DNA from: Clostridia bacterium | Lineage (GTDB): Bacteria > Bacillota > Clostridia > Oscillospirales > CAG-272 | Direction of reading: 5' to 3' | Length of the DNA: 40,083 nucleotides | Assembly: GCA_017467085.1 (NCBI GenBank) | Contig: JAFTSW010000060.1 | Coordinates: forward strand, 1 to 40,083 | Part shown: piece after piece, positions 1 to 40,083 of the stretch | Numbering within the stretch: the first letter of the stretch is position 1 | Layout: each line of letters opens with the position of its first letter | Program-made: the position numbers and the translations under genes | Notes under the pieces: generated by a model | Databases searched by the model: none | Told to the model about the DNA's origin: nothing | The model's input: the letters and a program-made list of their open reading frames with translations, nothing else

Positions 1-70
1 AGACAATGTGGTACTTGCAATTCCATGACGTATGTGCTATAATATTGTTGTCTATGGGCTCTTTTTTCAT
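1..70 (-). CDS. tnpA: IS200/IS605-family transposase TnpA, N-terminal 23 residues (partial)
   Basis: The minus-strand frame opens with ATG at 70-68 and stays open to the window edge. It reads MKKEPIDNN, then a HTSWNCKYHIV segment at residues 13-23. That is the first strand of the Y1 (PF01797) transposase fold, which in IS200-like enzymes is followed by 'F.PKYRR'. The ribosome binding site GGAGG (83-79) is eight bases from the ATG. The HUH motif and catalytic tyrosine lie outside the window, so I cannot say whether the gene is intact. The family call rests on this short N-terminus plus the end structures upstream. Confidence 0.72.
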   Translation of the reverse strand, partial: MKKEPIDNNIIAHTSWNCKYHIV

Positions 71-74
71 AGAT

Positions 75-139
75 AAATCCTCCAATGCGTTTTTTATTTT
101 GACTGGCAGGTCATCTTATTATAACACATTGGAGGATTT
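75..139 (-). promoter_or_regulatory. RBS-sequestering inverted repeat and internal -10 of tnpA
   Basis: AAATCCTCCAATG (75-87) and CATTGGAGGATTT (127-139) are perfect 13-bp complements separated by 39 bases. One arm contains the tnpA Shine-Dalgarno sequence. A TATAAT on the minus strand (118-123) lies between the arms, so a transcript started there lacks the upstream arm and keeps a free ribosome site. A transcript reading in from outside carries both arms and would be masked. The -35 is weak. Confidence 0.55.
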
Positions 140-206
140 TTCCTCACCGGTTAACCTCTTTGGAACCACGCGACTATCGCGTGGTTTTCGTTTTACAACA
201 AAAAAA

Positions 207-231
207 GAAGCACCCCAAAAGGGGTGCTTCT
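207..231 (-). terminator. Terminator of tRNA-Leu
   Basis: GAAGCACCCC (207-216), AAAA loop, GGGGTGCTTC (221-230), with A and T runs on both sides, so it can act in either direction. It lies directly downstream of the minus-strand tRNA gene. Confidence 0.85.
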
Positions 232-236
232 TTTTT

Positions 237-323
237 TGGTGCCGGAAGCGGGACTTGAACCCGCACCCTATCGCTAGGACTGGATTTTGAGTCCAGCACG
301 TCTGCCAATTCCATCATTCCGGC
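237..323 (-). tRNA. tRNA-Leu (anticodon CAA), CCA encoded
   Basis: On the minus strand the 87-nt RNA starts GCCGGAA and ends TTCCGGC-A-CCA, giving a perfect 7-bp acceptor stem. The anticodon arm is CTGGA-CTCAAAA-TCCAG with anticodon CAA, reading UUG leucine codons. A long variable arm (CCTAGCGATAGG) follows, as expected for a class II tRNA, and the T arm contains GGTTCAAGTCC. The 3' CCA is part of the gene (237-239). A sigma-A promoter is upstream and a strong hairpin downstream, so it is transcribed alone. Confidence 0.96.
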
Positions 324-336
324 TCACAACGTAGGT

Positions 337-366
337 ATTATAGCACATATAAAGGTAAAATGTCAA
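337..366 (-). promoter_or_regulatory. Promoter of tRNA-Leu
   Basis: Minus-strand TTGACA (361-366) and TATAAT (337-342) with an 18-bp spacer; both boxes match the sigma-A consensus exactly. Confidence 0.8.
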
Positions 367-476
367 GCCCTTTTTATATTTTTTATGCGTTTTTTATCCG
401 TTTTTCTGTTTCAGCAAGCTCTTGCAACCTACGCCATAAGGTTTTTCAAAGACATAGGGACTTTTTAGCTGCCCCC

Positions 477-505
477 TTGCTTTTTGGTATAAGATATGAT
501 ACAAT
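477..505 (+). promoter_or_regulatory. Promoter of the 536 gene
   Basis: TTGCTT (477-482), 17-bp spacer, TACAAT (500-505). Between it and the tRNA promoter (367-476) I see only T-rich sequence and no gene. Confidence 0.7.
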
Positions 506-535
506 GACCGTGTAACAAAAATTCAGGAGGCATTT

Positions 536-1033
536 ATGTTTTTTTCTAAGGCCGCAAGGTTAGATAAGCTTGCGCACGAAATGTTCCAGGCATCGCTTGG
601 AATGGACTTTTTTACGGGCTCAACTGTCACCTCTGCCAAGGCAAAGGACGGCTCCTTTGTCCGTGTGGTGACGGAGAAGCCGGGCGAAAGAAGCGCTGCT
701 CTTCTCGGCAAGGCAGGGCTATTGGAGCTGCGGTATGACGCAAACAAAAAGGACGCTTCTTTGACGCTGGTTTTCGATTATCCCCAGGGGAGCAAGGAAG
801 CCAACTGCATCGACGCCACGCTGTCGAGTCTTGAGGGCGAGGGCGAGGCAGGCTCGGTGGAGGAATATATTCACAGCATCGAGCTTTGCTACATTGAAGA
901 GGACAACACCGCCGAGTTAGTTCTCTCGATGAACAACGTCAAGCTCGGCAAGGCAATGACGGCATTGCGCTTTCTTATCAAAAAGGCATCCGTTTATCTT
1001 GTATCCTTGGAAAAGATTTTTGCGGAGCTTTAA
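536..1033 (+). CDS. Conserved-looking hypothetical protein, 165 aa
   Basis: I do not recognise the family. The ATG at 536 follows AGGAGG (525-530) at five bases and a good sigma-A promoter, so it is a real gene. The protein is soluble, with no signal peptide or membrane segment. It appears mixed alpha/beta: an amphipathic N-terminal helix (residues 5-20), predicted strands around 38-80 ('LLELRYDANKKDASLTLVFDY'-like alternation), an acidic loop near 95-105, another strand pair near 110-130 and a hydrophobic C-terminal helix (137-163). The shape recalls small house-keeping domains of unknown function. It is monocistronic, closed by a palindrome and a terminator. Confidence 0.75.
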   Translation: MFFSKAARLDKLAHEMFQASLGMDFFTGSTVTSAKAKDGSFVRVVTEKPGERSAALLGKAGLLELRYDANKKDASLTLVFDYPQGSKEANCIDATLSSLEGEGEAGSVEEYIHSIELCYIEEDNTAELVLSMNNVKLGKAMTALRFLIKKASVYLVSLEKIFAEL

Positions 1034-1041
1034 GAACGTAA

Positions 1042-1077
1042 ATACCTCGGACTCCGATGCATCGGAGTCCGAGGTAT
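1042..1077. repeat. 36-bp perfect palindrome
   Basis: ATACCTCGGACTCCGA (1042-1057), TGCA, then its exact complement (1062-1077); the central TGCA is itself palindromic, so the whole 36 bp is perfectly two-fold symmetric. It lies eight bases past the stop of the 165-aa gene and lacks a U-run on either side, so it is not a textbook terminator. It could stabilise the 3' end of the transcript or bind a dimeric protein. Confidence 0.85.
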
Positions 1078-1126
1078 GATTTTGGGGAAAGGTATACTTT
1101 TGTACGAAGATTTAGCACAGAGATTT

Positions 1127-1157
1127 AGCCCGATTTCTTTTGGAAATCGGGCTTTTG
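1127..1157 (+). terminator. Terminator downstream of the 536 gene
   Basis: AGCCCGATTTC (1127-1137), five-base loop, GAAATCGGGCT (1143-1153), followed by TTT and a T-rich tract. It could also stop the convergent gene at 1228, although the T-run is on the plus side. Confidence 0.75.
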
Positions 1158-1227
1158 GCTTTTACCAGTTTTTGTCCGTATAAGGCGTGCTTTCCACACC
1201 GCGCGCCTGTAGCCCCTACTTCGACAA

Positions 1228-1620
1228 TCAAGATTCATAATTAAAATATTTTGTGATTGCATCAGCCCAGCGAGAGTCTCTAATGTATTTTTTTCCATGT
1301 CCATCATACGTTTCAACTTTAGGTTTCAGTTCAAGGTCATCAAATAAGCTTTGCTTTTTGCATTTATGACATTTTGCAATAATGCTATAGACTGTAACAG
1401 GATCAGAGTACGATGAGTATTGACGAGTTTCCTCTCTGTTGTAATGAAAATCCGCCCACTTATACCGTTCTCCGCAATTTGAGCAGTGCGAACGCTTTTC
1501 CTTCATTTCTTCTGTGTTGTCGAACTGCGGTTTTGTATCGCTCTTCTTTACACTAACGAATATAACGCTAACAAAAATTATTCCTAAAACTACGAAAAGT
1601 AATATTACGCCCGGTTCCAT
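1228..1620 (-). CDS. Small membrane-anchored protein with two CxxC pairs, 130 aa
   Basis: Unrecognised family. I place the start at ATG 1620, eight bases after a GGAG; an in-frame TTG at 1635 would overlap that site. Residues 4-24 (GVILLFVVLGIIFVSVIFVSV) form one N-terminal transmembrane helix. The rest is hydrophilic and cytoplasmic or extracytoplasmic. Two cysteine pairs, CSNCG near residue 46 and CHKCK near residue 84, are about 38 residues apart and look like a zinc ribbon or rubredoxin-like knuckle. It lies just downstream of the glycine-rich lipoprotein on the same strand, separated by a long-loop hairpin, and might be co-expressed by read-through. The partnership is inference. Confidence 0.7.
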   Translation of the reverse strand: MEPGVILLFVVLGIIFVSVIFVSVKKSDTKPQFDNTEEMKEKRSHCSNCGERYKWADFHYNREETRQYSSYSDPVTVYSIIAKCHKCKKQSLFDDLELKPKVETYDGHGKKYIRDSRWADAITKYFNYES

Positions 1621-1661
1621 AAGTTTTCTCCACAAAAAATTTTAAGATTTAATATTAACTT

Positions 1662-1704
1662 AGGCAACGGGGTATTATCATTTGAATGCAATCCCCCGTT
1701 GCCT
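1662..1704 (-). terminator. Long-loop hairpin after the lipoprotein gene
   Basis: AGGCAACGGGG (1662-1672) and CCCCGTTGCCT (1694-1704) form an 11-bp stem with a 21-base loop. There is no U-run on the minus side, so termination is probably partial; it may act as an mRNA 3' stabiliser. Confidence 0.4.
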
Positions 1705-1717
1705 TTCAAGCGGCTAA

Positions 1718-3946
1718 TTAATATGCTGTTCCGTTGCCTTTATTGCTTGCTTGAATTGTAGCTCTGCTGGTTCCGGAGCCTTGGCATCCGCAATATGCAT
1801 CCGACCCATGGTCGCCGCTTCTTTGGATACCGCCAACACCGCCAAAGCCACCTTGGCCAGCGAGTCCCGCGACTTTTCCATCGCCGCCTTTTCCGCCAAC
1901 GCCGCCAAAGCCGCCGTCACCGCCTTTTCCTCCGTGATACTGCTGGAAGACACTACGGTAATAGCACGAGCCACCCGTTCCACCAGCACCACCGTTGCCG
2001 CCGTTGCCGCCGTTACCGCCGTTGCCGTGCGTACCGTTAAAGCTGGAAAAGCTTGCGCCTTCGGCTACGGTTGCGCCAGTAGAAAGCTGAAGCTCCGTGG
2101 CTCTTCCACCGTTACCGCCGTTTCCACCTTCGCCACCGGTACCGCCAACGCCGCCAGGCTTGCCAACATCCATTACCGTTGCGCCATCGTACCAATACCC
2201 TGCTCCGTTGACACCTGTGCCGCCTGCACCGCCGTTGCCGCCGTTGCCGCCATTGCCGCCGTTGCCGGTATAAAGATTAACTTGTCCAAAGGTTACTGCG
2301 ACCTTGGTGGTTTCGGTGATTGGCAATGTACCCTTTCCACCGTTGCCGCCATTACCGCCAACGCCACCGATAGCACCTGTGCTACCATTGGCGCCTTTTC
2401 CACCGTTGCCACCGTTGCCGCCGTTACCGCCACGCAAGGTGACGTTGGAGGAACCAAAATCAACCGAGCCAACAAGGAGAGCGTTGCCACCGTTGCCACC
2501 GTTTTGACCGTGCGCTCCATTGCTTCCATTTGCTCCGTTGCCGCCGTTGCCACCGACAACCGTCAGCTTTTGCGCACCACCAACTACAAGCTTGGCGTTT
2601 TCAGAAGCACTGAAATCGACTCCTGCGGTACCGTTTCTTCCACTCGTGCTATCGCTACCGTAAAGGACGCTCTCGCCGTTTACGGTCAAGGTAACGGTAA
2701 TATTCTGCTTTTTAGAGGGATTTAATTGAATGGCAGGAAGTCCTTCATGCGCCTCAAAGGAAACATTTTCGAATACAATTTCAATATCGCTTTCCGCATC
2801 AATCTGAATGGTAAAATCGGTGATAACGTACTTGCTGGTATCGCCGCTTTGATTCTGCGTGTTGTAGCAGCCCTTAAAGATGTACTTGGTCACTCTTTGA
2901 TTGTTATGTACGCCCTTGAGCTTCAGCACACCGTTCGAAAAGTTGTTCGAATCATAGTTTACAAATACAGGATTTGCCGCTGCAGTGCCTTCACCCTCGC
3001 CGTATTGCTGGGTAAAATCAACGGTTACGGTCGTCGTTGTCATTTCGGGGGTGATTACCTCTTGCTCAATGTCAACTACGTATTTTTCAGGTTCTTCAAA
3101 GGTAAGGTTATCTACGTCAAGGGTAAGCATTTCGGGAGAAATATTGTTTTCCCAATATTTGTCTTCAGAATATGCCCACGAGTTGTATAGCATTGCATAT
3201 TCAGAAACTGTGGAAACAACGGCTTTTTCTGTTGTAGGATTGTAAATAACAATACCAAAAACATCGACCATTGCAAAAGGCATATATTTGTAATATCCTG
3301 CAGGGGTAAACGCAGGGTCAAAGGTATATACAGTTTCTTGGGTTTCAGTCAGCGTTGTGCCCTTCGTTTTTTCATCAAATTGCGAAAGGGTGTTCTGACT
3401 TTCTGTGGAAAAACCAACAGCTTCAGAGAAGCCTTTAGTAATAGATTCACTAATTTCAACCCCTAAGCTAACGCCTGCTTCAATACCGTCAAGCGCCGCA
3501 CTAAGCTCCGTTTTTATGGTAGCGGTAGCGCTCTGCGTGCTTTCTAATCTGGATTCCAAATTTCGCGTCCAGGCGTCCGTTTTAGAAAGAGAACGCTCTA
3601 ATGCCTTTGATGCCTCTTCAAATGTCATGACACTCTTGGAGATGCTTTTTTCTACTTTTTGCGAGCCAGTGATTTTCTCCCAACCACTTGCCGACGTATC
3701 AAGCGGAATATCGTCCACTCTTCCAAGATAATAAACGAAATACCAATAATTATCATCGCGGAAGGAATTTTCTAACGAATAGTTAGCACTGCCCTGCTCT
3801 CCCGCTTTTTTTGCAGAATAAAACTGCTCCGCACTCACGTAGTCCTCTACGTAAGTTACCGGGCCTGGGTCGGTTCCGCCGTTACAAGCGACAAGTCCCA
3901 CGCAAAGGGACAAGATTAAAAGCCAGATGATTAGTTGTTTTTTCAT
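1718..3946 (-). CDS. Glycine-rich (GGN)n repeat lipoprotein, 742 aa
   Basis: Start ATG 3946 with GGAGG five bases upstream. Residues 1-20 are a lipoprotein signal peptide and the lipobox LVAC puts the lipidated cysteine at 21, so the protein is anchored on the outer face of the membrane. Residues 25-300 form a mixed domain with a coiled-coil-like stretch (about 96-155) followed by Ser/Thr-rich alternating segments (about 160-205). Residues 300-460 are beta-rich. Residues 465-706 are almost entirely GGN, GGA, GGK and GGT triplets, broken by short strand-like inserts such as VTLRGG and TTKVAVTFGQVNLYT. The tail (707-742) carries a CGC motif. GGX triplets of this kind are known to pack as polyglycine-II bundles in snow-flea antifreeze protein and in phage tail adhesins; that fold here is inference. 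Function unknown; surface binding or adhesion is plausible. A divergent Xre-type regulator shares its promoter region. Confidence 0.8.
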   Translation of the reverse strand: MKKQLIIWLLILSLCVGLVACNGGTDPGPVTYVEDYVSAEQFYSAKKAGEQGSANYSLENSFRDDNYWYFVYYLGRVDDIPLDTSASGWEKITGSQKVEKSISKSVMTFEEASKALERSLSKTDAWTRNLESRLESTQSATATIKTELSAALDGIEAGVSLGVEISESITKGFSEAVGFSTESQNTLSQFDEKTKGTTLTETQETVYTFDPAFTPAGYYKYMPFAMVDVFGIVIYNPTTEKAVVSTVSEYAMLYNSWAYSEDKYWENNISPEMLTLDVDNLTFEEPEKYVVDIEQEVITPEMTTTTVTVDFTQQYGEGEGTAAANPVFVNYDSNNFSNGVLKLKGVHNNQRVTKYIFKGCYNTQNQSGDTSKYVITDFTIQIDAESDIEIVFENVSFEAHEGLPAIQLNPSKKQNITVTLTVNGESVLYGSDSTSGRNGTAGVDFSASENAKLVVGGAQKLTVVGGNGGNGANGSNGAHGQNGGNGGNALLVGSVDFGSSNVTLRGGNGGNGGNGGKGANGSTGAIGGVGGNGGNGGKGTLPITETTKVAVTFGQVNLYTGNGGNGGNGGNGGAGGTGVNGAGYWYDGATVMDVGKPGGVGGTGGEGGNGGNGGRATELQLSTGATVAEGASFSSFNGTHGNGGNGGNGGNGGAGGTGGSCYYRSVFQQYHGGKGGDGGFGGVGGKGGDGKVAGLAGQGGFGGVGGIQRSGDHGSDAYCGCQGSGTSRATIQASNKGNGTAY
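1829..2554 (-). repeat. GGN/GGX-coding repeat tract inside the lipoprotein gene
   Basis: About 730 bp of GGNGGNGGx codons. The DNA is a run of CCGCCGTTGCCGCCGTTGCC-like units on the plus strand, with unit sizes in multiples of 9 bp. Synonymous third positions vary, so these are diverged coding repeats, not a fresh microsatellite. Four to five blocks are separated by non-repetitive inserts of 15-30 codons. Confidence 0.85.
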
Positions 3947-3975
3947 AATGTCCTCCAAAGTTTTATTTTTTCTTC

Positions 3976-4080
3976 AATTATGCTCTTTTTATAGAGTATA
4001 ATTATTGTAGCACTATGCTTCGTTTTTGTCAACAGTTTTATGCTCTTTTTGTCGACAATTGTCAAAATAGAGAGCATAGT
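3976..4080. promoter_or_regulatory. Divergent control region with repeated TATGCTCT boxes
   Basis: TATGCTCTTTTT occurs near 3979 and again at 4039-4050, and the inverted form AGAGCATA is at 4071-4078, so 4039-4046 and 4071-4078 form an inverted repeat around the plus-strand -35. Between them lies the 10-bp palindrome GACAATTGTC (4054-4063), which overlaps the -35 TTGTCA. The boxes flank both divergent promoters, as expected for operators of the adjacent HTH protein. Confidence 0.55.
4004..4032 (-). promoter_or_regulatory. Promoter of the glycine-rich lipoprotein
   Basis: Minus-strand TTGACA (4027-4032), 17-bp spacer, TACAAT (4004-4009). Near-consensus sigma-A. Confidence 0.78.
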
Positions 4081-4088
4081 TGTATAAT
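4059..4088 (+). promoter_or_regulatory. Promoter of the Xre-type regulator
   Basis: TTGTCA (4059-4064), 18-bp spacer, TATAAT (4083-4088). The -35 overlaps the GACAATTGTC palindrome, so binding there would block it, consistent with autorepression. Confidence 0.7.
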
Positions 4089-4141
4089 AGAAAAAGAACG
4101 TGAAAGAATAGAAAAGCCAAGAAAGTATCGGGAGGAGAGCT

Positions 4142-4345
4142 ATGATCTCTTACGCACCCTTTTACGAGACCTTAAAGGCGCGCGGACTATCCACCTACCG
4201 CTTGATACGGGATTACGGTCTCAGCCGCAGTCTGCTTGACAGACTGAAGCACGACAAGCCAATAAGCACGGTAACGCTTGATGATCTTTGCGCCATTCTC
4301 GACTGCCGCGTTGAAGACATTCTGATTTATATAAGTGAAAAATAA
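4142..4345 (+). CDS. Xre/Cro-CI family HTH regulator, 67 aa
   Basis: A minimal DNA-binding protein: residues 6-62 form one five-helix HTH of the YozG-like/HTH_26 type, with the recognition part around LSTYRLIRDYGLSRSLLDRL (16-35) and the characteristic TVTLDDLCAILDCRVEDILIY end (43-63). There is no effector domain. The start at 4142 has GGAGGAG just upstream. It diverges from the lipoprotein gene with inverted and direct repeats between them, so it most likely represses itself and the lipoprotein. A terminator hairpin overlaps its stop codon. Proteins of this class are usually constitutive DNA binders whose activity is set by amount or by an unseen partner. Confidence 0.88.
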   Translation: MISYAPFYETLKARGLSTYRLIRDYGLSRSLLDRLKHDKPISTVTLDDLCAILDCRVEDILIYISEK

Positions 4346-4380
4346 GAGCCGTTTTGAGAAGAAGCGGCTCTTTATTTTTT
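4344..4380 (+). terminator. Terminator of the Xre regulator
   Basis: AAGAGCCG (4344-4351), 13-base loop, CGGCTCTT (4365-4372), then TTATTTTTT. The first arm overlaps the stop codon. Confidence 0.8.
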
Positions 4381-4388
4381 TCAAAGGG

Positions 4389-4439
4389 CGATGAGAAACT
4401 CCTCATCCACCACAGTTACGCTTTGCGTTACTGTGGTCC
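4389..4439. repeat. Stacked intergenic hairpins
   Basis: GATGAG-AAACTC-CTCATC is followed directly by ACCACAGTTACGC-TTT-GCGTTACTGTGGT, a 13-bp stem with one mismatch. No coding potential. The arrangement looks like a mobile intergenic (MITE/REP-like) unit, but only one copy is in the window. Confidence 0.45.
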
Positions 4440-4461
4440 CCCTTCTCCCGCAGTAGAAGGC

Positions 4462-4489
4462 AAAAAAACCGCCGCGCGGGGCGCGGCGG
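4462..4489 (-). terminator. Terminator of the SASP gene
   Basis: CCGCCGCGC (4469-4477), GGG, GCGCGGCGG (4481-4489), followed on the minus strand by seven T (4468-4462). A further hairpin, CCTTTTTCGGGGC / GCCCCGAGAAAGG (4511-4539), lies between it and the gene. Confidence 0.8.
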
Positions 4490-4565
4490 AAAGGGGGTCC
4501 TTTTTTGGTGCCTTTTTCGGGGCTCTGCCCCGAGAAAGGCGGCGGCGTTTGCCGCTTGCCGACTC

Positions 4566-4766
4566 TTACTTGCCGGTCTTCATCGAGTTCTCATAGGACT
4601 CGATCATCTTCTTCACCATCTGGCCGCCAACGGAACCTGCCTGGCGGGAGGTGAGTTCACCGTTGTATCCGTCCTTCAAGTTTACGCCGACCTCGCTTGC
4701 AGCCTGCATCTTGAAGTTCTTCATAGCCTCTTTGGCTTCGGGAACGATGACACTATTTCTTGCCAT
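4566..4766 (-). CDS. Alpha/beta-type small acid-soluble spore protein, 66 aa
   Basis: Coats and protects spore DNA. It shows the family pattern: an N-terminal helix (PEAKEAMKNFKMQAASEVGV, 9-28) containing the QAASE site that the GPR protease cleaves at germination, then NLKDGYNGELTSRQAGSVGG (29-48) and the MVKKMIE helix. Sixty-six residues is normal. GAGGAG stands ten bases before the ATG. It has its own terminator. No convincing sigma-G promoter could be picked out. This gene is the best evidence that the organism sporulates. Confidence 0.95.
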   Translation of the reverse strand: MARNSVIVPEAKEAMKNFKMQAASEVGVNLKDGYNGELTSRQAGSVGGQMVKKMIESYENSMKTGK

Positions 4767-4840
4767 TTTGGAAATCTCCTCATCTTTGGTGTTGGGCGCA
4801 CGCTCTATTTCTCCCAGACCCTGCGCGCCATCTATATCAT

Positions 4841-5067
4841 CGAGGCAAGCGGGAAAAGCCTGCCTCGGTTTCCCTTGGCAATCCGTCTACGGGGACTTGT
4901 CAACCCATCCCAAGCAAACGGCAACCGTTCTTCGGAAAACAGAACGGCTTGCCGTTCTTTTTCTTTAAGGACTTGTCAACCCATCCTTAAAGGTGTTTTT
5001 CCGTTTTGCGATTTCTTCTCTCGCTTCCTCTGGTACTATTGTTCGCAATTCGCCACCGTTCATTCGT
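4841..5067. repeat. 227-bp dispersed repeat, copy 1
   Basis: Matches 7430-7656 with no gaps and about five substitutions (about 98% identity). Internally it carries GGACTTGTCAACCCATCC twice (4893-4910 and 4969-4986), framing a strong hairpin AACGGCAACCGTTCT / AGAACGGCTTGCCGTT followed by a T-rich tract. The part at 4981-5067 reads on the minus strand as a short peptide, MNGGELRTIVPEEAREEIAK..., ending in a stop. The rest of 4767-5191 holds no gene. Confidence 0.93.
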
Positions 5068-5191
5068 AAATTTTCACTGATTGTTTTTTCCTTCTGCGGA
5101 TAAAAACGGAAAAAGCGAGTTTTCGGCAGATTTTTTGATGCATTGCGGTTTTTCGCTTTCCGCAGCATCCTTGTTTTAGGGTAGAAAAGCG

Positions 5192-5220
5192 TTGACTTTC
5201 CTTATCTTGTATGTTATACT
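5192..5220 (+). promoter_or_regulatory. Promoter of the GH-like gene
   Basis: TTGACT (5192-5197), 17-bp spacer, TATACT (5215-5220). Confidence 0.75.
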
Positions 5221-5254
5221 GTTGGCACATAAAAGAGATAGGAGGAAGTCCCTT

Positions 5255-7363
5255 GTGAAAGAAATTCCGTATCAATTCAGAGAACGCCTATCCCGCGTAC
5301 ATCAGCCAAACAGATATGACACTTCTCTTCACCGTCAAGGAAACGAATTCGTCATAGACGGAAGCTATACCATTGTGCTTCCATCAGATGCGGACACGGT
5401 GCTACTGCACGCCGCGCGCGACCTTGAGGACTATTTCTTCGTTTCGATGAATACCTCCCTGCGCCTGGCGCACCCCGACGAGGCGGTAAAAACGAACCGT
5501 ATCGTATACGGGATAGACACAAGCCTTCCCGCGCATTCCTACCGCTTTTCGGCAAAGGAGGGAGAAATCTGCCTCATCGGAAGCGACAGCCGAATGGCCG
5601 CGCAGGCGGGCTACTACCTTGAGGACATTTTGAACCTACGCGAAGCGCCCTTCCTTCTTGCGTGCGAAGAGGTGCGCACCTCGCTTTATCAGCCACGCAT
5701 GGCACATTCGGGCTACGGGCTGGATATGTATCCCGACGAGCATATCGTTGCGCTTGCGCATCAAGGCGTTTCAGCGCTTTTGCTTTTCGTAAAGGGCGTG
5801 GACAAAACGCCGCAGGGCTATCACGATTTCAACGACATCTGCCGCCGCGCCGCTTCTTACGGCGTTGACGTCTACGCATACAGTTACCTTACCAACGAAA
5901 TGCATCCCGAGGATTCGGGCGCCGAGGAATATTATGAGGCGCTGTACGGAGGCTTTTTTGACCGTTGCCCTTATTTCCGCGGTCTTATCCTGGTTGGCGA
6001 ATCCTGCGAGTTTCCCAGCCACGATTCCAACACCACCATGCGTCTGCGGCGCGACAATATCGACGAAAACGGAAAAACCATTGTGAAGGGCAAGCCCTCC
6101 CCCGGCTGGTGGCCGTGCGAGGATTACCCTGCTCTGCTTTCGATGATTGCGCGCGTGTCGCGCCGTCGCTGTCCCAACCTTGACATCGTATTCTGGTCCT
6201 ACAACTGGCACTCCGCGCCCTTAGAGGCACGCAAGAAGCTGATTGAATCCATTCCCAAGGACATTACCCTACAAGCTACCTTTGAGATGGGCGACAGCGA
6301 GGTGCGTGACGGCATTTCTCATCCAATCGCTGACTACACGCTTTTTTCTGTCGGTCCCGGCAAGTATTTTTCCTCCGAGGTTGCGCTTGCCGCAGAAAAC
6401 GGTCTTCGCTTTTACTCGATGACAAACACGGGCGGCAGAACCTGGGATATCGGGTGCGTTCCCTATCTCCCTGCGCCTTACCGCTGGATAGAGCGATACA
6501 ACAGAATGCGCAAAGCTAAGGAGACGTACGGTCTTGACGGCACGATGGAGGGACACCATTACGGCTTTTCGCCCTCCTTCATTACCGAGCTTGCCAAATG
6601 GGCATTCTATGCCCCGACGCCCAATCTTGAAAAGGTGCTCGCCGCCATTGTCAGACGCGATTTCGGCGGGGAGAGCTGCGAGAAGGTGCTTACCGCCTAC
6701 CGCCTCTTTGGCGATGCGATTGCCGAAACGCCCGCAAAAAACCACGATCAGTACGGTCCCTGCCGCATGGGTCCCGCTTACCCCTTCGTGCTGTTTGATA
6801 ACGCGGACCTTCAAATTCCCACCGTGCCGTACGCACATTTCGGAGGCAACACAATAACCAAGCCCGTATACGGCAAGTGGGGCTGGTGTACCGTTCCCGA
6901 TATTTATACCGATGAAAGCAAAATGAAGGTCTTTCTTGCAGAGCTTGCGGGCTTTCGTTTGGCTGAAGAGCGTTTTTCCGAGGGCTGCCGCCTGTTAGAA
7001 GAGGCTCTCCAAACGGTCCCCTCCTCCAAAAAGGAAAACGCGGAGCAAATTTTGCGCGTTGCCGCCTTTATTCGCAACACGTACCGCACTACCGTTGGCA
7101 TCAAAGAATTTTATCTGTTAAAGGAGAAGCTATCCTTCCAAACGAAGGACGCACGCCGTGAGACGCTTTATGCAATGCTTCCCATTCTACGCCGTGAGTA
7201 CGAGAATGCCGAAAAGACGATACCGCTTGTCGAGGCAGACTCCCAGCTCGGCTATGAGCCAAGTATGGAATATATGTGCGACAAGGAGCATCTTTTGTGG
7301 AAGCTCGCACTTTTGCGCGACGTGATAGAACGGGAAATCCCCGCGCTTCTTACAGAGGAATGA
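5255..7363 (+). CDS. Glycoside-hydrolase-like enzyme with GH20b/alpha-glucuronidase-type N-domain, 702 aa
   Basis: I start it at GTG 5255, nine bases after AGGAGGA; the in-frame upstream extension overlaps the promoter. No signal peptide, so cytoplasmic. Residues 25-150 look like the alpha/beta lid domain found before the barrel in GH20, GH67 and DUF4838 proteins (IVLPSDADTVLLHAARDLEDYF, then RIVYGIDTS and GSDSRMAAQAGYYLEDIL). From about 155 to 480 a (beta/alpha)8-like region follows, with ILVGESCEFPS (about 243-253), DIVFWSYNWHS (about 314-324) and MTNTGGRTWDIG (about 389-400) as candidate active-site loops. The C-terminal third is helical. I cannot assign a CAZy family or substrate. It stands alone between two copies of the 227-bp repeat and near a GH3 gene, which suggests intracellular trimming of imported oligosaccharides. 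Confidence 0.75.
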   Translation: MKEIPYQFRERLSRVHQPNRYDTSLHRQGNEFVIDGSYTIVLPSDADTVLLHAARDLEDYFFVSMNTSLRLAHPDEAVKTNRIVYGIDTSLPAHSYRFSAKEGEICLIGSDSRMAAQAGYYLEDILNLREAPFLLACEEVRTSLYQPRMAHSGYGLDMYPDEHIVALAHQGVSALLLFVKGVDKTPQGYHDFNDICRRAASYGVDVYAYSYLTNEMHPEDSGAEEYYEALYGGFFDRCPYFRGLILVGESCEFPSHDSNTTMRLRRDNIDENGKTIVKGKPSPGWWPCEDYPALLSMIARVSRRRCPNLDIVFWSYNWHSAPLEARKKLIESIPKDITLQATFEMGDSEVRDGISHPIADYTLFSVGPGKYFSSEVALAAENGLRFYSMTNTGGRTWDIGCVPYLPAPYRWIERYNRMRKAKETYGLDGTMEGHHYGFSPSFITELAKWAFYAPTPNLEKVLAAIVRRDFGGESCEKVLTAYRLFGDAIAETPAKNHDQYGPCRMGPAYPFVLFDNADLQIPTVPYAHFGGNTITKPVYGKWGWCTVPDIYTDESKMKVFLAELAGFRLAEERFSEGCRLLEEALQTVPSSKKENAEQILRVAAFIRNTYRTTVGIKEFYLLKEKLSFQTKDARRETLYAMLPILRREYENAEKTIPLVEADSQLGYEPSMEYMCDKEHLLWKLALLRDVIEREIPALLTEE

Positions 7364-7384
7364 TGAAAAAACCATAAAAGCAAA

Positions 7385-7410
7385 AGCGGCTCGGAATACT
7401 CCGAGCCGCT
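7385..7410 (+). terminator. Hairpin after the GH-like gene
   Basis: AGCGGCTCGGA (7385-7395), ATAC, TCCGAGCCGCT (7400-7410). An 11-bp stem with little T-run after it, so a weak terminator or an mRNA 3' end barrier. Confidence 0.6.
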
Positions 7411-7429
7411 CCCGTATCTTCATACAGAC

Positions 7430-7656
7430 CGAGCCAAGCGGGAAAAGCCTGCCTCGGTTTCCCTTGGCAATCCGTCTACGGGGAATTGTCAACCCATCCC
7501 AAGCAAACGGCAACCGTTCTTCGGAAAACAGAACGGCTTGCCGTTCTTTTTCTTTAAGGACTTGTCAACCCATCCTTAAAGGTTTTTTTCCGCTTTGCGA
7601 TTTCTTCTCTCGCTTCCTCTGGTACTATTGTTCGCAATTCGTCACCGTTCATTCGT
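7430..7656. repeat. 227-bp dispersed repeat, copy 2
   Basis: Direct copy of 4841-5067 in the same orientation, 2589 bp away. Differences are single bases, for example GGGGAATTGT here against GGGGACTTGT. No target-site duplication or terminal inverted repeat is evident. The remainder of 7364-7778 contains only the two hairpins listed separately. Confidence 0.93.
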
Positions 7657-7703
7657 GCTTTTTGTTTTTTACTGTTGACAGTTTTTTCTTCTATTTCCTT
7701 TTT

Positions 7704-7756
7704 CAAAAAAAGAGCAAGAATAAAGGAGTTTGGTTATATCCTTTATTCTTGCTCTT
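7704..7756 (-). terminator. Terminator of the GH3 gene
   Basis: An 18-bp perfect stem (7710-7727 with 7739-7756) and an 11-base loop; the minus side continues into six T. Confidence 0.85.
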
Positions 7757-7778
7757 CCCTATTGAGATATTACAAATA

Positions 7779-9938
7779 TTACAGAACCGTGATTTCGGTT
7801 TTTCTGTCGGTGAGGCAATTCTCGCCAACGTAGATTTCTATTTTGCCCTTTTCGAGGGTATAGGTGCCGTCGGCGAGGTAGTAGCCAAGCTCTGCCTTGC
7901 CAAGCGACAGGGTGACGGTTTTCTTTTCGCCCTTCTGAAGCTCGATTTTTTCAAAGGCTTTCAGCTCACGGAGGGGGCGCATCATCTTGGCAACGGGGTC
8001 GTGGATATAGAGCTGGACGGTTTCCTTGCCGTCGAAGTCGCCCGTATTTTCCACGGTGACGGAGATACGGAAGGCTTTGCCCTTTTCCAAGCCCTCACGG
8101 GAGATGGCGGCTTCCTCGACCTTGATATCGCTATAAACGAAGTTGGTATAGGAGAGGCCGTAGCCGAAGGGATAATAGGGGGTAGGAATGGAGTCAAAAT
8201 AGCAGTTGCCCGGGTTTTGCCCGTAGTAGCAGTTGACGGGGCGTCCGCTGGAGGGAACGTTATAGTAGAGGGGGATATGGGTTGCCAGGCGCGGCATTGT
8301 GACGGGGAGTCTACCCGAGGGGTTCACATCCCCGTAGAGGATACGGGCAACGGCGCTTGCGGCGCGGCTACCGCCGTGCCAAGCGTAGAGAATGGCGTCA
8401 CAATACTCTGCGATGCCCTCCATAGCGATGGGACGGGCGCAGAAGATAACGGCGACAACCTTTTTGCCGCTCATTCTGGCACGCTTCAAGAGTTCAATCT
8501 GCTCGGTGGGAATAGAGATATTGGAAACGGCTTTATTTTCGCCCGTTACCACCCAGTTTTCGCCGATGGCGAGAACGAGGACGTCGGAAATATTGGTCCA
8601 GACGGGGCTGAACGCCACGTCATAGGTATAGCCGACGGCGGGGCTGGTGCGGATTTGACCCTTGGAGCCTGCTACGGCGGCAATCATTGCCTCCTCCAGG
8701 TTCTGGGTTTCGTCTGCCTTGCCGTCGATCGTCCAGCAACCGAGCAAGGAGCGTCTTTCTCTTGCGAAGGGGCCAAGGAGAGCAACCTTTGCATCCTTGG
8801 AAAGAGGCAGGGTGCCATCATTCTTCAAAAGAACAACGCACTCCTCGGTCAATTCCTGCGCGCGCGCCAGATGCTCGGTGCGGTCCAGCTCAACCTGCTC
8901 ACAATAGGGATTTTCAAAAAGACCCTTTTGGAACTTGATGCGAAGAACGCGGCGAACGGCCTCGTCCACCACCTTTTCATCCAGACGGCCGCTTTCAACC
9001 GCCTTTTCCAGGCATTCAATATAGTATCCGTCCCACATATCGACCTCAAGGCCTGCCTCCAAGGCCATTGCAGAGGCCTCACAGCGATCCGCGGCAACGC
9101 CCTGCGGAATCAACTGCTCTACGCATCCGTAGTCCGAAACCACAAATCCGTCAAAGCCGAGGTGACCGCGCAAAATATCGGTCAGATACTTTTTGCTGGA
9201 TGTAACGGACTCACCGCTGATTTCGTTGAAGGAGCTCATAACGGTCTTAACGCCTGCCGCAACGGCAGCACGGAAGGCAGGAAGATAGCTATTATACAGC
9301 GTGTAATCGGAGATTTCGGCACGATGGTAATCGCGGCCGCCCTCGGCGGCACCGTAGCCTACATAATGCTTGGCGCAGGCGACCATAGAGCCCTTAGCGG
9401 AGAGATCATCGCCCTGGAAGCCCTCGACAACGGCTTTTGCCATACAGGCGCCGAGGTAGGGGTCCTCACCGGGGCCTTCCACGATACGGCCCCAACGGGG
9501 GTCACGCGCAAGGTCAAGCATAGGCGTAAAGGTCCAATGGATGCTATCGTTAGAGGCCTCCTCGGCGACATCGCGATAGCACTCGCGCACCTTATCAAAA
9601 TTGAAGGATGCGGCAATTCCAAGCGGAATAGGCAATACGGTTCTGTGACCGTGGATAACATCGCGTCCCATAAGCACGGGAATGCCCGAGGGGCTTTCCT
9701 CAACCGCAACGCGCTGAATTTCGTTATGGAACTCTACATTGATGGCGCCCTGGGGCGTGTTTCCTGCGGTGGAGCCAACAGACATCAAAAGCGCACCTAT
9801 TTCACCGCGGCGAACCTTTTCCAAAAACTCCTCCTTGTTTTTCAGACTGGGGGTTTCGGGCATATTCAGCTGTCCGACCTTTTCGTGCAGGGTCATTTTC
9901 GCAAGAAGGGCTTCTATTCTTTCTTCTATCGCTTTCAT
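7779..9938 (-). CDS. bglX: Glycoside hydrolase family 3 beta-glucosidase-type enzyme, 719 aa
   Basis: Hydrolyses terminal beta-linked glucose (or xylose) from oligosaccharides by a retaining mechanism. Residues 1-310 are the GH3 TIM barrel, with the substrate-binding CAKHYVGYG (188-196) and the nucleophile Asp269 in GFVVSDYGCVE. Residues about 340-560 are the alpha/beta sandwich, and 610-715 are the fibronectin-III-like domain (ENTGDFDGKETVQLYIHDP). No signal peptide, so it probably works on imported sugars. Start ATG 9938, eight bases after AAAGGA; a TTG six bases earlier is less likely. Its promoter diverges from the beta-helix gene and a cre-like box lies between promoter and start. Length and domain order match the BglX group; exact substrate not predictable. 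Confidence 0.94.
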   Translation of the reverse strand: MKAIEERIEALLAKMTLHEKVGQLNMPETPSLKNKEEFLEKVRRGEIGALLMSVGSTAGNTPQGAINVEFHNEIQRVAVEESPSGIPVLMGRDVIHGHRTVLPIPLGIAASFNFDKVRECYRDVAEEASNDSIHWTFTPMLDLARDPRWGRIVEGPGEDPYLGACMAKAVVEGFQGDDLSAKGSMVACAKHYVGYGAAEGGRDYHRAEISDYTLYNSYLPAFRAAVAAGVKTVMSSFNEISGESVTSSKKYLTDILRGHLGFDGFVVSDYGCVEQLIPQGVAADRCEASAMALEAGLEVDMWDGYYIECLEKAVESGRLDEKVVDEAVRRVLRIKFQKGLFENPYCEQVELDRTEHLARAQELTEECVVLLKNDGTLPLSKDAKVALLGPFARERRSLLGCWTIDGKADETQNLEEAMIAAVAGSKGQIRTSPAVGYTYDVAFSPVWTNISDVLVLAIGENWVVTGENKAVSNISIPTEQIELLKRARMSGKKVVAVIFCARPIAMEGIAEYCDAILYAWHGGSRAASAVARILYGDVNPSGRLPVTMPRLATHIPLYYNVPSSGRPVNCYYGQNPGNCYFDSIPTPYYPFGYGLSYTNFVYSDIKVEEAAISREGLEKGKAFRISVTVENTGDFDGKETVQLYIHDPVAKMMRPLRELKAFEKIELQKGEKKTVTLSLGKAELGYYLADGTYTLEKGKIEIYVGENCLTDRKTEITVL

Positions 9939-9956
9939 CTTCAAAATCCTTTCTAA

Positions 9957-9975
9957 AAAAGCAAACGCTTTCTTT
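9957..9975 (-). promoter_or_regulatory. Candidate cre/LacI-family operator
   Basis: On the minus strand, GAAAGCGTTTGCTTT has the GCRAACGC-type two-fold core of LacI-family sites and fits the catabolite-responsive element in most positions. It lies downstream of the GH3 transcription start, where CcpA would act as a roadblock. Confidence 0.45.
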
Positions 9976-9994
9976 TGAGAGTGTTAATACAAGA

Positions 9995-10023
9995 ATTATA
10001 CCACAAAAATATGGAAAATGCAA
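9995..10023 (-). promoter_or_regulatory. Promoter of the GH3 gene
   Basis: Minus-strand TTGCAT (10018-10023), 17-bp spacer, TATAAT (9995-10000). Confidence 0.75.
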
Positions 10024-10060
10024 CTCCTTGGACATAGTTTGCAAAAGCATTTTTTTGCTC

Positions 10061-10089
10061 TTGCTTTTTTATTTTCCCTATGCTACAAT
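10061..10089 (+). promoter_or_regulatory. Promoter of the beta-helix gene
   Basis: TTGCTT (10061-10066), 17-bp spacer, TACAAT (10084-10089). Confidence 0.72.
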
Positions 10090-10115
10090 AGGCTTAACAA
10101 AAAAGGAGAGGTGCT

Positions 10116-11111
10116 ATGCTTAAACGGGTTCCTTATTTTCTTGCCGCGCCCAAGGACGGACGCGATATGACGAAAAAGATTCAAGCCAAGCTTGACAAAT
10201 ACGGTATTTGTATTTTGGGCGCGGGCGATTTTGTCACCACGGGCATCGGTCTTCCCTATCGCGGAACGCTGATGGGAATGGGCGCCTCCTCGCGCTTGAT
10301 TCTTGCAGACGAGGTGCGTGATGGCGCCGCCGTTCGCCTTTCCTGTTATTCCGCCGTTAAAAATCTTTCGATTATCGGGAGCGAGGAAACGGCAGGGCCC
10401 CAAGCGCTTGGCGAGCGACACGGCATTTTGTTTGAGGGAACGGCCACCGATTATACCGACTACGACCACACGAACCAGCCCTACAAGAACACCGTTTCGG
10501 GCTGTATCATTCTCGGCTTTTCGGGCGGCGGCATCACCTGCCGCCATACGGGATATTCCGTTGCCTCCTCTATTGCGGCCTCGGACTGCCATATCCGCTA
10601 TTCGGGTGCCGGCATTCTCATTTCCCATTTCAGCGAATTTCATAATTTTACGAATGTTGCCTGTTCTCAAAACCTTTACGGTTGCATCAACAACGGCGGA
10701 AACAACAATTTTGTAAACTGCTGCTTCTCGGCAAACGGCACGGGCTTTGTCATCGACAACACAGACGGTCAAGCGCCCAACTGCGCCCACGGCTCTGCCG
10801 TTGGATGCACCTTCCACCATTCGGACAACAACGAGGGCGTTGGCATTTACATCAAGGACGCAACCCCCGGCTTTGTTTTCAGCGGCGGCAACCTCGGCTT
10901 TTCCAAGATTGTTTTGGAAAACGCGGACGCCATCGTTTTTAACGGCTTCAATTTTCTGCGTCGCGTGGCCATTTCCGTTTCGGGCGGCACGCTGACGCTC
11001 TTTTCGGGCTGTGCCTTCCACCAAACGCCCACCTTATCGGTTGAAAACAACGACGCGGTACATTTTGACAGCTGTTATATGCAAGACGGCTCACCCTACA
11101 AGCCCATTTAA
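10116..11111 (+). CDS. Right-handed parallel beta-helix protein, 331 aa
   Basis: From about residue 45 to the end the protein is a series of 20-25-residue turns rich in Gly, Asn, Ser and Cys, of the PbH1/pectate-lyase type: LMGMGASSRLIL, VSGCIILGFSGGGITC, IAASDCHIRYSGAGILI, NNFVNCCFSANGTGFVI, FSGCAFHQTPTLSVENNDAVHFDSC. The first 40 residues (APKDGRDMTKKIQAKLDKYGICILGAGDF) match the Pectate_lyase_3 type entrance found in phage tailspikes and polysaccharide lyases. No signal peptide. It is short for an active pectinase and I see no certain catalytic set. A ribosome site AAAGGAG precedes the ATG. Shares an intergenic region with the GH3 gene, so a carbohydrate role is likely but not proven. Confidence 0.8.
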   Translation: MLKRVPYFLAAPKDGRDMTKKIQAKLDKYGICILGAGDFVTTGIGLPYRGTLMGMGASSRLILADEVRDGAAVRLSCYSAVKNLSIIGSEETAGPQALGERHGILFEGTATDYTDYDHTNQPYKNTVSGCIILGFSGGGITCRHTGYSVASSIAASDCHIRYSGAGILISHFSEFHNFTNVACSQNLYGCINNGGNNNFVNCCFSANGTGFVIDNTDGQAPNCAHGSAVGCTFHHSDNNEGVGIYIKDATPGFVFSGGNLGFSKIVLENADAIVFNGFNFLRRVAISVSGGTLTLFSGCAFHQTPTLSVENNDAVHFDSCYMQDGSPYKPI

Positions 11112-11157
11112 GAGGTCAAACTATCCTTCGTTGGAAAAACACTTACAACGCATAAAA

Positions 11158-11187
11158 AAGACCGCAGTTTTCAAACTGCGGTCTTTT
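11158..11187. terminator. Bidirectional terminator between convergent genes
   Basis: AGACCGCAGTT / AACTGCGGTCT around 11159-11184 with a TTCA loop, A-run before and T-run after. Confidence 0.85.
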
Positions 11188-11209
11188 GGGTTATAGGGGA
11201 TAGCCGCCG

Positions 11210-12970
11210 TCAGACCTCAAGAGGAAGGGCGTACTTTTCGGCATATTCCTTCACCATATTTTTATAATCCTCGGTATGCTCCTGCGCCAAGACGCTTTGG
11301 TGCATATTGAGGTTGCGCTCTGCCGTATCCAGGATACAGGAGGCGATATTGGAGCAATGGTCTGCCGTTCTTTCGATATTGGTCAGCAAATCCGACCAGA
11401 TGAAGCCCGCGCTGATGGAGCAATTCCCCTGCTGCAGGCGGAGAATGTGACGGGCGCGGAGCGCTTCCTTCAAATCGTCGATAACGTCCTCCAAGGGCTC
11501 CACACGCTTGGCGGTTGCCAAATCGTTTTGGGTAAAGGCGGCGACGGAGAGAGAAACGATTTCCTTCAAGGCGCCGCAAAGGACGGTCAGCTCCCCTGTT
11601 GCCGCTTCGGAGAGGGCAATACCCTTATCCCGCATTTCCTCCACCGACTCCACGATATTGACGCTATGGTCGGTGATGCGCTCGAAATCTCCGATAAGGC
11701 GCAGAAGCGAGGCTGCCTCGGCGCCCTCTAAGTCGCCGATACGCATACCGCTGAGCTTAACGAGATAGGTACCGATGACGTCCTCATATTTATCCGTTTT
11801 ATCCTCGTAATCACGGACGGAGGCGGCGTTCTCGGGGGAGTAGCCAAAGATGGCGGCTATTCCCTCCTCGATGGATTTTTCCGCAAGGCCTGCCATAGCC
11901 ACGGTGGCGGTACGGGACTGCTCCAGGGCGATACGGGGGGTGGAAAGCAGACGCTCGTCCAGACGGACAACGAACGTTTCGCTCTCGCCCTTACCGTCGG
12001 GCACAAGACGGGTTGCCAGCTTGACGAGGAGCGAGGAGGCGGGCAAGAGAACTGCGGTGCAGACCACGTTGAAGACGGTATGCACGATGGCGATTTCAAA
12101 GGCGCCAACGGAGCTGCCCAAGAGAGCCTCTATGGGCAAAAGGGCGCGCGCCAGGGTAAAGAGGACAAGGCAGATGACGGTGCCGATGATATTAAAGAGC
12201 AGATGGACAACCGCCGTTCTTTTGGCGTTTTTATTGGCGCCCACGGAGGAAATCATCGCCGTCACGCAGGTACCGATATTCTGACCCATAATGATGGGGA
12301 TGGCGGCGCCAAAGGTGATTTGCCCCGTAGAGGAGAGGGCTTGGAGGATACCGACGGAGGCGGAGCTGGACTGGATAATGGCGGTGAGCAGCGCGCCTGC
12401 CAACACGCCGAGGAAGGGGTTGGAGAACAGGACGAAGAGCTGCTGGAAGGCAGGGACGTCACGCAGGCCCGACACGGCGCCCGACATCGTTTCCATACCG
12501 AACATCAGGGTGGCGAAGCCCAAAAGAATCAAGCCCGTATCCTTCTTTTTACTGCCCTTTAAGAACATATAGAGGATAACGCCCACAAGTGCCAGAACAG
12601 GGGTAAAGGAGGAGGGCTTCAAGAGGCGGATAAAGATGCTTTCTCCCGAGATACCGCTAAGGGACAAGACCCAGGAGGTGACGGTGGTGCCGACGTTGGC
12701 GCCGATAATGACGTTGACCGCCTGGCGCAGGCTCATCAGCCCCGAGTTTACAAAGCCCACCACCATAACCGTGGTTGCGGAGGAGCTTTGGATGATGGCG
12801 GTGACGCCAAGGCCCGTCAGAAAGCCGAGGATGCGCTTAGAGGTGAGCCGCCCGATGACGGCTTGCAGCTTACTGCCCGCGCGGCGCTCCAGCGCCTCGC
12901 CCATTACGTTCATACCGAAGAGAAACAGGCAAAGGCCGCCAATCATAGTCAATACGTTGAAAATATCCAT
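11210..12970 (-). CDS. Na+/phosphate symporter (NptA/YjbB type) with PhoU-like tail, 586 aa
   Basis: An inner-membrane Na/Pi cotransporter. Residues 1-310 hold about nine membrane segments in the two inverted repeats of this family, each with the signature QSSSA motif (AIIQSSSATTVMVV near 57 and AIIQSSSASVGILQ near 205) and GxNxGTT/GQNIGTC partners. From about 345 to 560 the protein is soluble and helical like PhoU, which is common in Firmicutes members and is thought to tune transport. Start ATG 12970 with AAGGAGG six bases upstream; the frame extends further up but without a ribosome site. Monocistronic, convergent with the beta-helix gene. Confidence 0.93.
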   Translation of the reverse strand: MDIFNVLTMIGGLCLFLFGMNVMGEALERRAGSKLQAVIGRLTSKRILGFLTGLGVTAIIQSSSATTVMVVGFVNSGLMSLRQAVNVIIGANVGTTVTSWVLSLSGISGESIFIRLLKPSSFTPVLALVGVILYMFLKGSKKKDTGLILLGFATLMFGMETMSGAVSGLRDVPAFQQLFVLFSNPFLGVLAGALLTAIIQSSSASVGILQALSSTGQITFGAAIPIIMGQNIGTCVTAMISSVGANKNAKRTAVVHLLFNIIGTVICLVLFTLARALLPIEALLGSSVGAFEIAIVHTVFNVVCTAVLLPASSLLVKLATRLVPDGKGESETFVVRLDERLLSTPRIALEQSRTATVAMAGLAEKSIEEGIAAIFGYSPENAASVRDYEDKTDKYEDVIGTYLVKLSGMRIGDLEGAEAASLLRLIGDFERITDHSVNIVESVEEMRDKGIALSEAATGELTVLCGALKEIVSLSVAAFTQNDLATAKRVEPLEDVIDDLKEALRARHILRLQQGNCSISAGFIWSDLLTNIERTADHCSNIASCILDTAERNLNMHQSVLAQEHTEDYKNMVKEYAEKYALPLEV

Positions 12971-12998
12971 TTTAACCTCCTTAAAGGAACACAAAGAC

Positions 12999-13026
12999 AG
13001 TATGCACCGAGGGAGCGCATATTCAA
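12999..13026 (-). promoter_or_regulatory. Promoter of the Na/Pi symporter
   Basis: Minus-strand TTGAAT (13021-13026), 16-bp spacer, CATACT (12999-13004). Confidence 0.5.
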
Positions 13027-13035
13027 ACAAGAAAT

Positions 13036-13063
13036 AAAGCCTTGAGGGTGACCTCAAGGCTTT
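13036..13063 (-). terminator. Terminator of the cyclophilin gene
   Basis: AAAGCCTTGAGG (13036-13047), GTGA, CCTCAAGGCTTT (13052-13063); lies between ppiB and the symporter promoter. Confidence 0.7.
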
Positions 13064-13133
13064 TAGCCGCAAAAGCGTCAAGGTCTACGGCATATAAGAC
13101 AGCACATCGCTTTTACGGTTAGAAATCACGGTA

Positions 13134-13604
13134 TCAAATTAAGGTGACCTTTTTCATCACCTGGGGAATACGGGGACGGTCGGAGTAATCGGTTTGGACG
13201 GCGGCGATTTCGTCCACCACGTCCATACCCTCCACGACACGCCCGAAGGCGGCATAGGAGCCGTCCAAGTGGGGAGCGTCCTCGTGCATAATAAAGAACT
13301 GAGAGGAGGCGGAATCCTTCATCATCGAGCGCGCCATAGAAATGACGCCACGGGTGTGCTTCAAGGGGTTATCCCAGCCATTCTGCTTGAATTCGCCCTT
13401 GATTTTTTCGTCAGCGCCGCCCATACCCGTTCCTGTGGGGTCGCCGCCCTGTATCATAAAGCCTGCAATTACACGGTGAAAAATCAAGCCGTCATAAAAG
13501 CCGCTCTTCACGAGCTTTTCAAAATTGGCAACGGTGATGGGAGCGGCGGTTTTATCCAGCTCGATTTTAATCACTTTGCCGTTTTCCATTTCAATTTGTA
13601 CCAT
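13134..13604 (-). CDS. ppiB: Cyclophilin-type peptidyl-prolyl cis-trans isomerase, 156 aa
   Basis: Cytoplasmic foldase catalysing proline isomerisation. Diagnostic blocks: NFEKLVKSGFYDGLIFHRVI (catalytic Arg in FHRV, near 45), GFMIQGGDPTGTGMGG, GVISMARSMMKDSASSQFFI and HLDGSYAAFGRVVEGMDVVD. The usual cyclophilin Trp is replaced in the LDGSYAAFG block, as in many bacterial forms, which lowers cyclosporin binding. Start ATG 13604 with AAAGGA upstream; the frame continues 15 codons further but through the leader. Own promoter and terminator. Confidence 0.95.
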   Translation of the reverse strand: MVQIEMENGKVIKIELDKTAAPITVANFEKLVKSGFYDGLIFHRVIAGFMIQGGDPTGTGMGGADEKIKGEFKQNGWDNPLKHTRGVISMARSMMKDSASSQFFIMHEDAPHLDGSYAAFGRVVEGMDVVDEIAAVQTDYSDRPRIPQVMKKVTLI

Positions 13605-13639
13605 GGATGCGTTTCCTTTCGATTTTTTAATCCAAGGAC

Positions 13640-13668
13640 AGTGTACCATCTTTCGGGCGTTTTGTCAA
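13640..13668 (-). promoter_or_regulatory. Promoter of ppiB
   Basis: Minus-strand TTGACA (13663-13668), 17-bp spacer, TACACT (13640-13645). Confidence 0.8.
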
Positions 13669-13711
13669 CCTTTTTTCCGAGAAAGAGAAAGTTTTTCCGC
13701 TTTTTCGGGGC

Positions 13712-13740
13712 TTGACGAACGGGCGAGAATTTGGTACAAT
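13712..13740 (+). promoter_or_regulatory. Promoter of the yhaO/yhaN-like operon
   Basis: TTGACG (13712-13717), 17-bp spacer, TACAAT (13735-13740). Confidence 0.78.
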
Positions 13741-13781
13741 AAAAAGAGAAATTACAGGACACGAAGGAAGGGGGCTTTACC

Positions 13782-14849
13782 TTGAAGCTTTTACATATGG
13801 GGGACTGTCATTTGGACGCCGCTATGGAATCCCATCTGCCCAAGAGGCTGGCGGAGGAACGGCGGGGAGAGCTGCGCCTTACCTTTCGGCGCGCCCTTTC
13901 CTTAATCAAGACGGAGGGGGCAGACGCCGCTTTATTAGCGGGGGACGTTTTTGACACGCCGCGCCCCTCCGCAGAGACGCTGGCATACGTTTGCGATGCT
14001 ATTGCTTCTTATCCCGACACCCCTTTTATTATTATTGAGGGCAACCACGACAAGGGCGCCTGGCAGGGGGCGACTCTGCCCGAGAACGCCCATTTAGTAT
14101 CCTCGGAGGGCTTTGAGAGCTTTCCCTTAGGGGAGCTGACCGTTCACGCGCTTTCTTACCCCTACCGCCCCGACTCTCTTACCGCTCTTCCCTTTTCGGA
14201 GGGTGTGGGGAACGTATACCTATTACACGGCACCTTACAGGCCGCCTGGCAGGACGCCGCTTCCATTTCGCCGCTTCCCTTTGCCGCGCACGGTGCTGAT
14301 TATATTGCGCTTGGGCATTACCACGCCTTTCGGTACGAGAGGCTGGGGGAGAATGCCCGATACTGCTATGCGGGGACGCCCGAGGGACGGGGCTTTGACG
14401 AAACGGGCGCTTGCGGCGCTGTGATTTGGGACAGCGAAGCACCCGACGCCCCCGTTTTCCATCCGCTTGCCTGCCGAACCTTACATACGCTTTCTCTTTC
14501 TCTTACGGAGATAGAGGGACAGGCGGCATTAGAGGCTGCCGCCCTGGCGGCTGCCGAGGGGATAGGCGAGGAGGATATGCTTCGCCTGGTGCTGACGGGC
14601 AGCTACAAGGAGGGCTTTCACAAGAATATCAAGCAATTAGAAGGACTGCTTGCGCAGCGCTTCTATTTTGTTCGGGTGAAGGACGAGAGCCGTCTTGCCA
14701 TTTCCTACGAGGATTACAGGCATGACGTTTCCTTAAAGGGCGAGTTTGTCCGTTCCGTTTTATCCTCCTCGCTGTCCGAGGCGGAGAAGGAGCGCGTTTT
14801 GCTTTACGGCTTGCGCGCGTTACGGGGCGAGATTCCCGACAAGGCATAA
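13782..14849 (+). CDS. SbcD/YhaO-like metallophosphoesterase (DNA nuclease), 355 aa
   Basis: Predicted Mn2+-dependent DNA exonuclease of the Mre11/SbcD group. All metal-binding motifs are present: GDCHLD (Asp8, His10), GDVFD (Asp55), GNHD (88-90), LLHG (His149) and GHYH (178-181). Start is TTG 13782 after AAGGAAGGGGG; the next ATG at 13797 would cut into motif I, so the TTG is needed. The C-terminal 130 residues form the helical capping region that binds the partner ATPase. The partner gene starts 15 bases downstream, giving the usual nuclease-ATPase pair. Shorter than B. subtilis YhaO but same architecture. Confidence 0.88.
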   Translation: MKLLHMGDCHLDAAMESHLPKRLAEERRGELRLTFRRALSLIKTEGADAALLAGDVFDTPRPSAETLAYVCDAIASYPDTPFIIIEGNHDKGAWQGATLPENAHLVSSEGFESFPLGELTVHALSYPYRPDSLTALPFSEGVGNVYLLHGTLQAAWQDAASISPLPFAAHGADYIALGHYHAFRYERLGENARYCYAGTPEGRGFDETGACGAVIWDSEAPDAPVFHPLACRTLHTLSLSLTEIEGQAALEAAALAAAEGIGEEDMLRLVLTGSYKEGFHKNIKQLEGLLAQRFYFVRVKDESRLAISYEDYRHDVSLKGEFVRSVLSSSLSEAEKERVLLYGLRALRGEIPDKA

Positions 14850-14864
14850 AAGGACGGTAGAAAG

Positions 14865-17336
14865 ATGAAGATATTAAACTGTCATATCAACGGCTTTGGC
14901 TGCTTTGAGAATGCCGACTTTTCCTTTGAGGAGGGACTCAACACCATTTGCCGCAAGAACGGCTTTGGCAAGACCACGCTGGCGGTATTTATCAAGGCGA
15001 TGCTGTACGGGCTTCCTGCCACCAAGAAGCAGGACGTGAAGGAAAACGAGCGCAAGCACTACAAGCCCTGGCGCACGGGCGCCTACGGCGGCTCCTTAGA
15101 GTTAGAGACAGAGGGGCGCCGCTACCGCATTGAGCGAAGCTTTGGCGCCAAGGAAAAGAGCGACAGCTTTACTGTATACGATTTAGCCACGGGCAAGCAG
15201 ACGGACGCCTTAGGGGATTGCCCCGGGGTGACGCTTTTCGAGATAGATGCGGAGGGCTTTGAGCGCAGTGTATACATTTCCCAGCGCGAGCCCCACGCCA
15301 GGCTGAACACCCCCACCATTCAAAGCAAGCTGGGGGCGCTGATTGAGGACTCGGAAGATTTGGGCGACTATCAGGGCGCCGAGAGCCTTCTTTTACAGCG
15401 CGCCCGTAGCTACAAGACCACGGGCGAGAGAGGCTCCGTATACGAGCAAAAGCGCGCGCTTTCCGCCAAGGAGGCGGAGATTGCCGCCTGCCAGGATGCC
15501 GCCCTTCAAGCCGCTTCCCTTCGGGAGGCGATTGCAGACGAGGAAAAGGCAAAGGCCAAGGCGCAGGATGCGTTGCGTGCCATCCGTGAGGAAAACGGGC
15601 TTCGGCGCCAAAGGAACGAGGCGCTTCGCTTGCGAAAGGACGCCGCCCGTGACCACGCGCGGCTTTCGGAGGCTTTGCGTCTTGCCGAGGAAAAGCGGAC
15701 GGAGCTCCTCGCCTTTTTTGGCGGCGAGGTGCCGTCTGAGAAGGCTATACAAGAGATTGAGGACGCCTTGACGGCATACGAGGCGGCAAAGGCGAAGCAG
15801 AGCGCTACCGTCTTTTCCGAGGAAAAGCAGAGCCGTCTTTCCGCTTTACGGGAGAAATACAGGGCGCAGCCCCTGACCCGTTCCCTGCTTTCGGGCTTTC
15901 GGGAGGAATGGGGGCTTTTAGAGCATAAGGAGCGCACCCTTTCGCTATCGAAGCCGCAAGAGAGCGAGGCGCTGTCAATCGGTGCCATTCGGTATCAAGG
16001 GTTGACGGAGGAAAGGGCGGCGGAGATTGCCGCGCTTGCCAACGCCTGCGACACCGATACCGCCCCCCGTCGCTCCCCCTTCTTCCCTATCGGCATTATC
16101 GGCGCGGCGGTTGCCGCCGCTCTCGGCGCTCTCTTTTTCATTCTGTCCCTGACTCTTCCTGCCATTTGCGCGCTTGCGCTTTTCGTGGGCTTTTCCGCTT
16201 TGGCGGCGCTGACGGCAACCGGGCAAGGAAACGGCAGGGGCGCCGACCTTGAAGCGCTGGCGCGGCTTTTATCCCCCTTTGGCGTAACGCCGCCTACTCC
16301 CTTGGAGGCAAAGCTCTTCCTTGCAGGATATGACAGATACAAGGCAGAGAAAGGGGCATACGACGGCAAGGCAACGGAATACGAGGCGGCATGCTCCGCC
16401 TTTACCGAGCAAAGGACTGCCTTTGCCGCCGCTCTTGCGCCCTACGGCGAGGGCGAGCCTGCGGCGCTTTTGGCGATGCTGGAGGCAGACCTTGTCGCCT
16501 TGGAGGGCTTAGAGCTCGAGGAGAAGGAAATCAAGGAAAGGCTTGCCGAGGCGGAAGCCGCCCTTGCCTTGCAAAATGACCGCTTGGCAAGACTGCTGGC
16601 ACCCTTCCCTGCCGACACCCTTTCCTACCGCGCGCTTTGCGGCGAGCTTTCCGCTAAAAAGACGCTTTTGGCAGAAGCGGAGCAACAGATAAAAGAGGCA
16701 GGCGAGGCGCTTGCCGCGTTCCGTGCCCAAAAGGGCTTTACGGAGGCAGAGGCAGTGGATGCCGAGGAGGAGCCCCTGCTTGATGAGGGCGAGGCACTCT
16801 CTATCATTGACAGCCTCACCGCCTCCATTGCCGCCAAGGACAAGGAGGCCACGGTTTTAGAGGAGCGCGCCTTCCCCTTGCATATACGCATTGAGGAGAA
16901 AAAGCAGATAGAGGCGCAGATTGCCGAGGAGGAGGAGATTTTCTCTGCCTTGGAGGAGGCAAGGCGTTTTCTGACCGATGCCAAGGAGGCGCTTTCTACC
17001 CGTTATCTCAGCGGTATGGAGGAGAGCTTCCGCACACGGATGGAGGCGCTGTCCTCTTCCCCTGTTGCCTATCATTTCGATACCGAGCTTTCTCTTTCGG
17101 CAGAAAAGGACGGGGCGCGCCGCCAGACCGAGCTTCTCAGCGCAGGCGAGGCGGACTTGGCGCTTTTCTGCGCCAGGATTGCCTTGGTGGATACCATTTT
17201 CACCCGTGAGGCACCCGTTTTGATTTTGGACGACCCCTTTGTTAATCTGGACGGGGAAAATCTTGCCCGTGCCCATACACTGTTGGAGTCGCTGTCACGG
17301 GATATGCAAATTCTTTATTTTGTTTGCAGAGAATAA
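14865..17336 (+). CDS. YhaN/SbcC-like ATPase with coiled coil and central membrane hairpin, 823 aa
   Basis: ABC/SMC-type ATPase partner of the upstream nuclease. The N-terminal half-site has the P-loop CRKNGFGKTT (29-38), in which the first Walker glycine is Arg30. The C-terminal half-site has the signature LLSAGEADLALF (about 755) and Walker B VLILDDPFVNLD (about 785-796). Long Glu/Lys/Ala-rich coiled coils run from about 185 to 395 and 500 to 745. At about 405-447, where SbcC has its zinc hook, there are two hydrophobic segments (IGIIGAAVAAALGALFFILS and ICALALFVGFSALAAL), a membrane hairpin as in B. subtilis YhaN. The complex would therefore sit at the membrane. Ends with Walker-B-distal residues ILYFVCRE and a terminator seven bases on. 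Confidence 0.88.
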   Translation: MKILNCHINGFGCFENADFSFEEGLNTICRKNGFGKTTLAVFIKAMLYGLPATKKQDVKENERKHYKPWRTGAYGGSLELETEGRRYRIERSFGAKEKSDSFTVYDLATGKQTDALGDCPGVTLFEIDAEGFERSVYISQREPHARLNTPTIQSKLGALIEDSEDLGDYQGAESLLLQRARSYKTTGERGSVYEQKRALSAKEAEIAACQDAALQAASLREAIADEEKAKAKAQDALRAIREENGLRRQRNEALRLRKDAARDHARLSEALRLAEEKRTELLAFFGGEVPSEKAIQEIEDALTAYEAAKAKQSATVFSEEKQSRLSALREKYRAQPLTRSLLSGFREEWGLLEHKERTLSLSKPQESEALSIGAIRYQGLTEERAAEIAALANACDTDTAPRRSPFFPIGIIGAAVAAALGALFFILSLTLPAICALALFVGFSALAALTATGQGNGRGADLEALARLLSPFGVTPPTPLEAKLFLAGYDRYKAEKGAYDGKATEYEAACSAFTEQRTAFAAALAPYGEGEPAALLAMLEADLVALEGLELEEKEIKERLAEAEAALALQNDRLARLLAPFPADTLSYRALCGELSAKKTLLAEAEQQIKEAGEALAAFRAQKGFTEAEAVDAEEEPLLDEGEALSIIDSLTASIAAKDKEATVLEERAFPLHIRIEEKKQIEAQIAEEEEIFSALEEARRFLTDAKEALSTRYLSGMEESFRTRMEALSSSPVAYHFDTELSLSAEKDGARRQTELLSAGEADLALFCARIALVDTIFTREAPVLILDDPFVNLDGENLARAHTLLESLSRDMQILYFVCRE

Positions 17337-17342
17337 GCAAGC

Positions 17343-17376
17343 AAAGAGCCTGTCGGTTGCCCGACAGGCTCTTTTT
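17343..17376. terminator. Bidirectional terminator
   Basis: AAAGAGCCTGTCGG (17343-17356), TTGC, CCGACAGGCTCTTT (17361-17374) followed by TT; separates the convergent YhaN-like and YwlG-like genes. Confidence 0.9.
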
Positions 17377-17389
17377 TAACGATAGACTT

Positions 17390-17929
17390 TTATTCGTACA
17401 CAGCACGGCTACCGCCGATATACTTGGGACGGGTTCTTGCCGCCAGCAAGAGCGCCTTGCCAATCGAGGCAAGGGAAAGTCTGACGGGGACGGCGACTGC
17501 CTTCAGGTGCATCCCAATTAACGTTCCGCCGATATCAAGACCCAGGTGGGCGGCGATATGCTCCACCACGATGGGGGCTTCAAAGCCCTCGTAGGCGGCG
17601 GTGGCGAAGGAGCCACCTGCCTTGATTTGCGGCTTGACAGCCACAGGCTCCAGCCCGTAGCGCTCGGCACACGCCTTTTCCACCACCAAAGCACGGTTCA
17701 GATGCTCACAGCACTGGGCGGCGAGAAAGATGCCCTTTTCCTTGCAAATGGGATAGACGGCGTCAAAGACTGCCTTTGCCGCCTCAAAGGTGGAGCCGTG
17801 CCCAATGGTACCGCCCACGATTTCGGAGGAGGAGCAGCCGATAACGAATATCTGACCCTTCTCTGCTCCCGCCATGCTGATAAGCTCCTCTGCCGCCTTT
17901 TTTGCGGCATTCTTGATTTCCTCGTACAT
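17390..17929 (-). CDS. UPF0340/TIGR01440 family protein (YwlG-like), 179 aa
   Basis: Belongs to the conserved Firmicutes family of B. subtilis YwlG, function not established. Hallmarks are FVIGCSSSEIVGGTIGHGS (28-46), AAQCCEHLNRALVVE (70-84) and the C-terminal GGTLIGMHLKAVAVPVR and ARTRPKYIGGSRAVY. The paired cysteines and the CEH motif suggest a metal or nucleotide site. Start ATG 17929 with AGAGGA upstream; 18 earlier in-frame codons lack a ribosome site. It follows tsf on the same strand but a terminator lies between, so it is at most partly in that operon. Confidence 0.92.
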   Translation of the reverse strand: MYEEIKNAAKKAAEELISMAGAEKGQIFVIGCSSSEIVGGTIGHGSTFEAAKAVFDAVYPICKEKGIFLAAQCCEHLNRALVVEKACAERYGLEPVAVKPQIKAGGSFATAAYEGFEAPIVVEHIAAHLGLDIGGTLIGMHLKAVAVPVRLSLASIGKALLLAARTRPKYIGGSRAVYE

Positions 17930-17968
17930 ATCTATTCCTCTCTTAGCCGTAAGGACATTAAAGCAAAA

Positions 17969-17999
17969 GGCCGCCGCAACCAATATGATTGCGACAGCC
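17969..17999 (-). terminator. Terminator of rpsB-tsf
   Basis: In the minus-strand RNA, GGCUGUCGCAA pairs with UUGCGGCGGCC (11 bp with two G-U pairs), followed by TTTTGCTTT. On the plus strand the same pairs become A-C mismatches, so it is direction-specific. Confidence 0.75.
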
Positions 18000-18016
18000 T
18001 CTCGGTTTTCGTAAAA

Positions 18017-18940
18017 TCAGTTCTTCACCATATTGGCGATTTCTTCTGCGAAGTTGTCTTCTCTCTTCTGCAAGCCCTCGCCCTTATCGTAACGATAGAA
18101 GGCAAGAATCTTGATGTCAGCGCCCAGAGCCTTGGCGGTTTCAGCAACGTACTTGGAAACCTTCATAGAGTCTTCCTTGACGTATGCCTGCTCCAAGAGG
18201 CAGTTGGTGTCGTAGAACTTGCCCAGCTTGCCCTTGATGATACCCTCCAGAACGTTGGCAGGCTTGCCTGCGAACTTGGGGTCCTGCTCCATCTGCTTCA
18301 AAAGGATTTCCTTCTCCTCCTCCATAACGGAAGCGGGAACGTCCTCCTTGCCCACGTACTGGCAAGCCATAGCGGCAACCTGCAGGGCAATGTTCTTAGC
18401 GAACTCAGCAAACTCAGCCTTCTCAGCAACGGCAGCATCGGTAGCGAAGCTCACGATAACGCCCGTAGCACCCATACCGTGGATATAGGTGGATACGATG
18501 CCGTCAACGATAACGAAGCGGCGCAGGGACAGCTTTTCACCGATGGTGAAGGTCTTTTCCTGCAGTACAGCCTCAACGGTATCGTCGGTTCCGTCATACT
18601 TGCAAGCCTTCAGCGCTTCAATATCAGCGGGACGGCAAGCGATGATGGTTCTCAGAATGCCCTTTGCAAAGGCACGGAAGGTTTCGTTCTTAGCAACGAA
18701 GTCGGTTTCGGTATTGATTTCGACCATAGCGGTTACACCGTTCTCGGTCAGAATATCAACCAGACCGTCGGCAGCAATTCTGCTTGCCTTCTTTGCGCTG
18801 GCGGCAACGCCCTTTTCGCGCAGGATTTTGATAGCCTTGTCAAAATCGCCATCGGCTTCTACCAATGCGTTCTTGCAATCCATCATACCACAACCGGTCT
18901 GCTTTCTCAGCTCGGCAACATCTTTAGCGGTAATAGCCAT
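18017..18940 (-). CDS. tsf: Translation elongation factor Ts, 307 aa
   Basis: Nucleotide exchange factor that reloads EF-Tu with GTP. Residues 1-50 are the UBA-like domain with the signature VAELRKQTGCGMMDCKNAL, followed by ADGDFDKAIKILREKG. The conserved TDFVAKNETF motif that contacts EF-Tu is at about 79-88. Two core repeats follow. About 307 residues is normal for Firmicutes. GGAG stands just before the ATG at 18940. It is 36 bases downstream of rpsB without a terminator, the universal rpsB-tsf operon. Confidence 0.97.
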   Translation of the reverse strand: MAITAKDVAELRKQTGCGMMDCKNALVEADGDFDKAIKILREKGVAASAKKASRIAADGLVDILTENGVTAMVEINTETDFVAKNETFRAFAKGILRTIIACRPADIEALKACKYDGTDDTVEAVLQEKTFTIGEKLSLRRFVIVDGIVSTYIHGMGATGVIVSFATDAAVAEKAEFAEFAKNIALQVAAMACQYVGKEDVPASVMEEEKEILLKQMEQDPKFAGKPANVLEGIIKGKLGKFYDTNCLLEQAYVKEDSMKVSKYVAETAKALGADIKILAFYRYDKGEGLQKREDNFAEEIANMVKN

Positions 18941-18976
18941 TTTATTTCTCCTTACAGTTTTTTGTTTTGGGCTGAA

Positions 18977-19723
18977 TTATTCAGCGTCCTCTGCAGCTTC
19001 CTCAGCGGCAGGGGCTTCCTCGGTAGCATCGGTCAGCTGCTCGCCGCCCTTTGCCTCGATAACGGCGTCAGCCAATGCGCCGCCGATGAGCTTGATAGCG
19101 CGGATAGCGTCATCGTTACCGGGGATGATATAGTCAGCATCCTCGGGATCGCAGTTGGTATCAACGATAGCAACAACGGGAATACCAAGCTTCTTGGCTT
19201 CCATAATGGCGATGTGCTCCTTGCGGGTATCTACAACGAAAATCGCGGAGGGAAGCACGTCCATCTCCTTGATACCGCCATAGTTCTTCTCAAGGTCTTC
19301 CATTTCCTTGACTCTCTTTGCGGCTTCCTTCTTGGGGAGCAGGTCAAGCGTTCCGTCTGCCTGCATCTTCTCCAGCTCCTTCAGACGGTTGATGCTCTTA
19401 CGGATGGTTCTGAAGTTGGTCAGCATACCGCCGGGCCAACGAACGTTTACGTAGTACATACCGCACTTCAGGGCTTCCTCGCGGATAGAATCCGCAGCCT
19501 GCTTCTTGGTTCCGACAAACAGGATGGTACCACCCTCAGCGGCAACACCGTTCACAAAATTGTACGCCTCTTCAAACTTCTTAACGGTCTTCTGAAGGTC
19601 AATGATGTGAATCCCGTTACGCATGGTGAAGATGTACTCTGCCATTTTCGGATTCCATTTCTTCGTGGGGTGACCAAAGTGGACACCTGCTTCCAACAAC
19701 TGCTTGATGGAAATTTCGAACAT
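18977..19723 (-). CDS. rpsB: 30S ribosomal protein S2, 248 aa
   Basis: Small-subunit protein on the 30S back side. Recognised by [27 protein letters not shown] at the start and [30 protein letters not shown] and [14 protein letters not shown] further on. Start ATG 19723 follows GAGGAGG; an in-frame extension of 17 codons lies in the leader. Acidic C-terminal tail ([15 protein letters not shown]). Transcribed from a promoter about 120 bases upstream with a structured leader that could mediate autoregulation. Confidence 0.97.
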
Positions 19724-19744
19724 TTTCTGTTCCTCCTCGGTTTT

Positions 19745-19800
19745 TTTCATCCGTACCGCCTTGCCACTCCGCAACCTTTCGGCACCGGCGGATTCCGACG
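19745..19800 (-). promoter_or_regulatory. Structured rpsB leader, candidate autoregulatory element
   Basis: In the minus-strand RNA, ATCCGCC pairs with GGCGG-TA-CGGAT to close a domain containing a GGTGCCGAAAGG segment and a small TTGC...GCAA stem. It lies between the promoter and the ribosome site. S2 is known to repress its own operon in other bacteria; that this structure is the S2 site is inference. Confidence 0.4.
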
Positions 19801-19839
19801 ATACGTGATATTATTTCTGCGTTTGGCGCAGATACAGAT

Positions 19840-19868
19840 AATATAACACATATTTCCTTTTATTGCAA
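19840..19868 (-). promoter_or_regulatory. Promoter of rpsB-tsf
   Basis: Minus-strand TTGCAA (19863-19868), 17-bp spacer, TATATT (19840-19845). Confidence 0.72.
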
Positions 19869-19903
19869 GGTCTTTCTTCTTTGTTCACAAAAAAGTTACG
19901 AAT

Positions 19904-19932
19904 GAAAAAGCCGCCCTAACAGCAGGGCGGCT
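19904..19932 (-). terminator. Terminator overlapping the end of the PRC-barrel gene
   Basis: AGCCGCCCT (19909-19917) and AGGGCGGCT (19924-19932) with a six-base loop, then T-rich on the minus side. The stem contains the last codons and the stop at 19916-19918. Confidence 0.82.
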
Positions 19933-20215
19933 GAGAGGGCGGCGGGCGGCGGTCCTTTTTGTTGCTTGAGGTAGGCAGGCCCTCCACGTTGACGAGGATA
20001 ACGTCCTCTCCTATGCGCTCAATTCTATCCCAGGGTATGCAGAGGCGCTCCTTACACCCCACACCGAGGAAGCCTGAGGAAACGGGCACCACGATGGCGG
20101 TCAAGCGCCCGTCACAGACGTTGAACTCCACCTCGGACACGCATCCAAGGCGCCGCCCGTCACAGGTATTGATGACCTCCTTTTCCCGCAGGTCCTCACT
20201 ATTGCATTTTTGCAT
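19916..20215 (-). CDS. PRC-barrel protein, YlmC/YmxH sporulation family, 99 aa
   Basis: A single PRC-barrel domain: SEDLREKEVINTCDGRRLGCVSEVEF (6-31) is the classic YlmC/YmxH opening, followed by LTAIVVPV and LCIPWDRIERIGEDVILVNV. The family is widespread in spore-forming Firmicutes and induced in sporulation; its molecular role is unknown. Residues 80-99 are a basic, proline-rich tail ending PPCC that most relatives lack. Start ATG 20215 with GGAAGGG upstream. Monocistronic. No convincing sigma-E or sigma-A promoter could be fixed; a TACAAT-like -10 is at 20263-20268. Confidence 0.88.
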   Translation of the reverse strand: MQKCNSEDLREKEVINTCDGRRLGCVSEVEFNVCDGRLTAIVVPVSSGFLGVGCKERLCIPWDRIERIGEDVILVNVEGLPTSSNKKDRRPPPSQPPCC

Positions 20216-20372
20216 ACGGTCACCCTTCCTTTCTCTACCGTTTTTTCTCGTACTTCTCTTTCATTGTATGCGGAAAAGGGAAAAATTTGATTAAATTTAC
20301 AAAAAGGTATTTCTTTTTCTCCTTGCTTCTGCTATACTTGATAGGTATCATACTCTACGGAAAGGAATCGAT

Positions 20373-21047
20373 ATGCTAAAAGAACACAAGCCCGCGGTGC
20401 TGTATATTGGCGCCCTTCTGCTTTTACAGCTTGCTCTTTGCCTGGCGACGCCGTTTATTTACGAGGAGCTGGTATATGACGGGAGCGTCCTTGCCATTCC
20501 CGTTTATTATATTTTACAGTTTTTGGGCTGGCTTTCTCCCGTTCTGATGTTTGCCGTCCTCGGCTATTCCCTTTGCCGATACCCTCTTGCTACGGCACTT
20601 CTTCCCTTTTACGTATATGCGGGGATACAGCTGCTGTTCCAGATTCCCACCGCCTTTCTTTCTCCCCTGTCGGACGCGCCCTTATTCGATATGCTCCTGC
20701 TTGGCGCCAACGCCCTTTTCAGCTCCCTTTGCTTCCTTTTGGTGGCGCTTTTGGGATATTTTCTGCTGATTCGAAGCAAGACGCCTATGCACGCCCCCCT
20801 GCTGTTTGCCAAGGGAGATACTGCCCTCTATTTTCTGGGGCTTGCGGTTATTCTGCATACTGCCTACCAGGTGATTGCGCGGACCGTTGACTTTATCATC
20901 TATCTTTCCAAGAGGCTCTTTATGGGAAGCGGCGCCGACTATGCCGATTTCTTTATTTCCATCTTCTTCTACCTGCTTTTCGGCTTCGTTGCCCTGGTGC
21001 TCGGGCGGTTGCTGCAGAACGCCTTTTTTGAAAACGACGCCGCGTAA
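20373..21047 (+). CDS. Polytopic membrane protein of unknown function, 224 aa
   Basis: Start ATG 20373 with AAAGGAA five bases upstream. About five or six hydrophobic segments: 9-30, 42-66, 72-95, 104-130, 148-172 and 190-215. Little outside the membrane except a loop around 130-145. No motif that I recognise; the pattern resembles clostridial DUF-type membrane proteins of about 220 residues. Convergent with the SGNH gene through a strong terminator. A possible -10, TATACT (20333-20338), lies upstream with a poor -35. Confidence 0.75.
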   Translation: MLKEHKPAVLYIGALLLLQLALCLATPFIYEELVYDGSVLAIPVYYILQFLGWLSPVLMFAVLGYSLCRYPLATALLPFYVYAGIQLLFQIPTAFLSPLSDAPLFDMLLLGANALFSSLCFLLVALLGYFLLIRSKTPMHAPLLFAKGDTALYFLGLAVILHTAYQVIARTVDFIIYLSKRLFMGSGADYADFFISIFFYLLFGFVALVLGRLLQNAFFENDAA

Positions 21048-21060
21048 CGCGGCAAAAAAC

Positions 21061-21098
21061 AAAGCCCCCGTTGGTCGGTCGACCAACGGGGGCTTTTA
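21061..21098. terminator. Bidirectional terminator
   Basis: AAAGCCCCCGTTGGT (21061-21075), CGGTCG, ACCAACGGGGGCTTT (21082-21096), A-run before and T after. Separates the membrane protein gene from the esterase operon. Confidence 0.92.
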
Positions 21099-21106
21099 GC
21101 TTGTCC

Positions 21107-22174
21107 TTATACCAATTTTTTAACAGTCTTGTAAATTTCCTTTGCCATACGGTAAAATCCAAGATCATTGGGGTGACAGCCGTCTACAAAGCAGTTTTCT
21201 CTGTCCTCCCTGCCGAAGAGCTTCTGCCCGTCCACAAAGTACACGTTTTCGTCGCCGTTTTTCTTGGCGTTCCGATAGGTGCGCTTGACAACGGCGCGGC
21301 GCTTGGTGGAGCCTACGGTATCGGAGTCAAAATCGGGCCTTGAAACCATTACGACAGGCACGTTCGGATGGTGCTTGCGGAAATGCAGGAAAAACCTCTC
21401 GTGGGTTTTTTCAAGATGCTCCACATTGGGCGCATTATGGTCATAATCGTATACGAAAATGCTGCACTTGATATTTTCAAAATATTCCGCCATTCTGTCC
21501 TCCGCCTTGGCGTTGCCGCTAAAGCCGAGATTGATAAAGTCTGTATTCGTCCACTTGGAGATATACGCCTGGTAGGCGTTATCGGGACGGCAGGCGCATC
21601 CGCCCTGGGTGATGGAGGAGCCGTAATACAAAATAGGCGCTCCTTCCTTATAGGGCAAGCCCTTCTCTACCGTTGCGCCCTCGTCAACACCCACGGAAAG
21701 AGAAAGCAGGTTGTTATAGAGAGGAAAATACAGGGTAAAATGCTGCATTTTCTTCCCGTTTCCGATTCTCATTTTGGAACGGAAGCCCTTTTCGCTGTCG
21801 GGAAAGGGAAAAAAGCCTGCCGCATAAGAGGTCTTTCCGTCCTCCTCGCGAATCAGAGAAAAGCCGGCTGCGCCCGACATAGGCATATGACGCATTTTTT
21901 CGAGATTGTACTCTACTATAAGCTCCAGGTTTTCCGAGTCCGTGGAGAAGCGAAGTCTGCCGCCTGCGGTATGGGTATTCAGGTAGGCAACGCCCTCGCT
22001 GACCTCCCTTGCCACATCGCTTGGCATACGCACAAAGCGCCCGCTTTCCTCCTCGTAACGCACACCGTACAAGTCGAAAGCAGGAGAAGGAATGCGGTAA
22101 AACCGCATTCCTTCCTCGGAAAAATCGGCGCCTACGGCAAAGTTTTTATCAATTTTAGTGATATCAACTCCCAT
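21107..22174 (-). CDS. SGNH/GDSL-family esterase, 355 aa
   Basis: Predicted carbohydrate deacetylase or related ester hydrolase. Residues 1-170 form a beta-sandwich N-domain typical of two-domain SGNH esterases; 178-355 is the flavodoxin-like catalytic domain. Block I is YYGSSITQGG with nucleophile Ser187, block II has the oxyanion glycine in NLGFSGNAK (about 218), block III is the degenerate VYDYDHNAPN, and block V DGCHPND supplies Asp331 and His334. No signal peptide, so intracellular. Last gene of the minus-strand operon, 14 bases after the YbjN-like gene. Substrate not predictable. Confidence 0.88.
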   Translation of the reverse strand: MGVDITKIDKNFAVGADFSEEGMRFYRIPSPAFDLYGVRYEEESGRFVRMPSDVAREVSEGVAYLNTHTAGGRLRFSTDSENLELIVEYNLEKMRHMPMSGAAGFSLIREEDGKTSYAAGFFPFPDSEKGFRSKMRIGNGKKMQHFTLYFPLYNNLLSLSVGVDEGATVEKGLPYKEGAPILYYGSSITQGGCACRPDNAYQAYISKWTNTDFINLGFSGNAKAEDRMAEYFENIKCSIFVYDYDHNAPNVEHLEKTHERFFLHFRKHHPNVPVVMVSRPDFDSDTVGSTKRRAVVKRTYRNAKKNGDENVYFVDGQKLFGREDRENCFVDGCHPNDLGFYRMAKEIYKTVKKLV

Positions 22175-22188
22175 ATGGCAAGCCTCTC

Positions 22189-22671
22189 TTATGCCTTTTC
22201 GCTGTCAATAAACTGCTGCAGGGTAATGGTGCCCTTGGAAAGGGACAGGAACTTGTCGTTGTATCTGTCTACCGTCGAGGTAGCAACGTATACCATATAC
22301 TCAAACAAGTCGGGGGTAAGCTGCGCGCCGCCCTGATAGCTTGCGGTCAGACGGAAGGTGATTTCACCGTCGCTGATGTCATAGTCAAAGGAGCCGTCTA
22401 CCAGTCCGTAGCCTGCTACGCAAACCGCAACAGCGCCCTCGACTCTCTTGTCCTCGGGCATATGGAAGGGCATCCAGGAAATGTAGGAAACGATGCAGCG
22501 CTCGGTGTCCACTCTCATCAAAAAGTCAACGGGAATGTCATCGCCGTGGAGGGTGCATCTGATTTTCAGCTTCTCCTCGTCCTTCTCATAGCGCCAGTTG
22601 TGGCTATCCATCATAGCGCAGATGTTGGCAAAGGCTTCCTTGCCCTTTAAGATTTTTTGCTCGTTATCCAT
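22189..22671 (-). CDS. YbjN-domain protein, 160 aa
   Basis: The fold is that of YbjN/type III chaperone-like domains: an N-terminal helix, then CTLHGDDIPVDFLMRVDTERCIVSYISWMPF (about 39-69) and a C-terminal helix (LFEYMVYVATSTVDRYNDKFLSLS). Such small domains usually bind other proteins. ATG 22671 follows GGAGG at nine bases. It is placed 46 bases after the stop of the large AAA+/M41 gene and 14 before the esterase, without a promoter. Adjacency suggests it could be an adaptor or substrate of the protease; that is inference. Confidence 0.8.
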   Translation of the reverse strand: MDNEQKILKGKEAFANICAMMDSHNWRYEKDEEKLKIRCTLHGDDIPVDFLMRVDTERCIVSYISWMPFHMPEDKRVEGAVAVCVAGYGLVDGSFDYDISDGEITFRLTASYQGGAQLTPDLFEYMVYVATSTVDRYNDKFLSLSKGTITLQQFIDSEKA

Positions 22672-22717
22672 TTTGTGTTCCTCCGTTTATATGTTTTTTT
22701 TGATAAAACGATTATAA

Positions 22718-25700
22718 TTACTTGTTCTGCCTGTAAATATCTTCCAGCTCGTTGCTCTTCAAGTGGGTCTTGGAAAGAAGCGCCTCCACCAAGGCATCCA
22801 GCACCCTGCGATTTTCCGCAATGCAGGTCTTGGCAGCCGCCAGCTCTCTTTCCAGTACCTCGTTGACGCCCTCACGTACCTTGGCAGCCAGCTCGCCGTT
22901 CATTTCGGCGGCGCTGATAACCCCAAGACCGAAGGCATCCTCCATACCGTAGGTGCAAATCATTTCCCTGGCAAGGTGGGTTGCGGTATGCAAATCCCCC
23001 GAGGCACCCGTTGTCAAGCCGTCCTTATCGCCGTAGCACACTAACTCCGCGGCTCTGCCGCCCAAGGAGGTTCTGATACGGGCAAGAAGGTCATCTCTGG
23101 TATAGACGCCCTTGTTTTCGTTATCCGCGTGCTGCATATAGCCGCCGTGATTGCCTCTGGCAACAACGGTCAGATAGGAGGGGATTTCCCCTGCCGCCAT
23201 ACACACCAGCGCGTGTCCTGCCTCGTGCCTTGCGGTACGAAGGAGAGCCGCCTCGTCATGCACCTTGCTTTCACCGCCGTTGAAGCTTTCAAAGGCTTCC
23301 TCCAGCATAGCGTCATCCACCACACCGTTCTCGGACTTGATGGCGTTACGCATCGCAAATTCCATCACGTTATCCAGCTCTGCCAGGCTCATCCCCACCG
23401 AGCGCATGGCGATATTCTTCCATTCCTCCTCGGAGATGTGCAGAACGGGATGGCGGTCGATGTACATTTTCAGATACTGTTCTCTTTCCGCACGGTCGGG
23501 CAAATCCACCAAGAGGCGTCTGTCAAAGCGGCGAAGGAGCGCCGCATCCAGGCTACGGGGGCCCGACTGCTCCACAGTATAGTTGGTGGCAGCCAAGACG
23601 AACACGGGCTTGGAGGAGTTGCTCTTGAAGCCGTCCATTTCGGTCAAGAATGCCGTCAACACATCGGCGCTGGTTTCTGCCGCGGCAGAATCGCTGTTGC
23701 GGTTTTTGCCGATGGCGTCAATCTCGTCGATAAAGAGAATGGAGGGGGCATAGCGTCTTGCCGTTCTGAAAAGCTGATGCACCATTTCGGCGCCCTGTCC
23801 CACGTATCTTTGCAGGAACTGGTTGCCCTCAGCGGCAATAAAGGTCACGTCCGACTCTCCTGCCATCGCCTTGGCAAGAAGGGTTTTACCCGTTCCGGGA
23901 GGGCCGTAGAGCAAAACGCCCTTAGGCGCCTTGACGCCCTTCCGCAGATAGGCGGTGGGATTTTTCAGATAGCGGACGAAGTAGGAAAGCTCATCCTTGG
24001 CGTCCTTGGCACCGATAACGTCCGAGAAGCGGACATTCGGCTTGCTGACGTCATTGAGAATGCTGCCCGAATCCTCGGCAGAAACCGAGAGCTTCAAGGC
24101 GCAATCAAAGAGAGAAACCGTTGCGGTGGTGCCGTCCTCGGACACCGTTTGCGCCGTTTTATAGGAAAGAATCTTGTTTGCCTTGGCAAGGCGCAGCATA
24201 TTCTTGCGGCGGTATGCCGAGGCACAGTGGGTGAACACCGTTTCCGCTACGTTGTCATCCTTGTCGGGACAAATGATGCCAACAGCCCCAGCCTTAGCGA
24301 AGGAGAGGAACTCCTCCTCGTTGATTTCTCTTTCCTTGGTTTGGAGAATGCACAGGGCAACGTCGGTTGCCGAGGCGGCATACAGGAAGAAATCGCCGCC
24401 CTCGGAGAGAATGTCCTCGGTATTCAGCACATTCATCTTCTCGGCTCTGGGGTGACAGGTGACGTCACAGATAATCAAGGAGATTTCCTGCTTAAAGAGG
24501 ATATCCTTGGCTTCCTCAATAGAGGAGGTGGCGTGAATCTTGATGTTGCTGACCTTGCGCTTCAGCTCCTCTGCCCTATCCTCATCGGCAAAGAGGAGGA
24601 TTTCAGGGGTGGACTCATCCACGAAGAGCGAGCGGATTTCCTCATTATCCTGAGGGATAATCACGTCAAAGACGATTTCCTTCAATTCGTACAGTCCCAC
24701 GCTCTGGGTGCTGGCAGACGCCAAGCGAAGTAGCTCGTACAGCTCCTCGTAGAGGAATGCGGAGGCGCGCCCCGTTACCGTTCTGGCATCCGCCTTTCCG
24801 CCCTCGGCATAGAGGAGCGCGGCAGGCACGTTTTCCTTGATTTTGATGGAGATGGGGAGAGCCGAGGTCAATGCCTTGGCACTCTTTTCTAACTCCTTGG
24901 TGGTAATTTTCAGAAGGTCGCCCGCGCTGAGGTGATTGAACATCACCACGTTGCCCGAGGCAAAGCGGGAGCAAATAGCGGCAGGAAAATAGGGGACCTT
25001 GGTTTCGGGATTGACGTCGGTACGCAGCGCCTTGATAACCGTTTTACGGGGGATAGAGGACAGCAGCGCATTCTGCTCATCCTCATACAGCTGATGACCC
25101 GCGTTAGTGGTGAAAATCAGGATGGTATCCTTGAAGGAAACCTCCTCATCGGTATAGTTGTCACGGAGTCTACCCGCGTCCAAAATCTGCAAGAACAGGT
25201 TGATGACGTTGGTATGCACCTTTTCAATCTCGTCAAACAGGAGAACGCTCAAGGGGTTCTCGGCAACGAAGCTGGTTACGTTACCCGCCTTACCGTTTTT
25301 ATACACCTTGTCGCTTCCGCAGAACTCGATAGCCGCCTCCTTGTCGGAGTACTCACTCATATCGAAGCGGCAATAGGGCAAGCCGAGGGTTGCGGCAACC
25401 TTCTCTGCCAAGAAGGTTTTACCCACACCGGGAGGGCCCGCAAACAGGAAGGTAGCGCGGGGCTTGCGGCGCTCGGGCATCGAGATGGCCTGCAGCTCGG
25501 ACTGGAAATAGCCCGCGGTAAAGACGTTGATGGCCTGGTCCTGCCCCAAAATGCTTTCGGAGAGAGTCTGCTGCATCTTCTTGGTCTTTTCTACCAGGGC
25601 ACCGAGATAGTAGGGATTATCCTTATAGAGAGAGGGCATTTCTCCGTCCTCCTCATTCTCCTCGGCGCTTTCGGCAGGCTGAGAAAAGAGGTCATCAAAG

Positions 25701-26209
25701 GTGATGGGCTTCTCTTCCTTGGGCTCCTCTGCCGACTCTTCCTCTTTCTTTTCCTCGACGGTAGGGACAGGCGGGGGAGGGGGCGCTTCTACCTTATCTC
25801 TGCTGATGATAGCCAGCGCCTTCTTCACGTAGGAAGGAAGCTCCGCCAAGAGGCGCTTCGCCAGAACGTCCGCCGAAAGAGATGCACAGGAGGAGAACTC
25901 CAGATTCAGAAGGGCGGAGCGCAGAAGGAGCGCATCCATAGAATAGTTCTCACCGCCCGACTTCATCACCAGGGTAATAGCCGTCAAGGCACGGGTGGGT
26001 TGCTTTTTAACGTCGGGAAGGAGGGCTAAGGTCTTCTCCCACTCTTCCCTGTTATCTTCTACAACGGGAACACGGTTGGTGCCTGCCTTCCTTGCCATCA
26101 AAACGATGGCGTTGATAAAGAAGCCTGCGGTAGCAGATTCCTTGCCCTCATTTTGCGCAAGCTCCGTGGCGCTTGCCAAAAGGGCTTCTAACAGTTTTGT
26201 CTTCTTCAT
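22718..26209 (-). CDS. Soluble fusion: Clp-type AAA+, receiver-like domain, FtsH-type AAA+ and M41 zinc protease, 1163 aa
   Basis: Residues 1-135 are helical and resemble a Clp N-domain. Residues 140-200 are an acidic, proline-rich linker. Residues 215-510 are an AAA_2 module with Walker A GPPGVGKT (258-265), Walker B LLFDEIEK (DE 326-327) and a sensor-2-like ADARTVTGR. Residues 534-665 read as a receiver-like alpha/beta domain: EILLFADEDR, IICDV (Asp582), LYAAS, GAVGIICP. Residues 722-960 are an FtsH-type AAA+ with GPPGTGKT (769-776), pore loop RYVGQG (801-806), ILFIDEIDAIG (DE 828-829) and the RRFDRR second region of homology. Residues 985-1163 are peptidase M41 with HEAGH (995-999) and the third zinc ligand Asp1072 in TTGASGDL. 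All catalytic residues of both ATPases and the protease are intact. FtsH's two N-terminal membrane helices are absent. Start ATG 26209 after AAAGGAA; 16 bases from pncB in an operon. Confidence 0.9.
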   Translation of the reverse strand: MKKTKLLEALLASATELAQNEGKESATAGFFINAIVLMARKAGTNRVPVVEDNREEWEKTLALLPDVKKQPTRALTAITLVMKSGGENYSMDALLLRSALLNLEFSSCASLSADVLAKRLLAELPSYVKKALAIISRDKVEAPPPPPVPTVEEKKEEESAEEPKEEKPITFDDLFSQPAESAEENEEDGEMPSLYKDNPYYLGALVEKTKKMQQTLSESILGQDQAINVFTAGYFQSELQAISMPERRKPRATFLFAGPPGVGKTFLAEKVAATLGLPYCRFDMSEYSDKEAAIEFCGSDKVYKNGKAGNVTSFVAENPLSVLLFDEIEKVHTNVINLFLQILDAGRLRDNYTDEEVSFKDTILIFTTNAGHQLYEDEQNALLSSIPRKTVIKALRTDVNPETKVPYFPAAICSRFASGNVVMFNHLSAGDLLKITTKELEKSAKALTSALPISIKIKENVPAALLYAEGGKADARTVTGRASAFLYEELYELLRLASASTQSVGLYELKEIVFDVIIPQDNEEIRSLFVDESTPEILLFADEDRAEELKRKVSNIKIHATSSIEEAKDILFKQEISLIICDVTCHPRAEKMNVLNTEDILSEGGDFFLYAASATDVALCILQTKEREINEEEFLSFAKAGAVGIICPDKDDNVAETVFTHCASAYRRKNMLRLAKANKILSYKTAQTVSEDGTTATVSLFDCALKLSVSAEDSGSILNDVSKPNVRFSDVIGAKDAKDELSYFVRYLKNPTAYLRKGVKAPKGVLLYGPPGTGKTLLAKAMAGESDVTFIAAEGNQFLQRYVGQGAEMVHQLFRTARRYAPSILFIDEIDAIGKNRNSDSAAAETSADVLTAFLTEMDGFKSNSSKPVFVLAATNYTVEQSGPRSLDAALLRRFDRRLLVDLPDRAEREQYLKMYIDRHPVLHISEEEWKNIAMRSVGMSLAELDNVMEFAMRNAIKSENGVVDDAMLEEAFESFNGGESKVHDEAALLRTARHEAGHALVCMAAGEIPSYLTVVARGNHGGYMQHADNENKGVYTRDDLLARIRTSLGGRAAELVCYGDKDGLTTGASGDLHTATHLAREMICTYGMEDAFGLGVISAAEMNGELAAKVREGVNEVLERELAAAKTCIAENRRVLDALVEALLSKTHLKSNELEDIYRQNK

Positions 26210-26225
26210 AGTCTTTTCCTTTATT

Positions 26226-27671
26226 TTATTCTACTCTTCCGCGCAGCATTTCCTGCTTCAAGGTCCAAAGCCTGTCGGACAAGTCAACGTAATACCGATG
26301 AGGATTGTCGAAGCGCTTGACCTCATCCCAAAGAAGAGAAAGCTGCTCCTTGCAATAGGCGCGGATTTCCTCAATGTCGGGGAGCTCATAGACACACTCA
26401 CCGTTCAAGAATACGGGAATTTGCAGGGGAACGATTTTGTAATTATGCACCGTTTTATGCTTCCAGGTGTTGACGGGGTCAAAGAGAAGCAAGGGCTCCT
26501 TTTCGTTCAGCACCTCATCGGCAAGGGTAATATAGTCGGCAATCGCCTGCCCCGTTTCGCCATCAAAGATGCGGTAGGGCTTTTTATAGCCGGGGTTGGT
26601 GATTTTCTCAATATTTTCGGATATTTTGATTTTGGGACGGATGCTTCCGTCTGCCCTTTCAATGGCAACGAGCTTATAGACGCCGCCGAACACGGGAGAG
26701 GATTTGGAGCAAATCAAGCGCTCTCCAACGCCGAAGGCGTCAATTTGAGCCCCCTGCGACAGAAGCGTCTTTATCAGGTTTTCATCCAAGGAGTTGGTGG
26801 CAATGATTTTGCAATCCGTCAGCCCTGCCTCATCCAGCATCTTGCGAATTTTCTTGCTCAGATAGGCGATGTCGCCCGAATCCAAACGCACAGCGTACTT
26901 TTTGATGCCCTTGGGAAGCAAAACCTCCTTAATGGCACGAATGGCGTTGGGAACGCCGCTATGCAATACGTCATAGGTATCAATCAGAAGGGTGACGTTT
27001 TCGGGATACAGCTCGCAATAGGTGCGGAAGGCGGTATACTCATCGTCAAACATCTGTACCCAGGAATGCGCCATCGTACCCGTCGCGGGGACGTTGAAAT
27101 CACGTTCTACCATTGCACAGGCGGTGGAGCTGCACCCCCCAATATACGCGGCACGAGCGCCAAGAATGGCGGCAGAGGCTCCCTGCGCGCGGCGAGAGCC
27201 GAACTCAGACACGGGGCGCCCGTCGGCAGCGCGCACGATACGGCTTGCCTTAGTGGCAATTAAGGACTGGTGATTGACACACAACAGCAGGAAGGTTTCA
27301 ATCAGCTGTGCCTGGATAGCGGGGGCGCGCACGGTGATGATGGGCTCACCGGGGAAAATAGGCGTTCCCTCCTTCATAGCGAAGATATCGCCCGTAAAGC
27401 GGAAATGTCTTAAATACTCCAAAAATGCCTCGTCAAACTGACCCTTGGAGCGCAGAAGCGCAATATCCTCCTCAGTGAAACGAAGATTTCTGATATAGTC
27501 TACAATTTGCTCAAGACCTGCAAACACGGCGTAGCCCGCACCGTCGGGAATCGAACGGAAGAATACATCAAAATACGTAATTTCTTCTCCCCGTCCCAGA
27601 CGAAAATAGCCGTTGCTCATAGTCAGCTCGTAATAGTCGCAGAGCATCGTATAGTTTTCGTTGTTCAGCAT
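26226..27671 (-). CDS. pncB: Nicotinate phosphoribosyltransferase, 481 aa
   Basis: Converts nicotinate and PRPP to nicotinate mononucleotide in NAD salvage. Diagnostic segments are DYYELTMSNGYF (12-23), the FDVFFR substrate loop, EFGSRRAQG (about 155) and the catalytic histidine region GTMAHSWVQMF (about 198-208), IDTYDVLHSGVPNAI, and VRLDSGDIAYLSK. Length and order match the longer Firmicutes PncB. It lies 17 bases after a 38-aa membrane microprotein gene and 16 before the AAA+/M41 fusion, so it is cotranscribed with them although its metabolic role gives no obvious reason. Confidence 0.96.
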   Translation of the reverse strand: MLNNENYTMLCDYYELTMSNGYFRLGRGEEITYFDVFFRSIPDGAGYAVFAGLEQIVDYIRNLRFTEEDIALLRSKGQFDEAFLEYLRHFRFTGDIFAMKEGTPIFPGEPIITVRAPAIQAQLIETFLLLCVNHQSLIATKASRIVRAADGRPVSEFGSRRAQGASAAILGARAAYIGGCSSTACAMVERDFNVPATGTMAHSWVQMFDDEYTAFRTYCELYPENVTLLIDTYDVLHSGVPNAIRAIKEVLLPKGIKKYAVRLDSGDIAYLSKKIRKMLDEAGLTDCKIIATNSLDENLIKTLLSQGAQIDAFGVGERLICSKSSPVFGGVYKLVAIERADGSIRPKIKISENIEKITNPGYKKPYRIFDGETGQAIADYITLADEVLNEKEPLLLFDPVNTWKHKTVHNYKIVPLQIPVFLNGECVYELPDIEEIRAYCKEQLSLLWDEVKRFDNPHRYYVDLSDRLWTLKQEMLRGRVE

Positions 27672-27688
27672 TTTTTCTTCCTTTGATT

Positions 27689-27805
27689 TCAGAGTGCGCT
27701 CACGATAAAATATACAACCGTATACGCCAGGCTGGCTACCATAATGGCCGCCAATGCCAGGCAGAGGATACGCACGGCAAGCTTGCTTTTTTCTTTCTTT
27801 TTCAT
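27689..27805 (-). CDS. Membrane microprotein, 38 aa
   Basis: A short gene not obvious from length alone: ATG 27805, six bases after AAAGGAA, stop TGA at 27689. It begins MKKKEKSKLAVRIL and has one transmembrane helix from about residue 10 to 36 with a strongly basic N-terminus, so the N-terminus should stay inside. It sits between the mreB-like gene (21 bases) and pncB (17 bases), the tight spacing of an operon member. Such single-helix peptides often regulate a membrane partner; the partner here is unknown. Confidence 0.75.
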   Translation of the reverse strand: MKKKEKSKLAVRILCLALAAIMVASLAYTVVYFIVSAL

Positions 27806-27826
27806 AGCGGTTCCTTTATTTTGCTT

Positions 27827-28855
27827 TTATTTTTTTTCACGGTAGGCGTTTGTTTTCAAGGCGATGCCCGATACGTTGGGTCCGTTATGGATTTGCTCGG
27901 GCAGGTGCGCCAAAATCGTTTCAAGACCGTTGACAACGGCAAACTCGGGGTTGGGTACACGGCGGCATTTTACCCCCGTTACCCCATATATCATATGGTC
28001 GATGCCCTCAAGTAATGAGCCGCCGCCCGATAAAATAATGCCGTTTTCAAAGGTTTCTCTTACTGCCTCGGCAGGAATTTTGGAGAGCGCCTCGCAAACC
28101 ACCTCTAAAACGGCGGCACAGGGCTCCTCCAACGCCTCAAACATTTCGTCCGAGGAAATGACAGTGCGGCGCATACTGTTATCCGATGCCCGTCCCACGA
28201 TTTCCATAGGTCTTCTCTCGCCCTCAACCCAGACGGTGCCTATTTTGCGCTTGATTTCCTCCGCCATCTGATAGCCGATACGCAAATGACTCTTGCGCTT
28301 GATATAGTTGGCAATGGCAAGGGTAAAAGCATAGCCTGCCTTATCGATGCAGAAGCGGTTGACAAGCTCGCCCTCGGACACCACCACCACGTCCGTGGTA
28401 TAGCAGCCGATGTCTACGGCGATATAGCTCTTTTCCATTGAATAGCCGGCGCCTATTAACGCGGCGATGGGGGAATACACCTGGTAGCATTCACGGTAGC
28501 CCGCGCGCAGCACCATTTCCGCATATTCTCCCTCCTCCTCGGCGGTGAAGCCGCAGGGAATGGACACCACGGCGCGCACGTCGTCATCAATGGGGAAATT
28601 TTGGGTACGGCACCAGGAAAGCACGCGCTCCGCTAAGGGCATATCGGCGAAAATGCCCTCGATAAAGGGATATTGGGGATAGAAGGAGCCTGAGGACTCG
28701 GCAATCAGCTTTTGGGTGGCGTTGCCGAACTTGATATGCTCTCCCGTAATTCTGTCTACCGCCACCATAGCAGGCTCACAAACCACGTTGCCGCCCGCCA
28801 AGACGTTGGCGCGAACAAAAGAACAGCCAAAGTCAATGCCGATTCCCTTGCGCAT
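27827..28855 (-). CDS. MreB-like bacterial actin, 342 aa
   Basis: Actin-fold ATPase of the MreB/Mbl group, which guides lateral wall synthesis. Phosphate-1 loop GIDFGCSFVRANV (5-17), connect region VVSIPCGFT, phosphate-2 AVDIGCYTTDVVVVS (about 146-160) and adenosine motif NGIILSGGGSLLEG (about 288-301) are all present. Length is typical. The cysteines in both phosphate loops and weak similarity to canonical MreB sequences in between suggest a paralogue and not the main MreB. First gene of the operon with its own promoter; GGAGG precedes ATG 28855. Confidence 0.85.
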   Translation of the reverse strand: MRKGIGIDFGCSFVRANVLAGGNVVCEPAMVAVDRITGEHIKFGNATQKLIAESSGSFYPQYPFIEGIFADMPLAERVLSWCRTQNFPIDDDVRAVVSIPCGFTAEEEGEYAEMVLRAGYRECYQVYSPIAALIGAGYSMEKSYIAVDIGCYTTDVVVVSEGELVNRFCIDKAGYAFTLAIANYIKRKSHLRIGYQMAEEIKRKIGTVWVEGERRPMEIVGRASDNSMRRTVISSDEMFEALEEPCAAVLEVVCEALSKIPAEAVRETFENGIILSGGGSLLEGIDHMIYGVTGVKCRRVPNPEFAVVNGLETILAHLPEQIHNGPNVSGIALKTNAYREKK

Positions 28856-28913
28856 ATCAAATTCCTCCTTTTCCTGTTTTTCCCGATGGGGTCAATCACA
28901 TAGGTATATATCC

Positions 28914-28942
28914 ATTATATATGATAGAATACAAAATTTCAA
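28914..28942 (-). promoter_or_regulatory. Promoter of the mreB-like/pncB/AAA-M41 operon
   Basis: Minus-strand TTGAAA (28937-28942), 17-bp spacer, TATAAT (28914-28919). No other promoter is evident down to the terminator at 21061. Confidence 0.75.
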
Positions 28943-28965
28943 GTGCCATTTTTATCAAGACGCCG

Positions 28966-31164
28966 TTATTTTCCTTTTTCTAAAAGAGTGGGAAGAGCGG
29001 TATACCGCAAAATATCGCGGTTGTTTGCCACCATACGGGCGGCAACCTCCTTGTTTCCTACCAGAATGACCATGCGGCTGGCACGGGTGACGGCGGTATA
29101 GAACAGATGCCTGTTCTCCAAGAGGGTGGGGCAATAGCCAAGGGGAATGATGACAACGGGGTATTCACTTCCCTGGCTTTTATGGATGGTAATGGCGTAT
29201 GCGTGCTCCAAGTCCTCCATAAATTCCTTGCTGTACACCGTTTCCTTATCCTGGAAGGACACCTCCGCCTCCTCAACGGACACGGCGGTGAGAATACCCG
29301 TTTCACCGTTAAAGACGCCCATACCGTCCTTGCCGTTTCTTTGCCATTCCAGCTCATAGTTATTGCGAATTTGCATCACACGGTCCCCCTCCCGCAAAAT
29401 CACGCCGTGATGCTTGATTTCCTTTTTGGAGGGGTGGGGGGGATTCTGGGCAGTCTGCAAAAAGGCGTTGAGCCGCTCGGTGCCCGCGCTTCCCTTACGG
29501 GAGGGGGTAATCACCTGGATTTGCCCCCGAATGCTCTCGCCGTACGCCTTGGGCAGACGGTGACAGACAAGCTCCGCTATCAGAGAGGGAATTTCCTCCT
29601 CCCGACAGGGGAGATAGAAGAAATCCTTATCCTTTTGGTTAAGTATAGGCAGCTCACCCTTATTGATACGGTGGGCGTTGGTGACTATCAGGCTTTCCGC
29701 CGACTGACGGAAGATTTCGTTTAACTGCACGGTGCAGAATTTTTGGCTTTGGATAAGGTCACGCAGGACGTTCCCTGCGCCAACCGAGGGGAGCTGATCG
29801 GCGTCCCCGATTAGGATAAGCCTTGCTCCCTGCACCACGGCAGAAAGAAGGGCGCGCATCAGAATACTGTCCATCATAGACATCTCGTCCACGATGACCA
29901 CCTTGGCGTCCAACGGATTGGAGGCGTTTTTGCGATAATGGGGCTCGTCCCCCTCGCTTCTTTCCATTTCCAATGCCCGATGAACCGTTTTTGCCTTTGC
30001 CCTGGTTGCCTCGGACATACGGTTGGCGGCGCGCCCCGTGGGGGCTAACAGCTCCACCGAAAGTCCCGCAAAGGCGAAGATACGCAACAGCGCACGCACA
30101 ACGGTGGTTTTTCCCGTTCCGGGACCGCCCGTCAGAATCATCACGCCGTTTTGCAGGCCCGCCCGAATGGCGGCGCGCTGGGCGTCGGCATAGGTAATTC
30201 CCTGCTCCTCTTCGATACGCTGAATGAAAAGCCCCACGTCCGTTTCGCTATACAAGGCGCTGGCCTTATCCAAGCGCAAAAGCTTTTCAACGATGTATTT
30301 CTCCGCCTCGCCGTAACGGGCAAGGGCAACAAGGCGCCGCTCGTCCGAAAACGCCACCAGGCGACGGGCACGTATACCGTCCTCGATAGCGGCGGCGATT
30401 TTTTCGGGCGCAACCTCCAAATGGGCGCTTGCCGCCTCCCGCAGCTTATCGAGAGGCAGGGCGGTATGCCCGTTGGTCTGGGCGTTGTAGGTAAGGATAT
30501 AGGCGATGCCGCTTTCTAAACGCTGGGGGCAATCCTGCCCAAAGGCAAGAGAACGGGCAAAATTATCCACCGCCTGAAAGGGGACAGCCCCAATCTCATC
30601 AAAAATCAAGTAGGGATTTTGGCGAATGATATCCACCGCTTCCCCACCCCATTGCCGATAGATGCGGCTGATAACGGCGGTGGAGAAATAGGAGCGGCAG
30701 AGCATCATCAAGGCGCGCACGTCCGACTGCTCGCAAAAGGATTCGTGAATCTTTGCCGCCTTTTTGGCGGTGATGCCCGAAATCTCGGTGAGCCATTCGG
30801 GGTGCTTTTCGATAACCTCCAGGGTGTCCTCGCCGTAGCGCGTCACAATTCGGGCGGCGGTCACAGGACCGATGCCCTTGATGGCGCCCGACGCAAGATA
30901 GCGCAGAATGGCTTTGCTGTTGTCGGGCAGAAAGACCTCGTAGGAATCAAAGGAAAACTGCACGCCGTATTCCGTATGCTTCGTCCAGCGCCCGTAGAGA
31001 ATCACGTCCTCCCCCTCGGCAACCTCCGCCATCATACCCACGGCGGTTTGCAGCTCGCCCTGCTTGGTGATGATTTCCAAAACGGTATAATCGTTTTCCT
31101 CGTTGCGATATACAATATCCTCAACGGTGCCTTGCAGGCTTAAAACCTCTCTGGCGTCCTCCAT
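28966..31164 (-). CDS. recD2: RecD2-type (YrrC) ATP-dependent DNA helicase, 732 aa
   Basis: Superfamily 1B 5'-3' helicase acting in replication fork repair without RecBC. The N-terminal 90 residues are the OB-like domain, then helix-hairpin-helix motifs (AIKGIGPVTAARIV and LTEISGITAKKAAKI). Motor: Walker A MILTGGPGTGKTTVV (about 340-354), VVIVDEMSMMD (about 420), LIGDADQLPSVGAGNVL, NEIFRQ, and the C-terminal TIHKSQGSEY and FYTAVTRAS. Start ATG 31164 after AAAGGA, 33 bases downstream of metK with no terminator, so the two are cotranscribed under SAM riboswitch control. Pairing a repair helicase with metK is probably incidental. Confidence 0.95.
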   Translation of the reverse strand: MEDAREVLSLQGTVEDIVYRNEENDYTVLEIITKQGELQTAVGMMAEVAEGEDVILYGRWTKHTEYGVQFSFDSYEVFLPDNSKAILRYLASGAIKGIGPVTAARIVTRYGEDTLEVIEKHPEWLTEISGITAKKAAKIHESFCEQSDVRALMMLCRSYFSTAVISRIYRQWGGEAVDIIRQNPYLIFDEIGAVPFQAVDNFARSLAFGQDCPQRLESGIAYILTYNAQTNGHTALPLDKLREAASAHLEVAPEKIAAAIEDGIRARRLVAFSDERRLVALARYGEAEKYIVEKLLRLDKASALYSETDVGLFIQRIEEEQGITYADAQRAAIRAGLQNGVMILTGGPGTGKTTVVRALLRIFAFAGLSVELLAPTGRAANRMSEATRAKAKTVHRALEMERSEGDEPHYRKNASNPLDAKVVIVDEMSMMDSILMRALLSAVVQGARLILIGDADQLPSVGAGNVLRDLIQSQKFCTVQLNEIFRQSAESLIVTNAHRINKGELPILNQKDKDFFYLPCREEEIPSLIAELVCHRLPKAYGESIRGQIQVITPSRKGSAGTERLNAFLQTAQNPPHPSKKEIKHHGVILREGDRVMQIRNNYELEWQRNGKDGMGVFNGETGILTAVSVEEAEVSFQDKETVYSKEFMEDLEHAYAITIHKSQGSEYPVVIIPLGYCPTLLENRHLFYTAVTRASRMVILVGNKEVAARMVANNRDILRYTALPTLLEKGK

Positions 31165-31197
31165 ATACCGTTTCCTTTCTCAGCTTGAACTGGTCTG

Positions 31198-32379
31198 TTA
31201 AGCAAGCGCCTTTTTCAGGGCGTCTGCCAAATCTCTCTTTTCCCAAGGAGCGTCAAGCTCCTCACGTCCCATATGCCCGTAAGCGGCAAACTGACGGTAA
31301 ATGGGACGGCGCAAATCAAAATGCCGAATGATAGCGGCGGGGCGGAAGTCAAAGGACGAAGCCAGCGCCTCGGCGATTTTCTCATCGTCATACTTGCCCG
31401 TGCCGAAGGTATCTACCATAATGGAAACGGGACGCGCCACACCAATGGCGTATGCCAGCTGCACCTCGCACTTGTCGGCAAGGCCTGCGGCAACCACGTT
31501 CTTGGCGGCGTATCTGGCGGCGTAGCAGGCAGACCTGTCCACCTTGGTGGGGTCCTTACCCGAGAAGGCGCCGCCACCGTGACGGGAATAGCCACCGTAG
31601 GTATCTACGATGATTTTACGGCCCGTCAGACCCGTATCGCCCTGGGGACCGCCTACCACGAAGCGACCCGTGGGGTTGACGAAAATCTTGGTTTCGGGAC
31701 GCAGAAGCGCGGCAGGAATAATGGGGGTAATGACCTGGGCAATAATATCCCTCCGCATATCCTCCATAGAAATCTCAGCGGCGTGCTGAGAGGATACGAC
31801 AACGGTATCCACGTAGACGGGGTTGCCGTCCTCGTAGGCTACGGTAATCTGGGTTTTTCCGTCGGGACGCAGGTAGGGCAAGGTGCCGTTTTTGCGAACA
31901 TCGGTCAAGCGGCGCGCCATTTTGTGCGCCAGGGACACGGGCAGGGGCATCAGCTCAGGAGTTTCGTTGCAGGCGAAGCCGAACATCATACCCTGGTCAC
32001 CTGCACCCGTATCCAGGTCATCGGAAAGCTCTCCCGCCTTTGCCTCGGCGCATTTGTCAACGCCCAGGGCAATATCGGGGGACTGCTCGTGAATAGAGGT
32101 CAAAACGGCGCAGGTATTGCAGTCAAAGCCGTAGGCGGCGTTATCATAGCCAATGCCCCTCACCGTTTCACGGACTACGGACTGAATATCCACGTATGCC
32201 TCGGTGGTCACCTCGCCCATAACGGTGATAACGCCCGTGGTGGCGAAGGTTTCGCAGGCTACACGGGACATAGGGTCCTGCCGCAGCATTTCGTCCAAAA
32301 TCGCATCCGAAATCATATCACAGATTTTATCGGGATGTCCTTCCGTCACAGACTCGGAGGTAAATAACATTTTGCTCAT
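31198..32379 (-). CDS. metK: S-adenosylmethionine synthetase, 393 aa
   Basis: Makes SAM from methionine and ATP. Start ATG 32379 ([18 protein letters not shown]) after AAAGGA; longer in-frame readings run through the riboswitch. Signature [12 protein letters not shown] (about 119-130) and [16 protein letters not shown] (about 265-280), with the methionine loop near residue 100 intact. Length is normal. A SAM-I riboswitch and intrinsic terminator lie directly upstream, so expression falls when SAM is plentiful. Confidence 0.98.
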
Positions 32380-32400
32380 AAGATTCCTTTCCTCGCAAAG

Positions 32401-32425
32401 AAAAAAATGCCCCGGTTGCCCGAGG
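32401..32425 (-). terminator. Riboswitch-controlled terminator
   Basis: Minus-strand CCTCGG-GCAA-CCGGGG (32425-32410) with one U-G pair, then CA and seven T. Confidence 0.75.
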
Positions 32426-32432
32426 AAGAAGC

Positions 32433-32519
32433 ATCTCATCTCTCGGAATTGGCACCTTGTTTTTTCAAATAGGTTGCCGGGCTTCACAGGGCCAGTCCCT
32501 CTGCCACTCTTGATAAGAT
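32433..32519 (-). ncRNA. SAM-I (S-box) riboswitch aptamer
   Basis: Minus-strand RNA: P1 ATCTTATC (32519-32512) pairs with GATGAGAT (32440-32433). Between them are the invariant S-box blocks AGAG...GGCAGAGGGACTGGCCC, TGAAGCCCGGCAACC and AAGGTGCCAATTCC. Binding SAM stabilises P1 and frees the terminator arm at 32401-32425. Located 54 bases before metK. Confidence 0.96.
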
Positions 32520-32565
32520 TTTTTATTGAAAAGGCAGCTTTTGCCTTTTTTATATTGATATATAC

Positions 32566-32594
32566 AGTATAACAAATAAAGCGAAAAAAAGCAA
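32566..32594 (-). promoter_or_regulatory. Promoter of metK-recD2
   Basis: Minus-strand TTGCTT (32589-32594), 17-bp spacer, TATACT (32566-32571); places the start shortly before the riboswitch. Confidence 0.68.
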
Positions 32595-32634
32595 TAGAAA
32601 TTTTTGAAAAGAAGGGATTTTTTTCGCAAACCTC

Positions 32635-32663
32635 TTGTTTTCGGCAGGCGGCTATGGTAAAAT
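32635..32663 (+). promoter_or_regulatory. Promoter of cca
   Basis: TTGTTT (32635-32640), 17-bp spacer, TAAAAT (32658-32663). Confidence 0.6.
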
Positions 32664-32695
32664 ACCCTTGAAAAACCGAGAAAGGAGGCGGCAAG

Positions 32696-34537
32696 ATGCG
32701 CCTGACTCTTCCCTCTTACGTGGCAAATGCCATTGAAAAATTAAACGCACGGGGCTTTGAGGCTTACGCCGTTGGCGGCTGCACCAGGGACCTTTTGCGC
32801 GGCGAGGCGCCAAACGACTACGATATTGCCACCTCTGCCCTTCCCGAGGAAATTCTCTCCGTTTTTGAGGGAGAGCGCACCATTCCCACGGGACTTGCCC
32901 ACGGCACCGTTACCCTTCTTTCGGAGGGCGGTCCCTTGGAAATTACCACCTACCGCATAGACGGCGGCTACACCGACGGCAGACACCCCGATGCCGTTGC
33001 CTTCTCCTCCTCCTTCCGCGAGGACGCCAAGCGCCGCGACTTTACCGTCAACGCTATGGCCATTCATCCCGACGGTACCCTTCTTGACTATTTCGGGGGG
33101 CAAGAGGATTTGGAAAGGAAAATCATTCGGGCGGTGGGCGACCCCGCTTTGCGCTTTGAGGAGGACGCTTTGCGTATTTTACGGGCGATGCGCTTTGCCT
33201 CGGTTCTGGATTTCGAGATTGAAGAAAAGACCGCAGAAGCGATGCACGCCGAACAGGAGCGCTTGCGTCTTGTCAGCGCCGAAAGAATCCGCGAGGAATT
33301 AGCCAAGGCGCTTTGCGGCAAGGGCGTTTTGCGGATATTTACCGCCTTTTCCGACATTGTGGGCTTTATTCTGCCCGAGCTTGTGCCTTCTATGGGCTTT
33401 GACCAAAAAAGCCGCTACCATTTGTTTGACGTATACACCCATACTTTACACGCCGTTGCGGCGGTAAAGCCCGAAAGAGTCTTGCGGCTGACGATGCTTT
33501 TACACGACGTCGGCAAGCCCTTCGTTTTCTCCCTGGATGAAAAGGGGGAGGGGCATTTTTACGGGCACGGCGACAAGAGCGTAGAGATGGCGGCAGAGGT
33601 TCTGCGACGGCTTCGCTTTGATAACGCAACCGCCGACACCGTTTTGCGGCTGATTCGCTATCACGATTTGCCGCTTGAGAATTTCTTCACCCATCTTTCC
33701 CGTCTGCGCGGACGGCACGGCGACCCGTTTTTGTTACAGCTTTTGGAGGTAAAAAGAGCGGACAATCTGGCGCAAAATCCCGCATTTGCCACAAGGCAGG
33801 AGAGGCTTGCCGAGGCAGAGGCGCTTCTGCGCGCGGAAATGGAAAAGGAGCCGCCCTTTACCGTGGCCTCCTTAGCTGTCAACGGCAAGGATTTGCTTGC
33901 CTTAGGGCTTCCGCCCTCGCCGCAAATCGGCAGTATTCTTTCTCATTTGACCGAGGCGGTCTTGGACGGTCGGGTGCAAAACGAAAAGGAAGCCCTGCTT
34001 GCTTATTTCAAGGAAAATAACGCCTTGTTTTCCACCCCCTTGGAGATTGAGCGCAAGCTCTTGATTGCCTACCCCGACACGGCGCTTTTAGAGGCGCAAA
34101 AGGGGGTACGGATTTTTGATATTGAGCAGACCTATCTCTACAACGAGGACGAGGCGCTGACCGAGCGCGTCCGACTGCGCCGCGAGGGCGCGTCCGTTGC
34201 CTATTTTCATACCGTCAAGCGGCGGCTCTCCGCCTTGACCGCCGAAGAGCAGGAGGCGCAAATCACCAAGGAGGAATTTGAGGCGCTGCTGTCCCGACGG
34301 GACAAAACGAGAGCAACGGTGCAAAAGCGGCGCTACGCTCTTCCCTACGGCGCTCACACCCTGGAAATTGACCTCTACCCACAATGGAAGCGGCAAGCCG
34401 TTTTAGAGGTGGAGCTTGCCTCCGAAAAGGAGCGCTTCTCCCTGCCCCCTTACCTTTCCGTTTTACGGGACGTCACGGCGGACAAGCGCTACAAAAACGT
34501 TTCCCTTTCCAGAGAATTTCCCGATGAGGAAGAATAA
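32696..34537 (+). CDS. cca: CCA tRNA nucleotidyltransferase fused to a CYTH domain, 613 aa
   Basis: Residues 1-430 are a class II CCA-adding enzyme: head [23 protein letters not shown] (24-46) with catalytic Asp41 and Asp43, [10 protein letters not shown] (113-122), [13 protein letters not shown] and an HD-domain segment with LLHDVGKP (His270-Asp271). Residues 448-610 are a CYTH (CyaB/thiamine triphosphatase) domain opening with EIERK (450-454), the ExExK metal and triphosphate signature, then [23 protein letters not shown] and [10 protein letters not shown], and a [11 protein letters not shown] strand. Both halves keep their catalytic residues. AAAGGAGG is seven bases from ATG 32696. The tRNA-Leu here already encodes CCA, so tRNA end repair is the likely job; the CYTH role is open. 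Confidence 0.93.
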
Positions 34538-34542
34538 AAAGC

Positions 34543-34582
34543 AAAATCGGCTCACCTGCCGGGCAGGTGAGCCGATTTTTAT
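34543..34582. terminator. Bidirectional terminator
   Basis: A 17-bp stem, 34543-34559 with 34563-34579, CGG loop, A-run before and T-run after; separates cca and uraA. Confidence 0.92.
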
Positions 34583-34603
34583 ATGGGATAGAAAGCAGAA
34601 GGA

Positions 34604-36019
34604 TTATTCCTCGTCCTTCTTTTCGTTGTATACGTCACCGAACATGGTGGCTTCCTTTTCCTTATCCCCCTCAACGGCAACCGTCTTGGTTACCTCTGCG
34701 GCAGAGGGCTTCAGAATAACATTCAGAAGAATGCCGATGATAAGAGCGCAAGCAACGGAAGAAATCGTGATACCTGCAAACTTCAAGGTCAAGCCGCCGA
34801 TACCCGTAACCAGAATACCTGCTACGATGAAGAGGTTCTTGGAGTTGTCAAGGTCAACGTTCTTGAACATACGCAAGCCGGAAACGGCGATGAAGCCGTA
34901 AAGCGCGATGCTGATACCGCCGACAACGCATCCGGGAATGGTCTGGATGAACAGCATTACGGGATAAATGAAGGCAAGAACGATGCACATAATAGCGGTG
35001 GTGAAGATGGTGTGCACGGAGGCGTTACCCGTGATAGCCACGCAGCCAACGGACTCGCCGTAGGTGGTGTTGGGGCAGCCGCCGACAATAGAGCCTGCGA
35101 TAGAGCCGACACCGTCACCAAGCAGAGTCTTGTCAAGACCGGGATCCTTCAAAAGATCCTTCTCGATGATGGAGGAGATGTTCTTGTGGTCTGCTACGTG
35201 CTCGGCAAACACAACCAGAGCAACGGGAGCAAAGGCAAGAAGAATTTCTACAATACCCTTACCGTCAACCTTCACGCCGCCGTTAAAGATTTCCTTGAAG
35301 GCACCAACGATGGTGATGTCAGGCAGCCAGTTAGAGAAATCGGAAACGCTCTTGAAGGCTTCAAAGTTGATGATGTTGCAGTACTCGGAGCCGAAAACGT
35401 TGTAGCCGAGAAGGGTAATGATAAGAGCGGCAACGTAGCCCGCGCCAACACCGATAACGAAGGGGATGAGCTTCATGCCCTTGGTTCCCTTCACCGAAAC
35501 GATAACGGTGGTGAAGAAGGTGATAAGCGCAACCAGAATGTGCAGAAGATTGTAGTTGGCGGCACTAACGGCGGTATTGCAGACGTTGTTGATAGCGGAG
35601 CCGGACAGAGAAAGTCCGATGAGCGCTACCGTAGGACCGATGATAACGGGGGGCATCAGCTTGGTAATCCAATCGCTGCCAACAAACTTAATGATGAGGG
35701 CAATAACGACGTACACAAGGCCCGCGAAGATAGCGCCGAGAATAACACCGCAATAGCCGTACAGAACGCCCGTGCACAAGGGGGTAATGAAGGCAAAGGA
35801 GCTTCCAAGGAATACAGGGCTCTTAAAGCGGGTAAAGAGCAGGTACACGATAGTACCAACGCCTGCGCCCATCAGCGCGGCTGCCTGGCTGAGGTAGGGA
35901 GAGCCTACCAGAACAGGAACCAACACCGTTGCCGCAATAATGGCAAGCAGCTGCTGGAACGCATAAATGAGATTTTTGCCGAAAGACGGTTTTTCGTTTA
36001 CATTGTAAACAAGCTTCAT
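34604..36019 (-). CDS. uraA: Uracil permease, NCS2 family, 471 aa
   Basis: Proton-coupled nucleobase importer. About 14 membrane segments; the start KLVYNVNEKPSFGKNLIYAFQQLLAI is typical of UraA. Conserved substrate and proton residues appear in AFAPVALVVFAEHVADH (Glu and His of the UraA site, about 258-274) and in NTTYGESVGCVAITGNAS (about 313-330). Start ATG 36019 after GGAGGAG; in-frame extension upstream belongs to the leader. Hydrophilic tail of about 40 residues. It is expressed from a promoter 150 bases upstream through a leader with an intrinsic terminator, so it is attenuated. Uracil is the best guess for substrate; xanthine is less likely. Confidence 0.93.
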   Translation of the reverse strand: MKLVYNVNEKPSFGKNLIYAFQQLLAIIAATVLVPVLVGSPYLSQAAALMGAGVGTIVYLLFTRFKSPVFLGSSFAFITPLCTGVLYGYCGVILGAIFAGLVYVVIALIIKFVGSDWITKLMPPVIIGPTVALIGLSLSGSAINNVCNTAVSAANYNLLHILVALITFFTTVIVSVKGTKGMKLIPFVIGVGAGYVAALIITLLGYNVFGSEYCNIINFEAFKSVSDFSNWLPDITIVGAFKEIFNGGVKVDGKGIVEILLAFAPVALVVFAEHVADHKNISSIIEKDLLKDPGLDKTLLGDGVGSIAGSIVGGCPNTTYGESVGCVAITGNASVHTIFTTAIMCIVLAFIYPVMLFIQTIPGCVVGGISIALYGFIAVSGLRMFKNVDLDNSKNLFIVAGILVTGIGGLTLKFAGITISSVACALIIGILLNVILKPSAAEVTKTVAVEGDKEKEATMFGDVYNEKKDEE

Positions 36020-36069
36020 AATGTCTCCTCCAAAATTTGTTTTTGAATACCCCTTCTCTTTTCCGCAAT

Positions 36070-36161
36070 AAAAAAGCCTTTGTAGCAAAGGCATACGGTT
36101 TCCCCCCATAAGCCAACCAGGCAAAGTCTGTTTTATCGGCGTGAAAGAAAAAGATTATTTC
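36070..36161 (-). promoter_or_regulatory. uraA leader with attenuator and overlapping antiterminator
   Basis: Terminator: GCCTTTG-CTA-CAAAGGC (36092-36076), then six T. A competing hairpin, GGCTTATGG...CCGTATGCC (36114-36106 with 36098-36090), shares GCC with the terminator's first arm, so the two cannot both form fully. No PyrR-type loop or purine aptamer is recognisable. The sensed signal is unknown. Confidence 0.65.
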
Positions 36162-36167
36162 CCCAAG

Positions 36168-36196
36168 AGTATACCACACTCCTTTTCATTTGTAAA
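36168..36196 (-). promoter_or_regulatory. Promoter of uraA
   Basis: Minus-strand TTTACA (36191-36196), 17-bp spacer, TATACT (36168-36173). Confidence 0.72.
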
Positions 36197-36301
36197 GAGT
36201 TTTTTTGAATAAAAATCCCGAAGAAAATCATAAAAATGAAAAAGCGGCTTGGTATCCTTGTTTTTTTAATCAATATATTTTCAGCTTTTTCTCTTCCCTT
36301 C

Positions 36302-36330
36302 TTGACAAAAACACTTTTCAATGGTACAAT
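36302..36330 (+). promoter_or_regulatory. Promoter of cysS
   Basis: TTGACA (36302-36307), 17-bp spacer, TACAAT (36325-36330). The leader to the start codon is about 35 bases, too short for a T-box. Confidence 0.85.
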
Positions 36331-36371
36331 GCTACTTGGAATATATTGAGGTTAACCGAAAGGAATACGGT

Positions 36372-37790
36372 ATGATTCAGCTTTACAACACCCTCTCCTT
36401 CAAAAAGGAGCCCTTCGTTCCCATTGAGCCCGGCAAGGTGAAAATGTACGCCTGCGGTCCTACGGTTTATAATTTTTTCCACGTAGGCAACGCGCGCTGC
36501 TTCACCGTGTTTGATATGCTCCGTCGGTATCTGGAATACCGTGGGTACGAGGTGACCTTCGTACAGAACTTTACGGACATTGACGACAAGGTCATTCGCC
36601 GCGCCAACGAGGAGGGCATCACTTATAGCGAGATTGCCGCCCGTTACATCGCGGAATATTACACCGATGCCCAGGGGCTGGGCGTGCGCCCTGCTACCGT
36701 GCATCCTCTTGCCACGGACAACATTGATATGATTATTGAAATCGTTTCCACCCTGGTGAAGAAGGGCTACGCCTACCAGTCGGGAAGCGACGTATACTTC
36801 CGCACGAGAAAATTCAAGAGCTACGGCAAGCTGTCCGGCATTGCCGTGGAGGACCTGGAATCGGGCGCCAGAATTGACGTATCCGAGCAGAAGGAGGACC
36901 CCTTGGATTTTGCTCTCTGGAAGGGCGCAAAGCCCGGTGAGCCCAGCTGGCCCTCTCCCTGGGGCGACGGCAGACCCGGCTGGCACATTGAATGCTCCGC
37001 TATGGTAAAGCGCTATTTAGGCGAAACCATCGACATTCACTGCGGCGGTCAGGATTTGATTTTCCCGCACCACGAAAACGAGATTGCCCAATCCGAGTGC
37101 TGCACGGGACACGCCTTTGCGAATTTCTGGATGCACAACGGCTACATCAACGTTGACAACCAGAAGATGTCCAAGTCCCTGAACAACTTCTTCACCGTCC
37201 GTGAGATTGCGGAAAAGTACGGCTATATGCCTATCCGCCATTTCCTGCTTTCCTCTCACTACCGTAGCCCCATCAACTTCTCCAAGGATATCATCGAGCA
37301 GTCTGCTGCCGCCTTGGAGCGCATCTTCAACTGCGCGGACGCCTTGGACTTCTATCTGGCGCACGCCGATGGCAACGAAACAGCCGAGAACGATGCGGCG
37401 CAAATTGCCGAGTTTGAGGCTTGCAGAACGGCTATGATTGAGGCAATGGACGACGACCTGAATACGGGCAACGGTATTGCCTGCATTTACGACCTCATCC
37501 GCAAGCTGAACCAGGCGATGAACGGCAAGGAAAAGGCTTCTGCCACCGCCATTCGCCGCGGCAAGGAAATCTTCACCGATATGACCAAGCTCTTCGGCTT
37601 CGTCCGTGAAAAGAAGGAGGATGACGGCTTGGTTGCGGAGATTGAGGCAGCCATTGCCAAGCGCGCCGAGGCAAAGAAGGCAAAGAATTACGCCGAAGCA
37701 GACAAAATCCGCGCTGAGCTTGCTTCTCGCGGCATTATTCTGGAGGACACCCCCCAGGGCACCAAGTACAAGATTACCGAGCAAAAATAA
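36372..37790 (+). CDS. cysS: Cysteinyl-tRNA synthetase, 472 aa
   Basis: Class I synthetase charging tRNA-Cys. Start ATG 36372 (MIQLYNTL) seven bases after AAAGGA; an upstream ATG at 36321 overlaps the promoter. The HIGH-type motif HVGN is at 37-40, preceded by the zinc ligand Cys in [12 protein letters not shown]; the other ligands lie in WHIECSAM and [18 protein letters not shown] is at 265-269 in [10 protein letters not shown]. The C-terminal 80 residues are the DALR anticodon region and a basic Ala/Lys-rich helix. Full-length. Ends in a strong shared terminator. Confidence 0.97.
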
Positions 37791-37837
37791 AAAAATCCCT
37801 TGCGCCACGCTAATAGGTTGGCGCAAGGGATTTTTTG
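37791..37837. terminator. Bidirectional terminator
   Basis: AAAAATCCCTTGCGCCA (37791-37807) with its complement at 37819-37835, 11-base loop, T-run after; between cysS and the convergent NUDIX gene. Confidence 0.92.
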
Positions 37838-37839
37838 CT

Positions 37840-38367
37840 TTATTGGGGTAAAAGATACCCCTTGAGAACCTCATATTCCAGGGTATGAGGAACGAGGGCG
37901 TCCGTTTTCGCCATAGCGAAAAATTCTTCTAAGGAGAAGAATTTAGCGGCGGCGACCTCCTCCCTTTGCAGAACGCTTTGGGACAGGTCCACGTCCTGCC
38001 GCAGGATATAGATATCGGCAAGCTCGTTGTTATGGATGGTGCCGTAGGGCAATACCTCTCTATTGGTTAAAATGTAGGTCAGCTTATCCGTATCCACCGC
38101 AAGCCCCAGCTCCTCCTTACCCTCTCGCAAAAGGGCATTCAAGGAGGATTCGCCCGCACCCACGTGTCCTGCAAAGGAGCAATCCCAGGTGGAGGGATAG
38201 ACAGACTTTTCCTTGCTTCTGTACTGCAAAAGAATTTCATTTTTGCTATTGACCACCCAGACGTGCACAGAACGGTGCCAGCGCCCCTCTTTATGAGCGT
38301 CTGCCTTATCCACCGTGCCGATGATTTCGCCAAGGCTGTTATATTCATCCAAAAGCTCGTGTTCCAT
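37840..38367 (-). CDS. NUDIX hydrolase (YfcD/IPP isomerase-like subgroup), 175 aa
   Basis: Hydrolyses a nucleoside-diphosphate-linked substrate, or is an isoprenoid-type NUDIX enzyme. The NUDIX box GHVGAGESSLNALLREGKEELGL (about 68-90) is complete with the REGKEEL core. The opening EHELLDEYNSLGEIIGTVDKADAHKEGRWHRSVHVWVVN is typical of the YfcD group, which looks like IPP isomerase but lacks its second active-site set. Start ATG 38367 eight bases after AGGAG; longer in-frame readings cross the promoter. Monocistronic. Confidence 0.93.
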   Translation of the reverse strand: MEHELLDEYNSLGEIIGTVDKADAHKEGRWHRSVHVWVVNSKNEILLQYRSKEKSVYPSTWDCSFAGHVGAGESSLNALLREGKEELGLAVDTDKLTYILTNREVLPYGTIHNNELADIYILRQDVDLSQSVLQREEVAAAKFFSLEEFFAMAKTDALVPHTLEYEVLKGYLLPQ

Positions 38368-38398
38368 ATGCTTTTCTCCTATCCACTTGTTCGGTTTA

Positions 38399-38427
38399 AG
38401 TATAGCACAGGGGAAAAAATATTGCAA
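38399..38427 (-). promoter_or_regulatory. Promoter of the NUDIX gene
   Basis: Minus-strand TTGCAA (38422-38427), 17-bp spacer, TATACT (38399-38404). Confidence 0.75.
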
Positions 38428-38520
38428 CCGCCTTTTGTGATGCTTTTGCTTTTTTGATACGAATAGCAAGAAAAAAGGCATTTTTTTGTGATTTTCTTTC
38501 AAATATGACACGAATTGCAC

Positions 38521-38549
38521 TTGAATTTTTATAGGGAAGGTGTTATACT
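38521..38549 (+). promoter_or_regulatory. Promoter of uxuA and the SDR gene
   Basis: TTGAAT (38521-38526), 17-bp spacer, TATACT (38544-38549). I see no clear operator; ATGACACGAATTGC (38506-38519) lies just upstream. Confidence 0.72.
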
Positions 38550-38597
38550 GTACTATAGTCAGATATATAACCCATAAATGAAAGGATGATACAAAAG

Positions 38598-39689
38598 ATG
38601 CCTATGCAGATGACCTTCAGATGGTACGGCGAGGGAAACGATAAAATCAGCCTGCAGGATATCAAGCAGATTCCCGGTGTGACGGGTATTGTCTGGGCGC
38701 TTCACGATAAGATGCCCGGTGAGGTCTGGACGGTTGAGGAGATTGCCAAGGTTAAGGAGCAGCTGGATAAATACGGCTTCCATATGGACGTGGTTGAGTC
38801 TGTCAACGTGCACGACGATATCAAGATTGGCTTGCCCACCCGTGACGGCTACATTGAGAATTACAAAACAACCATTCGCAATCTGGCGAAATTCGGCGTA
38901 AAGGTCATTTGCTACAACTTTATGCCCATTTTTGACTGGACGCGCTCGGACCTGTTCCATCCCGTGGGGGACGGCTCTACCGCCCTGTACTACCAGAAGG
39001 ATATGATTCAGGACGATTACAACGCGATGGCGGCGTACATTCTGGGCTTTACGGAAAAATTCACTCTGTCCTTCCCCGGCTGGGAGCCCGAGAGAATGGC
39101 AAAGCTTGACGAGCTGTTCCGCCTGTATAAGGACGTTGACCACGAGAAACTTTGGGCAAACCTCAGGTATTTCTTAGAGGCGATTATGCCTACCTGCGAG
39201 GAAACGGGCATCAAGATGGCCATTCATATGGATGACCCGCCGTGGGACATTTTCGGGCTTCCCCGTCTTTTGGTGGACGAGCCCAGCATTGATAAGTTCC
39301 TGCGTATGGTGGACCATCCCTGCAACTGTCTGACCCTTTGCTCGGGAAGTCTGAACGCCAATCCCGACACCAACGTGGCGGACATTGTGAGAAAGCATTG
39401 CGACCGCATCGCCTTTGCCCATATCCGCAACGTAAAGCATTTTGAAAACGGCGACTTCTCCGAGGCAAGCCACCGCGACTGTGACGGCGACACGGGCATT
39501 TTGGAGATTCTGCGCGCCTACCACGACTCCGGCTACGAGGGCTACATTCGTCCCGACCACGGTAGACACTTGTGGGGCGAGGGTCCCGGCACCGTCCGCC
39601 CCGGATACGGTCTTTATGACCGCGCGCTTGGCATTATGTATATGCTGGGTGTTTGGGATATGCTGGACAGATTAAAGGAAAACCAATAA
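38598..39689 (+). CDS. uxuA: Mannonate dehydratase, 363 aa
   Basis: Dehydrates D-mannonate to 2-keto-3-deoxygluconate in glucuronate breakdown. The start MTFRWYGEGNDKISLQDIKQIPGV is the UxuA hallmark, and the metal-binding region is clear: CYNFMPIFDWTRSDL (about 110-124), MAIHMDDPPWDIFGLPR (about 206-222), LCSGSLNANPDTN, FAHIRNVKH and RPDHGRHLWGE. I start at ATG 38598, 11 bases after AAAGGA; ATG 38586 overlaps the ribosome site and ATG 38604 is also possible. The next gene is a dehydrogenase, the normal uxuA partner. Confidence 0.96.
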   Translation: MPMQMTFRWYGEGNDKISLQDIKQIPGVTGIVWALHDKMPGEVWTVEEIAKVKEQLDKYGFHMDVVESVNVHDDIKIGLPTRDGYIENYKTTIRNLAKFGVKVICYNFMPIFDWTRSDLFHPVGDGSTALYYQKDMIQDDYNAMAAYILGFTEKFTLSFPGWEPERMAKLDELFRLYKDVDHEKLWANLRYFLEAIMPTCEETGIKMAIHMDDPPWDIFGLPRLLVDEPSIDKFLRMVDHPCNCLTLCSGSLNANPDTNVADIVRKHCDRIAFAHIRNVKHFENGDFSEASHRDCDGDTGILEILRAYHDSGYEGYIRPDHGRHLWGEGPGTVRPGYGLYDRALGIMYMLGVWDMLDRLKENQ

Positions 39690-39714
39690 AAATCAAACAT
39701 AGAGGTATAAAATA

Positions 39715-40083
39715 ATGATTAAGCTTCCCTTTCAAATTGATTTTAGCGGCAAGGTTGTGGTTGTGACGGGTGCCGGCGGCTTGATTTGCGGCGCCATGGC
39801 TCGCGCCTTTGCCCAAAGCGGCGCCAAGGTTGCTGCCTTGGATTTGAACGAGGATGCCGTAAAGGCACTGGCAGACGAGCTGAAAAGCGAGGGCTTTATC
39901 TGCGAGGGCTATAAGGCAAACGTGCTGGACACCGAGGCATTGGAGGCCGTTCATACGGCAGTTCTTGCGGACCTCGGTCCCTGCGACATTCTGGTAAACG
40001 GTGCCGGCGGCAACAACCCCAAGGCAACCACCGACAACGAGTATCAGCACGAGGCAAAGGAGGGGGGCAAGTCCTTCTTCGAT
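39715..40083 (+). CDS. Short-chain dehydrogenase, probable D-mannonate oxidoreductase (partial, 123 aa)
   Basis: Open to the window end. Residues 1-10 are a short lead, then the Rossmann fold: VVVVTGAGGLICGAMARAFA (14-33) with the TGxxxGxG-type nucleotide loop, AALDLNE (about 40-46) whose Asp at the end of beta-2 favours NAD, and LVNGAGG (about 92-98). The catalytic Ser-Tyr-Lys lies beyond the window. It follows uxuA by 25 bases with AGAGG before ATG 39715, so it most likely reduces fructuronate to mannonate as the SDR-type UxuB found in Firmicutes. Confidence 0.85.
   Translation, partial: MIKLPFQIDFSGKVVVVTGAGGLICGAMARAFAQSGAKVAALDLNEDAVKALADELKSEGFICEGYKANVLDTEALEAVHTAVLADLGPCDILVNGAGGNNPKATTDNEYQHEAKEGGKSFFD

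What the first reader, a model, noticed from the sequence alone, without database searches (positions are those of the whole stretch)
22718..26209. Soluble double-AAA+ FtsH-like protease with a receiver-like insert
One continuous 1163-aa frame joins a Clp-type AAA+ module, a receiver-like alpha/beta segment, an FtsH-type AAA+ module and an intact M41 protease. Both Walker A and B sets, the pore loop RYVGQG, HEAGH and the third zinc ligand are all visible. FtsH is normally a membrane hexamer with one AAA+ ring. Here the membrane helices are missing and a second ATPase sits N-terminal, so the protein could form a stacked two-ring, cytosolic protease with its own unfoldase. I know of no standard named family with this order. 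The receiver-like part has an Asp (582) after IIC in the place of the phospho-acceptor, which raises the possibility of signal-gated proteolysis (inference).
Basis: partly seen in the sequence, partly recalled or inferred. Interest (0 to 1): 0.92.

Follow-up and report, generated by a model that had tools for sequence, protein, structure and literature searches.

The report
Soluble Clp-FtsH two-ring fusion protease
A gut Clostridia bacterium carries a real, conserved protein-shredding machine that fuses the front half of one protease family (Clp) to the back half of another (FtsH), has lost the membrane anchor, and travels with genes for nucleotide signalling, so it may be a new kind of signal-controlled protease.

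The parts
22718..26209 (-). Whole gene, 1163 aa, ATG start at 26209, stop at 22718-22720
   Evidence: the ORF listing; 79 distinct complete homologous frames, window included
25790..26209 (-). Residues 1-140: Clp_N-like substrate/adaptor domain
25595..25789 (-). Residues 141-205: acidic, proline-rich variable linker
   Evidence: sequence; median identity to the window 0.14
24665..25594 (-). Residues 206-515: Clp D2-type AAA+ module with Walker A 258-265, pore-loop Tyr303, Walker B 326-327, Arg415
   Evidence: Pfam AAA_2; NCBIfam ClpA model positions 446-689, E 4e-48; invariance
24182..24610 (-). Residues 534-676: receiver-fold domain; Asp582 codon at 24464-24466; conserved insert LNxEDxxS after strand 3
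24044..24181 (-). Residues 677-722: beta hairpin and lead-in to the second AAA+ module
   Evidence: strands at model residues 154-164 and 171-182
23255..24043 (-). Residues 723-985: FtsH-type AAA+ module with Walker A 769-776, pore loop RYVGQG, Walker B 828-829, RRFDR
   Evidence: Pfam AAA; FtsH_fam 720-1155, E 4e-108; invariance
22721..23254 (-). Residues 986-1163: M41 zinc protease, HEAGH 995-999, third ligand Asp1072
   Evidence: Pfam Peptidase_M41, E 7e-32; H995, E996, H999, D1072 79 of 79
22189..22671 (-). YbjN-like protein, 160 aa, 46 bp downstream; recurrent partner
   Evidence: Pfam YbjN 6e-05, 23.7 bits over cut-off 22; YbjN cluster in 38 of 86 loci; gap
26226..27671 (-). Nicotinate phosphoribosyltransferase 16 bp upstream (in my clusters it is next to the gene only in the window and its close relative L037)
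   Evidence: NCBIfam E 5e-210; map; gap
21107..22174 (-). SGNH/GDSL hydrolase 14 bp after the YbjN gene; same run of genes, not recurrent in my clusters
   Evidence: Pfam Lipase_GDSL_3 and GxDLY; gap

Best explanation
It is a soluble, cytosolic ATP-dependent protease in one chain. SHOWN: a Clp_N-like domain, a Clp-type AAA+ module with intact motifs, a receiver-fold domain, an FtsH-type AAA+ module with intact motifs and an M41 zinc protease with an intact site, in that order, without a predicted membrane anchor, kept as one lineage in gut Clostridia. INFERRED: it assembles as a hexamer of two stacked rings. The Clp_N domain, perhaps through YbjN adaptors, captures the substrate; the Clp ring unfolds it; the receiver-fold collar couples or gates the rings; the FtsH ring feeds the M41 chamber. 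INFERRED: it is the proteolytic arm of a module that reads NAD-derived or other nucleotide signals, together with the 3-TM TrkA_N/RyR membrane protein, TIR and RyR proteins and Card1-like CARF nucleases, in stress or phage immunity. The receiver-fold domain probably works as a protein or ligand docking switch, not by ordinary phosphorylation.
For: Domain content. Catalytic residues checked 79 of 79; AAA1 pore aromatic 78 of 79; ClpP-docking-like [ILVMF]G[FL] between 372 and 412 in 0 of 79, while the genome's own ClpC-like protein has LGF. No membrane segment in the window protein. One side of a branch, SH-aLRT 100, from 17 FtsH and 4 viral FtsH. Membrane partner in 11 of 12 carrier genomes versus 4 of 50 non-carriers, p 3e-8. 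TIR_2 11 of 12 versus 11 of 50, p 1e-5. RyR 8 of 12 versus 3 of 50, p 2e-5. Neighbours: YbjN 38, membrane partner 30, Card1-like 22, small RyR 16 of 86 loci; any of the four in 64 of 86. RyR-domain phage proteins bind or cleave TIR-made cADPR signals (PMC13232231, abstract and passages). YbjN-family AmyR has a secretion-chaperone-like fold (PMC5398634, start of abstract only).
Against: No oligomer or full-length model was obtained. The AAA2 pore aromatic is less strict: Y47, F11, W4 of 79. In the window's own locus only the YbjN gene of the recurrent set is next to it; its membrane partner is on another contig and its genome has no Card1-like hit. Carrier genomes may simply be rich in such genes: TIR is also in 11 of 50 non-carriers, and Card1-like at the looser cut-off in 6 of 50 against 6 of 12. 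The divergent short form's genome (G264) lacks the membrane partner, TIR, RyR, Card1-like and YbjN hits. No signal synthase is fixed next to the gene: TIR candidates were found in the flanks of 9 of 86 loci.
Confidence: 0.7

Rival explanations
1. A housekeeping or general-stress quality-control protease: a soluble FtsH paralogue that gained a Clp front end, whose nucleotide-signalling neighbours are only fellow passengers of accessory gene islands.
For: YbjN-like genes (38 of 86 loci) and, more rarely, sigma-like, zinc-finger-like and TerB genes nearby suggest general stress. The window run holds a nicotinate phosphoribosyltransferase and a GDSL hydrolase and no immune gene that I recognised. 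The middle domain has no match in the phage or plasmid collections.
Against: Patchy presence, 12 of 295. The window's genome also has FtsH and Clp ATPases, and 10 of 12 carriers show a further match besides this protein at E 1e-60 (in G002 both matches are this protein, G243 has one). The membrane partner is present in 11 of 12 carriers, in several on another contig.
Confidence: 0.2
2. Phosphorylation-gated protease: a histidine kinase phosphorylates Asp582 and switches the rings.
For: Receiver fold with the Asp kept 77 of 79. Receivers control AAA+ rings in NtrC-type activators (NtrC1 and NtrX are among the matches; the mechanism is recalled).
Against: Strict catalytic quartet 0 of 79; a lenient quartet 2 of 79, one of them the window protein. 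No histidine kinase recognised among the neighbour clusters that I named, though none was searched for directly.
Confidence: 0.08
3. The Clp-type module is only a docking or assembly ring, or the chain mixes with the genome's own FtsH or Clp subunits, so no processive double ring exists.
For: No oligomer evidence here. A related published case pairs an inactive N-terminal AAA with an active FtsH AAA (PMC7159879, passages).
Against: Walker A, Walker B and arginine-finger residues of the first module invariant in 79 of 79 and the pore aromatic in 78 of 79; decay would be expected if it were inert.
Confidence: 0.12
4. Assembly artefact that fuses two genes.
For: The window's genome is a draft in 83 contigs and nearly all homologues found are from MAGs.
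Against: 79 distinct complete frames, the others at 32-78% identity to the window's, from separate projects and hosts.
Confidence: 0.005

Closest known systems
FtsH (M41 AAA+ protease)
   Same: AAA+ and M41 order, HEAGH, third ligand Asp, arginine fingers; 38% identity to the genome's own FtsH over 720-1138
   Different: No membrane segment; Clp_N, a Clp AAA+ module and a receiver-fold domain take the place of the membrane part; separate group in the tree
Clp/Hsp100 unfoldases (ClpA, ClpC)
   Same: Clp_N fold and a D2-type AAA+ module with intact motifs
   Different: No D1 module; no ClpP-docking-like tripeptide (0 of 79); the protease is on the same chain and is a zinc metalloprotease
FtsH ternary conflict systems (Kaur et al. 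2020, PMC7159879, passages read)
   Same: A double-AAA FtsH-like protein in a proposed conflict setting
   Different: There both AAA domains are FtsH-type and the first is inactive; here the first is Clp-type and intact, with Clp_N and receiver-fold domains, and the recurrent partners differ
Response-regulator receivers in front of AAA+ (NtrC1, NtrX, HupR)
   Different: Phosphorylation quartet lost except Asp; sits between two AAA+ modules; protease output
Thoeris/TIR and RyR-domain signalling (PMC13232231, abstract and passages)
   Same: TIR and RyR domains occur in most carriers and near the gene in some loci
   Different: No protease of this kind appears in the abstract or passages that I read; the link here is by gene context only

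Membership tests
FtsH (equivalog) | M41 zinc site HExxH plus third Asp | tested here: met
   79 of 79
FtsH (equivalog) | FtsH-type AAA+ module with SRH arginines | tested here: met
   R893 and R894 79 of 79, R897 76 of 79
FtsH (equivalog) | N-terminal membrane anchor | tested here: not met
   Max KD19 1.31 in the window protein versus 3.01 in own FtsH; 4 of 79 homologues reach 1.6, highest 1.92
FtsH (equivalog) | NCBIfam TIGR01241 cut-off | tested here: not met
   362.6 of 600 bits
Clp/Hsp100 (ClpA/ClpC) | Clp N-domain | tested here: met
   Profile-profile match and fold; single-sequence Pfam matches are rare, 3 of 39; short forms L018 and L129 (962 aa) are about 200 aa shorter
Clp/Hsp100 (ClpA/ClpC) | Two Clp AAA+ modules (D1 and D2) | tested here: not met
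   One Clp-type module; the other is FtsH-type
Clp/Hsp100 (ClpA/ClpC) | IGF/LGF-type loop for ClpP docking | tested here: not met
   [ILVMF]G[FL] in 0 of 79 between residues 372 and 412; control: present in 1 of 3 Clp proteins of the own genome, the ClpC-like one
Response-regulator receiver | (beta/alpha)5 receiver fold | tested here: met
Response-regulator receiver | Asp acceptor plus acidic pair, Thr/Ser and Lys | tested here: not met
   Asp 77 of 79; strict quartet 0 of 79; lenient 2 of 79
FtsH ternary system (Kaur 2020) | First AAA domain FtsH-type and inactive | tested here: not met
   Clp-type, Walker A and B residues intact 79 of 79
FtsH ternary system (Kaur 2020) | MoxR and vWA partners | tested here: inconclusive
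   vWA-type clusters only in a few loci (Pfam vWA in L039); MoxR not searched for
Thoeris | TIR gene next to a ThsA-type effector | not tested
   TIR candidates in the flanks of 9 of 86 loci; ThsA not searched for
Type III CRISPR ancillary module | Cas10 present | tested here: inconclusive
   Csm1-type Cas10 over cut-off in 0 of 12 carriers and 2 of 50 non-carriers; Cmr2 type not tested
Two-ring hexamer | Stacked rings in the assembled protein | not testable with these tools
   No oligomer modelling offered; the full-length job was never accepted (for example)

The most novel reading that the evidence does not exclude
A separate class of ATP-dependent protease, the soluble Clp-FtsH double ring, that is the proteolytic effector of a TIR/RyR/CARF nucleotide-signalling immunity or stress module, switched by a repurposed receiver-fold domain between its two rings.
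Probability: 0.35. Interest if true: 0.93.

Novelty: new variant of a known kind. Interest (0 to 1): 0.84.

Why it matters
Known bacterial AAA+ proteases either recruit a separate peptidase (Clp, HslUV, proteasome) or carry one ring with a fused peptidase (FtsH, Lon) (recalled). A single chain with two different, apparently active ATPase modules and an M41 chamber, free of the membrane, would be a natural test of why two rings help. It would also show that FtsH can work as a soluble machine. If the context reading is right, it links proteolysis to the TIR/RyR/CARF signals now being worked out in bacterial immunity.

Tried and rejected
Assembly artefact: rejected by independent copies. Phospho-gating: disfavoured by the lost quartet. 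Type III CRISPR link for the Card1-like neighbour: no Csm1-type Cas10 over cut-off in 12 carriers (Cmr2 not tested). Pfam on the isolated window segments 526-717 and 1-197 gave nothing. Member by member, Pfam gave Response_reg in 14 of 79 and the related-looking OKR_DC_1_N in 26 of 79 for the middle domain, and Clp_N in 3 of 39 for the N-terminus, all weak. PADLOC gave 11 models for the window protein, all to its AAA+ parts, best IetA. The class search with the middle domain found 3 of 391, the third weak. Literature: of ten searches, searches were aimed at the architecture or its context, and at partners; none listed a paper that I recognised as describing this architecture; most subscription journals are not held, so this is weak.

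Rows dropped: from 92 homologous frames I left out L001 (the window itself), 6 identical copies and 7 partial frames, leaving 78 plus the window. The tree used 45 of 81 family rows. The 86 loci are 93 minus L001 and 6 duplicates. Many contigs are short, so neighbour counts are lower bounds. My gene caller took an antisense frame in place of the gene in 5 loci. The 50 non-carrier genomes are my pick from the handles (50 of 283), not a random draw. Profiles A3, A4 and A6 contain some proteins from carrier genomes, which favours those genomes; for the membrane partner, G021 and G197 have rows in the profile, and the other 9 of the 11 carrier hits have none as far as contig names and lengths let me trace. 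Two of the 20 TIR sequences in the local TIR model come from the genome of L059, one of the 9 loci counted.

Full report
OBSERVATION. The frame exists exactly where stated, on the minus strand: 22718-26209, ATG start, 1163 aa. Frame 1 of the plus strand at these coordinates has stops. Pfam finds AAA_2 250-395, AAA 765-902 and Peptidase_M41 987-1158. NCBIfam aligns 720-1155 to FtsH_fam and 207-465 to positions 446-689 of ClpA; none of the 25 models shown (of 64 matching) reaches its cut-off (FtsH_fam 362.6 of 600, ClpA 164.1 of 993). The genome also has a separate FtsH-like protein (700-aa frame, 38% identity) and three Clp-type ATPases.

IS IT REAL. A scan of one-genome-per-species contigs kept the best 80 loci (109 stretches matched a pattern, 84 encoded a relative). 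In the window's order, 12 of 295 genomes carry the protein and one of them carries it twice; the next matches in the list cover only the AAA-M41 part, as plain FtsH does. In the class, the middle-domain profile finds 3 of 391, the third weakly. After dropping the window's own second copy in the set, 6 identical and 7 partial frames, 79 distinct proteins remain including the window's, the others at 32-78% identity to it. Lys264, Glu327, Arg415, Lys775, Glu829, Arg894, His995, Glu996, His999 and Asp1072 are invariant in 79 of 79. A tree of the AAA2-M41 part puts the 45 sampled members (of 81 available) on one side of a branch (SH-aLRT 100) from 17 FtsH and 4 viral FtsH (quick method, no bootstrap, and the tool flags long branches that meet).

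NO MEMBRANE ANCHOR, NO ClpP LOOP. The highest 19-residue hydropathy is 1.31 in the window protein and 3.01 in the genome's FtsH; 4 of 79 homologues reach 1.6, at most 1.92. A ClpP-docking-like tripeptide is absent from residues 372-412 in 79 of 79. Among the genome's three Clp proteins the ClpC-like one shows LGF and the other two do not match the pattern.

SURROUNDINGS. The window run is nicotinate phosphoribosyltransferase, this gene, YbjN-like, GDSL hydrolase, with gaps of 16, 46 and 14 bp. Over 86 loci the recurrent neighbours are YbjN-like (38), a membrane protein (30), a Card1-like CARF nuclease (22) and a small RyR protein (16); 64 of 86 have at least one. The next clusters are in 7 or fewer loci. 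The membrane protein has three hydrophobic segments in its first 200 residues in 27 of 32, four in 4 and one in 1. TrkA_N matches 11 of 23 members and RyR 5 of 23, weakly, and its C-terminus matches RyR structures, best E 0.0017. The Card1-like protein matches CARF4--CARF_PDDEXK in PADLOC, and its profile matches VC1899 and Can2. Other genes near single members include ADP-ribosylglycohydrolase, SIR2 and RtcB. TIR candidates lie in the flanks of 9 of 86 loci by a local model; Pfam puts 9 of the 10 proteins tested, from 8 loci, over the TIR_2 cut-off. In L057 the order is Card1-like, membrane protein, this protease, TIR, RyR.

CO-OCCURRENCE. In 62 genomes (12 carriers, 50 non-carriers of my choice): membrane partner 11 of 12 versus 4 of 50 (p 3e-8); TIR_2 11 of 12 versus 11 of 50 (p 1e-5); RyR 8 of 12 versus 3 of 50 (p 2e-5); Card1-like 6 of 12 versus 6 of 50 (p 0.008), or 6 versus 1 for strong matches; YbjN 5 of 12 versus 1 of 50 (p 7e-4); Csm1-type Cas10 over cut-off 0 of 12 versus 2 of 50. 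The carriers span 8 families of the order. The p values ignore relatedness, the strong cut-offs were chosen after seeing the hits, and the profiles contain some carrier proteins. The window's genome has the membrane partner on contig C72, 12 TIR_2 matches and no Card1-like match. The genome with the short divergent form, G264, has none of the partners.

MECHANISM. Shown: the parts, their order, their conservation and the context. Inferred: a two-ring hexamer in which the Clp_N domain and possibly YbjN (the family member AmyR has a secretion-chaperone-like fold; PMC5398634, start of abstract only) present substrates to the Clp-type ring, the receiver-fold domain forms a regulatory collar, and the FtsH-type ring feeds M41. 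The nucleotide link rests on context plus the 2026 preprint that phage RyR-domain proteins degrade or sequester TIR-made 2'cADPR and 3'cADPR (PMC13232231; abstract and passages read).

KNOWN OR NOT. The closest published double-AAA FtsH case that I found is the FtsH ternary system of Kaur et al. (PMC7159879, passages read): two FtsH-type AAA domains, the first inactive, with MoxR and vWA. Ours differs in the type and intactness of the first AAA module and in having Clp_N and receiver-fold domains. The searches aimed at the architecture or its context listed no paper that I recognised as describing it, in a library that lacks most subscription journals.

VERDICT. Real, conserved, and a new variant of the AAA+ protease kind.

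Noticed in passing
window 32696-34537 (+): One 613-aa frame joins poly(A) polymerase/tRNA nucleotidyltransferase head, HD and a C-terminal CYTH match (E 8e-6), which looks to me an unusual fusion.
   Followed up: no
Own genome G000, 10 contigs: Twelve TIR_2 matches in a 1.9 Mb genome, several in long frames; 11 of 12 carriers of the protease hold 3 to 12 each, the short form's genome none.
   Followed up: partly
L131 and L132 (G090): A genome without the protease that has both a close Card1-like gene and a small RyR gene, on different contigs.
   Followed up: partly
L018/L130 (G264) and L129 (G636): A divergent 962-aa form, about 200 aa shorter; an unassigned ~100-aa gene (c13) lies next to it in L130 and one gene further on in L129.
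   Followed up: partly
L089, L091, L098: The protease beside a very large protein that starts like a von Willebrand A domain (1150-1512 aa) and, in two loci, a ~600-aa GTPase-like protein (my reading of the sequence).
   Followed up: no
L060, L075, L082, L093, L101: Sigma-like gene with a small possible anti-sigma gene in the same gene cluster (names by eye; L060's two proteins gave no Pfam match; map).
   Followed up: no
window 27827-28855 (-): MreB-like protein of 342 aa below the NCBIfam cut-offs (187 of 293 bits), between RecD2 and nicotinate phosphoribosyltransferase.
   Followed up: no
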